A stretch of DNA of 43,971 nt. Source: a virus. The DNA lies in the IMG/VR virus record IMGVR_UViG_3300046673_000032, positions 1 to 43,971 of that record. One strand, given 5' to 3'. Below are positions 1-43,971 of this stretch, piece after piece. Under the pieces are notes generated by a model that was given only the letters and a program-made list of their open reading frames with translations, had not been told where the DNA came from and ran no database searches. The position numbers and the translations under genes were made by a program. Every line of letters starts with the position of its first letter. The stretch's first letter is position 1.

Positions 1-131
1 GCCGTGGGCCAGTTCTGAACCACAACCGGATATTGCGGAGTCGGAGAGGTCGAAAACCCAAGTAGGTTATAAACAGTTTGTCCGTGCGCCGAGGAAACCA
101 TCAGCAAAATTAAAACGAGTAGCTTTTTCAT
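1..131 (-). CDS. Secreted tail-region protein, 5' part (partial at window edge)
   Basis: The reading frame starts at ATG 131 behind a good ribosome site (AAGGGG about 5 bases upstream) and runs off the window start. The first 17 residues are a clear Sec signal peptide: two Lys, a Leu/Val/Ile-rich core, then SSAHG before Gln. The visible part continues with a Pro-rich stretch ending QNWPTA. The opposite window end carries the C-terminal part of a protein containing the related phrase VKNWPTQ, so the two pieces are probably one gene cut by linearising a circular genome. Joined directly the frame is off by one. A two-base overlap (both ends read GC) restores it. The neighbours are two other signal-peptide genes. 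The function is unknown; a tail-associated or host-surface protein is an inference. Confidence 0.7.
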   Translation of the reverse strand, partial: MKKLLVLILLMVSSAHGQTVYNLLGFSTSPTPQYPVVVQNWPT

Positions 132-140
132 GTTGGCCCC

Positions 141-1100
141 TTATCGGTTCGTTACGGCTATGCCGTTGACTATGTTTAAAATCGTTACTCCGGCATAGGT
201 GTAAATTGCAGTATCGCCCGTGGCTGTCATCCCCGCGCTATGTGTGTCAACGTACGTTTTATTTGCCGCGCTATCGGCATATGCGGGGGTGGGGACGCCT
301 CGGACTGGATTCATTCCAAACGAAACCGACAGACCATTTATAAGTGTGTTCTCGAATGTGTTTCCCAACGTAGGCCCAGTCCCAGAGTTTCCAACTAGGT
401 TGAGGCCACTTCCATCAACGATGTTAGACGTTGAAATGTCGTCAGCGCTTAGCCAACCCGATATATGCCCTCCGATGCTCAGGTTTCCTGGGATGTTCAA
501 ATCAGAAACGACAACGGCCTTCCCCCCTGGCGTCGTTACGGCCAACGGTCCAGGAGTTCCAGACAACGAAACCGACTCATCGCCACTTCCACCGTTCAGG
601 TTCCATATCGTCAATGCCGAGCCTGGGATGTTCCCGACGTTGACGGCCATCGTAGGCCAAGGGGTTGCTGTCATGGTGAAAGACGGAGTATTCGTTATTG
701 TTGGGCTAATCGTTGCCGTGGGTGTCGAAACCATCGTCGCCACGTAATATAAAATCTGAGGTTCAATACCGTGAACCTTAATCAGCCCACTCTTGGGAGA
801 ATTAACCGTCCACGTACTTTGAGCATTAACCGTCGCAACTGTTCCACGTGAAACAGTAACCGACGAACTCCCAGAACCAACAACCCAAACTGGTTCAATG
901 TACTGATCCAAACCTGAGTTCCAAGGTACGTTACCTGAAAACAACGTGGCCCCATACGAACCGGATGGTATCGGTGACGCAACAAACACAACCGTCTGAG
1001 CGTTATCAACGTTCGACGAAAGAGACACCGAATTACTCGGCATGGGGTAATCAGCCGCATACAACGGAGTTATTAGAAATAACCACAGGAGTTTACGCAT
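141..1100 (-). CDS. Secreted Thr/Pro-linker protein, paralogue of the 42177-43190 gene
   Basis: This 319-residue protein begins with a Sec signal peptide (MRKLLWLFLITPLYA, cleavage expected before ADYP). Residues 17-120 align by eye with the protein at 42177-43190: YPMPSNSVSL against YPVPSNSTSL, GLDQYIEPVWV against GLDKYIEPVWV, VSRGTVATVNAQSTWTV against VRRGTIATANAQGTWTV. A Thr/Pro-rich linker follows (about residues 125-150), then a Gly/Ser/Asn-rich beta-type region that includes a VRGVPTPAYADSAANKTYVD segment, like the TPTPSTNDGAANALYV-type segment of the paralogue and resembling phage tail-fibre ends. It stops 9 bases before the next signal-peptide gene. No strong ribosome site precedes ATG 1100. 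It is probably a tail-fibre-like or surface-exposed phage protein, but the signal peptide is unusual for a virion component. Confidence 0.75.
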   Translation of the reverse strand: MRKLLWLFLITPLYAADYPMPSNSVSLSSNVDNAQTVVFVASPIPSGSYGATLFSGNVPWNSGLDQYIEPVWVVGSGSSSVTVSRGTVATVNAQSTWTVNSPKSGLIKVHGIEPQILYYVATMVSTPTATISPTITNTPSFTMTATPWPTMAVNVGNIPGSALTIWNLNGGSGDESVSLSGTPGPLAVTTPGGKAVVVSDLNIPGNLSIGGHISGWLSADDISTSNIVDGSGLNLVGNSGTGPTLGNTFENTLINGLSVSFGMNPVRGVPTPAYADSAANKTYVDTHSAGMTATGDTAIYTYAGVTILNIVNGIAVTNR

Positions 1101-1116
1101 ACTTAAATAATATCAA

Positions 1117-2613
1117 TCACTTCTTCTTCGTCAAGCACTTATATTCATCCAGCGTCGTTACCATATTAATCGGCTTACTTCGCATCTTACCCTTCATCGC
1201 CACGGGATACGCAAACGTCAAAAACAACGCATCGCCCATATCCGGCGAATCTAAACCCCTTTTCTTCATATCATCTTTCGATTCCAGCTTTAACTGACCC
1301 TTTATCGTGTCACCGAATAACCGGTTACACAACTGCTCCTGTAAATCTGCATCATCAAATATCGAACCCCCGTCTTTCATCCACTGCTTTAACTTCGCCG
1401 CCATCTCTGCTGTTTTGTTAAAATATTTATCTTTCTGTTCTCCTCCAAAATTAACGTTCAACACTTCCCAACCCAACCGTCTAATTATATCCAGTGTCGG
1501 AGCGCCCAATCCTCCCGAGTCACCAAACACTTCGTCGGGTTTATACGTCTCAAATATTTCTATCGCTTTTTCTGCAAACTTAACCGAGTCGTGAATCAAC
1601 GAACCAGGTATCACTATCGGCGCTATCGTTTTTCCGTCCAATCCTTTCCTAAAATAAAACACGCAATTATCTTGGCCTCCCCTGGCAATATCCAACCCAC
1701 AAATCAGCGGGTCGAGTACTGTGGACTGCGCCAACTGCTTTCTCGACCTCATCACCAAGTCGCTGGGGAAAAACTGTAACGAACTCGCGTTCGGGAACAA
1801 TCCCCTAATACGCGATTTCACATAATCGCTATCCCAACCGTGTGTATCAATCAGTTTCTGAATTTCGTCCTGGTCAACGCCTTCTATCCCCTGGGAACAA
1901 ATATTATACGTCTTCCAAATCGGTTCCAAATCCGATTCGCGTCTGCGGACTTCGTTCTCGAATATATCGAAAAATCCCCCCGACTTCTGCAACGGGTTTC
2001 CAAACGCCAACACGATTATCTCGGTATCTTTATCCAGGCAGAACGAATCAATCGTTTCCCAGATCGAACGCGGAATACCCGACGCTTCATCGACGGCTAT
2101 AAATATTCGACTCCCCTGGTTGTGAAACCCAGCGAACGCCGCCGTGTTATTGTCTCTCCAAATCGCCTGATCCGATTTCCATTCCAGGCGGTACTTCTCC
2201 TGAGACGAATACATACTCGTTGCGGTTATCTCAAACCAACTATTCGTCAAACTCAGCCTGTGCCATTTCGACAACTCAGCCCATGTCTTCGTTTTCAACT
2301 GTGATCCAGTATTTGCGGTAATCAGGCACTTCGTTCTATTCATCGTGTCAAGCGCCCACTTCTGCAACATATTAATCAGGGCGGATTTCCCAATATCGTG
2401 ACCGCTGGCAACCGCAATCCTTATAATTTTCTTTCCGCGTTTCAACTCTTTACCAATGTACTTCGCTATTTCAGCCTGCCATTCTCTCGGACCCTGAGCT
2501 GACTCCAGGTCATTCTCACCCCACGGGAAATTAAAACACATATACCCGTACGGGTCGTGTTTAAATTCTGCAATCTGTTCTCCGAGTTTCATCTGGTATT
2601 CGATCTCGTTCAT
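1117..2613 (-). CDS. terL: Terminase large subunit
   Basis: This is the motor and nuclease that packages phage DNA into the prohead through the portal. The 498 residues show the expected two domains. The N-terminal ATPase has a Walker A-like GHDIGKS at 71-77, Walker B IFIAVDEA at 170-177 and FGNP at about 204-207, the usual site of the coupling motif. The C-terminal RNase H-like nuclease has acidic residues in GLDIARGG (Asp308), VFGDSGGLG (Asp365) and SPDMGDAL (Asp458/Asp461). The length is normal for the family. ATG 2613 overlaps the stop of the small-subunit candidate by 4 bases (ATGA), suggesting translational coupling. It belongs to the headful-type TerL group with canonical motifs by eye; subgroup assignment would need a tree. 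Confidence 0.95.
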   Translation of the reverse strand: MNEIEYQMKLGEQIAEFKHDPYGYMCFNFPWGENDLESAQGPREWQAEIAKYIGKELKRGKKIIRIAVASGHDIGKSALINMLQKWALDTMNRTKCLITANTGSQLKTKTWAELSKWHRLSLTNSWFEITATSMYSSQEKYRLEWKSDQAIWRDNNTAAFAGFHNQGSRIFIAVDEASGIPRSIWETIDSFCLDKDTEIIVLAFGNPLQKSGGFFDIFENEVRRRESDLEPIWKTYNICSQGIEGVDQDEIQKLIDTHGWDSDYVKSRIRGLFPNASSLQFFPSDLVMRSRKQLAQSTVLDPLICGLDIARGGQDNCVFYFRKGLDGKTIAPIVIPGSLIHDSVKFAEKAIEIFETYKPDEVFGDSGGLGAPTLDIIRRLGWEVLNVNFGGEQKDKYFNKTAEMAAKLKQWMKDGGSIFDDADLQEQLCNRLFGDTIKGQLKLESKDDMKKRGLDSPDMGDALFLTFAYPVAMKGKMRSKPINMVTTLDEYKCLTKKK

Positions 2614-3047
2614 AAGTCGATCACCTTATTCGCCAGCTTCTTATACCTATTCTGGGCTTTATCCAGCAACATCCCAAAATCTAACGTTATATTCGTGTCA
2701 CCGTTATGCCCGTTTTTATATCTCGCATCCCTTGCCGCCAACAACCTCAGCAACAAATCATTGTCGTGCTTGTGTATCGTCTTCACCGCGGTTCCGTTCG
2801 CATCATACGTCACTTCATCATACCCATTCATCGCCCTATTCTTCAGTTCAGTCTCATAAAACTCTATCTGTAATTCCAGCGCCCTCTTATACCCGTCCTG
2901 AGCCTCAATATTATCTGCCCGTATGTGATCGTAATCCTGAACCGTTATCCCTGATTTTTTACACGCTTCTGTAACCGTATCACCCAACGCAATACGTTTC
3001 TCCACCTCAACATACGGTTCGTTATTCAGGAATCCATCTAATCCCAT
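2610..3047 (-). CDS. Probable terminase small subunit
   Basis: This 145-residue acidic and basic helical protein lies directly upstream of terL and overlaps it by 4 bases. Residues about 12-45 (RIALGDTVTEACKKSGI, then VQDYDHIRA) read like a helix-turn-helix of the kind used by small terminase subunits to recognise the packaging site. The following helices (ELQIEFYETELKNRAMNGYD) would form the oligomerisation core. Gene order is the main support: the small subunit normally precedes the large one. Sequence conservation in this family is too low for certainty by eye. Confidence 0.65.
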   Translation of the reverse strand: MGLDGFLNNEPYVEVEKRIALGDTVTEACKKSGITVQDYDHIRADNIEAQDGYKRALELQIEFYETELKNRAMNGYDEVTYDANGTAVKTIHKHDNDLLLRLLAARDARYKNGHNGDTNITLDFGMLLDKAQNRYKKLANKVIDL

Positions 3048-3229
3048 TATTTAACCTCTTTTACGGGTTCAACCATAAAATCCGCCATCTTCACTCCCTT
3101 CACCTTAATCCCTCCTTCCAACAACATATCCACTGTCACTACCTTCTTATTCTCTCCCTTAAATATCCCCAGACGATTCCTAAACACCGGATTTACACTC
3201 GGCAAATCTCTGATCTTTACATATTTCAT
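3047..3229 (-). CDS. Small hypothetical protein (60 aa)
   Basis: The gene runs from ATG 3229 to a stop that overlaps the next ATG by one base (TAATG), so it sits in the same translationally linked leftward chain as the terminase genes. The protein is short, basic and Val/Lys-rich (ENKKVVTVDMLLEGGIKVKG) with no Cys or membrane segment. No family was recognised. Position suggests an accessory to DNA packaging or simply a small early or late gene of the terminase operon. Confidence 0.65.
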   Translation of the reverse strand: MKYVKIRDLPSVNPVFRNRLGIFKGENKKVVTVDMLLEGGIKVKGVKMADFMVEPVKEVK

Positions 3230-3492
3230 TTAATCAATCCTTTCGTAATTAAATCCGATACGTGCAACCTTACCCTCTGCCATGCCGCATCCAACCACGC
3301 TTTGCTCGGACTCCCAAACGTCAACAACTGTCCCTTCTTCAAGTCATGCTTCATCACATACGCACCCGTCAAACACACTACCCCATACTTCTCACACAAC
3401 CCCTTAAACTCTCGGTTAAATCGTTCTTCTATCTTATGATCCTGCTCTTTCCCATAACTGTCAGGCAACCACAACTTCTTTTCAATCTCCAT
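3226..3492 (-). CDS. Small hypothetical protein (about 88 aa)
   Basis: The preferred start is ATG 3492 (MEIEKKLWLPDSYGKEQ), because AAGGAG lies 7 bases upstream of it; an in-frame ATG at 3510 has no such site. The protein is charged, with no Cys pair and no membrane helix. A central GVVCLTGAYVMKHDLKKGQ and a C-terminal WLDAAWQRVRLHVSDLI segment suggest a small folded alpha/beta protein. It overlaps both neighbours by a few bases, so it is part of a coupled gene chain. No family was recognised. Confidence 0.7.
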   Translation of the reverse strand: MEIEKKLWLPDSYGKEQDHKIEERFNREFKGLCEKYGVVCLTGAYVMKHDLKKGQLLTFGSPSKAWLDAAWQRVRLHVSDLITKGLIK

Positions 3493-3688
3493 CAATTCTC
3501 TCCTTTTCAATCATATATAACGCATCACCAGTGTTGCGATGTTTCACTTCCTTAACTCTTTTAACCCTTACTTCACCAATAAACCAATAGCTTGTGGGTC
3601 CACACTTTCTACATTCCATACACCCATATTTCCCATCTTCACTAACAACCTCTTTCAACTCTAAAAAACACTTCGGGCAAGTTTTCAT
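3482..3688 (-). CDS. Zinc-ribbon small protein (68 aa)
   Basis: The first gene of the leftward block. It carries two Cys pairs, CPKC at residues 4-7 and CMECRKC at about 24-30, spaced as in a small treble-clef or zinc-ribbon protein, followed by a basic region (RVKRVKEVKHR) that could contact nucleic acid. ATG 3688 has no good Shine-Dalgarno sequence, so it may be read from a leaderless or weakly initiated message. Function unknown; a nucleic-acid or protein-protein adaptor is the usual role of such small phage zinc proteins. Confidence 0.65.
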   Translation of the reverse strand: MKTCPKCFLELKEVVSEDGKYGCMECRKCGPTSYWFIGEVRVKRVKEVKHRNTGDALYMIEKERIDGD

Positions 3689-4070
3689 TATTCAACTATA
3701 TAATATAATGTTCTTGACAAGAATAGTTTCAAAAAATAGATGTACAGAATTTTTCATCCCCTTTCCGCGCGCGCGCCAAAAAGCCGGGGGTAGGGGGTGC
3801 CCAAAGGTATATATGTCATGAAATATATATCACACACACCAACAACTATACAATCACACACCCAAACTCCATAACCAGCAATAATACCCCTCAATTTTTC
3901 GATTCTACGATACACCCATACCAGTACACCACCTATATATACTAAAACGTTTTAGATCTAATCCTGGTGCAATATTTGCACACCCTCCAACACCCGATAA
4001 CCCCCATTGGGACGTAAACCCACAATTTCACCATTTTCATCAATATCAATAATATTCTTGATTATGACAT

Positions 4071-4431
4071 GTTACGTGCTGTTTTTTTTGAAATAATTAT
4101 TTAATGACAAATTATCAAACCCGACAAATATAAAAAAATATTTTTTCGATTATTCTCTATATAGTATGTGTGTCCTTTTGTTACGGGTTCCATGCGTAAC
4201 GTTTCACCTCGTCCGTTACACCTAAACTCCGCATAGAATATAGTTGTAACGGGTGCAACGTCTATATTTCCTATTAAACATAAAAATCTATGTATACAAT
4301 TTGTAAATCGTGTTTTTAAATTGTTAGGGTAAATATATCACATTTTTACCTTATATAGTCAAAACAGGCGTAACACGCGTACATTAGTTGCCTGTCATGT
4401 TTTTAGGCGTAACAAACGTCTAAAATGTTAC
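4071..4431. repeat. Cluster of GTAAC/GTTAC words, possible iterons or operators
   Basis: The 5-base word GTAAC or its complement GTTAC occurs eight times in about 360 bases: near 4071, 4180, 4196, 4215, 4246, 4370, 4409 and 4427. Under one occurrence would be expected by chance in such a length. Two copies are part of a perfect 10-base direct repeat AGGCGTAACA at 4366-4375 and 4405-4414, 39 bases apart. Others form inverted pairs, for example GTTACG 4180-4185 with CGTAAC 4195-4200. This is what binding sites for a replication initiator or repressor look like, but no binding protein is identified. Confidence 0.5.
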
Positions 4432-4572
4432 ACCAGAATTTTTCTAGACAAATTAACGTTAAACGTTGAATACATGAATTTATGTATATAATGTTAACAA
4501 AACAATTTTTGACATAGATTTACATCGTGTAAACCGCATTGTTAAGTAATTTAACACTTTCTAGACAGTTTG

Positions 4573-4601
4573 TTGACACATTGTATACCAACGTCAATAA
4601 T
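4573..4601 (+). promoter_or_regulatory. Sigma-70-type promoter for the rightward block
   Basis: TTGACA at 4573-4578, a 17-base spacer, and AATAAT at 4596-4601: a perfect -35 and five of six -10 positions at ideal spacing. Transcription would start near 4608, leaving a leader of about 150 bases before the first gene at 4756. The leader contains a tandem repeat and an inverted pair CGTGCC (4602-4607) / GGCACG (4656-4661) that could be an operator or an RNA structure. Confidence 0.65.
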
Positions 4602-4628
4602 CGTGCCATGCGTATTTCGTTGTGATAT

Positions 4629-4648
4629 ATAGTAAATCATAGTAAATC
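4629..4648. repeat. Tandem 10-bp repeat downstream of the promoter
   Basis: ATAGTAAATC occurs twice back to back (4629-4638 and 4639-4648), just downstream of the promoter at 4573-4601 and between the two arms of the CGTGCC/GGCACG inverted pair. It may be a regulator-binding site; no protein is assigned. Confidence 0.5.
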
Positions 4649-4755
4649 AGGGTTTGGCACGGGCATTGCATACAGAAACAACCAGTTGACGAGATGTAAA
4701 CCCAGCCCCGGGGAAAAGGGGACGTCGCCGGGCGTAAAACGAGGGAGAAAATTAA

Positions 4756-4992
4756 ATGAAATACTCACTTAAAAACCACGCGTGGGCTGTTATCCAATCT
4801 GGTCAATGTGTTTTCGGAACCGGTCGTACTCGTGAGGCCGCGATTCGAGACGCCGAAGGCTGGATGAGCCAGTACCAAAATTCGACTCACGGTTGGTTGG
4901 AGGCCATGCTCGAATCTAATAAACACGTCAACGGTGATATTTACATCACAAACGACTCAGCCGACATCCGTTTCTATGTCGAGAACCAATAA
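4756..4992 (+). CDS. Hypothetical protein, first gene of rightward accessory block (78 aa)
   Basis: The start ATG 4756 follows a GAGGGAG ribosome site. The protein is soluble and mixed in character (HAWAVIQSGQCVFGTGRTRE, then DAEGWMSQYQ and a C-terminal DIYITNDSADIRFYV strand), with no known motif. The N-terminal half (A.V...G.....G.TRE.AI.DA) resembles small phage proteins with a repeated beta-hairpin, but I do not recognise a named family. It is followed by a hairpin-containing intercistronic gap. Confidence 0.7.
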   Translation: MKYSLKNHAWAVIQSGQCVFGTGRTREAAIRDAEGWMSQYQNSTHGWLEAMLESNKHVNGDIYITNDSADIRFYVENQ

Positions 4993-5001
4993 TTTTGATC
5001 C

Positions 5002-5040
5002 CTTCCTCCTCCCTTGCACCCCTCATTGAGGGGTCATGGG
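5002..5040 (+). promoter_or_regulatory. Intercistronic hairpin A
   Basis: ACCCCTC (5018-5024) and GAGGGGT (5028-5034) form a 7-bp stem with a 3-base loop. An outer pair CTTCCTC (about 5002-5008) with GGGGAAG (5037-5043) can extend it. The element sits between two small genes and has no T-run, so it is not a classical terminator. Similar C-run/G-run hairpins recur after genes at 5565, 5844, 11596 and 11816, suggesting a shared role in message processing or stability. Confidence 0.45.
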
Positions 5041-5076
5041 GAAGCGGAAGACTGAAACCAAAAATGAGGTAGTACC

Positions 5077-5565
5077 ATGAAACGCGCAAAAGGAAAGTAT
5101 GTTCCAAAATACCTTGAAATCTACAAGCGGCCTGATAGTTATGCGGGTCCAACCCACTACGGTTATTACCCCGTATTGAGTCAAAACCGGGATAGTGGGT
5201 GCCTTGAGCGCTCAAATTTCCGTAGCACGTTGAAAGCCTTGGGGGGTGAGGGCCGGGGGGTACAGGTTATCCGTGATACTCACTGGGCTAGTGGTTGGGT
5301 AGAAACCATCTATGTCGCGAAAACCGCCGTCAAACGGCTTCAGATTGCCGACAAAATTATGTCGGACCTGGAAGGCTACCCCGCGGTAGATGAAGCCGAT
5401 TTTTCAGAGCTGGAAACCGAAATACAGGCCGAAACGTGGAATAGTTACTACGACCTACGGGAAAAGATCAAGCTATGCGCGGAAAACGGGATAAGCATAT
5501 TTTCGGCCCGTCAAAGCTACCCGCCTAGCAGGGAATCGGGCGAGTGCGTTGTGATTGCGGATTAA
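5077..5565 (+). CDS. Hypothetical protein with YPAVDEADFSELE motif (162 aa)
   Basis: The frame starts at ATG 5077 after a GAGGTAG ribosome site. The centre (THWASGWVETIYV, residues about 67-79) and the following AVKRLQIADKIMSDLEGYPAV with DEADFSELETE resemble a widespread phage and mobile-element family, recalled as having a WA.GW.E.i.V segment followed by a YPvlDE.D.S..E motif. Those proteins are uncharacterised. No catalytic motif or membrane segment is visible. It is an accessory gene; its role in this phage is unknown. Confidence 0.75.
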   Translation: MKRAKGKYVPKYLEIYKRPDSYAGPTHYGYYPVLSQNRDSGCLERSNFRSTLKALGGEGRGVQVIRDTHWASGWVETIYVAKTAVKRLQIADKIMSDLEGYPAVDEADFSELETEIQAETWNSYYDLREKIKLCAENGISIFSARQSYPPSRESGECVVIAD

Positions 5566-5574
5566 ACCCTCTCC

Positions 5575-5604
5575 CCTATTCCTCCACTGGGGGGATGGGG
5601 AAGC
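5575..5604 (+). promoter_or_regulatory. Intercistronic hairpin B
   Basis: CCTCC-ACT-GGGGG at about 5581-5593 forms a short stem with a G-T pair. An outer TCCCC/GGGGA pairing is possible with GGGGAAGCGATC downstream. The same GGGGAAGCG word follows hairpin A, so the two elements look related rather than accidental. Confidence 0.4.
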
Positions 5605-5629
5605 GATCAAACCGAGAGCGAGGACTAGT

Positions 5630-5683
5630 ATGAATGAAATTGATAGGATCATTGAGGATTTAATCAAGGAGGTGATGAAATGA
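5630..5683 (+). CDS. Mini-ORF of 17 codons, possible coupling leader
   Basis: ATG 5630 opens a 17-residue frame (MNEIDRIIEDLIKEVMK) that ends in a TGA overlapping the next ATG by 4 bases. Its last codons contain AAGGAGGTGA, a near-perfect ribosome site for the next gene. It may therefore serve mainly to deliver ribosomes to the downstream start. A real micro-protein cannot be excluded. Confidence 0.45.
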   Translation: MNEIDRIIEDLIKEVMK

Positions 5684-5844
5684 TATGTTTTTACAGTTTT
5701 ACCCCATACGGGGTTAGGGTTGCGCTGAAACGAGCGGGGCGTGAGTTTAGCCGTAAAATTGTATCCCTCACCCAATGGATGATGATGAGTGAGGAATTGG
5801 AGGAGCAGGGATATAGGATGATCGAGGCGCCACGGCCAAAATAA
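5680..5844 (+). CDS. Small hypothetical protein (54 aa)
   Basis: ATG 5680 has an excellent ribosome site (AAGGAGGTGA, within the preceding mini-ORF). The protein starts MICFYSFTPYGVRVALKRAG and ends with a Met/Glu-rich helix (QWMMMSEELEEQGY). It is basic at the front and amphipathic at the back. No family was recognised. Confidence 0.65.
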   Translation: MICFYSFTPYGVRVALKRAGREFSRKIVSLTQWMMMSEELEEQGYRMIEAPRPK

Positions 5845-5867
5845 TCACCCCCCGGGGTGTAATGCGG

Positions 5868-5885
5868 CTCCCCGCAGTGGGGAAG
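5868..5885 (+). promoter_or_regulatory. Intercistronic hairpin C
   Basis: CCCC-GCAGT-GGGG (about 5871-5883) forms a compact stem, again followed by GAAGGG as in hairpins A and B. A second palindromic run CACCCCCCGGGGTG lies just upstream (about 5847-5860). It separates the genes ending at 5844 and starting at 5935. Confidence 0.4.
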
Positions 5886-5934
5886 GGTTCCAAGCCCCTA
5901 ACGCAGAGGATACTAAACTAAGGGAATGTTACCC

Positions 5935-6252
5935 ATGAAAAATGTAATGGATATGGAAGGTCCGAAACGTACAGGAGTTTGGGTCATTTTGAAGGGTGCA
6001 AAACATGTCGGAAAAATCATTGCCGCTTATCCGTCAAAGGGTCACGGCGAACGGCGGACATATGTCCAGGTTTTCTGCTGGACAAGACCAAACGAATTAC
6101 CCGGCAAAAACGTGACCTATGCCGGGGGTTGCGGATATTGCAAGGTTGACGCTTGCATGGAGGAATTAGGGTTTGGTGGGTTGAAACTGCCTTCCAGCGG
6201 CTGGGAATCGTTCCTAGAGAAAAACGGTTATACCGTTTTGGAGGTGATTTGA
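5935..6252 (+). CDS. Hypothetical protein (105 aa)
   Basis: The start is placed at ATG 5935 because AAGGGA lies about 9 bases upstream; an ATG at 5926 would sit directly on that site. The protein is compact and beta-rich (RTGVWVILKGAKHVGKIIAAY, then YVQVFCW), with a CGYCKVDAC stretch near residue 66-74 that may bind metal or form a disulphide. The C-terminus LPSSGWESFLEKNGYTVLEVI looks globular. It is coupled to the next gene by a one-base overlap. The family is not recognised. Confidence 0.7.
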   Translation: MKNVMDMEGPKRTGVWVILKGAKHVGKIIAAYPSKGHGERRTYVQVFCWTRPNELPGKNVTYAGGCGYCKVDACMEELGFGGLKLPSSGWESFLEKNGYTVLEVI

Positions 6253-6401
6253 TGATTACACCTGATCAAGCCAAAGAGCATCCGTGCCCGAAATGCGATA
6301 GCGAAAATGTGAAATATATTCAATTCTGGAAATACCATTGTTTGGATTGTGGGGTTTACTACCCCGCTGAATACCGCTACAAAACCAGCGAGGCGGAATA
6401 A
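6252..6401 (+). CDS. Zinc-ribbon small protein (49 aa)
   Basis: The start is ATG 6252 (MITPDQAKEHPCPKCDS), because GGAGGTGATTTG precedes it directly, although the frame is open further upstream. CPKC (residues about 12-15) and CLDC (about 31-34) make a classic two-knuckle zinc ribbon. Tyr-rich ends follow. It is one of several tiny zinc proteins in this block; the function is unknown. Confidence 0.75.
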   Translation: MITPDQAKEHPCPKCDSENVKYIQFWKYHCLDCGVYYPAEYRYKTSEAE

Positions 6402-6402
6402 C

Positions 6403-6480
6403 ATGAATTACATACACAAGGGATTGAAAAGCGTTTCCTATCAATGGAATGGGAAACGCAGAACCGAGTCAGCAAAATGA
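6403..6480 (+). CDS. Mini-ORF of 25 codons
   Basis: ATG 6403 opens a short, very basic frame (MNYIHKGLKSVSYQWNGKRR) ending in TGA 6478-6480, which overlaps the next ATG. A GAGGCGG sequence about 8 bases upstream could serve as ribosome site. Like the 5630 mini-ORF, it may act as a coupling leader. Confidence is low because of length. Confidence 0.4.
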   Translation: MNYIHKGLKSVSYQWNGKRRTESAK

Positions 6481-6689
6481 AATATATTTTGACCTTGGTT
6501 GTTGGGCTGGGGTTGGTTGTATTTGTTATCCACGACCATCAACCCCATTGGGAAGGTCCGAGCAGTTGCCCATTAACAATCGTTTTGGACATTGCAGGGG
6601 AAACAGCCAACGAGTATGCCGATAACGTTGAACATGCGATTAACCGCATTGAAAAATTAGGGTACTCCGTTGACCTAGTAGACCGTTGA
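6477..6689 (+). CDS. Small membrane or exported protein (70 aa)
   Basis: The chosen start ATG 6477 overlaps the stop of the mini-ORF upstream; another in-frame ATG lies at 6444. The first 20 residues (MKYILTLVVGLGLVVFVIHD) are a hydrophobic helix, either a membrane anchor or an uncleaved signal. The rest is acidic and soluble (IAGETANEYADNVEHAINRI). Its last bases carry the -35 of the next promoter. The function is unknown; small anchored proteins of this sort often act on the host membrane. Confidence 0.6.
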   Translation: MKYILTLVVGLGLVVFVIHDHQPHWEGPSSCPLTIVLDIAGETANEYADNVEHAINRIEKLGYSVDLVDR

Positions 6690-6714
6690 CATTATGGTGA
6701 CAGTGTGAGATAAT
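6686..6714 (+). promoter_or_regulatory. Strong promoter upstream of the Ala-rich gene array
   Basis: TTGACA at 6686-6691, a 17-base spacer and GATAAT at 6709-6714, with TG at 6706-6707 giving an extended -10. This is the best promoter match in the block. It would start transcription near 6721, just before the AAAAAGGAG ribosome site of the gene at 6738, and so feed the following chain of overlapping genes including all seven Ala-rich paralogues. Confidence 0.7.
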
Positions 6715-6737
6715 TACGATCTAGAAAAAGGAGCATT

Positions 6738-6869
6738 GTGGACGCACAACAATCATACGATCTACTCTCCCCGGAGGATGACGAACACCGTCAGTTGGTC
6801 GAGGACCGGAAACAGGCGACGAAGGATGATCGTTTAGACAGGATGGAAAATGAGAGGAACGGGGATTGA
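6738..6869 (+). CDS. Small highly charged protein (43 aa), GTG start
   Basis: GTG 6738 follows AAAAAGGAG with good spacing, directly behind the 6686 promoter. The protein is almost entirely charged (SPEDDEHRQLVEDRKQATKD, then RLDRMENERNGD), predicted helical or disordered. No family was recognised. Placement as the first gene after a strong promoter suggests abundant expression. Confidence 0.6.
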   Translation: MDAQQSYDLLSPEDDEHRQLVEDRKQATKDDRLDRMENERNGD

Positions 6870-6871
6870 AC

Positions 6872-7030
6872 ATGACCGACGAATACGCAGAGAGACTTGA
6901 TGTCGCAAAGACTCTACTCCGTCACGCCGGGAACGAGCTGGAATATGGCTCGGTTACCGACGCGCTGGGCACGATTCGGATGGTTGAAAAAATACTCGTG
7001 AGGCTCAAAAAAATGGAGGCGAAGAAGTGA
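6872..7030 (+). CDS. Small hypothetical helical protein (52 aa)
   Basis: ATG 6872 follows two bases after the preceding stop. The protein is a helical hairpin by pattern (YAERLDVAKTLLRHAGNELE, then a turn, then ALGTIRMVEKILVRLKKMEA). This Ala/Leu/Arg pattern resembles a small coiled-coil dimer. It overlaps the following GTG-started gene by 4 bases. Function unknown. Confidence 0.65.
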   Translation: MTDEYAERLDVAKTLLRHAGNELEYGSVTDALGTIRMVEKILVRLKKMEAKK

Positions 7031-7191
7031 ACCAGGGACTTGCAGTATTTCCGGAGATGTCGCCGGAAGTCGTGAAAGGTTTGACCGCTCCGACCGTTGC
7101 GGCGAGGGCGGCGTCGAGGGCGGAGATGGCGGCGTCGAGGGCGGCGAGGGCGGCGGCGGAACGTAAATGGCAGGCCGACCGAATCCGATAA
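7027..7191 (+). CDS. Truncated/chimeric Ala-rich copy ahead of the array (54 aa)
   Basis: GTG 7027 overlaps the previous stop. The first 24 residues (MNQGLAVFPEMSPEVVKGLT...) are unrelated to the array genes. Then comes a short Ala-rich run and KWQADRIR, the common C-terminal tail of the array. The frame stops one residue later at TAA 7189-7191, where the intact copies read GAG: a single G-to-T change removes the last ten residues (EIVENPWG plus two). The Ala-rich part matches the end of the third copy (8293-8832). It therefore looks like the 3' remnant of an array gene fused to a foreign 5' end, possibly still translated. Confidence 0.55.
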   Translation: MNQGLAVFPEMSPEVVKGLTAPTVAARAASRAEMAASRAARAAAERKWQADRIR

Positions 7192-7217
7192 ATTGTTGAA
7201 AACCCCTGGGGGACGAA

Positions 7218-7730
7218 ATGAACGCAAAAGACCTGAAAAAACTGGAATCGCTGAACCCATGCGCTGACGGGTCGGCGTGGGGAAAAACTCAGAACTCACT
7301 GTACGACGTGTATGAAAACTGCGAGCGCGGAGATTGGATGATCTGGCTCCTGAGCCGTTCCAAAAAACTCACGAAAACTCAGGCGATAGAAATCGCGATC
7401 ACGTGCGCGAAACATGTGTATCACGACCCGGATTGGAACCGATGGGCGGATGCGTGGCTGGACGGATCGGATCGAGCCAAGGCGAGTGCGGAGATGGCGG
7501 CGAGGGCGGCGAGGGCGGCGTATTGGGCGGCGAGGGCGTCGAGTGTGGCGAGTGCGTCGAGTGTGGCGAGTGCGTCGAGTGCGGCGAGGGCGGCGAGTGC
7601 GGCGAGTGCGGCGAGTGCGTCGAGTGCGGCGTATTGGGCGGCGAGGGCGGCGTGGGTGCCGAGTGCGGCGATAAAATGGCAGGCCGACCGAATCCGAGAA
7701 ATTGTTGAAAACCCCTGGGGGACGAAATGA
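7218..7730 (+). CDS. Ala-rich array protein, copy 1 (170 aa)
   Basis: The conserved N-terminal domain (residues 1-88) has MNAKDLKKLESLNPCADG, SLYDVYENCERGDWMIWLL, ITCAKHVYHDPDWNRWADAW and LDGSDRAKAS. Residues about 89-148 are an Ala-rich run of AAX triplets with inserted YW and WVP. The C-terminal tail KWQADRIREIVENPWG closes the protein. The N-terminal RGDWMIWLL and CAKHV features recall a widespread uncharacterised family of Ala-rich phage and bacterial proteins with an RGDWMLWL-type motif (from memory). No signal peptide or catalytic motif is present. Its stop overlaps copy 2 by 4 bases. A long helical rod is the likely fold of the repeat; the role is unknown. Confidence 0.85.
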   Translation: MNAKDLKKLESLNPCADGSAWGKTQNSLYDVYENCERGDWMIWLLSRSKKLTKTQAIEIAITCAKHVYHDPDWNRWADAWLDGSDRAKASAEMAARAARAAYWAARASSVASASSVASASSAARAASAASAASASSAAYWAARAAWVPSAAIKWQADRIREIVENPWGTK

Positions 7731-8296
7731 ACCCAACTGATCTGAAAATCCTTGAGGACATGAGCCCATGCGCTGACGGGTCGGCGTGGGGAAAAACCCA
7801 GAACTCACTGCACGACGTGTACGAAAATTGCGAGCGCGGAGATTGGATGATCTGGCTCCTGGGTCATTCCAAAAAAATCACGAAAACTCAGGCAATCGAG
7901 ATCGCGATAGTGTGCGCGAAACATGTGTATCACGACCCGGATTGGAACCGATGGGCGGATGCGTGGCTGGACGGATCGGATCGAGCCAAGGCGAGTGCGG
8001 AGATGGCGGCGAGGGCGGCGAGTGCGGCGGATTGGGCGGCGTATTGGGCGTCGAGTGCGGCGGCGTGGGCGGCGGCGTGGGCGGAGAGTGCGGCGGAGAG
8101 TGCGGCGGATTGGACGGCATGTGCGGAGATGGCGGCGAGGGCGGCGAGTGCGGCGAGTGCGTCGTGGGAGGCGAGTGCGGAGATGGCGGCGAGGGCGGAG
8201 AGTGCGGCGAGTGCGTCGTGGGAGGCGAGTGCGGAGATAAAATGGCAGGCCGACCGAATCCGAGAAATTGTTGAAAACCCCTGGGGGACGAAATGA
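7727..8296 (+). CDS. Ala-rich array protein, copy 2 (189 aa)
   Basis: This unit has the same design as the other array genes: N-terminal domain beginning MNPTDLKILEDMSPCADG, then an Ala-rich run at about residues 89-167, then the common tail. The N-terminal residues differ from copy 1 (KILEDM instead of KKLESL), so at least two N-terminal types alternate in the array. Its repeat ends in a visible 18-residue tandem duplication (MAARAASAASASWEASAE repeated with one change, A to E), which is 54 bases at the DNA level. Trp is frequent (WAAYW, AWAAAWA). Start and stop overlap the neighbours by ATGA, and the ribosome site GGGGGACGAA lies within the tail codons of copy 1. Confidence 0.85.
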   Translation: MNPTDLKILEDMSPCADGSAWGKTQNSLHDVYENCERGDWMIWLLGHSKKITKTQAIEIAIVCAKHVYHDPDWNRWADAWLDGSDRAKASAEMAARAASAADWAAYWASSAAAWAAAWAESAAESAADWTACAEMAARAASAASASWEASAEMAARAESAASASWEASAEIKWQADRIREIVENPWGTK

Positions 8297-8832
8297 ACGC
8301 AAAAGACCTGAAAAAACTGGAATCGCTGAACCCATGCGCGGACGGGTTGGCGTGGGGAAAAACCCAGGAGTCACTACACGACGTGTACGAAAATTGCGAG
8401 CGCGGAGATTGGATGATCTGGCTCCTGGGTCATTCCAAAAAAATCACGAAAACTCAGGTGATAGAAATCGCGATCACGTGCGCGAAACATGTGTATCACG
8501 ACCCGGATTGGAACCGATGGGCGGATGCGTGGCTGGACGGATCGGATCGAACCAAGGCGAGTGCGTCGAGTGCGTCGAGTGCGGCGAGTGCGGCGTATTG
8601 GGCGGCGAGTTCGGCGATGGCGGCGTATTGGGCGGCGAGGGCGGCGTGGTCGGCGAGGGCGGCGAGTGCGGCGAGGGCGTTGGAGTGGGCGGAGATGGCG
8701 GCGGAGAGTGCGGCGAGGGCGGCGTCGAGGGCGGAGATGGCGGCGTCGAGGGCGGCGAGGGCGGCGGCGGAACGTAAATGGCAGGCTGACCGAATCCGAG
8801 AAATTGTTGAAAACCCCTGGGGGACGAAATGA
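8293..8832 (+). CDS. Ala-rich array protein, copy 3 (179 aa)
   Basis: The N-terminal type is KDLKKLESLN with QESLHDVYENC and the LLGHSKKITKTQVIEI variant of the middle. The Ala-rich run spans about residues 89-158 and ends RAEMAASRAARAAAERKW, the same ending found in the truncated copy at 7027-7191, so the remnant derives from a gene like this one. It is the only full copy whose run passes into the tail through ERKW rather than EIKW or AIKW. The gene is coupled to both neighbours by 4-base overlaps. Confidence 0.85.
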   Translation: MNAKDLKKLESLNPCADGLAWGKTQESLHDVYENCERGDWMIWLLGHSKKITKTQVIEIAITCAKHVYHDPDWNRWADAWLDGSDRTKASASSASSAASAAYWAASSAMAAYWAARAAWSARAASAARALEWAEMAAESAARAASRAEMAASRAARAAAERKWQADRIREIVENPWGTK

Positions 8833-9329
8833 ACGCAAAAGACCTGAAAAAACTGGAATCGCTGAACCCATGCGCTGACGGGCTGGCGTGGGGAAAAACT
8901 CAGAACTCACTGCACGACGTGTACGAAAACTGTGAGCGCGGAGATTGGATGATCTGGCTCCTGGGTCATTCCAAAAAAATCACGAAAACTCAGGTGATAG
9001 AAATCGCGATCACGTGCGCGAAACATGTGTATCACGACCCGGATTGGAACCGATGGGCGGATGCGTGGCTGGACGGATCGGATCGAACCAAGGCGAGTGC
9101 GGCGAGTGCGGCGAATGCGGCGAGTGCGGCGTGGGTGCCGAGTGCGGCGAGTGCGGCGGAGAGGGCGGCGTATTGGGCGGCGAGTGCGTCGAGTGCGGCG
9201 AGTGCGGCGTGTTGGGCGTGTTGGGCGGCGTGTTGGGCGTATTGGGCGGCGAGTGCGTCGAGTGCGGAGATAAAATGGCAGGCCGACCGAATCCGAGAAA
9301 TCGTGAAAAATCCATGGGGGACGAAATGA
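8829..9329 (+). CDS. Ala-rich array protein, copy 4 (166 aa)
   Basis: Together with copy 5 this is the shortest full unit. The run after residue 88 begins AASAANAASAAWVPSAAS and contains a Cys/Trp-rich patch, ACWACWAACWAYWAA, absent from copies 1-3. Cys at regular spacing on an Ala helix could allow disulphides or metal binding, or may be a by-product of GCGTGTTGG repeat units. The tail reads IVKNPWG instead of IVENPWG. Ends overlap the neighbours by ATGA. Confidence 0.85.
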   Translation: MNAKDLKKLESLNPCADGLAWGKTQNSLHDVYENCERGDWMIWLLGHSKKITKTQVIEIAITCAKHVYHDPDWNRWADAWLDGSDRTKASAASAANAASAAWVPSAASAAERAAYWAASASSAASAACWACWAACWAYWAASASSAEIKWQADRIREIVKNPWGTK

Positions 9330-9826
9330 ACGCAACTGATCTGAAAATCCTTGAGGACATGAACCCATGCGCTGACGGGCTGGCGTGGGGAAAAACTCAG
9401 AACTCACTGCACGACGTGTACGAAAACTGTGAGCGCGGAGATTGGATGATCTGGATCCTGATTCGTTCCAAAAAACTCACGAAAACTCAGGCAACCGAGA
9501 TCGCAATCACGTGCGCAAAACATGTGTATCACGATCCGGATTGGAACCGATGGGCGGATGCGTGGCTGGACGGATCGGATCGAACCAAGGCGAGTGCGGC
9601 GAGTGCGGCGAATGCGGCGAGTGCGGCGTGGGTGCCGAGTGCGGCGAGTGCGGCGGAGAGGGCGGCGTATTGGGCGGCGAGTGCGTCGAGTGCGGCGAGT
9701 GCGGCGTGTTGGGCGTGTTGGGCGGCGTGTTGGGCGTATTGGGCGGCGAGTGCGTCGAGTGCGGAGATAAAATGGCAGGCCGACCGAATCCGAGAAATCG
9801 TGAAAAATCCATGGGGGACGAAATGA
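9326..9826 (+). CDS. Ala-rich array protein, copy 5 (166 aa)
   Basis: The start is set at ATG 9326 by the ATGA overlap with copy 4; the frame is open upstream but that part is out-of-frame repeat of copy 4. From about residue 88 to the end it matches copy 4 in length and repeat order, while the N-terminal domain is of the ATDLKILEDMN type with WILIRSKKLTKTQATEI in the middle. It is therefore a recent duplicate with an exchanged front half. The stop overlaps copy 6. Confidence 0.85.
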   Translation: MNATDLKILEDMNPCADGLAWGKTQNSLHDVYENCERGDWMIWILIRSKKLTKTQATEIAITCAKHVYHDPDWNRWADAWLDGSDRTKASAASAANAASAAWVPSAASAAERAAYWAASASSAASAACWACWAACWAYWAASASSAEIKWQADRIREIVKNPWGTK

Positions 9827-10371
9827 ACGCAACTGATCTGAAAATCCTTGAGGACATGAACCCATGCGCGGACGGGTTGGCGTGGGGAAAAACCCAGGAG
9901 TCACTACACGACGTGTACGAAAATTGCGAGCGCGGAGATTGGATGATCTGGCTCCTGGGTCATTCCAAAAAAATCACGAAAACTCAGGTGATAGAAATCG
10001 CGATCACGTGCGCGAAACATGTGTATCACGACCCGGATTGGAACCGATGGGCGGATGCGTGGCTGGACGGATCGGATCGAACCAAGGCGAGTGCGGCGAG
10101 TGCGGCGAATGCGGCGAGTGCGGCGTGGGTGCCGAGTGCGGCGAGTGCGGCGGAGAGGGCGGCGTATTGGGCGGCGAGTGCGTCGAGTGCGGCGAGGGCG
10201 GCGAGGGCGGCGGCGAGTGCGGCGAGTGCGGCGAATGCGGCGAGTGCGGCGAGTGCGGAGTATTGGGCGGCGAGTGCGGCGTATTGGGCGTATTGGGCGG
10301 CGAGGGCGGAGATAAAATGGCAGGCCGACCGAATTAGGGAGATCGTTGAAAACCCATGGGGGAAAAAATGA
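9823..10371 (+). CDS. Ala-rich array protein, copy 6 (182 aa)
   Basis: The start ATG 9823 overlaps the stop of copy 5. The N-terminal domain combines ATDLKILEDMN (as copies 2 and 5) with QESLHDVYENC and LLGHSKKITKTQVIEI (as copy 3), a clear mosaic. The Ala-rich run starts as in copies 4 and 5 (AANAASAAWVPSAASAAERAAYW) but continues with new units (ARAARAAASAASAANAAS) and loses the Cys patch. The tail ends NPWGKK rather than NPWGTK, which also changes the ribosome site of the next gene to GGGGGAAAAA. Confidence 0.85.
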   Translation: MNATDLKILEDMNPCADGLAWGKTQESLHDVYENCERGDWMIWLLGHSKKITKTQVIEIAITCAKHVYHDPDWNRWADAWLDGSDRTKASAASAANAASAAWVPSAASAAERAAYWAASASSAARAARAAASAASAANAASAASAEYWAASAAYWAYWAARAEIKWQADRIREIVENPWGKK

Positions 10372-10964
10372 ACGCAAAAGACCTGAAAAAACTGGAATCG
10401 CTGAACCCATGCGCTGACGGGCTGGCGTGGGGAAAAACTCAGAACTCACTGCACGACGTGTACGAAAACTGTGAGCGCGGAGATTGGATGATCTGGATCC
10501 TGATTCGTTCCAAAAAACTCACGAAAACTCAGGTGATAGAAATCGCGATCACGTGCGCGAAACATGTGTATCACGATCCGGATTGGGACCGATGGGCGGA
10601 TGCGTGGCTGGACGGATCGGATCGAACCAAGGCGAGTGCGGAGAGTGCGGCGAATGCGGCGAGTGCGGCGTGGGTGCCGAGTGCGGCGAGTGCGGCGTAT
10701 TGGGCGGCGAGTGCGGCGAGTGCGGCGGAGTGGGCGGCGTATTGGGCGGCGTATTGGGCGGCGAGGGCGGCGGAGAGGGCGGCGTATTGGGCGGCGAGGG
10801 CGGCGAGGGCGGCGGCGAGTGCGTCGAGTGCGGCGAGTGCGTCGAGTGCGTCGAGTGCGGAGTATTGGGCGGCGAGTGCGGCGTATTGGGCGGCGAGGGC
10901 GGAGATAAAATGGCAGGCCGACCGAATTAGGGAGATCGTTGAAAACCCATGGGGGAAAAAATGA
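10368..10964 (+). CDS. Ala-rich array protein, copy 7 (198 aa)
   Basis: This is the longest copy. The start ATG 10368 follows GGGGGAAAAA and overlaps copy 6; an ATG at 10356 in the same frame is less likely. The N-terminal domain is KDLKKLESLN with WILIRSKKLTKTQVIEI, and Asn in DPDWNRW is replaced by Asp (DPDWDRW). The Ala-rich run has the highest number of YWAA insertions and a Ser-rich patch (SASSAASASSASSAEYW). The tail is as in copy 6. The unrelated gene that follows is started within the same kind of junction, so it inherited the array ribosome site. Confidence 0.85.
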   Translation: MNAKDLKKLESLNPCADGLAWGKTQNSLHDVYENCERGDWMIWILIRSKKLTKTQVIEIAITCAKHVYHDPDWDRWADAWLDGSDRTKASAESAANAASAAWVPSAASAAYWAASAASAAEWAAYWAAYWAARAAERAAYWAARAARAAASASSAASASSASSAEYWAASAAYWAARAEIKWQADRIREIVENPWGKK

Positions 10965-11188
10965 ACCGACACCTTAAGCCTCGTTTGGCAACAGTCGAGG
11001 AACTAATCCAGACGCTCGTAGTTGACTGTCAGGTCCAACTTACGATTGATTTGTTCGGAGGAGAAATTTCTTGTGATGGAGTTTGGACCCCCGAAAACTG
11101 TAAATGCACCATAAAAAAAGAGTTTCACGTGATCGGGAAAACGGTTAGTGACGCATTGCAGAAAGCCATCAAGGAGGTTAGTGAATGA
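10961..11188 (+). CDS. Hypothetical protein after the array (75 aa)
   Basis: The start ATG 10961 (MNRHLKPRLATVEELIQ) overlaps the stop of array copy 7 and uses its GGGGGAAAAA ribosome site. The protein is a small alpha/beta fold by pattern, with three Cys (VVDCQ, EISCDG, NCKCT) and a C-terminal helix (VSDALQKAIKEVSE). Its last codons carry AAGGAGGT, the ribosome site of the next gene. No family was recognised. Confidence 0.7.
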   Translation: MNRHLKPRLATVEELIQTLVVDCQVQLTIDLFGGEISCDGVWTPENCKCTIKKEFHVIGKTVSDALQKAIKEVSE

Positions 11189-11340
11189 ATGAGAACAACG
11201 GACCGTTGCCTTGTCCATTTTGTGGAGGTCCAGCCTACGGAGAGGCTGATGATAGAACCAAACGCGAGACGTATGTTCCGGCATTAGCTTGTCCCGGCCA
11301 CGGGGGTCCAGAATGTCCACCAAAGGAGCTTTTGAAATGA
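11185..11340 (+). CDS. Lar-like restriction-alleviation zinc protein (51 aa)
   Basis: ATG 11185 has a perfect AAGGAGGT site 7 bases upstream. The protein begins MNENNGPLPCPFCGGPAYGE and has a second Cys/His group (ACPGHGGPEC). The L.PCPFCGG front with a later Cys pair is the hallmark of the Lar family, known in E. coli prophage Rac for easing type I restriction. Many phage proteins annotated this way are untested, so an anti-restriction role is only plausible. It is coupled to both neighbours by overlaps. Confidence 0.6.
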   Translation: MNENNGPLPCPFCGGPAYGEADDRTKRETYVPALACPGHGGPECPPKELLK

Positions 11341-11459
11341 CCGGACCATGCGACATGTGTAAAAGTGTTGGGCCGTTGAATCGTCGGGGTGAGTATTCAT
11401 TGTGCGACGAATGCACCCAAGACTACGATACAGAAGACGGACCGGAGGACGACGAATGA
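11337..11459 (+). CDS. Mini zinc-knuckle protein (40 aa)
   Basis: The frame opens at ATG 11337, overlapping the previous stop by 4 bases, with AAAGGAGC upstream. CDMC (residues 5-8) and CDEC (23-26) form a two-pair zinc site, followed by a strongly acidic tail (DYDTEDGPEDDE). Tiny acidic zinc proteins are frequent in phage accessory blocks; no function is known. Confidence 0.6.
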   Translation: MTGPCDMCKSVGPLNRRGEYSLCDECTQDYDTEDGPEDDE

Positions 11460-11596
11460 GAAAACCACTTGGTCGTCTTTTCAAGGACGGCAATATGTGG
11501 TGCGCTGTTTTTGATGACTTCATAAATCCACAAGAGAGCAAACAGGGTTTCGGTGAAAAAAAGGACGACGCAATAGCCGAATTGCTGAAAGATTGA
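11456..11596 (+). CDS. Small hypothetical protein (46 aa)
   Basis: ATG 11456 overlaps the stop of the previous gene, and GGAGGACGACGA lies just upstream. The protein (MRKPLGRLFKDGNMWCAVF and a C-terminal FGEKKDDAIAELLKD) looks like a small beta-hairpin plus helix. The W-C-A-V-F strand followed by G..........A..ELL resembles small phage proteins that also occur in free-standing form, but I do not recognise a named family. Confidence 0.6.
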   Translation: MRKPLGRLFKDGNMWCAVFDDFINPQESKQGFGEKKDDAIAELLKD

Positions 11597-11597
11597 C

Positions 11598-11611
11598 CCC
11601 GCTAGACGGGC
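11598..11611 (+). promoter_or_regulatory. Intercistronic hairpin D
   Basis: CCCG-CTAGA-CGGG starts right after a TGA stop and just before the AAGGAGG ribosome site of the gene at 11625. It belongs to the recurring set of C-run/G-run hairpins in the rightward block and could affect ribosome access. Confidence 0.4.
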
Positions 11612-11624
11612 AAGGAGGATGGGG

Positions 11625-11816
11625 ATGACCACGAACGCCCAAAAGTGCTGTGAGAATTGCTTTTTCTTCGCCAACAGTTTAAACCTTCCTCTTTGCACTA
11701 GATTCTCGGAACCCACACTTCCTAACATATCGTGCGCTAAGTGGAAACCGGGAAAAGATTTTGTAGTTTTCCCGAACGATACTTGCCCAGATTATGTACG
11801 GCTTCCTAAAATTTAA
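11625..11816 (+). CDS. Cys-rich small protein (63 aa)
   Basis: The start is ATG 11625 because AAGGAGG lies 6 bases upstream; an ATG at 11619 would be too close. Five or six Cys are spaced CCENC, LCTRF, SCAKW, CPDY, resembling small phage proteins with a C..C...........C.........C pattern that bind one zinc. This is the last gene of the rightward accessory block. Confidence 0.65.
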   Translation: MTTNAQKCCENCFFFANSLNLPLCTRFSEPTLPNISCAKWKPGKDFVVFPNDTCPDYVRLPKI

Positions 11817-11832
11817 CCCCGCCACAGCGGGA
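11817..11832 (+). promoter_or_regulatory. Intercistronic hairpin E
   Basis: CCCGC-CACA-GCGGG follows the TAA of the last accessory gene and precedes the real terminator by about 13 bases. It has the same size and placement as hairpin D. Confidence 0.4.
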
Positions 11833-11844
11833 ATGGACGTATAC

Positions 11845-11883
11845 AAACGATACTCGGTTTATTTACGGGTATCGTTTTTTTAT
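11845..11883 (+). terminator. Rho-independent terminator of the rightward accessory block
   Basis: AAACGATAC (11845-11853) pairs perfectly with GTATCGTTT (11869-11877) across a 15-base loop, and the stem runs into a stretch of T. It lies between convergent genes (stop at 11816 on plus and stop at 11880 on minus). It works best for rightward transcripts; the minus-strand side has only a short T-containing flank. Confidence 0.8.
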
Positions 11884-13922
11884 TCTTTAAACCACCTTCT
11901 GCGCGACGATCCTTCCACTCTCCTAACCTGCTGATCGAATCCAATATTGTGCATGATCTGGCCGATTCTCTTTTGAATAATTCCGTTCATTTTGTCTATG
12001 GTAATATTTAAGGCGCCATCGGCTATCTCTGAAGTGGTCAATCCGTACTCATCTCTATATCTTTCGCTAACCATTTTACTAATGGCTTCTTCCCATTCGT
12101 CATGTATCGTTCTTAAGTCTTGTTCTGCTTTAGTTTCTTCCAACGGAACATTAAACCACTTTTCACCAGACTTGTATCTTTTGACCGCTTCCGCAAACAA
12201 TTGATCCCGATCTTTTTTCAAATCTTCAACATTTATTCTTGAAACCCTTATAGGCCAAAACCTTCTATTGCCTGTTGTATCCTTAAAATAATGCTTTTCA
12301 TTGGTGGTTCCCGCAAATATACATTGGCGTGGATGCTCGGAAGCGTGTCTTCCATATTTTTCCCTATAACGATCCGATTGAGTGGTAAGCATGGCTTTAA
12401 TTTTAGTTGCTTCGGCCTTTCCAAATGATTCCATTTCTGCAATTTCGGCAATCATTTTTCCTTGAAACACTTCATAGAAATCATTAGACATGACTGATTC
12501 GGTTAAAGATACATACCATTTTCCTCCAATGATTCTTAACGACATGGTTTTAAATGTTTCTTGTTTTCCTTCAAGAATTACCATGTTATCAACTTTACAT
12601 CCTGGGTCAAAGATTCGAGCAACCATTGAAATCCAGAAATTCTTGCTTATCGCTTGGGCATAATATCCGCGTTTGCATCCAAAATAATCAGCAAAGAAAC
12701 CATCGAGGCGTTCGTTCCCATCCCACACAAGTGATTCCATCCAGTCTTTCGGTTCATTTCTGGAGTTTTTGTGAGCATAAATATAAATCGCTTGAAACGC
12801 CATCTCAGTCGAAAACTTTGTTATCCCCAGGCGTCGCTGTAATTCCAAAACTATTTTATATGTGTCAAGGTCGGACCATTCTTCGGGTTCTCCGTACAAA
12901 GACGTGAAAACCTTATTGTGAAATTCATCCCACCATATTTTCCCTTCAAAAGACTTGTCACCGTCCAATACGCGAAGCCCGTTGTCCAGGTTAGCAAACG
13001 GCACTCCGTGACCGTTTCTGGAAATACTTAGCTCATCCCAAATGACGTTTAAAGAAACCGTAGGCTTGAGTTCGTCAATCGGTTCTGATACATAAGTTGT
13101 AATTAATGGACTTGCCCATTCAACAAAATTTTCATAAGTCATGCCTTCGTTTAAAGCGTCTGCGGCGTCCCATTTTGATGGTTTGTCTTTGGGATTAAGT
13201 ATTTTAATGTCTTCGCAATCTCTAGATAAAATACCGGCAATGTCTTGGGCGGCTTTTTTACCCGGTTCATCAGCGTCGGGCCAAATCAGAATTTTTCGCC
13301 CTTTTAGAACGGACCAATCGTTCTTATAAACGCTGTTTGCTCCATGACTCCATGTGGTAACGAGACACGTTGACCCCATTATTTTACGGCAAGCGTCTGC
13401 GGATTTTTCGCCTTCGACCACAACCACGGATGCAGTTGGATTTAAGGACAGGATGTCTAACCCGTATAGCGGTCGTGGCTCTGGATAAGCTTTGGCTGTC
13501 CACTTTCCATCAACCAAGTGGTATGGAGTGTATTGCTTTCCCTGAGCAGTTTCCCGGCGAGTCACGTAAAATAATGCGTTTCCATTCTTATCGTTATATT
13601 TCCAAAACAATCCTTTGGGTTTGAATTCTTGAATTTCTTGATGTTTTGAAGGCGATAACCTTTCTGCGGCTTCGCCCTGTTTAATATTGTGTATTGCGGC
13701 GTATAACGAAATCAAATCTCCACCGCGAACCTCTGAATTCGCATGATCCATCCATTGTCCAGTTTCAATGTTTACACATAGCGATTTACCGTTTCCACCT
13801 TTTAAATCAGAGCAAACGTATTCTTTTCCCTGAAATTTTCCTCCAGGAAGCCATTCGGGCAGTAAATTTCTTGAGTTAGACGCGAGTTCCCATGCAAGGG
13901 ATTGAAAGTCTATTTTAGGCAA
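11880..13922 (-). CDS. Primase-helicase with Toprim and VirE-type ATPase
   Basis: A 680-residue replication protein. Residues 1-60 resemble a primase zinc-domain region without an obvious Cys set. The Toprim domain has VVVVEGEKSADA at 166-177 and ILIWPDADEPG at 211-221, giving the catalytic Glu and the DxD pair. The ATPase half has EGKQETFKT at 451-459 in the Walker A place, Walker B MIAEIAEME at about 490-498, sensor IFAGTTNE at 535-542 and the family hallmark TGNRRFWPI at 550-558. The Walker A loop departs from the usual GKQG.GKST. It probably primes and unwinds phage DNA for a host polymerase. The start must be TTG 13922, because an in-frame TAA lies two codons upstream and no early ATG exists. 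Confidence 0.9.
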   Translation of the reverse strand: MPKIDFQSLAWELASNSRNLLPEWLPGGKFQGKEYVCSDLKGGNGKSLCVNIETGQWMDHANSEVRGGDLISLYAAIHNIKQGEAAERLSPSKHQEIQEFKPKGLFWKYNDKNGNALFYVTRRETAQGKQYTPYHLVDGKWTAKAYPEPRPLYGLDILSLNPTASVVVVEGEKSADACRKIMGSTCLVTTWSHGANSVYKNDWSVLKGRKILIWPDADEPGKKAAQDIAGILSRDCEDIKILNPKDKPSKWDAADALNEGMTYENFVEWASPLITTYVSEPIDELKPTVSLNVIWDELSISRNGHGVPFANLDNGLRVLDGDKSFEGKIWWDEFHNKVFTSLYGEPEEWSDLDTYKIVLELQRRLGITKFSTEMAFQAIYIYAHKNSRNEPKDWMESLVWDGNERLDGFFADYFGCKRGYYAQAISKNFWISMVARIFDPGCKVDNMVILEGKQETFKTMSLRIIGGKWYVSLTESVMSNDFYEVFQGKMIAEIAEMESFGKAEATKIKAMLTTQSDRYREKYGRHASEHPRQCIFAGTTNEKHYFKDTTGNRRFWPIRVSRINVEDLKKDRDQLFAEAVKRYKSGEKWFNVPLEETKAEQDLRTIHDEWEEAISKMVSERYRDEYGLTTSEIADGALNITIDKMNGIIQKRIGQIMHNIGFDQQVRRVEGSSRRRWFKE

Positions 13923-13966
13923 AGTTTATCCGATCAATCGAATTGTGTTTTCGATTTAAGCATGTA

Positions 13967-14215
13967 CTACCGCTTGAGTTTAAATTTTTCGCATATGGCG
14001 TATTTTGGATTCCTGTGTCCAAACAAGAAACAAAAAAAGAATTTATGACGACGTTCTTTGTTAAACTGGCAATTTAAACATGTATAGTCGGAAGACGATT
14101 CTTGATATTTGAACCTCGCCTTCATCTCTCTTTGGGTAATCAATCGGTTGGGATCGGTTTCCACAATGTTGGTTTCTGTCTTCTCGAACAAATCAGGATT
14201 AGTTTTGACTATCAT
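13967..14215 (-). CDS. Cys-rich small protein (82 aa)
   Basis: ATG 14215 follows GGAGGGATT and overlaps the stop of the nuclease gene by 4 bases. The C-terminal half carries CLNCQF and FFFC, then ICEKFKLKR, a C..C...C...C layout common in small phage zinc proteins. The N-terminal half is polar. The family is not named; position suggests a helper of the replication genes. Confidence 0.65.
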   Translation of the reverse strand: MIVKTNPDLFEKTETNIVETDPNRLITQREMKARFKYQESSSDYTCLNCQFNKERRHKFFFCFLFGHRNPKYAICEKFKLKR

Positions 14216-14583
14216 AATCCCTCCATTAGTTTTAATGAATCTTCAACGCTCCAAACAATCCCGCCTCGTCCGCCGTTATCGTTCACCATCTGAACGAATG
14301 AAGCCTGCTCAACTGTAGGTTTTCCGTTACCTTCTTTGACTTCGATAGCAAGGAATTTTCCGTTTTTAATTCCAATTAAATCAGACGATCCGACGCATAA
14401 CCCGGAATGTAAAACTCGCGCATGGTGGATTAAAACGTCACCTGGAATCAATCGAACGGTTTCTTGTTTGTGTATGAACCTATAGTCGCCTATCCAAGCT
14501 TGAGCGACGTTGTTTCTAAATAAACGCGCTCCTTGTCTAGAGGCTTCTAGTTGAATAGTTCTCATTAGGTCGGGCTCGTTCAT
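14212..14583 (-). CDS. VRR-NUC domain nuclease
   Basis: A 123-residue stand-alone VRR-NUC protein of the PD-(D/E)XK fold, common beside phage helicases. Visible motifs are LFRNN (21-25), the catalytic Asp in GSSDLIG (65-71), Glu81 and Lys83 in FLAIEVK, then GKPTVEQ with the family Gln at about 93. It may process branched or broken DNA during replication or recombination. It overlaps the helicase stop (ATGA), and a GGAAGGCGG site lies upstream of ATG 14583. Confidence 0.9.
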   Translation of the reverse strand: MNEPDLMRTIQLEASRQGARLFRNNVAQAWIGDYRFIHKQETVRLIPGDVLIHHARVLHSGLCVGSSDLIGIKNGKFLAIEVKEGNGKPTVEQASFVQMVNDNGGRGGIVWSVEDSLKLMEGL

Positions 14584-15932
14584 ATAGCCGCCTTCCTTTG
14601 CCTAGCATTCCAAACGTGTCTGGCCCACGCCTTGGGATGGTTATATCCCCTCTGCTGTGCCACGGTAACGAGGTCTTCGTAAGTCTGCGCTGTAAATTGC
14701 GGAACTCTTACAACTCGCTCGACTTCTTTTAATTCTCCTTCAACTTCTCTCAACTTTTCAACAACGGCTTCAAACTTAAAACCACAGAACTTGCACACTC
14801 CAGACGGAACTTGAGCCGCAAAACATCTTGGACAAATTTTTACATGAACTTCTTGACTCGATTTTTTCTTGCCTACGTTTCCTTCTAAACTCCATTCTCT
14901 AACTTCGTCAGGCAATCCGTGACGCCTACAATTTCCAACATGGTCTAATATGATGGCGTAGTCTTTGCCTTCTGCTGGACGAAGGCACCTTCCAAGCATT
15001 TGCAGATACATGCTTAGGCTCTGAGTCGGCCTGAGCATTATTACCGCTTCAATTGCGGGACAATCGTATCCTTCGCCAAACAATTCAACGTTTGAAACGA
15101 CCGATGTTTTCCCATCCTTGAAATCGTTCATCACACGATCACGAATTTCGGTTGGAGTTTCTCCGTCAACGTGTTCCGCTTTTACTCCAGCCGAGCGGAA
15201 TTGTTCTACTATATGCTTCGAGTGTTCAATTGACGATGCAAAAACAACCGCGCGTTTACCACGGCACAACTTGAGGTATTCATTTATGGCGCTACCAGTA
15301 ATGGTGGGCTTATCGACTCGTTCATTTGTCGCCTTACGATCAAAATCCCCCATCGTTGTGCGAATACCGGTCATGTCAACCGTTGAAGGAGCATATAGTT
15401 TGTAATCCGAAAGAAACCCGGCTTCAATCAACCAAGAAACGGTTGGACCTTTAACCATTGCCTGAAAATATTTTCCTAAACCCTTTCCATCCAGTCTTTG
15501 AGGCGTGGCCGTGAGTCCGATATGAAACGCTTCTGTAATTTGATTAAATATAAACTCCCAATTCTTGGCGGCTAGATGGTGACATTCATCATATATAATA
15601 AGACCAGGTTTTGACATATGTTCATAACGTCTCTTAAGACTTTGAATGGAGCATATTTGAACCGGAAAATGCGGTTCTTCCATAAATCCAGCAGACACGA
15701 CTCCGCATGGAACTCCTACGTTAGAGAATGCCTTTAGGACTTGGCGTATAAGCTCCCTTCGATGCGTTATAAACCACACGCGATTTCCCAACGCAACGCT
15801 GGATTTAACCATGTATGAAGCCAACACCGTTTTTCCTGACCCCGTAGGGGATTCGAGTATCATGGAACGAACACCAGAACGCATGAGCGCCCTGGCCTCG
15901 TTGCTCATTTTTTCTTGGTATGGGCGGAGCAT
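14580..15932 (-). CDS. SF2 DEAD/DEAH-type helicase with zinc ribbon
   Basis: A 450-residue helicase of the phage type related to restriction-subunit and RadD-like ATPases. Motif I PTGSGKT 29-35, motif II DECHH 115-119, motif III TATPQR 141-146 and motif VI QMLGRCLRP 311-319 are complete. A CPRC (367-370) and CKFC (380-383) pair adds a zinc ribbon, followed by a charged helix and a basic C-terminus (KAWARHVWNARQRKAAI). It probably unwinds or remodels DNA at the phage origin or at recombination sites. ATG 15932 directly abuts the stop of the HTH gene, so both share a message. Confidence 0.93.
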   Translation of the reverse strand: MLRPYQEKMSNEARALMRSGVRSMILESPTGSGKTVLASYMVKSSVALGNRVWFITHRRELIRQVLKAFSNVGVPCGVVSAGFMEEPHFPVQICSIQSLKRRYEHMSKPGLIIYDECHHLAAKNWEFIFNQITEAFHIGLTATPQRLDGKGLGKYFQAMVKGPTVSWLIEAGFLSDYKLYAPSTVDMTGIRTTMGDFDRKATNERVDKPTITGSAINEYLKLCRGKRAVVFASSIEHSKHIVEQFRSAGVKAEHVDGETPTEIRDRVMNDFKDGKTSVVSNVELFGEGYDCPAIEAVIMLRPTQSLSMYLQMLGRCLRPAEGKDYAIILDHVGNCRRHGLPDEVREWSLEGNVGKKKSSQEVHVKICPRCFAAQVPSGVCKFCGFKFEAVVEKLREVEGELKEVERVVRVPQFTAQTYEDLVTVAQQRGYNHPKAWARHVWNARQRKAAI

Positions 15933-16133
15933 TTATTTGATGTCTTCCATTAGCATCTCAATCGTCACTCCCCACTTCATTTTGTTTGACGCGGATAATA
16001 CTGATTTCCAGTTATGAGCAGGAATAACTCCCCTGGTTTTCCAATGATGTAAAACAGACCGCTCCACTCCAACGGCGCGAGCGGCTTTAGTCAAACCGCC
16101 AGATTTTTCAATAATACGTTCTGATGTGTTCAT
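15933..16133 (-). CDS. Cro/YdaS-like HTH regulator (66 aa)
   Basis: A 66-residue DNA-binding protein. LTKAARAVGVERSVLHHWKT (about residues 14-33) is a helix-turn-helix with the recognition helix at SVLHHWKTRG, in the size and style of Cro or YdaS proteins that carry KAA..LGV....V..W. It is the first gene leftward from the divergent promoter region, so it likely controls these promoters, including its own. AAAGGA lies before ATG 16133. No larger CI-like repressor is present. Confidence 0.8.
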   Translation of the reverse strand: MNTSERIIEKSGGLTKAARAVGVERSVLHHWKTRGVIPAHNWKSVLSASNKMKWGVTIEMLMEDIK

Positions 16134-16155
16134 TTTGATTTCCTTTCAGATAAAT

Positions 16156-16184
16156 ATTATATCATTCGAAGGTTGACAAGTCTA
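16156..16184 (-). promoter_or_regulatory. Leftward promoter for the HTH-helicase-primase operon
   Basis: On the minus strand a TAGACT -35 (16184-16179) and a perfect TATAAT -10 (16161-16156) are 17 bases apart. Its -35 directly abuts the -35 of the rightward promoter, so the two compete or can be controlled by one bound protein. Confidence 0.6.
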
Positions 16185-16201
16185 ATACAATCGGATACAA
16201 T
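16173..16201 (+). promoter_or_regulatory. Rightward promoter for recombination and lysis genes
   Basis: TTGACA 16173-16178, 17-base spacer, TACAAT 16196-16201: a near-consensus sigma-70 promoter reading toward the Sak4-like gene at 16237 with a short leader. Confidence 0.7.
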
Positions 16202-16217
16202 ATTCAAACGTTGTCAA
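16173..16217. promoter_or_regulatory. Candidate operator (inverted repeat and direct repeat)
   Basis: TTGACAA (16173-16179) and TTGTCAA (16211-16217) are a perfect inverted repeat flanking the rightward -10, and ATACAAT occurs twice between them (about 16185 and 16195). The arrangement around two divergent promoters next to an HTH gene resembles a lambda-type switch. Binding by the 66-residue HTH protein is an inference. Confidence 0.5.
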
Positions 16218-16236
16218 TTCATCAAGGAGAACGAGC

Positions 16237-17160
16237 GTGAGCGAGATAATCAAGTCTAACCCAAAAATCACGTCTGGAAAAAGAAAAGAGCCGTTGACTA
16301 TTATGTTGTATGGCGTTGCTGGTATCGGTAAAACGCAACTAGCTTCTGAATCCGAAAATCCAATTTTCATCGGAGAACGCGGAAATTTGCTTTTGGACGT
16401 TTCCCGCTTTGACGAAGAAAAAACATTTGCGGAGTTTGTCGAAGACATCAAATGGTTGATTGAAAATGAACACATTTACAAAACTCTTGTGATTGACACT
16501 CTTAGCTGGCTTGAGCCTTTAGTGTTCCAAGAAGTATGTTCTGAGCAAACAAAACCAGCCAAAGACATTTCAAAGGTGCCACACGGTGCCGGTTACATTT
16601 CGGCTTATACAAAGATGGAAAGCGTCACAAAGCTTTTGAATGATCTTAAAGATAAGAAAAAAATGAACGTTGTGATTATTGCTCATTCAAAAGTTAAGCC
16701 ATTTAATGATCCCACTTCGATTGAACCATACGATAAATACGTTCCTTCGTTGAACGAAGCCATTTCCGCAATATGGGTCAAGTACGTCGATGCCCTCATC
16801 TTTATGAACTACGAAACGTTTGTAAAAGAGGGAGAACGACGGGCTTATGGAGACGCGCTTCGTATTGCTTACACCGAAGAACGTCCTTCATTCCAAGCTA
16901 AAAACCGTTACGGGTTGCCTTATCGAATTGCCATGCGCAAAGGGGAGGGATGGAAAACTCTAGTTGAAGCGATTGAAAAATCAGAACCAAACAGTCTGGA
17001 AGTGTTGCAACGAGCCGTTGCCGAATTGCGAAAGACAATTTCAGGGGAGCCTGAATTTTTGTCTAAGGTTGATAAGTCAATTGCCGATGCCGGTGTGGAT
17101 TTGACTAAGTTGACGGCCATTCGCGACCGGATGGTTGCATTAACGGGAGGGTTAAAGTGA
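16237..17160 (+). CDS. Sak4-like RecA-fold ATPase (phage recombinase type)
   Basis: A 307-residue ATP-binding protein of the AAA_24/Sak4 type: Walker A GVAGIGKT at 26-33, Walker B TLVIDTLSWL at 83-92, and NVVIIAHSK at about 144-152, which may hold the sensor region. In phages, such proteins sit with SSB-like and exonuclease genes and promote single-strand annealing recombination. The start is GTG 16237 with AAGGAG 7 bases upstream. It is first in the rightward recombination operon and overlaps the next gene. Confidence 0.85.
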   Translation: MSEIIKSNPKITSGKRKEPLTIMLYGVAGIGKTQLASESENPIFIGERGNLLLDVSRFDEEKTFAEFVEDIKWLIENEHIYKTLVIDTLSWLEPLVFQEVCSEQTKPAKDISKVPHGAGYISAYTKMESVTKLLNDLKDKKKMNVVIIAHSKVKPFNDPTSIEPYDKYVPSLNEAISAIWVKYVDALIFMNYETFVKEGERRAYGDALRIAYTEERPSFQAKNRYGLPYRIAMRKGEGWKTLVEAIEKSEPNSLEVLQRAVAELRKTISGEPEFLSKVDKSIADAGVDLTKLTAIRDRMVALTGGLK

Positions 17161-17489
17161 AAAAGTTAGATAAAAGAGACAAGGAAATCAAAGACTTGAA
17201 GATGGCTTTGTTGGTTAAAGATAGCCAATTGTTCAAACTTCGTAATGTAGAAGAAGAGCTTTCTAGGATTAAGGTTCTGTTAAGGCCTTATTCTATTAAA
17301 ACTGCTAAAAATAGTTCGCCTTTTACAATTTCTGGTGTTGAATTAACCAGCGAAGGCGCATTGGCTGATGTTATTGATAGGTTGAACACTTCACTAACAA
17401 GATGCTCTGAATTGTCTTTTGTTTGCGATAAATACTACGAACTACTTAACACGGCTTTTACAGGAAAACGAGAAGGAGAAAAAGCATGA
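17157..17489 (+). CDS. Coiled-coil hypothetical protein (110 aa)
   Basis: GTG 17157 overlaps the previous stop and follows GGGAGGG. The first 45 residues are a charged coiled coil (KLDKRDKEIKDLKMALLVKD...). The rest is mixed, with a Cys pair near the end. It lies inside the recombination set between the ATPase and the SSB-like gene, so it may be an accessory factor. No family was recognised. Confidence 0.7.
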   Translation: MKKLDKRDKEIKDLKMALLVKDSQLFKLRNVEEELSRIKVLLRPYSIKTAKNSSPFTISGVELTSEGALADVIDRLNTSLTRCSELSFVCDKYYELLNTAFTGKREGEKA

Positions 17490-17983
17490 GAATCAAGCCC
17501 GGAACATACCCTGGTACGTTGACTGATTATGGAATCTCAGAAACCAAGGCCGGTGATCCTCAAGTGTTTCTGATATTCGACGTAAACGCAGGAGATCAAG
17601 GCAATTACAGTATGACTTGGTACGGGTTAATGAATACCGTTGCTAAGGAATCCGGAAAGAAAGCTCCAATCGAATACACGATCAAGACCATTCTTGATTG
17701 CGGATTCTCTGGTGAGTCTCCTGAGCTTCTTGCGGCTGGACCTGAGTCTAATTTGATGCCGTTGGGCATTGCAATGGATTTACGGGTCGAAGACAATACC
17801 TACGATGGTACTACAACCAGCAGAATCAGGTTTGTAAACGTTCCTGGTCAAGGTGGTGGACCTGGACGAGTAGGATATGAGGAGGTAACTAAGAAGGTAA
17901 GCGTTGATGCTATCCGCGCCGAATTGATTAAGCAACGCGCTAACCGTCCACATGTAGAAAAAAAACAAGATGTAGGGTGGTGA
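17486..17983 (+). CDS. Putative ssDNA-binding protein (DUF669-like)
   Basis: A 165-residue protein starting MRIKPGTYPGTLTDYGISET with an OB-fold-like beta pattern (VFLIFDVNAG, YSMTWYGLM, LRVEDNTYDG, SRIRFVNVPG) and a Gly-rich loop at about residues 121-128. Phage recombination operons usually have an SSB or DUF669 protein between the ATPase and the exonuclease, and this gene fits in place and shape. Binding to ssDNA is not shown by a diagnostic motif. ATG 17486 follows GAGAAGGAG. Confidence 0.6.
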   Translation: MRIKPGTYPGTLTDYGISETKAGDPQVFLIFDVNAGDQGNYSMTWYGLMNTVAKESGKKAPIEYTIKTILDCGFSGESPELLAAGPESNLMPLGIAMDLRVEDNTYDGTTTSRIRFVNVPGQGGGPGRVGYEEVTKKVSVDAIRAELIKQRANRPHVEKKQDVGW

Positions 17984-17985
17984 GT

Positions 17986-18558
17986 ATGTACCAACTAATC
18001 GAGGTGGATCAAAACACACCCGCTTGGTTGGATTGGCGCAAGAACGGCATAGGGGCCTCAGACGCCCCCGCCGTTCTGGGCGTCAGCCCGTATACCAAGC
18101 CTCAAAAGCTTTGGGCAATCAAGGTTGGAATGGATGTAGATAAACCAGTAAACAAATACATCATGGATAAGGGCCATGATTTTGAAACCCGTATTCGAGC
18201 TAAATACGAGTTTGAATCAGAAGGTAATTGGCCTTCGGTTTGCATGCAATCGGTTGAATTTCCATACTTAAGGGCTTCGTTGGACGGATGGAACGGTAAA
18301 AATATCATCGAAATTAAGATGGTTGGAGCAAAGATGTTTGCTTCTGATGATATACCGCCTCACCATTACGCTCAATTTCAGCATCAAATGATGGTTTCTG
18401 ATGCCGAAGACATGACCGAGATTTACGGTTTGATTGACGAGTTTAACGAACTCAAAGACAAGAAACGTCTCGTTGTTCGCGACGAAAAGTTTATTGATGC
18501 CATGTTTCACAAAGAAGTGGAGTTTTGGAAGATGGTTACGGATAAGGAGTGGAGATGA
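17986..18558 (+). CDS. YqaJ-type viral exonuclease/recombinase
   Basis: A lambda-Exo-related PD-(D/E)XK enzyme of 190 residues. WLDWRKNGIGASDAPAVLG (residues 14-32) is the family signature; Glu67 in GHDFE, Asp100 in ASLDG and Glu109-Lys111 in IIEIKM build the active site, and YAQFQHQMMV gives the conserved Gln/His helix. It would resect DNA ends for the annealing ATPase. The start could be GTG 17980 or ATG 17986; ATG was chosen with AGGGTGGTGAGT as ribosome site. It overlaps the endolysin start by 4 bases. Confidence 0.92.
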   Translation: MYQLIEVDQNTPAWLDWRKNGIGASDAPAVLGVSPYTKPQKLWAIKVGMDVDKPVNKYIMDKGHDFETRIRAKYEFESEGNWPSVCMQSVEFPYLRASLDGWNGKNIIEIKMVGAKMFASDDIPPHHYAQFQHQMMVSDAEDMTEIYGLIDEFNELKDKKRLVVRDEKFIDAMFHKEVEFWKMVTDKEWR

Positions 18559-19127
18559 TTGGCGGCATCGACGTTTCTCACTGGAACGGTAAAATTGATT
18601 GGCCGAAAGTAAAAACATCGTTTGCGTTTTGCAAGGCCACTCAAGGAATGGGTATGATTGACCACACGTTCCAGACGAATATTCAAGGTTGTAGAGATAA
18701 CGGGATCGTTCCAGGAGCATATCATTTCTTAAATCCTACTCAAAACGGGCGAGATCAGGCAGACTTTTTTGCAGAATACGCAAAGCCCGATATGTTACTT
18801 GCTTTGGATTGCGAAGGAGACGGTTGGAACGCATTAACACCGCAAGAATGTGCTGACGAAATCGGTGTTTTTATGACATTCTGCAAGATTAACATTGGCA
18901 AGTATCCGTTATTGTACTTCTCGCCTTCGTTCGCAAATGACAGGTTGCGAAGGTTCCCGATCAAGCAGTATAATTGGTGGGTAGCTTGCTATGCTACAAA
19001 GATGCCTGCCGACTTTTCTACCGCGAAGTTCTGGCAATACACTGAATCTGGTGGATGCCCTGGAATTCAAGGCAAATGCGATCTGGATATGTTCTTTGGC
19101 GAACGAGAAGATTTACTAAAATTGTGA
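18555..19127 (+). CDS. Endolysin, GH25 muramidase
   Basis: A 190-residue glycoside hydrolase family 25 lysozyme that cuts the MurNAc-GlcNAc backbone. GIDVSHWNGKIDW opens the barrel with Asp6; LALDCEGDG gives Asp85 and Glu87 of the acidic DxE pair; QYTESGGCPGIQGKCDLDMF is the standard C-terminal family motif. There is no signal peptide and no cell-wall binding domain, so release through a holin is expected; the next block holds a holin-like gene. ATG 18555 has AAGGAG 5 bases upstream. Confidence 0.95.
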   Translation: MIGGIDVSHWNGKIDWPKVKTSFAFCKATQGMGMIDHTFQTNIQGCRDNGIVPGAYHFLNPTQNGRDQADFFAEYAKPDMLLALDCEGDGWNALTPQECADEIGVFMTFCKINIGKYPLLYFSPSFANDRLRRFPIKQYNWWVACYATKMPADFSTAKFWQYTESGGCPGIQGKCDLDMFFGEREDLLKL

Positions 19128-19134
19128 GCGAAAA

Positions 19135-19923
19135 ATGAAACTCGGAAAACAACCAGTTCGGCATGACCCCCGAACCCTCAAACTTGCGAAGTACCTGCCA
19201 CAGTTACCAACGCCCCCGCCCGTTTGCGATTGGGGCACGAAGGTAGCGTTTTGGAACATGCTGGCCAATGACTCGGTTGGGGACTGCACATGTGCCAGTG
19301 CCGGTCACATGCTCATGGCGTGGACCTCTAGCGATGCCACAGAATTTGTCCCGACTGACGCGCAAATCCTATCCGCCTATTCCGAGATCACGGGTTATGA
19401 TCCTAAAACCGGGATGAACGATAACGGCGCAGTGGAACTGGACGTCCTGAAATACTGGCGCAACAAGGGAATCGCTGGTAAAAAGATTCTCGCATACGTC
19501 AAAATCGAAGAGAAAAACTTCAACCAACTGAAAACTTCGGGGTGGTTGTTCGGTGGGGTTTACATCGGCGTTTCTCTGCCCGTCGAGGCCCAGAACCAGA
19601 AAATTTGGGACGTGACACCCGGAGAAACCCCTGGCTCATGGGGTGGACACGCGGTCCCGGTTGTGGGGTATAATGCACAAGGGCCGGTCGTCGTCACTTG
19701 GGGTGAGTCAAAACAAATGACGTGGGCGGCGTACCTCGCATGGTGTGATGAAGCCTATGCGATTTTAAGCGGAGATTGGACGGGCCCGGATAATCTCACG
19801 CCCAACGGGTTCGATATGGTTCAACTGGTTTCGGATCTGAAAGAATTAGACGGTGCGTCGTCGGTTGAGAAACCGGATTTGTGGGAAAGGATCAAGACGT
19901 GGCTGAAAGACCTTTTTCATTAA
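19135..19923 (+). CDS. Papain-like cysteine protease (C1/C39-like fold)
   Basis: A 262-residue protein with the pattern VGDCTCASAGH around residue 50 (catalytic Cys probably Cys51), GGHAVPVVGYN with His172, and VVTWGES about 13 residues later, the normal order of papain-like proteases. The front (GKQPVRHDPRTLKLAKYL) resembles phage and bacterial proteins of the same kind, with no proven substrate. No signal peptide. Because it lies between the endolysin and the holin-like gene, a role in lysis as a wall-peptide endopeptidase is plausible. ATG 19135 follows GAGCGAAAA, a modest site. Confidence 0.75.
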   Translation: MKLGKQPVRHDPRTLKLAKYLPQLPTPPPVCDWGTKVAFWNMLANDSVGDCTCASAGHMLMAWTSSDATEFVPTDAQILSAYSEITGYDPKTGMNDNGAVELDVLKYWRNKGIAGKKILAYVKIEEKNFNQLKTSGWLFGGVYIGVSLPVEAQNQKIWDVTPGETPGSWGGHAVPVVGYNAQGPVVVTWGESKQMTWAAYLAWCDEAYAILSGDWTGPDNLTPNGFDMVQLVSDLKELDGASSVEKPDLWERIKTWLKDLFH

Positions 19924-19953
19924 CCTAGTAGGTTAAGACTTTTGGGAGGGATT

Positions 19954-20106
19954 ATGAGCATCATTGAAGACTTGGCAAGCGTGGCAGTAAAAACCGCATG
20001 TCTCCCAATTTCAGTAGTTAAAGACGTTGGCAATGTCATTGAAGGTGACAATGTGGATGCTACGGCGTCAAACGTTGAGTCGATCTTGGACGACATTTTC
20101 GGATAG
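19954..20106 (+). CDS. Small hypothetical protein (50 aa)
   Basis: ATG 19954 follows GGGAGGGATT. The protein (MSIIEDLASVAVKTACLPIS, then VVKDVGNVIEGDNVDATASN) is amphipathic and resembles small phage lysis-region proteins that follow endolysin genes, but no membrane helix is evident. It sits 30 bases after the protease and 32 before the holin-like gene. Function unknown. Confidence 0.65.
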   Translation: MSIIEDLASVAVKTACLPISVVKDVGNVIEGDNVDATASNVESILDDIFG

Positions 20107-20138
20107 TAGGTGCATCAAAAAACTCAGGAGGAAGTATC

Positions 20139-20912
20139 GTGTCAAACTGGAAAACTGTTTTGTCGGATTGGTCGGGTTACGCTCTCACGTTGGTCTTGGG
20201 ATTCGTGAGCGTTCCCTCGGCGTCGGTGCTGATTGAGAACATCTACAACTACATCGCGGCTTCGATCTCGGCGGGTGCATCTCCTATTGGCGCTCCCCCG
20301 GCGTGGTTGCTGTTGGCTCTTTCGGTTATCGGGTCTTTGCTGGGTCATGCTCTCGGAATCAGCCATGTACAGGTCAAGAAGGCTTTGCGCCTCAAGGGCT
20401 TGATTAAAATGCTGGCATTGTTCGCGTTCTTTGCGATGGTCGGGACGGCCTCGGCTTACGAGTGGAACATTCCAGCCAATCAGGTTCGTTTCTCTCAATC
20501 CACGTTGAAAAGTTTGGCGTTGAATAAAAAGCTGACGGCGGGAACGAGTGAGACGGACATTATCACGGCCCCGACCGCCGCGCTTGCTTGCGGGACGGTT
20601 AAATCCTCATACGGGTTTAGTTTCTCGTATGCGGTGCTGGTCGGAAAAATTTCATACGTGAACGACACAACCAGCAACTACTCAAATTATTTCGGGTTGG
20701 GTGTTTCGGGTTACGCCGACTTGGGAAATTTTATGACGACCGATTACAGCATAAAGGACACATTTAAAGGCGGATTCAACGCGATCCTTCCCGAAATGTG
20801 CGGCGTCACTCCGGGTGTGTCCGAGGTTTGGGCCTACAAGCAAAAACCTACTTTTCTCGTAACGGCAAACGTTCCGTTGGGATCGACTCACAAAGTTTGC
20901 AAGGTTCATTGA
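20139..20912 (+). CDS. Holin-like domain fused to a secreted beta-rich protein (257 aa)
   Basis: GTG 20139 has an AGGAGG site. Residues 13-32 and 54-75 are hydrophobic helices as in a two-span holin, ending in a basic HVQVKKALRLKGLIK. An in-frame Met91 then opens a full signal peptide, MLALFAFFAMVGTASA, before YEW, followed by a beta-rich domain with GLGVSGYADLG and YGFSFSYAVLVGKISY, as in small outer-membrane barrels. It reads as two genes joined without a stop. An internal start at ATG 20409 could release the second part (weak AAGGGC upstream). Possible roles are holin plus an outer-membrane lysis or exclusion factor. Confidence 0.65.
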   Translation: MSNWKTVLSDWSGYALTLVLGFVSVPSASVLIENIYNYIAASISAGASPIGAPPAWLLLALSVIGSLLGHALGISHVQVKKALRLKGLIKMLALFAFFAMVGTASAYEWNIPANQVRFSQSTLKSLALNKKLTAGTSETDIITAPTAALACGTVKSSYGFSFSYAVLVGKISYVNDTTSNYSNYFGLGVSGYADLGNFMTTDYSIKDTFKGGFNAILPEMCGVTPGVSEVWAYKQKPTFLVTANVPLGSTHKVCKVH

Positions 20913-20926
20913 TTCGTTATTCGTTC

Positions 20927-20958
20927 GGCGGGGTGGGTCAAACCATCCCGCCTTTTTT
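20927..20958 (+). terminator. Strong rho-independent terminator of the lysis operon
   Basis: GGCGGGGTGG (20927-20936) pairs with CCATCCCGCC (20943-20952, one G-T pair) over a six-base loop, followed directly by six T. It ends the rightward recombination-lysis transcript. It separates this operon from the leftward virion block that ends at 20961. Confidence 0.9.
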
Positions 20959-20960
20959 AT

Positions 20961-21890
20961 TTAAGCATATAATCCAGTAGACGTTACCAGCCATCCCTTA
21001 TATAGAGAAGTTCCAGCTGGAGTGTTAATAAATCTAATCATGGCCCATCCATTTTCTGGGATAACAACATCAGATGGAATGTTAAATCTATTAATCGCCA
21101 ATGATTCGGTGTTTTTAGATTTCAAAGTTATGGTTCCCCCTATCACATTAAACAATAGCAAATCTGTATCTATTGTTCTGCTTTCGGAGTTTATCCCAGT
21201 GATGTTTACGACTTCTGAAGTAACTATTCCCAGTTCGGTAACATTTCCATCCGCGAAATCTTTCCCAGCAGTATCAACCGGGCTATAATTATTTATAGTC
21301 CCGTTAATTACCGGAGCAACCATTGTGTAAACATAAGGAACATATGCCGGTCCAGCCGGTCCTTGAGGTCCAACTGCGCCTTCTGGAGGTTGAACGCCAA
21401 GGTTTCCATCTTCATCGAACACGATCGTTTTATTTGCTCGAATATAGGCCGTTGGAAGATCAAGCGTTGTAGCCCCAGCAGGTTCACTATCAGGAGCTTT
21501 GACGCTCTTGGATATTTGTTCCTTATTCTGCAAGTCTTCCAACGCAAGTTTGTCAAACTCATTTTCGTGCAACACAGCGTAGTATTCCGCGTTGTTTCGT
21601 ATTGAAGTGATTTGAGTACCATCCAGGTTGGATATGATCGAAAGTTTATACCCGGAGCTAAGTATATCCGTGAGCGTTATCGTTCCGCCTTCGGTATAAT
21701 CCGTTGGTGCTTTGATTCCAACAACCGTGTAATCGTCGTTTATTACCAAGTCTGCGCTTGACCCGGTTGAAACCTTGGTAACTATCAGCCTCAGGTTCGA
21801 GATGTTGAACACGCAAAACGAAAATGTGAATGGTCCAGCTATGCCTGTCCCGGCATAATCAGTGCGTATGGAAGTCGATGCGATTGTCAT
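20961..21890 (-). CDS. Tail fibre, T7 gp17-like N-terminus
   Basis: A 309-residue fibre. Residues 1-130 match the T7-type fibre base: TDYAGTGIAGPFTFSF, DLVINDDYTVVG, EGGTITLTD, GYKLSIISN, then FDKLALEDLQ. This part plugs into the short tail. A short collagen-like GPQGPAGP lies near residue 175, and the C-terminal third (VVNITGINSESRTIDTDLLL, RFINTPAGTSL) would form the beta-structured receptor-binding tip. It is the last gene of the leftward virion block, 2 bases below the giant internal protein. Confidence 0.85.
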   Translation of the reverse strand: MTIASTSIRTDYAGTGIAGPFTFSFCVFNISNLRLIVTKVSTGSSADLVINDDYTVVGIKAPTDYTEGGTITLTDILSSGYKLSIISNLDGTQITSIRNNAEYYAVLHENEFDKLALEDLQNKEQISKSVKAPDSEPAGATTLDLPTAYIRANKTIVFDEDGNLGVQPPEGAVGPQGPAGPAYVPYVYTMVAPVINGTINNYSPVDTAGKDFADGNVTELGIVTSEVVNITGINSESRTIDTDLLLFNVIGGTITLKSKNTESLAINRFNIPSDVVIPENGWAMIRFINTPAGTSLYKGWLVTSTGLYA

Positions 21891-21891
21891 T

Positions 21892-24800
21892 TTAGTACCT
21901 CGTTTTTCTGGTTAACAAATCTTTGATGGATGCGTTACCATTTTCGGCAATATCGTCGTATAAGTTTTCGGCCCATGTATCAATTAGTTTCGGAACATGA
22001 GATACTTCAGAATAGAATTTAATCATTTCTTCGGCATCTTTCTTTTTAAATTCATTATTATTGAAAATCATTTTTTCGGTATTGGATAAACCGTAAATCG
22101 CATCTTCTCCAATTTGTTCTAATGGAAGCAAATGCAACGCAGGTTTAAATGCGTCGCTTTTTTTTGTTACGGCTCTATACGCGAAAGAAGCTAAGTTTTT
22201 TCCTCCAGGAGCCAATTCCAAAGCAGAAGTACCAATCTTTTCCCAAAGTCTCTTTTTCTGTTCTTCGTCATTTTTGTTTCCATTTGTTGAAGAAATATTT
22301 CTTAACAATTCTGAAGAACCAAATCCTATCAAACTCATCATTAATGGGAATCTAACAATCATTCTTGCCACAACAGCGGAGGCGGCCAGGAATCCTTTGC
22401 TATCATAAGCTGGTCCAACTTGTTTTCCCATTTTATAGGCCCTGTTATACATCGTTGCAAACACTTGATATGCCGGACTAAAGCTCTTGGTTAATTCCCC
22501 TCCTCTCATAACTCCGGTATGTTGAAGTTTAGAGGCGCTTCCCAAAAGGTTATCTACCGTTTCGGAAGCCATGTATTTTGCGGTTTCTTCGTTTTTGCCC
22601 TCTTTAATTGCATCAGAATAAACTCTGTACCACTCAACGTGAGAAACAATTTTATCTGCGCTCCGTTCAGTTATGAACGTTGTATGTTCAATGAATGAAA
22701 GCAATTTATTCTTTCCAGAAAGCGCTTCGTGTAACGCCTTTGAATCGTAGCTAAACATTTCAGAACGATATTTCATTGAAGGTTCTAGTTCTTGAACCTT
22801 TTTAACCAAGTCGTCAAGTTTTCCGCTCCAAGGGTTGATGCCGTAACCAAACAATATATTAGATGCGTGAGAAACACCTTTTTCCCAGAATATATTATTC
22901 ACGTCCGATCCATATTTAACCAAAAACATTGGGGCTCTGTATCCAATATTATAAAATATGCTGGTGACTCTTCCGTATCTGAACAGTTTATCGAGCATTC
23001 CTTTTGCATCATCACTACCGCAAGCCAAATAATTAACTTGTGTTTGAAATACGCTTGCGCCTCTAACAGTAAAAGCATCTTCTAAGGCCGTTTTAACGTT
23101 CTTGTCTTTAAGTATTTTGTTGGCGTCTCTGATACCTTCTTGCCAAGCCAAATAATGGCATGTATCTTTAATATATTGCTCATGAACTTCGGGGTTTAAA
23201 TTTAACGCTTTTCCCGTACCTTTTTCTATCTGATTTTTCAAAAAACCATTATTAACATCAAAAGGTTTAAACGAGTTCATTTGATCGGGTCTTGAAACTT
23301 CAACGGGCTTAACATCAGTTCCAAAGTCTTTATCATAAGACTTATGGTAATACCATCCTTCGTACATTTTACCTTTAAAAGTAACAGGAACTTTTTCAAC
23401 CGGCTTTGGAGCAACACCATGAGCCCTTAATTCTTGTGCAACGAACTTTGGCCAAAACTTCTCGTCTTCTTTTGAAATATCTGAAATATAATCCATATCC
23501 TTTTCTGTAAGTTTATCTTTCATTCTTTCAATGGTTGCTTCATCAAACCCGTTTCCTTTAATTATGTCCGCTTTGCCAGCAACATTTCCAATGTACCTCA
23601 TTACTCCGTACAGTTGACCAATCGTAAAATCTCTCATTTTCCCATTACCAACATCAACCGAAACCGTTTCATTCATCCGTTTACCAATGCCATCTTTCCC
23701 AAAATGCTTTTCTGCAATGTCTAATTCAGATTTAACGCGTTCATGCGTTAATTCTCGCTCTTTGTTATCGCAATCCCTTAACGGCCTTGTAAAAAACTTG
23801 TGCGCGGGTCCGTCCGGGCCTCCGTCGATGATCTCGGCAAGAGTTTCAATTTGGCCCATTTCAAGCAACGTTTTATCTCCGACCGAAGTCCACCAATGTT
23901 TTAGTTCCTTGGCTCTATCCGAATGAGAATCTCCAACATTGGCCTTAATTGCATCGGTTATAGACTTATTTATTTCTTTTAAATTTGTTTTTGTTTTGTC
24001 ATTGAGCAAAACGTTTTCGTGCCTTCCGTCCGTATAAATGGCACTTACCGCATTAACTACTGTAGATAATTCATCAAGAGTTAAACTGTTTTTATCAATG
24101 GGTTTCGATTCTAACAAATCCACCGGGACATAATCGCTTAATCCTGCGTGTTCCAAACCTTCGGATTTCAACCTACTCAAAAACGATGAAACCGTTTCTG
24201 GCTTCCAAGAACCTTGCGCTCCGGTCATTCCAGTAGCGTCTGAAATTTCTTTTTGACTTTTACCTTCCATGTTGTCTGCCATTGATTCCCAAGTGCCACC
24301 GGGTTGAGGTTTGACCTTATCCGCTAATCCAAACTTTTCCAGCAAACCATGAGCAATTTTTGCGTGTCCAACCGGAACCGTTAATAATGGTCTGTTATCA
24401 ATGGACGTTCTATCAGCCAAGTCTTTGGCCTTGGATTCAAACTTCCCGATTATTTCTGCGTTGCGAATGGCTTGTTTTGCCATCTCGTGATTGATTAACT
24501 CCTTCTCCTTCCAAATGGCCGCATTCTTATAATCTTTTTTATTGGCATATTCCGAGGCTTTAATTGCTGAATTTTTGGACGCCGTTATATATGTCGAATA
24601 ACTCTTGGCTTCGGTCAAACCTTTTCCAGAAAGATTTATTCTGGCCTGTTCTTTTGCCTTCTCTTTTAATGCACCTCTTGAAGCGCGTTCTTCTGCTTGC
24701 GTTTGTTTTTTTACTTCCGAAACTTCTGCAAGTGTTTTTTGAATGTCTTCGTTAGACATTCTCTTGTATAAATTTAATTCTGCACTCAACGCTTCTGATC

Positions 24801-27800
24801 TAGCATCTCCATAAAGCGTTGATATTTTTCCCGCAGTGTCCGAATTATAGGCCAACGGCTTACCAACTCCCAATTCCGTTTTAATCTTTTCACTTATTTC
24901 GTATTTTTTATCTGCGTTAACCATAACCTTTGCCACTTCGGAAGCGTCTTCGTATCCGTATTTAATGGCAAGGGAAGTCAACAAATCTTGTTTTGAACGA
25001 TCTCCATCAATGAACTTTTGAGCCTCTTCTTTGTAGTTTTTGAATCCAAAATCATCAATCATCTTGTATTTAGGGTCTGCATCTACTTCTTTTGTGGCCT
25101 TATCTTCAGCCAAGGCATAGGCATGGGATTCTTCAACATTGTCGTAAGGAATCAAGTTCCTTATTTTTTGCTCAATCACTTCTTCAACAGACCTGTAATT
25201 AATATCTTTCTCCGCCTTGGCTCTTGCAACGTCTTCATCTTCTCCATGCTCCATATAAGATTTCATTTTAGTTTTTAGATTAATGTCAATGGCGTCTTGT
25301 GTAGCCTTTGCGTATCTTGCAGTCCAAAGAGACATTTCATTAGGATCAACTCCCTCCGGGGATTCAGAATTATATCCCATGTCTTTTTCTGCTTTTTTAA
25401 TTTCATCTTTAGACGCCAAAATCCTATCGTAAACTCCGCGCATCCTAGGAGTCATTTCAACTCCAAGATACCTTTGCATGATGTTTGCCGTTGGATAAAC
25501 TTCTCTTACCCAGTTCATAAAACGATCAAACATTCGTTTCATGCCTGGAACAGGAACATCACCTTCCCAAAGCCTATATTCAAAACCACGAGCAAACTTT
25601 TCGTGCATCTCCCTTGCTTCTTTGGTGTACTTTCCGCCTTCTTTTGAGAAAACATCATCCCAAGACTTTGCTCCAACCCACTTAAAGAACGATTCAGAAT
25701 CTTCTTTTAAGTCTTTGGGCGCGCCTTCCAATTCAGACAAATGTTTCATCATGAACAAAAACGCATGTCCGATTTCATGGAACATTGTGGACTTGTCGGA
25801 GTTTTCGTTAAGTAACACTTTAAACGTCATTTTCTTGGTCAACGGATCATAGGCCGGTTGCATTGCTCCGCGATTCTTTTGATTAAACATCGCGTTTTCT
25901 TCTTCGGATATTGGCTTTCTATTTAAAATAAAATCTCTGGCGTCTTGCGTTTCTGGTATTTGACCAGAACGCAAAATTCCAAATTTTTCATTAGCCTCGT
26001 CTCTGTTTACGAATTTGCCATCTCCCAGCAAGAACCCCGCGTCCTTATCAGTTACGTTTTTATATCCAGCAAATCTTGCTTGTTCAAATGCCGCAAAATG
26101 ACCTTCGGTTCCGGTGGTAGCAGTAAATATTCTTCCTGTCTCTGGGTCTTTAACTGCGGCTTTCATGCCTTCAAGTTGCCTCTGTCGATCTTTTATATCT
26201 TTTTCACTGACATTATTTTTCTTAAAAAAGTTATCGTAATCAGATTGGAAAAACTTTTCTGGAGCAGAAACTCCAAAAATTTCTTTTTGCTTGTCTTCCG
26301 AAATAACCGGAGCGTGTTCTTTTGATTCTTCAAATCCAAACATATCCCGAAGTTCTTTAACGGACTTTCCGGTTCTCTCAGAAAACGTTTTGTAACCAGC
26401 GGCAACGGTTTCCCCAAAAGATTTATTTTTAAACTCGTTTTTTATCTTTTGAAGTTCGGATTCGTTTTCATTCTTCTTTTGAACATCTGCCTTTAATTGA
26501 GCTACTGTTTTATCTTGCGGATTTATTTTAATGCTATCTGACAGCTTATCTACATCGCTCTTCCTTTCGGAAGTCAAAAACTTTTCCATTGGAATCACAA
26601 CCTCGGTCGATCCCGGCTCTTGATAAGACTTTAATGCCTCTTCCCCAAATTGTTTTGCAACATTTTCGGGGCCTTCTTCTTGGTAAAGACGTTCAAATTC
26701 TTCCACCGGGATACGAACGTTTTCTGCTCCGTGTTGATCGGTGAATGCTTTTATGGCTTTTTGAGCCATTTCAGTATTCATTTCTGGGATGGATTTAGAA
26801 AGTTCGATTAACTTTCGTTTTGTATCCTCGGCATATTTAACATTGTTTTTAAGAACATCAGATTCAGACTTGTTACCAATAGCGCCTAAAAAGTGTGGCA
26901 CTCCCATTACAGCGCCTATTGTTAATCCTCCGATGGTTGATTCTGCCAACTTGTTACCGAAATTTTCGAACGCTTTGGGGTTCTCTCCGCTTATTTTATC
27001 AACAGCAGAATCACCAAAAAGCTGAGCATCGTTTTGTGCGGACATTCCTAACGTACTTTTAGCGAAATTAGTGAACGCTATTCTGTATGTTGTTTTAGCT
27101 CCTTCATTTCCAAGAAATGAAGCCACAGCGGGAAATGTTTTTGAAAAAACATTTAAAACCGGAAGCATTGTCGCCGCCGTAATCCCTCCTTTGGCGGTTG
27201 CAGAAGCCAAAGCCATTTCGTCAGAAAGACCGTTCTTTTTGGATTCTTCATAACTTTCGGATAAAGTCCCAGCCCCCAAGTACGCCGCCGTTCCAAAACC
27301 TCCAGTTGCAACAGTAGACAAAATCAAAGACGCTATATTTGGAATTTCAGTAGTTAATTTTGCCGCAAGAGCATTGTAGTCGTGGTCTTTATAAGCTTTT
27401 TGCCAAGACGCATCATCGGCAACAGGAGTTGAAATAGTTTTTATGTATTCATCAAGTTTTGTTCTTGCAGATTCAAAAACACTTGGGTCTGAATAATCGT
27501 CATGTGCAATGGATTTTAAAACCTGATTAGGAGCGTCCAATGCGTTTAATGCAAAAGAACCCATCTTCAACGTTCCCTTGTATAAATCTTTTATCTTTCC
27601 TTCGGCGTCCGAAAGACCTTGCAAAGAATTGTGGCAAGCCGCCATGTTCTTGGGGTCTTCAAGAAATCTTGCCAATCCTGGACTTCTATCTTGCAAATTG
27701 TCCCAATATTCTTTATCTGGACCGCTCATTACAGACTTAGCTTCTTTTAAATTGTTTAAAACCTTGTCTGGATCAATTCCAGTTTTTTTAGAAATTTCCA

Positions 27801-28083
27801 AAGCGTCCGCATTGTCATTGGCATTGGAATCTGAAACTTTGCTGTAAAGCGACTGAAGATACGACTTTTTGTCTTCCGATGTTGCAATGCCCATCTGCAT
27901 TTCGCCTTCAACCGTAGACTTGTCTCGATAGTTTGGAACAGGTTTTTCTGGATATGTATTCCCCTCCGTAGGAGCCACCCTTGCCCAAGGCTCTTCCGTT
28001 GGTTGAACCATAGGTTGATTTTGGTCAACAGCTTTTAAATCAGAGCTAGGAGCCACTCTTGTCCACGGCTCATTATCTGGCAT
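21892..28083 (-). CDS. Giant internal virion (polyvalent) protein with HEIGH metallopeptidase motif
   Basis: A 2063-residue protein, the size and place of the largest ejection protein in such phages. It starts with a duplicated motif (EPWTRVAP and EPWARVAP, residues 5-40). Residues about 240-330 are Gly/Ala-rich helical segments with alternating hydrophobic stretches, as in membrane-crossing ejection proteins. At 769-773 HEIGH is a zinc metallopeptidase signature inside STMFHEIGHAFLFMM, seen in phage polyvalent proteins. Long charged helices follow (about 1000-1300). The C-terminal third resembles the large polyvalent-protein-associated regions (TERSADKIVSHVEWYRVYSD and similar) and ends in hydrophobic helices. 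It probably enters the host with the DNA; the peptidase might process host or virion proteins. Confidence 0.8.
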   Translation of the reverse strand: MPDNEPWTRVAPSSDLKAVDQNQPMVQPTEEPWARVAPTEGNTYPEKPVPNYRDKSTVEGEMQMGIATSEDKKSYLQSLYSKVSDSNANDNADALEISKKTGIDPDKVLNNLKEAKSVMSGPDKEYWDNLQDRSPGLARFLEDPKNMAACHNSLQGLSDAEGKIKDLYKGTLKMGSFALNALDAPNQVLKSIAHDDYSDPSVFESARTKLDEYIKTISTPVADDASWQKAYKDHDYNALAAKLTTEIPNIASLILSTVATGGFGTAAYLGAGTLSESYEESKKNGLSDEMALASATAKGGITAATMLPVLNVFSKTFPAVASFLGNEGAKTTYRIAFTNFAKSTLGMSAQNDAQLFGDSAVDKISGENPKAFENFGNKLAESTIGGLTIGAVMGVPHFLGAIGNKSESDVLKNNVKYAEDTKRKLIELSKSIPEMNTEMAQKAIKAFTDQHGAENVRIPVEEFERLYQEEGPENVAKQFGEEALKSYQEPGSTEVVIPMEKFLTSERKSDVDKLSDSIKINPQDKTVAQLKADVQKKNENESELQKIKNEFKNKSFGETVAAGYKTFSERTGKSVKELRDMFGFEESKEHAPVISEDKQKEIFGVSAPEKFFQSDYDNFFKKNNVSEKDIKDRQRQLEGMKAAVKDPETGRIFTATTGTEGHFAAFEQARFAGYKNVTDKDAGFLLGDGKFVNRDEANEKFGILRSGQIPETQDARDFILNRKPISEEENAMFNQKNRGAMQPAYDPLTKKMTFKVLLNENSDKSTMFHEIGHAFLFMMKHLSELEGAPKDLKEDSESFFKWVGAKSWDDVFSKEGGKYTKEAREMHEKFARGFEYRLWEGDVPVPGMKRMFDRFMNWVREVYPTANIMQRYLGVEMTPRMRGVYDRILASKDEIKKAEKDMGYNSESPEGVDPNEMSLWTARYAKATQDAIDINLKTKMKSYMEHGEDEDVARAKAEKDINYRSVEEVIEQKIRNLIPYDNVEESHAYALAEDKATKEVDADPKYKMIDDFGFKNYKEEAQKFIDGDRSKQDLLTSLAIKYGYEDASEVAKVMVNADKKYEISEKIKTELGVGKPLAYNSDTAGKISTLYGDARSEALSAELNLYKRMSNEDIQKTLAEVSEVKKQTQAEERASRGALKEKAKEQARINLSGKGLTEAKSYSTYITASKNSAIKASEYANKKDYKNAAIWKEKELINHEMAKQAIRNAEIIGKFESKAKDLADRTSIDNRPLLTVPVGHAKIAHGLLEKFGLADKVKPQPGGTWESMADNMEGKSQKEISDATGMTGAQGSWKPETVSSFLSRLKSEGLEHAGLSDYVPVDLLESKPIDKNSLTLDELSTVVNAVSAIYTDGRHENVLLNDKTKTNLKEINKSITDAIKANVGDSHSDRAKELKHWWTSVGDKTLLEMGQIETLAEIIDGGPDGPAHKFFTRPLRDCDNKERELTHERVKSELDIAEKHFGKDGIGKRMNETVSVDVGNGKMRDFTIGQLYGVMRYIGNVAGKADIIKGNGFDEATIERMKDKLTEKDMDYISDISKEDEKFWPKFVAQELRAHGVAPKPVEKVPVTFKGKMYEGWYYHKSYDKDFGTDVKPVEVSRPDQMNSFKPFDVNNGFLKNQIEKGTGKALNLNPEVHEQYIKDTCHYLAWQEGIRDANKILKDKNVKTALEDAFTVRGASVFQTQVNYLACGSDDAKGMLDKLFRYGRVTSIFYNIGYRAPMFLVKYGSDVNNIFWEKGVSHASNILFGYGINPWSGKLDDLVKKVQELEPSMKYRSEMFSYDSKALHEALSGKNKLLSFIEHTTFITERSADKIVSHVEWYRVYSDAIKEGKNEETAKYMASETVDNLLGSASKLQHTGVMRGGELTKSFSPAYQVFATMYNRAYKMGKQVGPAYDSKGFLAASAVVARMIVRFPLMMSLIGFGSSELLRNISSTNGNKNDEEQKKRLWEKIGTSALELAPGGKNLASFAYRAVTKKSDAFKPALHLLPLEQIGEDAIYGLSNTEKMIFNNNEFKKKDAEEMIKFYSEVSHVPKLIDTWAENLYDDIAENGNASIKDLLTRKTRY

Positions 28084-28084
28084 T

Positions 28085-30118
28085 TTATTCGACCTTTGTT
28101 TTGTTTACCTTCAGGCGTTTGCTTCCTGGAGTTGTGATTGATTTAGAGTATTCTTGCTGATCGTTTCCAACAGTATACCCGCCTTCAATGGCTTTTTCTA
28201 TGTGTTCGACAGTTATTGGAACAATATTCCCGTTTTCATCCGGAGGTATTGATTTCAAATAATCAATGGCCTTTTTTACGGTTTCAACGCCTTCTGGTTT
28301 TGATAGATACGCGTCAAGCGCATTGTTTACAGAATCAATATCTTTGTACCCACCGGAATGTTTCATGTCTTTAACTATATCTTGGGCAGACGGGCCTATT
28401 TTTGTTTTAAGATTTTCAACATATTTTGCCGTTCTGACCTGTTCTTCTGGAGTGGTTAAGTTTCTATACAACGGTTGTTGCGTAGGAACGTTAAAAGTAT
28501 TCCAAGCGCCGGACAAATTCTTGAAAAATTCAGCGTTTACTTTTTTTTCAGAACCAGGAGTTTCCAGCAAATTTTCATTAGCCCACTTTCTTATTTCGTC
28601 AGGTTTTAAATCTTTACCTTTTAAATAACTATCAAAAGCATCTCTGTTTTTGTAATATTGTTCTGAGCTTTCCCCAAATTTATTTTTCAGCATTTCGTCC
28701 ACGTTATCAACCGCAAGCACCTTTCCTTTATCTAATCCGGTTCCGCTTCCTTTGCTTAACACTGAGTCTACATGTTCCAAACAATCCGAATAATCTTGAA
28801 CGCTTATTTTACCCAAATCTTTATCTTTTTTTAACTGATCCATTTTTTGGTAAACGCTATCGTCTCCGGGTTTTATACCGATTTTAAAATTAACTTTGTA
28901 TTCTGGGTTTGTACGAATGTCTGGAGGAGCATAAGCCCCGGCCGCAATTTTTGTCAAATCGTTTCTACTTACTGGATCGCCCTCTTTTGAATATTTCGCC
29001 CACTGTTTAACGGTTGAATCATAACTATATCGAGGGTCTTTAGTTTGATCGTATTTTTCTTTCTGAGTAATTACAAAATTCTCCCAAGCCCTAAATTCAT
29101 CTGCTTTTTCTCCAATTATTTTTCCCTCTTGAATCTTCGCAAACCTCCACATGTCATTATAAACGGCTTGGGCGTGATTTTCATCTCCTTTAAACCGTTC
29201 ATGGTTTCTTACGTAGTCCCAAAGTTGTTGAGGCTTAACGTTTCCTTGTTTATCAAAAAACTTTTTACTCTCGTCGTCGTAAATTCCTTTAATGCCTTCG
29301 TTCTTGTCTCCATAAAACTCTTGGTATGCCTCAGAAAAGTTAACGTCTGGCTTGTAATGCTCGGATAACTTTTGGTATTGATCTTCGGATATTAACTTTG
29401 CGTCTTTGTCTTTTTTAAGATCATCGGGTATCTGATATCCCAGGTTATGATCTTTTTTCTGATCAGAAATATTAACCCTAACCATTGCATGGTCTTCTTC
29501 GTTTTCTTTTTGAATTGCTTCTGGAGTCCAATGGTTAACCTTGGCCGCCTTTTCATTCATGTCGTGAAGATCGTTTAACGTCTGATTAACAATTGACGGA
29601 TTATCATAATTATTTGAAATCGTGTGCATCATCTGAGCTTTTCGCGTCACAATTGCCTTGGCGTCTATAATTGGTATTTGAGACGCAACATGAGCGCCTA
29701 TTTCAGAAGAAAGACGGTCTTTGTATTTGGCAGTTAAGTTGTCAAACGCTTGCTGTTGTCTTTGGTCTGTGATTCCAGACCTTAAAGATTTCGCGCTTTC
29801 ATCAAATGCTTTTGCGGCAGGAGACACAGCTTCAAATGCGTTTGTACCTTTGTAGTCTTCAGCTTTCCCAACTAAGTTGTCTTTGAGTAGCCCCATCTTT
29901 GTTTCATAATTATTCTGAATCGCAAAATCCGCGTGTTCTTGAGCTTGCTTCATGTAATCTTCGGCAGACTTCTTTACTTCTTCTGCACCTTGAGCGTACC
30001 TCTGATTAACGTCTTCGTTGCTCGGAATATCAATATGTTCCCGAACATCGGGAGTTATTTCAGGTCTAACTTCGGGGGCCTTGAACGGACTTTCTACCGT
30101 TGGAACTCGTGTACTCAT
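28085..30118 (-). CDS. Internal virion protein, gp15-like helical ejection protein
   Basis: A 677-residue, almost wholly helical and charged protein. RQQQAFDNLTAKYKDRLSSE and AHVASQIPII (about 118-150) are typical of podovirus ejection proteins that precede the giant one. No catalytic motif is visible. It overlaps the gene before by 4 bases and the giant protein follows after 1 base. It would form part of the channel extended through the envelope during DNA entry, by analogy with T7 gp15. Confidence 0.75.
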   Translation of the reverse strand: MSTRVPTVESPFKAPEVRPEITPDVREHIDIPSNEDVNQRYAQGAEEVKKSAEDYMKQAQEHADFAIQNNYETKMGLLKDNLVGKAEDYKGTNAFEAVSPAAKAFDESAKSLRSGITDQRQQQAFDNLTAKYKDRLSSEIGAHVASQIPIIDAKAIVTRKAQMMHTISNNYDNPSIVNQTLNDLHDMNEKAAKVNHWTPEAIQKENEEDHAMVRVNISDQKKDHNLGYQIPDDLKKDKDAKLISEDQYQKLSEHYKPDVNFSEAYQEFYGDKNEGIKGIYDDESKKFFDKQGNVKPQQLWDYVRNHERFKGDENHAQAVYNDMWRFAKIQEGKIIGEKADEFRAWENFVITQKEKYDQTKDPRYSYDSTVKQWAKYSKEGDPVSRNDLTKIAAGAYAPPDIRTNPEYKVNFKIGIKPGDDSVYQKMDQLKKDKDLGKISVQDYSDCLEHVDSVLSKGSGTGLDKGKVLAVDNVDEMLKNKFGESSEQYYKNRDAFDSYLKGKDLKPDEIRKWANENLLETPGSEKKVNAEFFKNLSGAWNTFNVPTQQPLYRNLTTPEEQVRTAKYVENLKTKIGPSAQDIVKDMKHSGGYKDIDSVNNALDAYLSKPEGVETVKKAIDYLKSIPPDENGNIVPITVEHIEKAIEGGYTVGNDQQEYSKSITTPGSKRLKVNKTKVE

Positions 30119-30756
30119 GATGCGGCTCCCGCGACTTTCATTCCGTCCGAAGCAAACCCAGACAACGCTCCATAGAACCCGGAACTCTTCTCGGATTCGG
30201 CCTTAACATCTTGAAGTTTGGCTTCGCCTTGGGCTTGTATAGCTTCCATGTTGTATCCAAACGCCTTAGCATAAGCGTTGTTTCTGATCGTTAAAATGTC
30301 TCTAGCACCTATTTCAGCCGTGGCGTTTGTTACGGATTGGGCGCCTTCGCTACGAACATTTATGCCTTGGCCTGCTTGAGCGGATACTTCTCCACCTATT
30401 TGTTGGGCGTTCCGTTCGCTCATGCGTTGTTCATCAAACGACTCTTGGTTCCAAAGTTCTTTGGTTCTGATGGATTGCAACTGGGCGTTGCGCATATATT
30501 CGCCAGAACGAAACTTGGCGGTTATAGCATTGGCGTTTCCTTCAATAAACGAACTAATCCCGGAATCCAAACCTTTGAGTATGTTGAGACCCGATTGGGT
30601 TGTTTCGTCTTGTTTTGAAGTCTTGGCCGCGGCGGTGGGTTCAATTGAAGATGTATCGTCGCTTCCGGTTGAAGACGAAGCATTAATCGTGTTACACAAA
30701 TCATCAATACTTGATCCTGTATCTCCGGTTTCGGATGCAATGTTTTCGTCCGACAT
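30115..30756 (-). CDS. Internal virion protein, gp14-like
   Basis: A 213-residue protein with a Ser/Thr/Asp-rich disordered front and a helical rear. AGQGINVRSEGAQSVTNATA (about 129-148), RDILTIRNNAYAKAFGYNME and the following Ala/Glu helix match the pattern of the smallest podovirus ejection protein (A.GI.v.SGSa...v.a...e...i..NNA...A.GY..EA). It overlaps the next gene by ATGA. Confidence 0.75.
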   Translation of the reverse strand: MSDENIASETGDTGSSIDDLCNTINASSSTGSDDTSSIEPTAAAKTSKQDETTQSGLNILKGLDSGISSFIEGNANAITAKFRSGEYMRNAQLQSIRTKELWNQESFDEQRMSERNAQQIGGEVSAQAGQGINVRSEGAQSVTNATAEIGARDILTIRNNAYAKAFGYNMEAIQAQGEAKLQDVKAESEKSSGFYGALSGFASDGMKVAGAAS

Positions 30757-30757
30757 G

Positions 30758-33700
30758 TTATTTCCCCATTTCCTTCGCGTCGATGGTAAATCCTAGCGCG
30801 GAAATTGTTAACGGAAGCGGGTCTAAACTACGCACAAACCCTGCGGCTCCGTAAGTAAATGTACCTGCAAAGTTAACCAAAACACGCCCAGTAACCAAAT
30901 CTACCGAACTGTCGTATCCGGCCTGATCCCTGATCTTCGCCTCAGTTAAACCAAAAACATTGTCCGTTGCATGGTTCGACCCTGGCATGTTCTGAGGAGA
31001 ACTCAAGTTATCTCCGGGGTCTTGTGATCCAACCCAGAAGCTTTGAGATGATTTTAGCATTAAAGAGCATTGCTTGAGTATTGTCTTTTTGTTTATGTAC
31101 GAGTCTTTGGGTTCATCATAATCAAGTGTTTCAATGCTTGACATGTAAGGAAATCCAACACGAAGCACTTCTCCGAAATCAGGCAACTTTGCGTATGTGT
31201 TTGAGTCCAAGGTTATGAACGACACCGTGTCCGAAATGTTTAGATTCATTGGATTGCAAGCAACGTTGGCGTCAATGGTGGCCGCAAGTCCCGTTGCTCC
31301 ATAAATAGGAGTCGAGCATTGAACAATATCTTGTGCTAAGCTCCAATCTGTTGTTGCTAGATTCCTCATGTTTGCATATATTGCGTTATCCGTTGACCCG
31401 CCGTTTGTACCATCTGGAACAAAACGGTCAACTTCAACGATCATATTTTTTGGATCAATATATGAAACGGGAGTACACTTAACCAAGTATCCATCGGTTC
31501 CACGAATAAACCACTTTATGTGTTGATATAACCCATCCGAAGTGTCGGAAGGGAAGTAATTTTCAGAACAAGTCAACGTCCAAAGTTCTCCGTTTGTTGG
31601 AGGAATAAATGTCATGGTTTTATCACTCGTGTTTCTTCCGTCATACGAAACCGAGCAATCCAAAAAGTTTGAGTCTTTAACGTCAAACCATTGGTCCGAA
31701 GACATGCGTTCGATGAACCTGTAATCCGTTCCACCAATGGTTCGTTTTACAACAGCGTAAACGGCGTCTTCGATTCCCTCAATAACAGCGCAGAAGTTCT
31801 CAAAAGTACCTTGAGTGGTCCTTCTCCACCAAGCCGCAAGCTGTTGCTCTGGACAATAAGTCAATCCCAACGCTACTCCATCATTACGAACGCACCAAAC
31901 TGTACCGTCATAAATGCGTTGGTAGTCCCAATCCTTGATCGAATATCCTTCCACCAAATGTTTCGAGAATAAAGTTATTTCTTCGGACGATGCAATGTAT
32001 GTATAACCGTAAGGCGTTATTTGCACCTGCATATCTCTAACAAGCGAAGTCTGGGCTTGGGAGTATAGAACTGACTTGTTTATCTTTAACGGTCTTAAGT
32101 CTGAACAACCGTTATACGTTTGAGGAGTGCAATTAATGTTTGTTGTAGTCAGCGTTCCTGTAGAATCCCCCTTGAGTACAATTTCACCTTGATCCGTAAA
32201 CACAATCAAAAACCCAAAGTTTACTAAGTGCTTGATCTTTGCCCCAGCATCAGCTTCAAGGTCTTGATGAATAATGGCATCATCCGACTGCAAGTTAGTT
32301 CTGGTGGTAAAGTTTTCTAAATATCCGGTTCTTGATGCGTTAAAACCCAAAAGGTTTTTATTCGTTGCGCACAAGCAAAGCCGTTGTTGGTAACTTTCAA
32401 CGCACGAAGGATAATCATCTTTAGTAACAAATACCGGATTATAAGTGGGGGGGCAGTAGGTTGTGTCCGCTGTCATTCCAGTATCTTCAAAAGTATAACC
32501 CTGAGTTGAACCAATAAATCCATAAACTCCTCCAACGGATTTATAAATGTTGTATTCAACCTGAAACGGATAAGTGTTCTCAATAGAATACCTATTTATA
32601 TCGAGAGTTATTGTTATCGGTTTTTCTCCGGTAGGAGCCGAAACGTTTTTTGATTTAATCTCGGTTGGCGCAATTTTTCCTGAAATCGTTGAAGGAATCG
32701 TTCCATATCCCGACGGATCGGTATAAATTCTAAAAACATTGTCTGCCAATCCGTTAATATAAACATTGAAAACCCTGTCATCAATTAATTCAATTTTTGT
32801 GCCCGTTATAAGTATTTGACTTCCGTTGTCTAAAATTTCAGCCGACGATCCATGAGAATTTTCTAATGTAGTTATCTCTATGTATTTGTTTGTTGTATCA
32901 AAAACAATGTTTGAAATATTTAAATTTCCGGAAGACCCGGCTTGAGTTTGTTCAGCAATAAACAGACCGTTTGTTAAACGTTCTCCGGCCGAATTATAAC
33001 ACTCTATTGGATTAAAACTAAATAAAGGGAAACTTTGATCCGCCCAATCTCCAACATATTCAAAATAAATGGCGTGATCTCCTGTGTTTTGGTCATACCA
33101 TTGAGTCATCCAAAGAGGACCTACGGTTGAAGATCCATATGGAGTTTGAGAAACCAAAATTCTTCCTATGCCAACGGCATTGTCTATTATTGTTTGCAAT
33201 GCTGATACCGATGCGGGTCCACTAAATTCAGATGTAGTAATGTTGTCAAATGTAAGTGAAAATCTAGTTATTATATACAATTGTCCCGGAGCAACTCCCC
33301 CGGTATCTCTTTTTAATCTTTGTATGGCGTTTTTTGGAGTTGCATATCTTAAAGGAATCGGAAAAGATTCTTCTCCATCAGAAAGTCTTTCGACGGTTAC
33401 TTTATAATCATATTCATATAACCCAGCTTCATATCCATCAACATGAGCTTGCAAGTAATCGGATTTAATCGACGGGATAGTCATTACTTTTTTAAAGTAA
33501 AAGCCCGGAACATCTTTGTCAAACACGAGTTCCATTGGAGCATAAGACGGATGAACGATGTAAAGAACGCCGTTGACTTGCCTAAACTTCAATGCACTTA
33601 AATCATCTTGGGCGTAATTCGTTTGAAGTTCGTAAGTGGTTCCGGTTATTTGATACCAATAATCGGTATGCGTATCCGGTTCTTTGTTTGAGTTATCATT

Positions 33701-34090
33701 GTTTTGATTGTATATCGCAATATATGTATTCCCTGAATAAGTAACCACACTTCCTGGAGAATATGTTATCCCAGTCGTCGGAGTGTTCCACGTGGAACCG
33801 TTTGGAGCTACTATTTTACCGTCTTGGTAGAACCTAACCAGGCTATCCGAAAACTCAAGTAAATATCCTTCTTCATCGTCAATGACAAATTTAAACAGTC
33901 TAACCGGAAGATCGTTTGGAGTCCTTGCAACTAATTCAGTACCTGGACACTTCGTCAAGTTTCCGGCACGAGTAACTTTGAAATTTTCACACTTCTTTAG
34001 GGCGATTGGATACTTCGGGTGATCCGTCTTGCCCCACAACTCAGGAGCAATCTCTCCACCTCCGAATCCTTTTTGAAGGTTAGTAAACAT
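30758..34090 (-). CDS. Tail nozzle / tail tubular protein B-like
   Basis: A 1110-residue protein starting FTNLQKGFGGGEIAPELWGK, then CENFKVTRAGNLTKCPGTEL and a Arg-Leu-Phe-Lys-Phe strand, the exact front of the gp12-type nozzle proteins. The remainder is beta-rich with many Gly/Asn turns. It is longer than T7 gp12 (about 790 residues), like the nozzle proteins of BPP-1-type phages, which carry extra domains. It forms the lower tail tube below the adaptor. Confidence 0.85.
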   Translation of the reverse strand: MFTNLQKGFGGGEIAPELWGKTDHPKYPIALKKCENFKVTRAGNLTKCPGTELVARTPNDLPVRLFKFVIDDEEGYLLEFSDSLVRFYQDGKIVAPNGSTWNTPTTGITYSPGSVVTYSGNTYIAIYNQNNDNSNKEPDTHTDYWYQITGTTYELQTNYAQDDLSALKFRQVNGVLYIVHPSYAPMELVFDKDVPGFYFKKVMTIPSIKSDYLQAHVDGYEAGLYEYDYKVTVERLSDGEESFPIPLRYATPKNAIQRLKRDTGGVAPGQLYIITRFSLTFDNITTSEFSGPASVSALQTIIDNAVGIGRILVSQTPYGSSTVGPLWMTQWYDQNTGDHAIYFEYVGDWADQSFPLFSFNPIECYNSAGERLTNGLFIAEQTQAGSSGNLNISNIVFDTTNKYIEITTLENSHGSSAEILDNGSQILITGTKIELIDDRVFNVYINGLADNVFRIYTDPSGYGTIPSTISGKIAPTEIKSKNVSAPTGEKPITITLDINRYSIENTYPFQVEYNIYKSVGGVYGFIGSTQGYTFEDTGMTADTTYCPPTYNPVFVTKDDYPSCVESYQQRLCLCATNKNLLGFNASRTGYLENFTTRTNLQSDDAIIHQDLEADAGAKIKHLVNFGFLIVFTDQGEIVLKGDSTGTLTTTNINCTPQTYNGCSDLRPLKINKSVLYSQAQTSLVRDMQVQITPYGYTYIASSEEITLFSKHLVEGYSIKDWDYQRIYDGTVWCVRNDGVALGLTYCPEQQLAAWWRRTTQGTFENFCAVIEGIEDAVYAVVKRTIGGTDYRFIERMSSDQWFDVKDSNFLDCSVSYDGRNTSDKTMTFIPPTNGELWTLTCSENYFPSDTSDGLYQHIKWFIRGTDGYLVKCTPVSYIDPKNMIVEVDRFVPDGTNGGSTDNAIYANMRNLATTDWSLAQDIVQCSTPIYGATGLAATIDANVACNPMNLNISDTVSFITLDSNTYAKLPDFGEVLRVGFPYMSSIETLDYDEPKDSYINKKTILKQCSLMLKSSQSFWVGSQDPGDNLSSPQNMPGSNHATDNVFGLTEAKIRDQAGYDSSVDLVTGRVLVNFAGTFTYGAAGFVRSLDPLPLTISALGFTIDAKEMGK

Positions 34091-34411
34091 TTACTTGCTC
34101 CCATAAACCTTCTTCGCAACCTTCTTGAAGTAGTCTTCTTTAGTTTTTGACAAATCCATCTCTTCAATCTGTAACGTAAATTGACGTTCAGACATATCTT
34201 TGTTTTCATACTGGCTCACACCAGCAACGTGGCATTCGGCCTCAATTTTAAACTTTGCGCCAACTTCAGGCAATTCCTTGATATCTAGAATATCCAAAAG
34301 CTCGTGATTAATCGTAATACAAGTACCGTAAGGCCATTTAGGGCGTTCTTTTTCTTCAGCCTCTACGGTTTCTTCTTCGGAACGTTTATCGTCTAGTTCA
34401 ATGCTTTTCAT
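34091..34411 (-). CDS. Small structural-cassette protein (106 aa), capsid-staple-like
   Basis: ATG 34411 (MKSIELDDKRSEEETVEAEE) is chosen because GAGG lies 6 bases upstream. After a long charged front, WPYGTCITINHELLDILDI, KFKIEAECHVAGVSQYENKD and RQFTLQIEEMDLS form a beta-sandwich-like pattern seen in small podovirus virion proteins, some of which are called capsid staple proteins. The assignment is from memory and uncertain. It lies between nozzle and adaptor genes. Confidence 0.6.
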   Translation of the reverse strand: MKSIELDDKRSEEETVEAEEKERPKWPYGTCITINHELLDILDIKELPEVGAKFKIEAECHVAGVSQYENKDMSERQFTLQIEEMDLSKTKEDYFKKVAKKVYGSK

Positions 34412-34419
34412 GCTTAACC

Positions 34420-35157
34420 TCAAGGAACGTAGTTTGAACCAACCATTTGGTAACCATGCGAAGTAAAAGCCATCCTAGTTCCAATTCGGCTTCTGGTAAG
34501 TTCTCCAATTCGCATGATATCCGGTTTGTCTTCCATTGCGTCTCTAGACATTGCCGAATACATTGCGTTTTGACCCATCTGCAAGTTCTTCTCTCTAAGA
34601 TCAATCATCCCTATCTGAGAAATACTTGGAGCCGCCCACCCTGCCAGCATAAGCGAAAACGCGAACACGAAGTCTGCCGGAATGTAAGAAATTCTCGAAA
34701 ATGCTTGCGTGTACTCCAAAACAGGAACCATATCGCCTTGAGCAACTGTAAAATTTGTCGTTGGAGTGAGTGGAGTACCAGTTAACGCGCTTGAAGGCCC
34801 GTGATTCGTTAAAATCACACGTCCTTGAGCATCGCTGGACGTAACATAATTTACGACGGTAGTTCGATCATCCAAGTGGCTACCATTCCAGAACCGCCTA
34901 ACAAACAAGCAATCCGCTGGATAACGATATTCAAACTGCCATTCTTGATTTGGATTTACAACGATGGGAGAAACATTTGCGTAAACGTGAGCGAAGTTCC
35001 AGTTATAACCACGAAGAACCGATTCCATCCAATGGTCAAACAATTGTCTAAGTGTTTTTGCTTCGCTTGATTGATCGGTATCTAAATCGGAAATTTGCTT
35101 TCCTGTACCCATGTGCATCAAGGCAAGATTCGCAATATCCGTTTTAGTGTTAGCCAT
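34420..35157 (-). CDS. Head-tail adaptor / tail tubular protein A-like
   Basis: A 245-residue protein with TDIANLALMHMGTGKQISDL and ESVLRGYNWNFAHVYANVSP, the standard front of gp11-type adaptors (a bundle that docks under the portal), then a beta domain with YRYPADCLFVRRFWN and a late helix, FVFAFSLMLAGWAAPSIS. It overlaps a small gene upstream by 8 bases. It connects portal and nozzle. Confidence 0.88.
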   Translation of the reverse strand: MANTKTDIANLALMHMGTGKQISDLDTDQSSEAKTLRQLFDHWMESVLRGYNWNFAHVYANVSPIVVNPNQEWQFEYRYPADCLFVRRFWNGSHLDDRTTVVNYVTSSDAQGRVILTNHGPSSALTGTPLTPTTNFTVAQGDMVPVLEYTQAFSRISYIPADFVFAFSLMLAGWAAPSISQIGMIDLREKNLQMGQNAMYSAMSRDAMEDKPDIMRIGELTRSRIGTRMAFTSHGYQMVGSNYVP

Positions 35158-35314
35158 GATAATGCTTTACCTTTGGGGCGTGATGCACTTTCCCAGACTT
35201 ACCAGCCATCCTCATGGCCGCGGCTACTGCTTGTTTCTGAGGATGACCAGCGGCTACCATCTCCTTGATATTTGAGGAGACGGTAGCCTTTGAAGTTCCT
35301 TTATGAAGAGGCAT
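35150..35314 (-). CDS. Small basic protein with HKGTSKATVSSNIKEM motif (54 aa)
   Basis: ATG 35314 directly follows the stop of the gene upstream (TGATATG). The protein opens MPLHKGTSKATVSSNIKEMV and continues AAGHPQKQAVAAAMRMAG, the shape of a very common uncharacterised phage family (HKG.S...IS.NI..E...GKP.KQAVAIA). The tail is His/Lys-rich (HHAPKVKHYHG). It is nucleic-acid-binding by charge only. An ATG at 35332 is possible but lies inside the previous gene. Confidence 0.75.
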   Translation of the reverse strand: MPLHKGTSKATVSSNIKEMVAAGHPQKQAVAAAMRMAGKSGKVHHAPKVKHYHG

Positions 35315-35315
35315 A

Positions 35316-35972
35316 TCAAGCCTTCGCTTCACTTAAATTTCGCATTTGAACCTTCAACACATTCTTAACTCGGTCACGTCCTTGAACTCTCTTTTCAGCT
35401 TCATTCCATTGATTAAGAATACTTGCATCGTTGCACTTGTTAACCATCTTAATGGCCTCGTCTTCCGAAAGACGAGAAATATTACTAACAATGTGTTGCT
35501 GAGTATCAACGTCTCCAACGGACGTTGTTTGCGCTCCCATGACGTTAGGAATCAATCGAGCTTCTTCTTCTTCTGGAAGTGTCTCTCTCTTGCTAATGTT
35601 AGGAACACAATTACGAGGCGCAGGTTCCATCCAATCAGGCGCGTATTCAAAAAATTTCAGGAACCGCTCCTTGTCTTCCTTACTCCACCTTGCGCAAGAA
35701 GGGCTTTTCTGAAGCGTGAACCTTCTATATTCAAGCTCCGTCATGTCCTTCTTCTCGTTGTCGCTTACTGGAACCCCCAAGTGAGTAATCAACCGTTCTT
35801 TGATTGGTTTCTTCGTCTGGGGATCAACTTCTAAATCCGAATCGGCTTCGTGGATAACTAGGGTATCAGGGATTTCAAAGATATCCCCTCCGTGAAGCAT
35901 TCGGCAAAATCGTTCTGCGCGAGGATATCCCTTCTTATCGGCCGTGGGCCACTCTTTTACTCGTACAAGCAT
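35316..35972 (-). CDS. Hypothetical structural-cassette protein (218 aa)
   Basis: ATG 35972 follows AAGGAGACAATCC. The protein starts MLVRVKEWPTADKKGYPRAE, then has PDTLVIHEADSDLEVD, an acidic middle, and a C-terminal helical region (LSEDEAIKMVNKCND, RVQGRDRVKNVLKVQM) that is typical of structural-cassette proteins. It lies between cement protein and adaptor, after a terminator-like hairpin. No family is named; a head-completion role is possible. Confidence 0.7.
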   Translation of the reverse strand: MLVRVKEWPTADKKGYPRAERFCRMLHGGDIFEIPDTLVIHEADSDLEVDPQTKKPIKERLITHLGVPVSDNEKKDMTELEYRRFTLQKSPSCARWSKEDKERFLKFFEYAPDWMEPAPRNCVPNISKRETLPEEEEARLIPNVMGAQTTSVGDVDTQQHIVSNISRLSEDEAIKMVNKCNDASILNQWNEAEKRVQGRDRVKNVLKVQMRNLSEAKA

Positions 35973-35985
35973 GGATTGTCTCCTT

Positions 35986-36022
35986 AAAAATTTGGAGGGA
36001 TGGCTGTGATTTCCATCCCTCC
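35986..36022 (-). terminator. Leftward terminator/attenuator after the capsid genes
   Basis: On the minus strand GGAGGGATGG (36022-36013) pairs perfectly with CCATCCCTCC (36003-35994) around a 9-base loop, then AAATTTTT follows. It lies between the cement protein and the next gene, whose ribosome site begins right after it. Partial termination here would keep capsid messages more abundant than the downstream tail messages. Confidence 0.75.
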
Positions 36023-36043
36023 GTTACATACATGCCATTCTTT

Positions 36044-36526
36044 TTAGGGAATGTAATTCGCGGCGTGAGTATAAGTCTGAGTAAACTCGGCCTCGTTCAT
36101 CAGGTACGCATTGACCGTGATCGAGTTACCAGCCGCAATCGCCTTCATACCGATGAACTCCTGACTGACCCGATTAGGATCAATCGTCAAAAAGATGTTC
36201 CCGCCACCAACAACTCCAGCAACTGTGGCAGTCTGTTCGACTCCGGGAGTCAAACGAGAATCGGTGTTAGCCATAGCACCAGTGGTTCTGATAACCGTAG
36301 GATTAGAAGTAAGCGCGGCATTATCAGCCGAAATTACTTGGAATTCAATGGTATCAGAAGCATTGGCCGCAAACGTCTTCGGGAAAACTCCAAACCCAAT
36401 TTCAGTTCCGTTTTCAGCATGTCGAGAAGCAACAGCCAAATCAACGGAATAGGTCGAAAGTACCGTCCCGGTAATGGTAGTGCTGAACGACCAAACTTGA
36501 AGTTGAGCATCAAGACCTGTACTCAT
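36044..36526 (-). CDS. Capsid cement protein, Bbp16-like
   Basis: A 160-residue beta-rich protein (STYSVDLAVAS, GFGVFPKTF, DTIEFQVISADN, NIFLTIDPNRVSQEFIGMKA, NSITVNAYLM) lying directly downstream of the major capsid gene, as the Bbp16 cement protein does in BPP-1. Such proteins form decorating turrets that stabilise the head. There is no catalytic motif. A GGAGAAAATC site precedes ATG 36526. Confidence 0.75.
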   Translation of the reverse strand: MSTGLDAQLQVWSFSTTITGTVLSTYSVDLAVASRHAENGTEIGFGVFPKTFAANASDTIEFQVISADNAALTSNPTVIRTTGAMANTDSRLTPGVEQTATVAGVVGGGNIFLTIDPNRVSQEFIGMKAIAAGNSITVNAYLMNEAEFTQTYTHAANYIP

Positions 36527-36550
36527 GATTTTCTCCTTGGAGCGGGTATC

Positions 36551-36572
36551 GGAGGGTTCCGAAGAACCCTCC
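36551..36572 (-). promoter_or_regulatory. UUCG-tetraloop hairpin between capsid and cement genes
   Basis: In the leftward message GGAGGGTTC and GAACCCTCC make a perfect 9-bp stem closed by a TTCG loop with C-G closing pair, one of the most stable RNA hairpins known. No T-run follows. It lies between the capsid stop (36580) and the cement start (36526). A role in protecting the capsid message 3' end or in setting expression ratio is likely. Confidence 0.65.
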
Positions 36573-36579
36573 AGGTTTA

Positions 36580-37644
36580 TTACAACGCGAGAAGGTTGGA
36601 TTCAGTAAGAAGAATCTGGTCAACGATTCCGTAAGGAACACCGTTGTATTCCCACTCCCAACGAGGATGGTAAGCCCCGGCCATACCTTCTTTTGCGTAA
36701 CCAGCACCTTGAATCGTAACACTCTTGATTTGGTGCTTCAGGTTACGTTGAACCGTACGGGGACCGAAGAAATAATACGTCGGTTTCGTGGTTTCCACGC
36801 CTTCTTCAGGAGGAAGATTTGTGTCTTCAGGCAATCTGGACTGGGCTTCGTCCATGTAGAACGCAATATCGGCTCCGTTCTGAGAATTCAAGAGCGGAAC
36901 GTCAATGTCACCGATACGAACCACATGCCGCCAATCAGCCAAGAAAAGTCCAAAGTCCATCGTGAATTCATCTTCGTACATCGCCAAGTTACCAACAGCA
37001 TTTCCGCTGGCGTTGATTGCGTTGTTTACTGGACGAAGACCCCAATCACGATGATGAATCCCAGCAATGGAACCCTTTGGGAAAATACCCGTCAATGCGT
37101 ACTCGTTAAGACCGAGCAACCAAACGGACGTGTTGGTATTAGCGGTACCACCGGCAGACAAAACGTTCTGTGAGTTTGGAGCGCCGCTCTTGGCGGAGAA
37201 ACGCATCGACAGACCGTTAATATCCGAAGGATTCGCGCCACGATTTCCATAGAACCAAAGGTAAGCAAACTTTCGGCCCATTGCGCGAAGACGACCCTGG
37301 GCTTGACGAACACGGTAACTTTGAGGATCGCCGCCATAGTTGGCAACGTCTTCGTCGATCTTCACCCAGTCTTTTAACTGAGCGCAAGTCTCTTCGATTT
37401 GAGCAGAAGTCCCGTATTGCGCGTCAACGCCTTGATTCAAAATACGAGTGGAAGGCATGGGGCATGACGTTTCAACGGAAGCTTGGTGAGAACGAGCTTG
37501 ATTGGTTTCAATGAAAGAAAGCAACCGAAGCAAAGCGTTGGCTTGAGAAAGAGCATGGATGTAAGGCAAAAGTTTGCCCGAAGCATCCCGCTCCTTGGCG
37601 ATATCAACAATCGTAGGGTTTGAAGTACTAAGTGCAGTAGTCAT
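36580..37644 (-). CDS. Major capsid protein, HK97 fold, BPP-1 type
   Basis: A 354-residue protein of the podovirus capsid family of BPP-1: DIAKERDASGKLLPYIHALS at the front, ARSHQASVETSCPMPSTRIL, YGGDPQSYRVRQAQG, then FAYLWFYGNRGANPSDINGL (E-loop side) and the AGIHHRDWGL / HVVRIGDIDV strands of the A domain. It follows a putative scaffold gene and precedes the cement gene. A GGAGATAAAC site lies before ATG 37644. It should be the most abundant virion protein. Confidence 0.92.
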   Translation of the reverse strand: MTTALSTSNPTIVDIAKERDASGKLLPYIHALSQANALLRLLSFIETNQARSHQASVETSCPMPSTRILNQGVDAQYGTSAQIEETCAQLKDWVKIDEDVANYGGDPQSYRVRQAQGRLRAMGRKFAYLWFYGNRGANPSDINGLSMRFSAKSGAPNSQNVLSAGGTANTNTSVWLLGLNEYALTGIFPKGSIAGIHHRDWGLRPVNNAINASGNAVGNLAMYEDEFTMDFGLFLADWRHVVRIGDIDVPLLNSQNGADIAFYMDEAQSRLPEDTNLPPEEGVETTKPTYYFFGPRTVQRNLKHQIKSVTIQGAGYAKEGMAGAYHPRWEWEYNGVPYGIVDQILLTESNLLAL

Positions 37645-37658
37645 TGTTTATCTCCTGA

Positions 37659-38375
37659 TTATGAATTGTACGAAACTTTCATGGGGTCGTAGTTTAATCC
37701 GTAGGCTTTTTCCCCAATAGTTTTCGGTTCGACTTTCGGAGGATCAGGCTTTTCTCCCATGTGTAACACGGAATCACCTGACGCCTCAGCGAATTTAACC
37801 AACCCTTTAACAATTTCAGGGTGGTGAAAGAAGAAGTTAACTTTTACTTCGGACTCATAAAACGTATCGCCGAACAAAGTTTTAAGCGACCGTTCTACAA
37901 GTTGACTGGTACGATTCAAGTTATCTCCGCCAAGTTTCGGATCGGATTTAACGGAATTGTCCCATTCTGCTTGTTGGGCCTTGATGCGAGAATCTCCAAA
38001 GGCCGCAACTTCCCGAAACGTATTGAACTTGGAATCCATATCTCCTTGAACGGCGGTGATTGGCTGTTTGCCATCCACGGCAGTTTTAGAAGCTTTACCA
38101 AGCCATTCGTTGAGGAATCCTTTTTCAACGTCATTGATTCCTTCGGGCATTTTCAACTGTTTAACATCAGCAAACAACTCAGGTGCCTTAACGGCAGGCG
38201 TTTCCGCTGGTTTAGGAGCGGGTTTTTCTTCGGTTCCGGCGGCAGGAGGCGCGGCAACAGGCGGCGCAACTTGTGCGGCAGGAGCAGGAGTGGGTTCTGC
38301 AACCTTTGGTTGTTCAACAGCCGGAGGTGTTGCGGGTGCTTGTGCGCTTCCGGTTGTGTTATTCGGTGTTTCCAT
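37659..38375 (-). CDS. Putative scaffold protein (238 aa)
   Basis: The first 65 residues are a Pro/Ala/Thr/Glu-rich flexible region. The rest is helical and charged: KGFLNEWLGK, MDSKFNTFREVAAF, then WDNSVKSDPKLGG, a phage scaffold/peptidase-associated phrase, and LVKFAEASGDSVLHMGEKP at the end. It directly precedes the capsid gene, the usual scaffold place. No protease triad is seen, so it is a better match to a scaffold than to a maturation protease. It ends 14 bases before the capsid start. Confidence 0.6.
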   Translation of the reverse strand: METPNNTTGSAQAPATPPAVEQPKVAEPTPAPAAQVAPPVAAPPAAGTEEKPAPKPAETPAVKAPELFADVKQLKMPEGINDVEKGFLNEWLGKASKTAVDGKQPITAVQGDMDSKFNTFREVAAFGDSRIKAQQAEWDNSVKSDPKLGGDNLNRTSQLVERSLKTLFGDTFYESEVKVNFFFHHPEIVKGLVKFAEASGDSVLHMGEKPDPPKVEPKTIGEKAYGLNYDPMKVSYNS

Positions 38376-38377
38376 AG

Positions 38378-38746
38378 TTATGTTTTACCTCTTTTAAAAT
38401 GTTCGTCAAGCTGTTTTTGTTCTACGCCTCGTTCTGTGTTCTCAATATCTTGGCGTTGTTTTGCCTCAAAAATCATTGAAATCCAAGGATTAGCTCCAAA
38501 CCAGAAGGATATCTTGTTCTTTATGTTCTGAGCGCACCCTTGTCTTGCCACCTTAGCGGACATTTCTTGCCCGTTTTTATCGAAACAATCCTGGTACAAA
38601 CCAAATTCTTCCATCAATTCGTACAACACTTGACGACCTTGGGGAGTAGACAAAACACTTTCCCATGCTTCTTTTAGGCGTCTGTTGCGCTTTCCAAGCA
38701 AGCGCTCTTCCATTGAGATTCTTGCTTTGTTGCCGTCTTCGTTCAT
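38378..38746 (-). CDS. Bbp19-like small protein (122 aa)
   Basis: The centre WESVLSTPQGRQVLYELMEE, followed by ARQGCAQNIKNKISFWFG and ANPWISMIF, fits the Bbp19 family of BPP-1-type phages (a short helical protein with a TP.GR.VL motif) found between portal and scaffold. It overlaps the portal stop by 4 bases. Function is unproven; a head-assembly helper is assumed from position. Confidence 0.75.
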   Translation of the reverse strand: MNEDGNKARISMEERLLGKRNRRLKEAWESVLSTPQGRQVLYELMEEFGLYQDCFDKNGQEMSAKVARQGCAQNIKNKISFWFGANPWISMIFEAKQRQDIENTERGVEQKQLDEHFKRGKT

Positions 38747-40482
38747 TGCGGAGCCTCACTAGCCGCGGCTTGCGCTTGAGCCATATCTTTTTGGCCTTTT
38801 CCAATTTGAGGCATGGCCTGAGCTTGCATGGCGGCAGAACGTTGTTTTGCTTTTTGATCTCGTTCTTGTTTAACTTGAGCGGGGTCTTTAAATACCTTCA
38901 AGTTAACACCGCTTGCAATGAAATAACGTTTTGCCATTTCATCACGATCAATGGTATCCAGAACACTTTCAGTTGCTCCGGCGGCTTGCTCTACATTTAC
39001 CACGCTTTGAATAAACGCCACGCCTTTTTCATAAGGCGTCGTTTCAGTCAACTTCAAAGCCATCGCCACTCGAGACACAAGATTCCATTTAAGATTTTTC
39101 CCTTGTAACTTTTTTGGAGGTGGTGGTATTTCACCTTGGCGCCATAATATTCCGAAAATATAAGAGAACATGGGTTTGAGCCAGTCATGTTCAAAGTTTC
39201 CGTACACGGGCGCAAGAATGTTGTAGTTTTCTTGAATCCGTTGCAACCAGTATGTAGCCGTTTCAGGCTGAGTCTTCATGGCCGTTTCGTTAGCAATCAT
39301 TCGGAAAATATCAGCGTAAGTTGTTTTATCAATTCGTTGTTTAAGTTCCATGATCTTGTCTTTAATCGCGGCAAGATCGGGCTTAATTTGATACTGAGGT
39401 CTTACTCCATTTTGAGCATCAGAAGCAGAAGGAGCAGTAACCAAGAACCCAGGAGTCGTTCCCATTGGGTATTGACCCGTTGTTGGAGGCGCAACCATCG
39501 GAGGTTCAATCATTTTTTCGCAAGCGTTGTTCCACATGCCGTTGGTCTTGAAAATCTCCTTAACGTCACCAATGGCTTTTCGCCCAGGTCCGTCAACTCC
39601 ATAAGCGTCTGTTGGTTGGCGAAACCACCTAAATACGAACACTGGGAATTCATCGAATCCGCGACATTGCAGAATGCGTTTTTCCCCTGAATTTCGAAGG
39701 TAATAGGTAGCTTTGTAACGTTTAAATTCAGAACGATATTTGGCTTTATTTTCGTTGTAGTCAAGGTTTGGTTCAACAACCCACACCACATCAAACGGAA
39801 TTTCTCGTTGCTTGGGATCGTCCCATGCGTGTTTTAACGCGCTTCCCAAGTTTGAAGTGTCCGGCGATCCGTCCGAATTTTTCTCGCAAAATTTGCCTAT
39901 GATCTGCCTAACCTTCATCCTCGTTTCAAAGATAAACGTATCCACTTGACCAAGATCGTTATTTGAGCAATAAAACGATCCAATCGGAAAAACCGTAAAC
40001 TTGCAGTGGTGCTTGAAATCTTCTTCGATCATCATTGCCGAAGTAAGAAACCTTGAACCCATGCGGTAAAATGTTGGGACTTCTTGGTAAAAGTTGGAGT
40101 TCTGAAACACGAATTTAAACTTCTGATTTACGATGTGGCACCAATTTATGGTGTCGATATCATCCATAAGGTCTTCATCTTCGGGTTCAGTAACATGCCA
40201 TTCCGAATTTTCGGGAGTAATTCCAGTACACAATCCGGCCATAAGATCATCAAACGCCTGAAACGGGTATGAAGTAATTTTAATATCGTCAAAATCTGGA
40301 TATCCAGCAGTTGCTGGACTCCAAATAACCAAGTGAGGATCAAGCAAATGCTGTATTTCTTCCCAAGTGTCTTGATAAGGCGAACGTTGGGTAAGCAAAT
40401 ACGAACGAAGTACTTCCAAACGCGAGTATTCGCTATATTGCTTCTGTTCGTCTGGCTGAGTAATAATCTCTTTATTTTCCAC
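38743..40482 (-). CDS. Portal protein (head-tail connector)
   Basis: A 579-residue portal of the BPP-1/Epsilon15-like connector family: LRSYLLTQRSPYQDTWEEIQ, FDDLMAGLCTGITPENSEWH, FRMGSRFLTSAMMIEED-like core, RWFRQPTDAYGVDGPGRKAI and DVKEIFKTNGMWNNACEKMI, with QQ-rich C-terminus (KQRSAAMQAQAMPQIGKGQK). Twelve copies form the ring for DNA passage and terminase docking. It overlaps the gene upstream by 11 bases. Confidence 0.92.
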   Translation of the reverse strand: MENKEIITQPDEQKQYSEYSRLEVLRSYLLTQRSPYQDTWEEIQHLLDPHLVIWSPATAGYPDFDDIKITSYPFQAFDDLMAGLCTGITPENSEWHVTEPEDEDLMDDIDTINWCHIVNQKFKFVFQNSNFYQEVPTFYRMGSRFLTSAMMIEEDFKHHCKFTVFPIGSFYCSNNDLGQVDTFIFETRMKVRQIIGKFCEKNSDGSPDTSNLGSALKHAWDDPKQREIPFDVVWVVEPNLDYNENKAKYRSEFKRYKATYYLRNSGEKRILQCRGFDEFPVFVFRWFRQPTDAYGVDGPGRKAIGDVKEIFKTNGMWNNACEKMIEPPMVAPPTTGQYPMGTTPGFLVTAPSASDAQNGVRPQYQIKPDLAAIKDKIMELKQRIDKTTYADIFRMIANETAMKTQPETATYWLQRIQENYNILAPVYGNFEHDWLKPMFSYIFGILWRQGEIPPPPKKLQGKNLKWNLVSRVAMALKLTETTPYEKGVAFIQSVVNVEQAAGATESVLDTIDRDEMAKRYFIASGVNLKVFKDPAQVKQERDQKAKQRSAAMQAQAMPQIGKGQKDMAQAQAAASEAPQ

Positions 40483-40762
40483 CTAAGCTTCCCTTCAGTC
40501 CGCCAAGAGCGGAAAAGTTAATGGCGTTCGTATAAGGAGAGGCCGCATTAGCAATCCTCTGGTTAATTTGTTCTTGTTGCTGTATAACCTGGACCATTGC
40601 CGGTTGAAGTTGTTCTTGTCTAAGTTCTTTGTTTTTTGCATTAATGGCGTCTTGCTCTTGCTCGGCGGTTTCTGCAAGAGCGTCTTTTTGTTTTTTTGCG
40701 GATTGGGCAGACGAATAAGCTTTAATCCCGTAACTAATTGCCATCAATGCAAGAGAAAACAT
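40472..40762 (-). CDS. Small helical protein upstream of the portal (96 aa)
   Basis: ATG 40762 has a perfect AGGAGG site. After a hydrophobic front (MFSLALMAISYGIKAYSSAQ) comes a long Gln/Glu-rich helix (LAETAEQEQDAINAKNKELR) and a Gly-rich end (SALGGLKGSLGG). The pattern resembles small internal virion proteins, a helix tied to an N-terminal membrane-active patch. Function is not established. Confidence 0.65.
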   Translation of the reverse strand: MFSLALMAISYGIKAYSSAQSAKKQKDALAETAEQEQDAINAKNKELRQEQLQPAMVQVIQQQEQINQRIANAASPYTNAINFSALGGLKGSLGGK

Positions 40763-40949
40763 TTTATCCTCCTAAAGGGATACCCCGCCATTCTGAAACG
40801 ATCACTTCGTCATCCGTCATGGTCTTGAAGGAATCCGAACTGCGTCCATGCCGCAATTCAACCGTTTCAGAATTTGGCGGGGGCTACGCCCAGTGACGCC
40901 GTTAAGCGAGTCGATTTCGGCTTTGCCGTTCCTCCATCGAGTCGAACAC
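40763..40949 (-). other. Structured intergenic segment with 18-bp stem; possible small-gene remnant
   Basis: CCCCGCCA then TTCTGAAACG (about 40783-40800) pairs with CGTTTCAGAA and TGGCGGGG (about 40863-40882), an 18-bp stem with a two-base bulge over a 62-base loop. Smaller stems follow (GGGC-GTA-GCCC, CGGC-TTT-GCCG) and the word CGACTCG occurs twice. On the minus strand one frame runs from ATG 40937 and reaches a stop at 40764-40766 but is broken by TAA and TAG; its last part contains a possible 18-residue ORF (40764-40820, MTDDEVIVSEWRGIPLGG) without a ribosome site. It may be a structured RNA, a leader, or a decayed gene. Confidence 0.45.
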
Positions 40950-41207
40950 TTATTTCGTATTACCTGAAATCCACATCCAAACAAACGCAATCAAAGCCGC
41001 AAAACCGGAACCAACCAATCCCCATGCCCCAGACTTAACCCTCAATTGCGCTTCGGCAATTTGAAGTTTGTTAAGACGGTTATAAATCTCTGCGTCCGTT
41101 TCGGATTGTCTACTTTCAATGCGTTGAAGTGTAGCGTCAATTCGTTCAAGCGTCTTATTCAAATACAAACGCTGTTCTTTCCAGTCGCAATCTTCGCACG
41201 TTGGCAT
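40950..41207 (-). CDS. XhlA-like membrane protein (85 aa)
   Basis: The N-terminal part CEDCDWKEQRLYLNKTLERI and a following coiled coil are joined to LRVKSGAWGLVGSGFAALIA plus FVWMWIS, one C-terminal membrane helix. This is the layout of XhlA/hemolysin-type and other phage membrane accessory proteins. CxxC at 4-7 is unusual. A second role as a holin helper, or in virion-membrane contact, is possible; it is far from the main lysis genes. Confidence 0.7.
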   Translation of the reverse strand: MPTCEDCDWKEQRLYLNKTLERIDATLQRIESRQSETDAEIYNRLNKLQIAEAQLRVKSGAWGLVGSGFAALIAFVWMWISGNTK

Positions 41208-41208
41208 T

Positions 41209-42168
41209 TTAGTATTCCATCCACTCTACGTCGTAATCTATGTATGTATTACCGCCTTCTCCGGTTAACACCCATCCCGAAGGAATTGAAATGCAGAAAT
41301 TTTGTGAAGCTCCTCGAACAATAAAAGGTGCCCTACCGTTGTTATCGTCCCAAACGATTGGTGCTACGGACCAATTACGCAATGAAGCCAAACCGGACGT
41401 TGTGGGAGTAGTCACGGGGAAAATAGTACTCCAAGCAACATCGTAAACTGGTTGAGCCTTGCAAAATGCGTATTCACTAGCTCCAAGATTTGTTCCTGGA
41501 GTAGAAGGGGACGTATAATTGAATGTAATTGCGGCATTTGAAGCGGGAGCGTTAATATCCAATTTGCTAATAGAAGGGTTCACAAAATGCGTCGAAGGCC
41601 CACTATCTGGATTCCTAATAGAAAATTGTATTGGTTGAGAAGTATTCATCGTAGTGTTGGCTACGTTATCGTATTGAAATGCCAGCCTAATCCTTGCAAT
41701 AGCAATAGTCCTATAAGCGCTTCCTGTAATTGTTAGGAAGTGTTGAGATGAAGAAACCGTTCCGCCAGGAAGCGTAGCTTCACCACCCGTAGTATAAACC
41801 CAAGCGTTTTGTGGAACTGGAATAGCGTCCGAAAGAGGTCCAACTGTCCAAGTGTATGTAGGGGTAGAAGTGTATGTGTTTGTCGGAGTATCAGTAGGAC
41901 TAGTACCAGGCCAACCAACAGAAGACGGAGTTTTGGTCGCTGTAAACGTACTTGTGTTTGTAAATGTAGAAGTCGGAGTAAATGTAGGAGTAGGTGTAAA
42001 TTTTGGAAAAATGTTATTATAAGTTTGATTGATAACTACCATAGGAGTAAGTGCGTATACTGGAGTTCCGTTAATGGTACCAATTCCAAACAGACGTTGT
42101 TTAACATTTTGTTCCAACTGGGCATGAGCAGTTCCAGCAATCAGCAACAGCAATAAAAATTTCTTCAT
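41209..42168 (-). CDS. Secreted Thr/Pro-linker protein (319 aa)
   Basis: ATG 42168 is chosen (GAGG 6 bases upstream; a Met four codons earlier lacks a site). MKKFLLLLLIAGTAHA is a canonical Sec signal peptide with AHA cleavage before Gln. A Thr/Pro/Phe-rich linker (residues about 58-105; TPTFTPTSTFTNTS type) joins two parts. The C-terminal beta-rich region (about 120-319; IRNPDSGPSTHFV, NFCISIPSGWVLTGEGGNTY, IDYDVEWMEY) could be a receptor-binding or adhesion domain. It is the last of the signal-peptide set and 9 bases below its neighbour. Confidence 0.75.
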   Translation of the reverse strand: MKKFLLLLLIAGTAHAQLEQNVKQRLFGIGTINGTPVYALTPMVVINQTYNNIFPKFTPTPTFTPTSTFTNTSTFTATKTPSSVGWPGTSPTDTPTNTYTSTPTYTWTVGPLSDAIPVPQNAWVYTTGGEATLPGGTVSSSQHFLTITGSAYRTIAIARIRLAFQYDNVANTTMNTSQPIQFSIRNPDSGPSTHFVNPSISKLDINAPASNAAITFNYTSPSTPGTNLGASEYAFCKAQPVYDVAWSTIFPVTTPTTSGLASLRNWSVAPIVWDDNNGRAPFIVRGASQNFCISIPSGWVLTGEGGNTYIDYDVEWMEY

Positions 42169-42176
42169 GTCTAACC

Positions 42177-43190
42177 TCAAGGTTTAATTTGTAACCAACC
42201 AGTTACAGGCGTAAGCGAAACTCCAATGTAAACAGTCGTGCCAGCACTATTAACGTAAACATCTCCAACACGACGAGGAGCAGGAGTCGGTTGCGCTGAC
42301 CCGGTTTGGGCGGTTGTGGCATTAGTAATTGAATTTGATACATACAACGCGTTTGCGGCGCCATCATTTGTCGATGGAGTAGGAACATTCGTCACCGGAG
42401 CATTGTTACAATCGGTTGATTTTCCATTAAGTAAAACTGAACCATAAGTTGAATTTAACTTTATTCCGCCACCAACAACAACGCTGTCTCCATTCCCTCC
42501 AGTAACTGTTACTGCCGAATAATGCGCAATATTAGAACTAATTAAATTTCCCAAAACATAAACATTTCCGTTGTAAGGCGTGTAATAAACTAACTCGATT
42601 TCATTTCCAAACGAATCAATTTCGTTGGTTTGGATTCTTCCAGAAGACGGAATTCTCAGAGTCAACTGACCATTTAACCATCCCCATTCAACCCCCGGAG
42701 TCGTTACGGGCGTTATCGCCTGTGTCGGAGTAAACGTCGGTGTACTCCAAGTGCCCGTTGGAGTGGGCGTTGCAGTCGGTGTCGCAGTAACCGTAAACGT
42801 CGGAGTCGCAGTCCCGGCATAATACAATAACCGAGGCAACGTTCTAATCGTGTGACCGATAATCAATCCTTGCTTCTGACTCTGAACCGTCCATGTCCCT
42901 TGTGCGTTCGCAGTTGCTATAGTTCCTCGCCGAACCGTTACTGAATTATTATTACCGGAACTAACCCAAACCGGCTCAATGTATTTATCCAAACCTTTGT
43001 TGTAAGGAACATTTCCTGAAATGATAGAAGCCCCATAAGCTCCACTAGGAACGGGAGTGGTTGTAGGAACAAAAATAATAGTCTGAGCCGAGTCAACTCC
43101 ATAAATCAAAGAAGTGGAGTTGCTAGGGACTGGGTATGTCTGAGCATTAGCCGAACACGCTAAGATAAAAAACAGTAACATTTTTTTCAT
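42177..43190 (-). CDS. Secreted Thr/Pro-linker protein, paralogue of the 141-1100 gene (337 aa)
   Basis: MKKMLLFFILACSANA is a Sec signal peptide with ANA cleavage before QTYP. Residues 17-120 are alike to those of the 141-1100 protein. A Thr/Pro-rich linker follows (about 127-165). The C-terminal part has NGKSTDCNNAPVTNVPTPST, then DGAANALYVSNSI and RRVGDVYVNSAGTTVYIGVS, a tail-fibre-style end. It may form trimers that are displayed at the surface. AAGGGGAACG precedes ATG 43190. Confidence 0.75.
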   Translation of the reverse strand: MKKMLLFFILACSANAQTYPVPSNSTSLIYGVDSAQTIIFVPTTTPVPSGAYGASIISGNVPYNKGLDKYIEPVWVSSGNNNSVTVRRGTIATANAQGTWTVQSQKQGLIIGHTIRTLPRLLYYAGTATPTFTVTATPTATPTPTGTWSTPTFTPTQAITPVTTPGVEWGWLNGQLTLRIPSSGRIQTNEIDSFGNEIELVYYTPYNGNVYVLGNLISSNIAHYSAVTVTGGNGDSVVVGGGIKLNSTYGSVLLNGKSTDCNNAPVTNVPTPSTNDGAANALYVSNSITNATTAQTGSAQPTPAPRRVGDVYVNSAGTTVYIGVSLTPVTGWLQIKP

Positions 43191-43275
43191 TTTCGTTCCC
43201 CTTTGGATAGTATGTTACCAAAACCCATGTAGTGGTCAAGGTGTATTTTACTTCAAGGTCGTTACCACTTCCGTC

Positions 43276-43971
43276 TTACTGCGTGTTGGCCCAATACTGC
43301 CCAGAAACATATATCTGGGTTACGGCGTTTGTTAACGTCAATGACCATGGTTGGTTGGCCGTTTTTTCGCATAGGGACGGAACGTCGTACGTGGTGTTAG
43401 CCGCAACGATGAACGGTCCATAAGCAACCGTCGCGGATGTCTTGATAGTCATGGTGCAAGCCGTCGCGGATTGGTTTTGGATGGTCATCGGCCAGATGTC
43501 GTTGTACGCCGAAGCCCCGGCGACGATAAATGTCAAGGGCGTTGTGATTGAAACGGACATGTTGAAATAATTCTCGATTGATCGAAGCCCCTGCATCTGA
43601 TATTGAGTGCCTTGCGCCACGGTTACAGGTTGTGCAACTGTGACGCCGTGAGCAGGCACAGGGCCGATAATCGTCACACTTCCGGTGTCCTCTCGCGTTA
43701 CTTTTCCGTTCAAAGAATTCATTAGGGTCGTGACCGCTTGAGTCAAAGTGTTGAGGGTATAAAGCAGGGTCGACACCGGAATATCGTTGACAGATACAGG
43801 GGCGGACCCATTCAGCAACGAAACAGATCCCGCAACGTTCGGTAGGGATGAAACAGACACCGATGTCGTAGGGTTAGTGATGCTTACCGGTATCTGCGGG
43901 GTGGGGGGCAACGTTGGCCAAGGGCATTGTGTGGGCCAATTTTTGACGTTTACGTCCGCGGTCGGCACCGC
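43276..43971 (-). CDS. Secreted tail-region protein, 3' part (partial at window edge)
   Basis: The frame is open from the window edge (GTG at 43968 is not a credible start) to TGA or stop at 43276. It starts AVPTADVNVKNWPTQCPWPT and continues with a Pro/Val/Ser-rich strand region, a short helix at LLYTLNTLTQAVTTLMNSLN, and a compact beta domain up to QIYVSGQYWANTQ. The phrase VKNWPTQ matches QNWPTA at the other window end, where the signal-peptide front of this gene is found. In total it would be about 275 residues. The role is as for the other secreted members. Confidence 0.7.
   Translation of the reverse strand, partial: AVPTADVNVKNWPTQCPWPTLPPTPQIPVSITNPTTSVSVSSLPNVAGSVSLLNGSAPVSVNDIPVSTLLYTLNTLTQAVTTLMNSLNGKVTREDTGSVTIIGPVPAHGVTVAQPVTVAQGTQYQMQGLRSIENYFNMSVSITTPLTFIVAGASAYNDIWPMTIQNQSATACTMTIKTSATVAYGPFIVAANTTYDVPSLCEKTANQPWSLTLTNAVTQIYVSGQYWANTQ

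Follow-up and report, generated by a model that had tools for sequence, protein, structure and literature searches.

In gp54 of mycobacteriophage Tweety, constant N- and C-terminal ends enclose a core of Ala-rich repeats, which is GC-rich and varies in Trp, Tyr and Ser (PMC2884959). Its counter-defence activity is tuned by repeat number: escape mutants with more or fewer of the Ala-rich tetrapeptides acquire activity against prophage defences (PMC9262239, PMC8549241), and the Tweety authors suggest that the spacing of the N and C domains matters. In Bordetella phage BPP-1, the protein Bbp36 has a constant head and tail flanking a hypervariable in-frame repeat, VR2, and is given as non-essential and unlinked to tropism (PMC2884959 citing Liu 2004). 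Annotations of VR2 exist for BPP-1, BMP-1 and BIP-1, with 330, 498 and 474 nt, respectively, and we found no assigned function in the literature for the BPP-1 repeat, described in 2004. Third, homogeneous polyimmunity loci of bacteria consist of tandem, same-strand, tightly spaced paralogues, probably made from one message and without a toxin gene, whose number differs between strains (Zhang 2012, PMC3482391).

The window, namely, the whole stretch of 43,971 nucleotides that was analysed (IMG/VR record IMGVR_UViG_3300046673_000032), holds at 7218-10964 seven intact ORFs of 166-198 aa in tandem, as the sequence-only reading had reported and the ORF coordinates bear out:

7027 to 7217, plus strand: broken eighth copy, upstream of copy 1
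7218 to 7730, plus strand: copy 1, 170 aa, core of 62
7727 to 8296, plus strand: copy 2, 189 aa, core of 81
8293 to 8832, plus strand: copy 3, 179 aa, core of 71; modelled with AlphaFold2
8829 to 9329, plus strand: copy 4, 166 aa, core of 58, the same as in copy 5
9326 to 9826, plus strand: copy 5, 166 aa, core of 58, told from copy 4 by its head alone
9823 to 10371, plus strand: copy 6, 182 aa, core of 74, whose first 110 nt equal those of copies 4 and 5
10368 to 10964, plus strand: copy 7, 198 aa, core of 90
10961 to 11188, plus strand: small ORF whose translation is coupled to that of copy 7

Every junction in the array is an ATGA overlap with GGGGGACGAA or GGGGGAAAAA just before it, and the same overlap is carried on from copy 7 into the downstream small ORF. 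Each copy joins an 88-residue head, in which 69 of 88 columns are invariant, to an Ala-rich core of 58-90 aa and a nearly constant tail of 20 aa. The constancy claimed for both ends holds, whereas the claim that the middles differ has to be narrowed: the cores of copies 4 and 5 are identical over 174 exact nt, so that the seven genes carry only six different cores. The count of seven is likewise right for intact genes, but it missed the broken eighth copy, whose ORF (7027-7191) has a foreign 5' end, has lost the head, and retains a partial core and a tail with 78 exact nt in common with copy 3; a nonsense TAA stands in this tail where the other copies have GAA.

The predicted architecture is a constant helical head, a variable helical core on an Ala scaffold and a constant helical tail, the conserved heads being predicted as globular. 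Confidence in the core is low, both in the AlphaFold2 model of copy 3 (pLDDT 41-58 over residues 91-130) and in a second model (pLDDT 38-53 over residues 101-170). Foldseek of the model gave no fold match in PDB or BFVD, and a PDB sequence search with the head profile returned nothing.

With Tweety gp54 the array shares its constant ends, a GC-rich and Ala-rich core that varies in Trp, Tyr and Ser, variation chiefly at codon positions 1 and 2, and the property of being dispensable or absent in relatives. No homology to Tweety gp54 was detected by BLASTP in head or tail (E of 17 and 22), and since the head lacks detectable similarity to it, the analogy is architectural. The two also differ in that Tweety has one copy of 15-48 tetrapeptides, whereas here seven copies carry irregular cores; and Tweety retunes its gene via mutation, whereas here several versions coexist. 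The earlier statement that nothing similar had been described was too strong, given that single-copy proteins of this design are on record since 2004-2007 and the tuning by repeat number since 2017. To our knowledge, Tweety gp54 is the one experimental case of repeat-tuned counter-defence.

The heads are mosaics from recombination or gene conversion. All four gametes are present in 249 of 465 informative site pairs, and the incompatibility between head sites grows with distance (permutation p=2e-4). Copies 4 and 5 have a core in common and yet disagree at 24 sites of the head. In copies 3 and 6 head nt 49-264 are the same throughout, whereas nt 1-48 show 11 differences.

The cores vary in their amino acids and hardly at all in synonymous codons. 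Ala is encoded by GCG in 258 of 259 cases, and the codon entropy within amino acids, 1.08 in the constant parts, drops to 0.18 in the cores. Single-nucleotide neighbours of GCG fall 27, 28 and 1 times at codon positions 1, 2 and 3, respectively, or 10, 15 and 1 when counted as distinct contexts (p=4e-4). Fast turnover of the repeat units can partly cause this low synonymous diversity. Other members of the family usually use a single Ala codon per core as well, but GCC or GCT instead, and because lineages use different single Ala codons, the cores are re-amplified in each lineage with the protein pattern kept. Variation in repeat number between constant ends is also found in the family: three relatives (L075-L077) are 97-99.7% identical, with cores that differ by in-frame indels of 9 and 48 nt. 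Mosaic heads, shuffled cores, amino-acid-biased variation and in-frame indels in near-identical relatives all support the first description of the array as a diversified set.

The following features of the flanks and neighbouring genes bear on the exchange of the whole slot and on the recombination of its contents:

6686 to 6714, plus strand: promoter-like site TTGACA-17-tGATAAT, 11 of 12 positions with an extended -10, a consensus match only
6738 to 6869, plus strand: leader ORF of 43 aa with a GTG start, kept in sibling phage L088 apart from its end
6872 to 7030, plus strand: small ORF, in the array allele only
10986 to 11017, plus strand: right border of 32 bp, matching L088 13738-13769 (minus strand) with 2 mismatches
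16237 to 17160, plus strand: Sak4-like ssDNA annealing protein (phrog_124, E 4.7e-43), a candidate recombination partner
17977 to 18558, plus strand: RecE-like recombination exonuclease (phrog_434, E 3.5e-40), a candidate recombination partner

The sibling phage L088 (95% nucleotide identity) is without the array, which is thus dispensable in at least one background. In the same slot L088 encodes a TATAG-repeat protein homologous to Bbp36 of Bordetella phage (phrog_18079, E 5.8e-98), a family that only the L088 allele matches, the window copies giving no match. The promoter-like site upstream of the cassette is kept in L088; the leader ORF forms the left border of the exchanged slot, with similarity fading at about 6830, and the array allele and the Bbp36-type allele rejoin at the 32-bp right border. 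The two alleles are alike in design, but unrelated in sequence, Bbp36 being a single-copy protein with 8-residue GTATAGxx repeats rather than an Ala helix. One slot in sibling phages thus holds either an array with Ala-rich variable cores or a VR2-type gene, and joins both kinds at one locus. The array sits amid small early-type genes, away from the structural genes. Its products would be small, early and cytosolic proteins, the early timing being suggested by the promoter-like site and by position.

We favour, tentatively and at a little under an even chance, the explanation that recombination has diversified the array into a multiplexed set of counter-defence proteins, each tuned by its repeats, a function suggested by analogy with Tweety gp54. 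Core length and the pattern of non-Ala residues would set the fit to a partner, as repeat number does in gp54, the likely targets being host or prophage defence complexes. Heads and cores would be shuffled among tandem copies by recombination between repeats, probably assisted by the phage's own Sak4 and RecE recombinases, and one translationally coupled message would yield all versions simultaneously. The array would then go past the tuning of one gene, with many variants carried at once. Of the functions listed at first sight, anti-defence with many targets has gained an experimental precedent in Tweety gp54 and a slot partner of Bbp36/VR2 type, whereas ice- or surface-binding rods found no support. 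It is tempting to go further, to a standing, recombination-fed counter-defence set in one operon, by which one infection would bring many specificities together and whose slot is interchangeable with Bbp36/VR2-type genes, in which case VR2 of BPP-1 would be a counter-defence module too; this extension is possible, but we rather doubt it. If the counter-defence reading of the locus is right, it would offer a testable rule for finding counter-defence genes, namely, to look among early phage genes for those whose ends stay constant around an in-frame, hypervariable core.

The relatives of the head point to a different, and in our judgement unlikely, function. As had been supposed, the heads fall into an uncharacterised family that is widespread in phages and MAGs and is linked to Pfam Imm5_like. 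In the profile of head relatives, 7 of 10 members match PF21805 Imm5_like (E 0.01 or better) and 2 of 10 match Imm5 (PF14423); L029 and L020 score 37 and 28 bits against PF21805, for a cut-off of 25. These relatives share the NCERGDWM motif of the head, followed by an Ala-rich helical region, and hhalign aligns the window heads to their profile over residues 4-65 (99%, E 4.7e-18). The array could accordingly be a phage-borne homogeneous polyimmunity locus, in which Imm5-like proteins neutralise polymorphic toxins of rival bacteria or mobile elements and the infected cell survives; tandem, same-orientation immunity genes without toxins fit the published definition (PMC3482391). However, the seven copies and the remnant match no Pfam family at E up to 1, and because the copies fail the gathering cut-off we do not claim direct Imm5_like membership. 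The aligned region mostly precedes the Pfam domain, and in the window copies the domain past residue 65 is shortened and divergent. Moreover, no toxin gene was recognised among the ORFs searched, hypervariable Ala cores are not among the stated features of Imm5, and even the designation as immunity proteins is a predicted one. Imm5 is not named in PMC3482391 among the families with homogeneous loci, and the known loci are bacterial, whereas this one is in a phage, with far closer paralogues and shuffled low-complexity cores. The array copies had no match in PHROGs or NCBIfam; the names tail fibre and CobN came up at E above 0.01, and were judged low-complexity chance matches. No relative was found on plasmids, and in a Planctomycetota sample 6 of 392 genomes have a family member, each in single copy and not in an array. 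Other repeat proteins near family members number 6 in 234 kb versus 1 in 255 kb, which is suggestive but not significant (p=0.06).

A less probable alternative is that slippage and recombination of the cores are neutral, the cores being low-complexity spacers, with head and tail alone mattering and a recent duplication giving dosage. Repetitive DNA does expand readily, core variation is seen in every lineage, and both the broken copy and the single core of copies 4 and 5 are in keeping with it. Against neutrality, core differences are nearly all amino-acid changing at fixed synonymous sites, seven of seven cores are in frame, and the same protein pattern is reached with different codons in different lineages. 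Moreover, the non-Ala residues are spaced as on a helix (p=0.002 for charged and p=0.02 for bulky ones), and repeat number alters function in Tweety gp54. We consider it somewhat less probable still that the proteins are length-graded helical adaptors or decoys for one host factor, with copies that vary in reach or dose and not in target. The range of core lengths, the predicted helices between constant ends and the proposal on domain spacing in Tweety gp54 fit such grading, but residue pattern and not length alone varies among cores, and copies 4 and 5 put different heads on one core. Ice-binding, surface or virion rods, to which the Ala-rich composition of type I antifreeze proteins and the annotation of a Bbp36 homologue in phage Mica as an ice nucleation protein could point, are very improbable and were set aside, given the early-type location away from structural genes, the conserved, predicted globular heads, the near absence of Thr from the cores (1 in 494 residues) and the lack of a PDB or BFVD fold match.

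The array was found again in five further contigs. In four of these (L001-L004) the seven copies are complete and 99.9% identical to the window, but the four may not be independent samples, since L001 equals L002 and L003 equals L004; the fifth, L005, starts within the common core of copies 4 and 5 and equals the window exactly across copies 6 and 7. The sole difference inside the array between the window and these contigs is a short patch, which could be a gene conversion or an assembly chimera:

10534 to 10559, plus strand: patch with 7 nt differences, at which copy 7 of L001-L004 has the sequence of copy 5

Among the contigs with the array none with a different copy number was seen. A one-off assembly error is opposed by the five further contigs and by the clean slot in the sibling. 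No other array of this size was found, but some may be hidden, as repeats break assemblies. Of the 26 contigs on which the family occurs, 12 stop less than 1 kb downstream of the head, for an expectation of 1.2, a warning that arrays of this type break short-read assemblies.

Seven tandem open reading frames, all on the plus strand, were confirmed where the sequence-only reading had placed them, and every junction is, as it had described, an ATGA overlap between a stop and the next start. The PWGTK/PWGKK codons provide a Shine-Dalgarno-like stretch (GGGGGA) for the following gene. The locus comprises:

7218-10964, plus strand: array of seven paralogues, copies 1 to 7 (170, 189, 179, 166, 166, 182 and 198 aa)
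7027-7217, upstream of the array: broken eighth copy, its head lost and a nonsense codon in its tail

Each array protein consists of an 88-aa head with 69 invariant columns, an Ala-rich core of 58-90 aa and a 20-aa tail. The claim that the middles differ does not hold for copies 4 and 5, whose cores are identical. The full array recurs in four other contigs (L001-L004) and part of it in a fifth (L005), all of which may stem from related samples. The phage is of podovirus type (GP7 capsid protein, head-tail connector protein, VapE-type primase, Sak4 and RecE), and position and a consensus promoter suggest early expression of the array.

The heads bear the mark of recombination: among 31 biallelic informative sites all four gametes occur in 249 of 465 pairs, and agreement between sites is greater at short distance than at long (p=2e-4). 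In block comparisons the partner of exact identity switches along the sequence, such that copies 4 and 5 match in core and tail and differ in the head, copies 3 and 6 match over most of the head except its first 48 nt, and copies 4, 5 and 6 have the opening 110 nt of their cores in common. Between contigs, the array differs only by seven substitutions across 26 nt of copy 7, which convert it to the sequence of copy 5; gene conversion would explain this patch simply, and an assembly chimera could also have produced it. Codon differences between heads, summed over pairs, are 149 synonymous and 174 non-synonymous. Since an unconstrained gene should show roughly three non-synonymous changes per synonymous one, the head is probably under moderate constraint.

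Of the 494 core residues, 259 are Ala, and 258 of these use the codon GCG; in the constant parts GCG makes up 37 of 61 Ala codons. All core codons but one end in G or T. One-step neighbours of GCG are amino-acid changing in 55 cases and synonymous in one (25 versus one as distinct contexts, p=4e-4). Homologues in other phages also usually employ a single Ala codon per core, but GCC or GCT. Because the favoured codon differs between lineages, it follows that each has re-amplified its cores, with retention of the protein pattern, namely, Ala interspersed at helical intervals with Tyr, Asp, Ser or Trp. Non-Ala residues are helically periodic (bulky, p=0.02; charged, p=0.002). Three near-identical phages (L075, L076, L077) are set apart from one another by in-frame core indels of 9 and 48 nt, with hardly any other change nearby. 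Close to their Ala-rich gene lies a second variable-repeat protein, of INARNINAWDINAGD pentapeptides (L075 5805-6311, minus strand), whose L075 and L077 versions differ by a 45-nt indel. Variable-repeat proteins of other types occur in L056, L061, L062 and L063; their enrichment near family members gives p=0.06.

The array was looked for in a sibling phage (L088, IMGVR_UViG_3300037132_000065; 95% identity over 8.3 kb adjoining the array's site) and is absent. There, a conserved promoter-like site with a 43-aa leader ORF, on the left, and a 32-bp stretch common with the window, on the right, enclose:

L088 13792-14817, minus strand: GTATAGxx-repeat protein, 341 aa (phrog_18079)

This protein is a homologue of Bbp36 from Bordetella phage BPP-1, whose repeat is marked in the records as variable region 2 (VR2). 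VR2 spans 330 nt there, 498 nt in BMP-1 and 474 nt in BIP-1, versions several 24-nt units apart. Since array and Bbp36-type gene lie between the same borders, one slot is used by two proteins that are unrelated and yet share a design, an in-frame hypervariable repeat flanked by constant ends. Near the L088 slot lies a microsatellite of GGTCAC-type hexamers that is open in more than one reading frame, indeed in several (12555-12790, minus strand).

The head does belong to a widespread family, its motif NCERGDWM(L/I)W(L) recurring in about 26 more contigs from viruses and ten from bacterial MAGs. Nearly all members possess an Ala-rich core or are cut off within it by the end of the contig, L030 and L017 being among the few exceptions. 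Tails are of two kinds, the window's (KWQADRIREIVENPW) also occurring in L039 and L063. Pfam Imm5_like is matched by relatives of the window heads and not by the window copies, which are homologous to those relatives by profile over residues 4-65. Other members showed at most two tandem copies (two in L009-L011). Assemblies seem to break at family cores or arrays: 12 of 26 contigs, versus 1.2 expected, end less than 1 kb downstream of the head (L007, L010, L011, L012, L015, L018, L019, L022, L025, L026, L027 and L031), so that the copies counted elsewhere may be too few.

Mycobacteriophage Tweety gp54, in which constant ends flank an Ala-rich core of 15-48 tetrapeptides, was already likened to VR2 in the Tweety genome paper (PMC2884959). 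According to two later reviews (PMC9262239, PMC8549241), escape mutants overcoming prophage defence have more or fewer gp54 repeats, and differing repeat number tunes gp54 to different prophages. It is this tuning that leads us to propose, tentatively, that the array is a set of repeat-tuned counter-defence proteins. As no sequence relation between gp54 and the window proteins was detectable, the likeness is one of 'works like', not 'is a'. The main rival, a phage polyimmunity locus against toxins as defined in PMC3482391, seems unlikely. Neutral slippage of the cores is also less likely, since the codon pattern speaks against it.

AlphaFold2 predicts the head confidently as six helices (pLDDT about 90) and the cores as helical with low confidence, that of copy 3 forming a hairpin; a structure search of PDB and BFVD gave no fold match. 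Elsewhere in the window, 3050-4700 is AT-rich and poor in ORFs, shows a strong GC skew (-0.53 at 3001-4000) and ends in a second strong promoter-like site (4573-4601); an 18-bp tandem repeat (2.3 copies, 41960-42001) lies within ORF 41209-42180.
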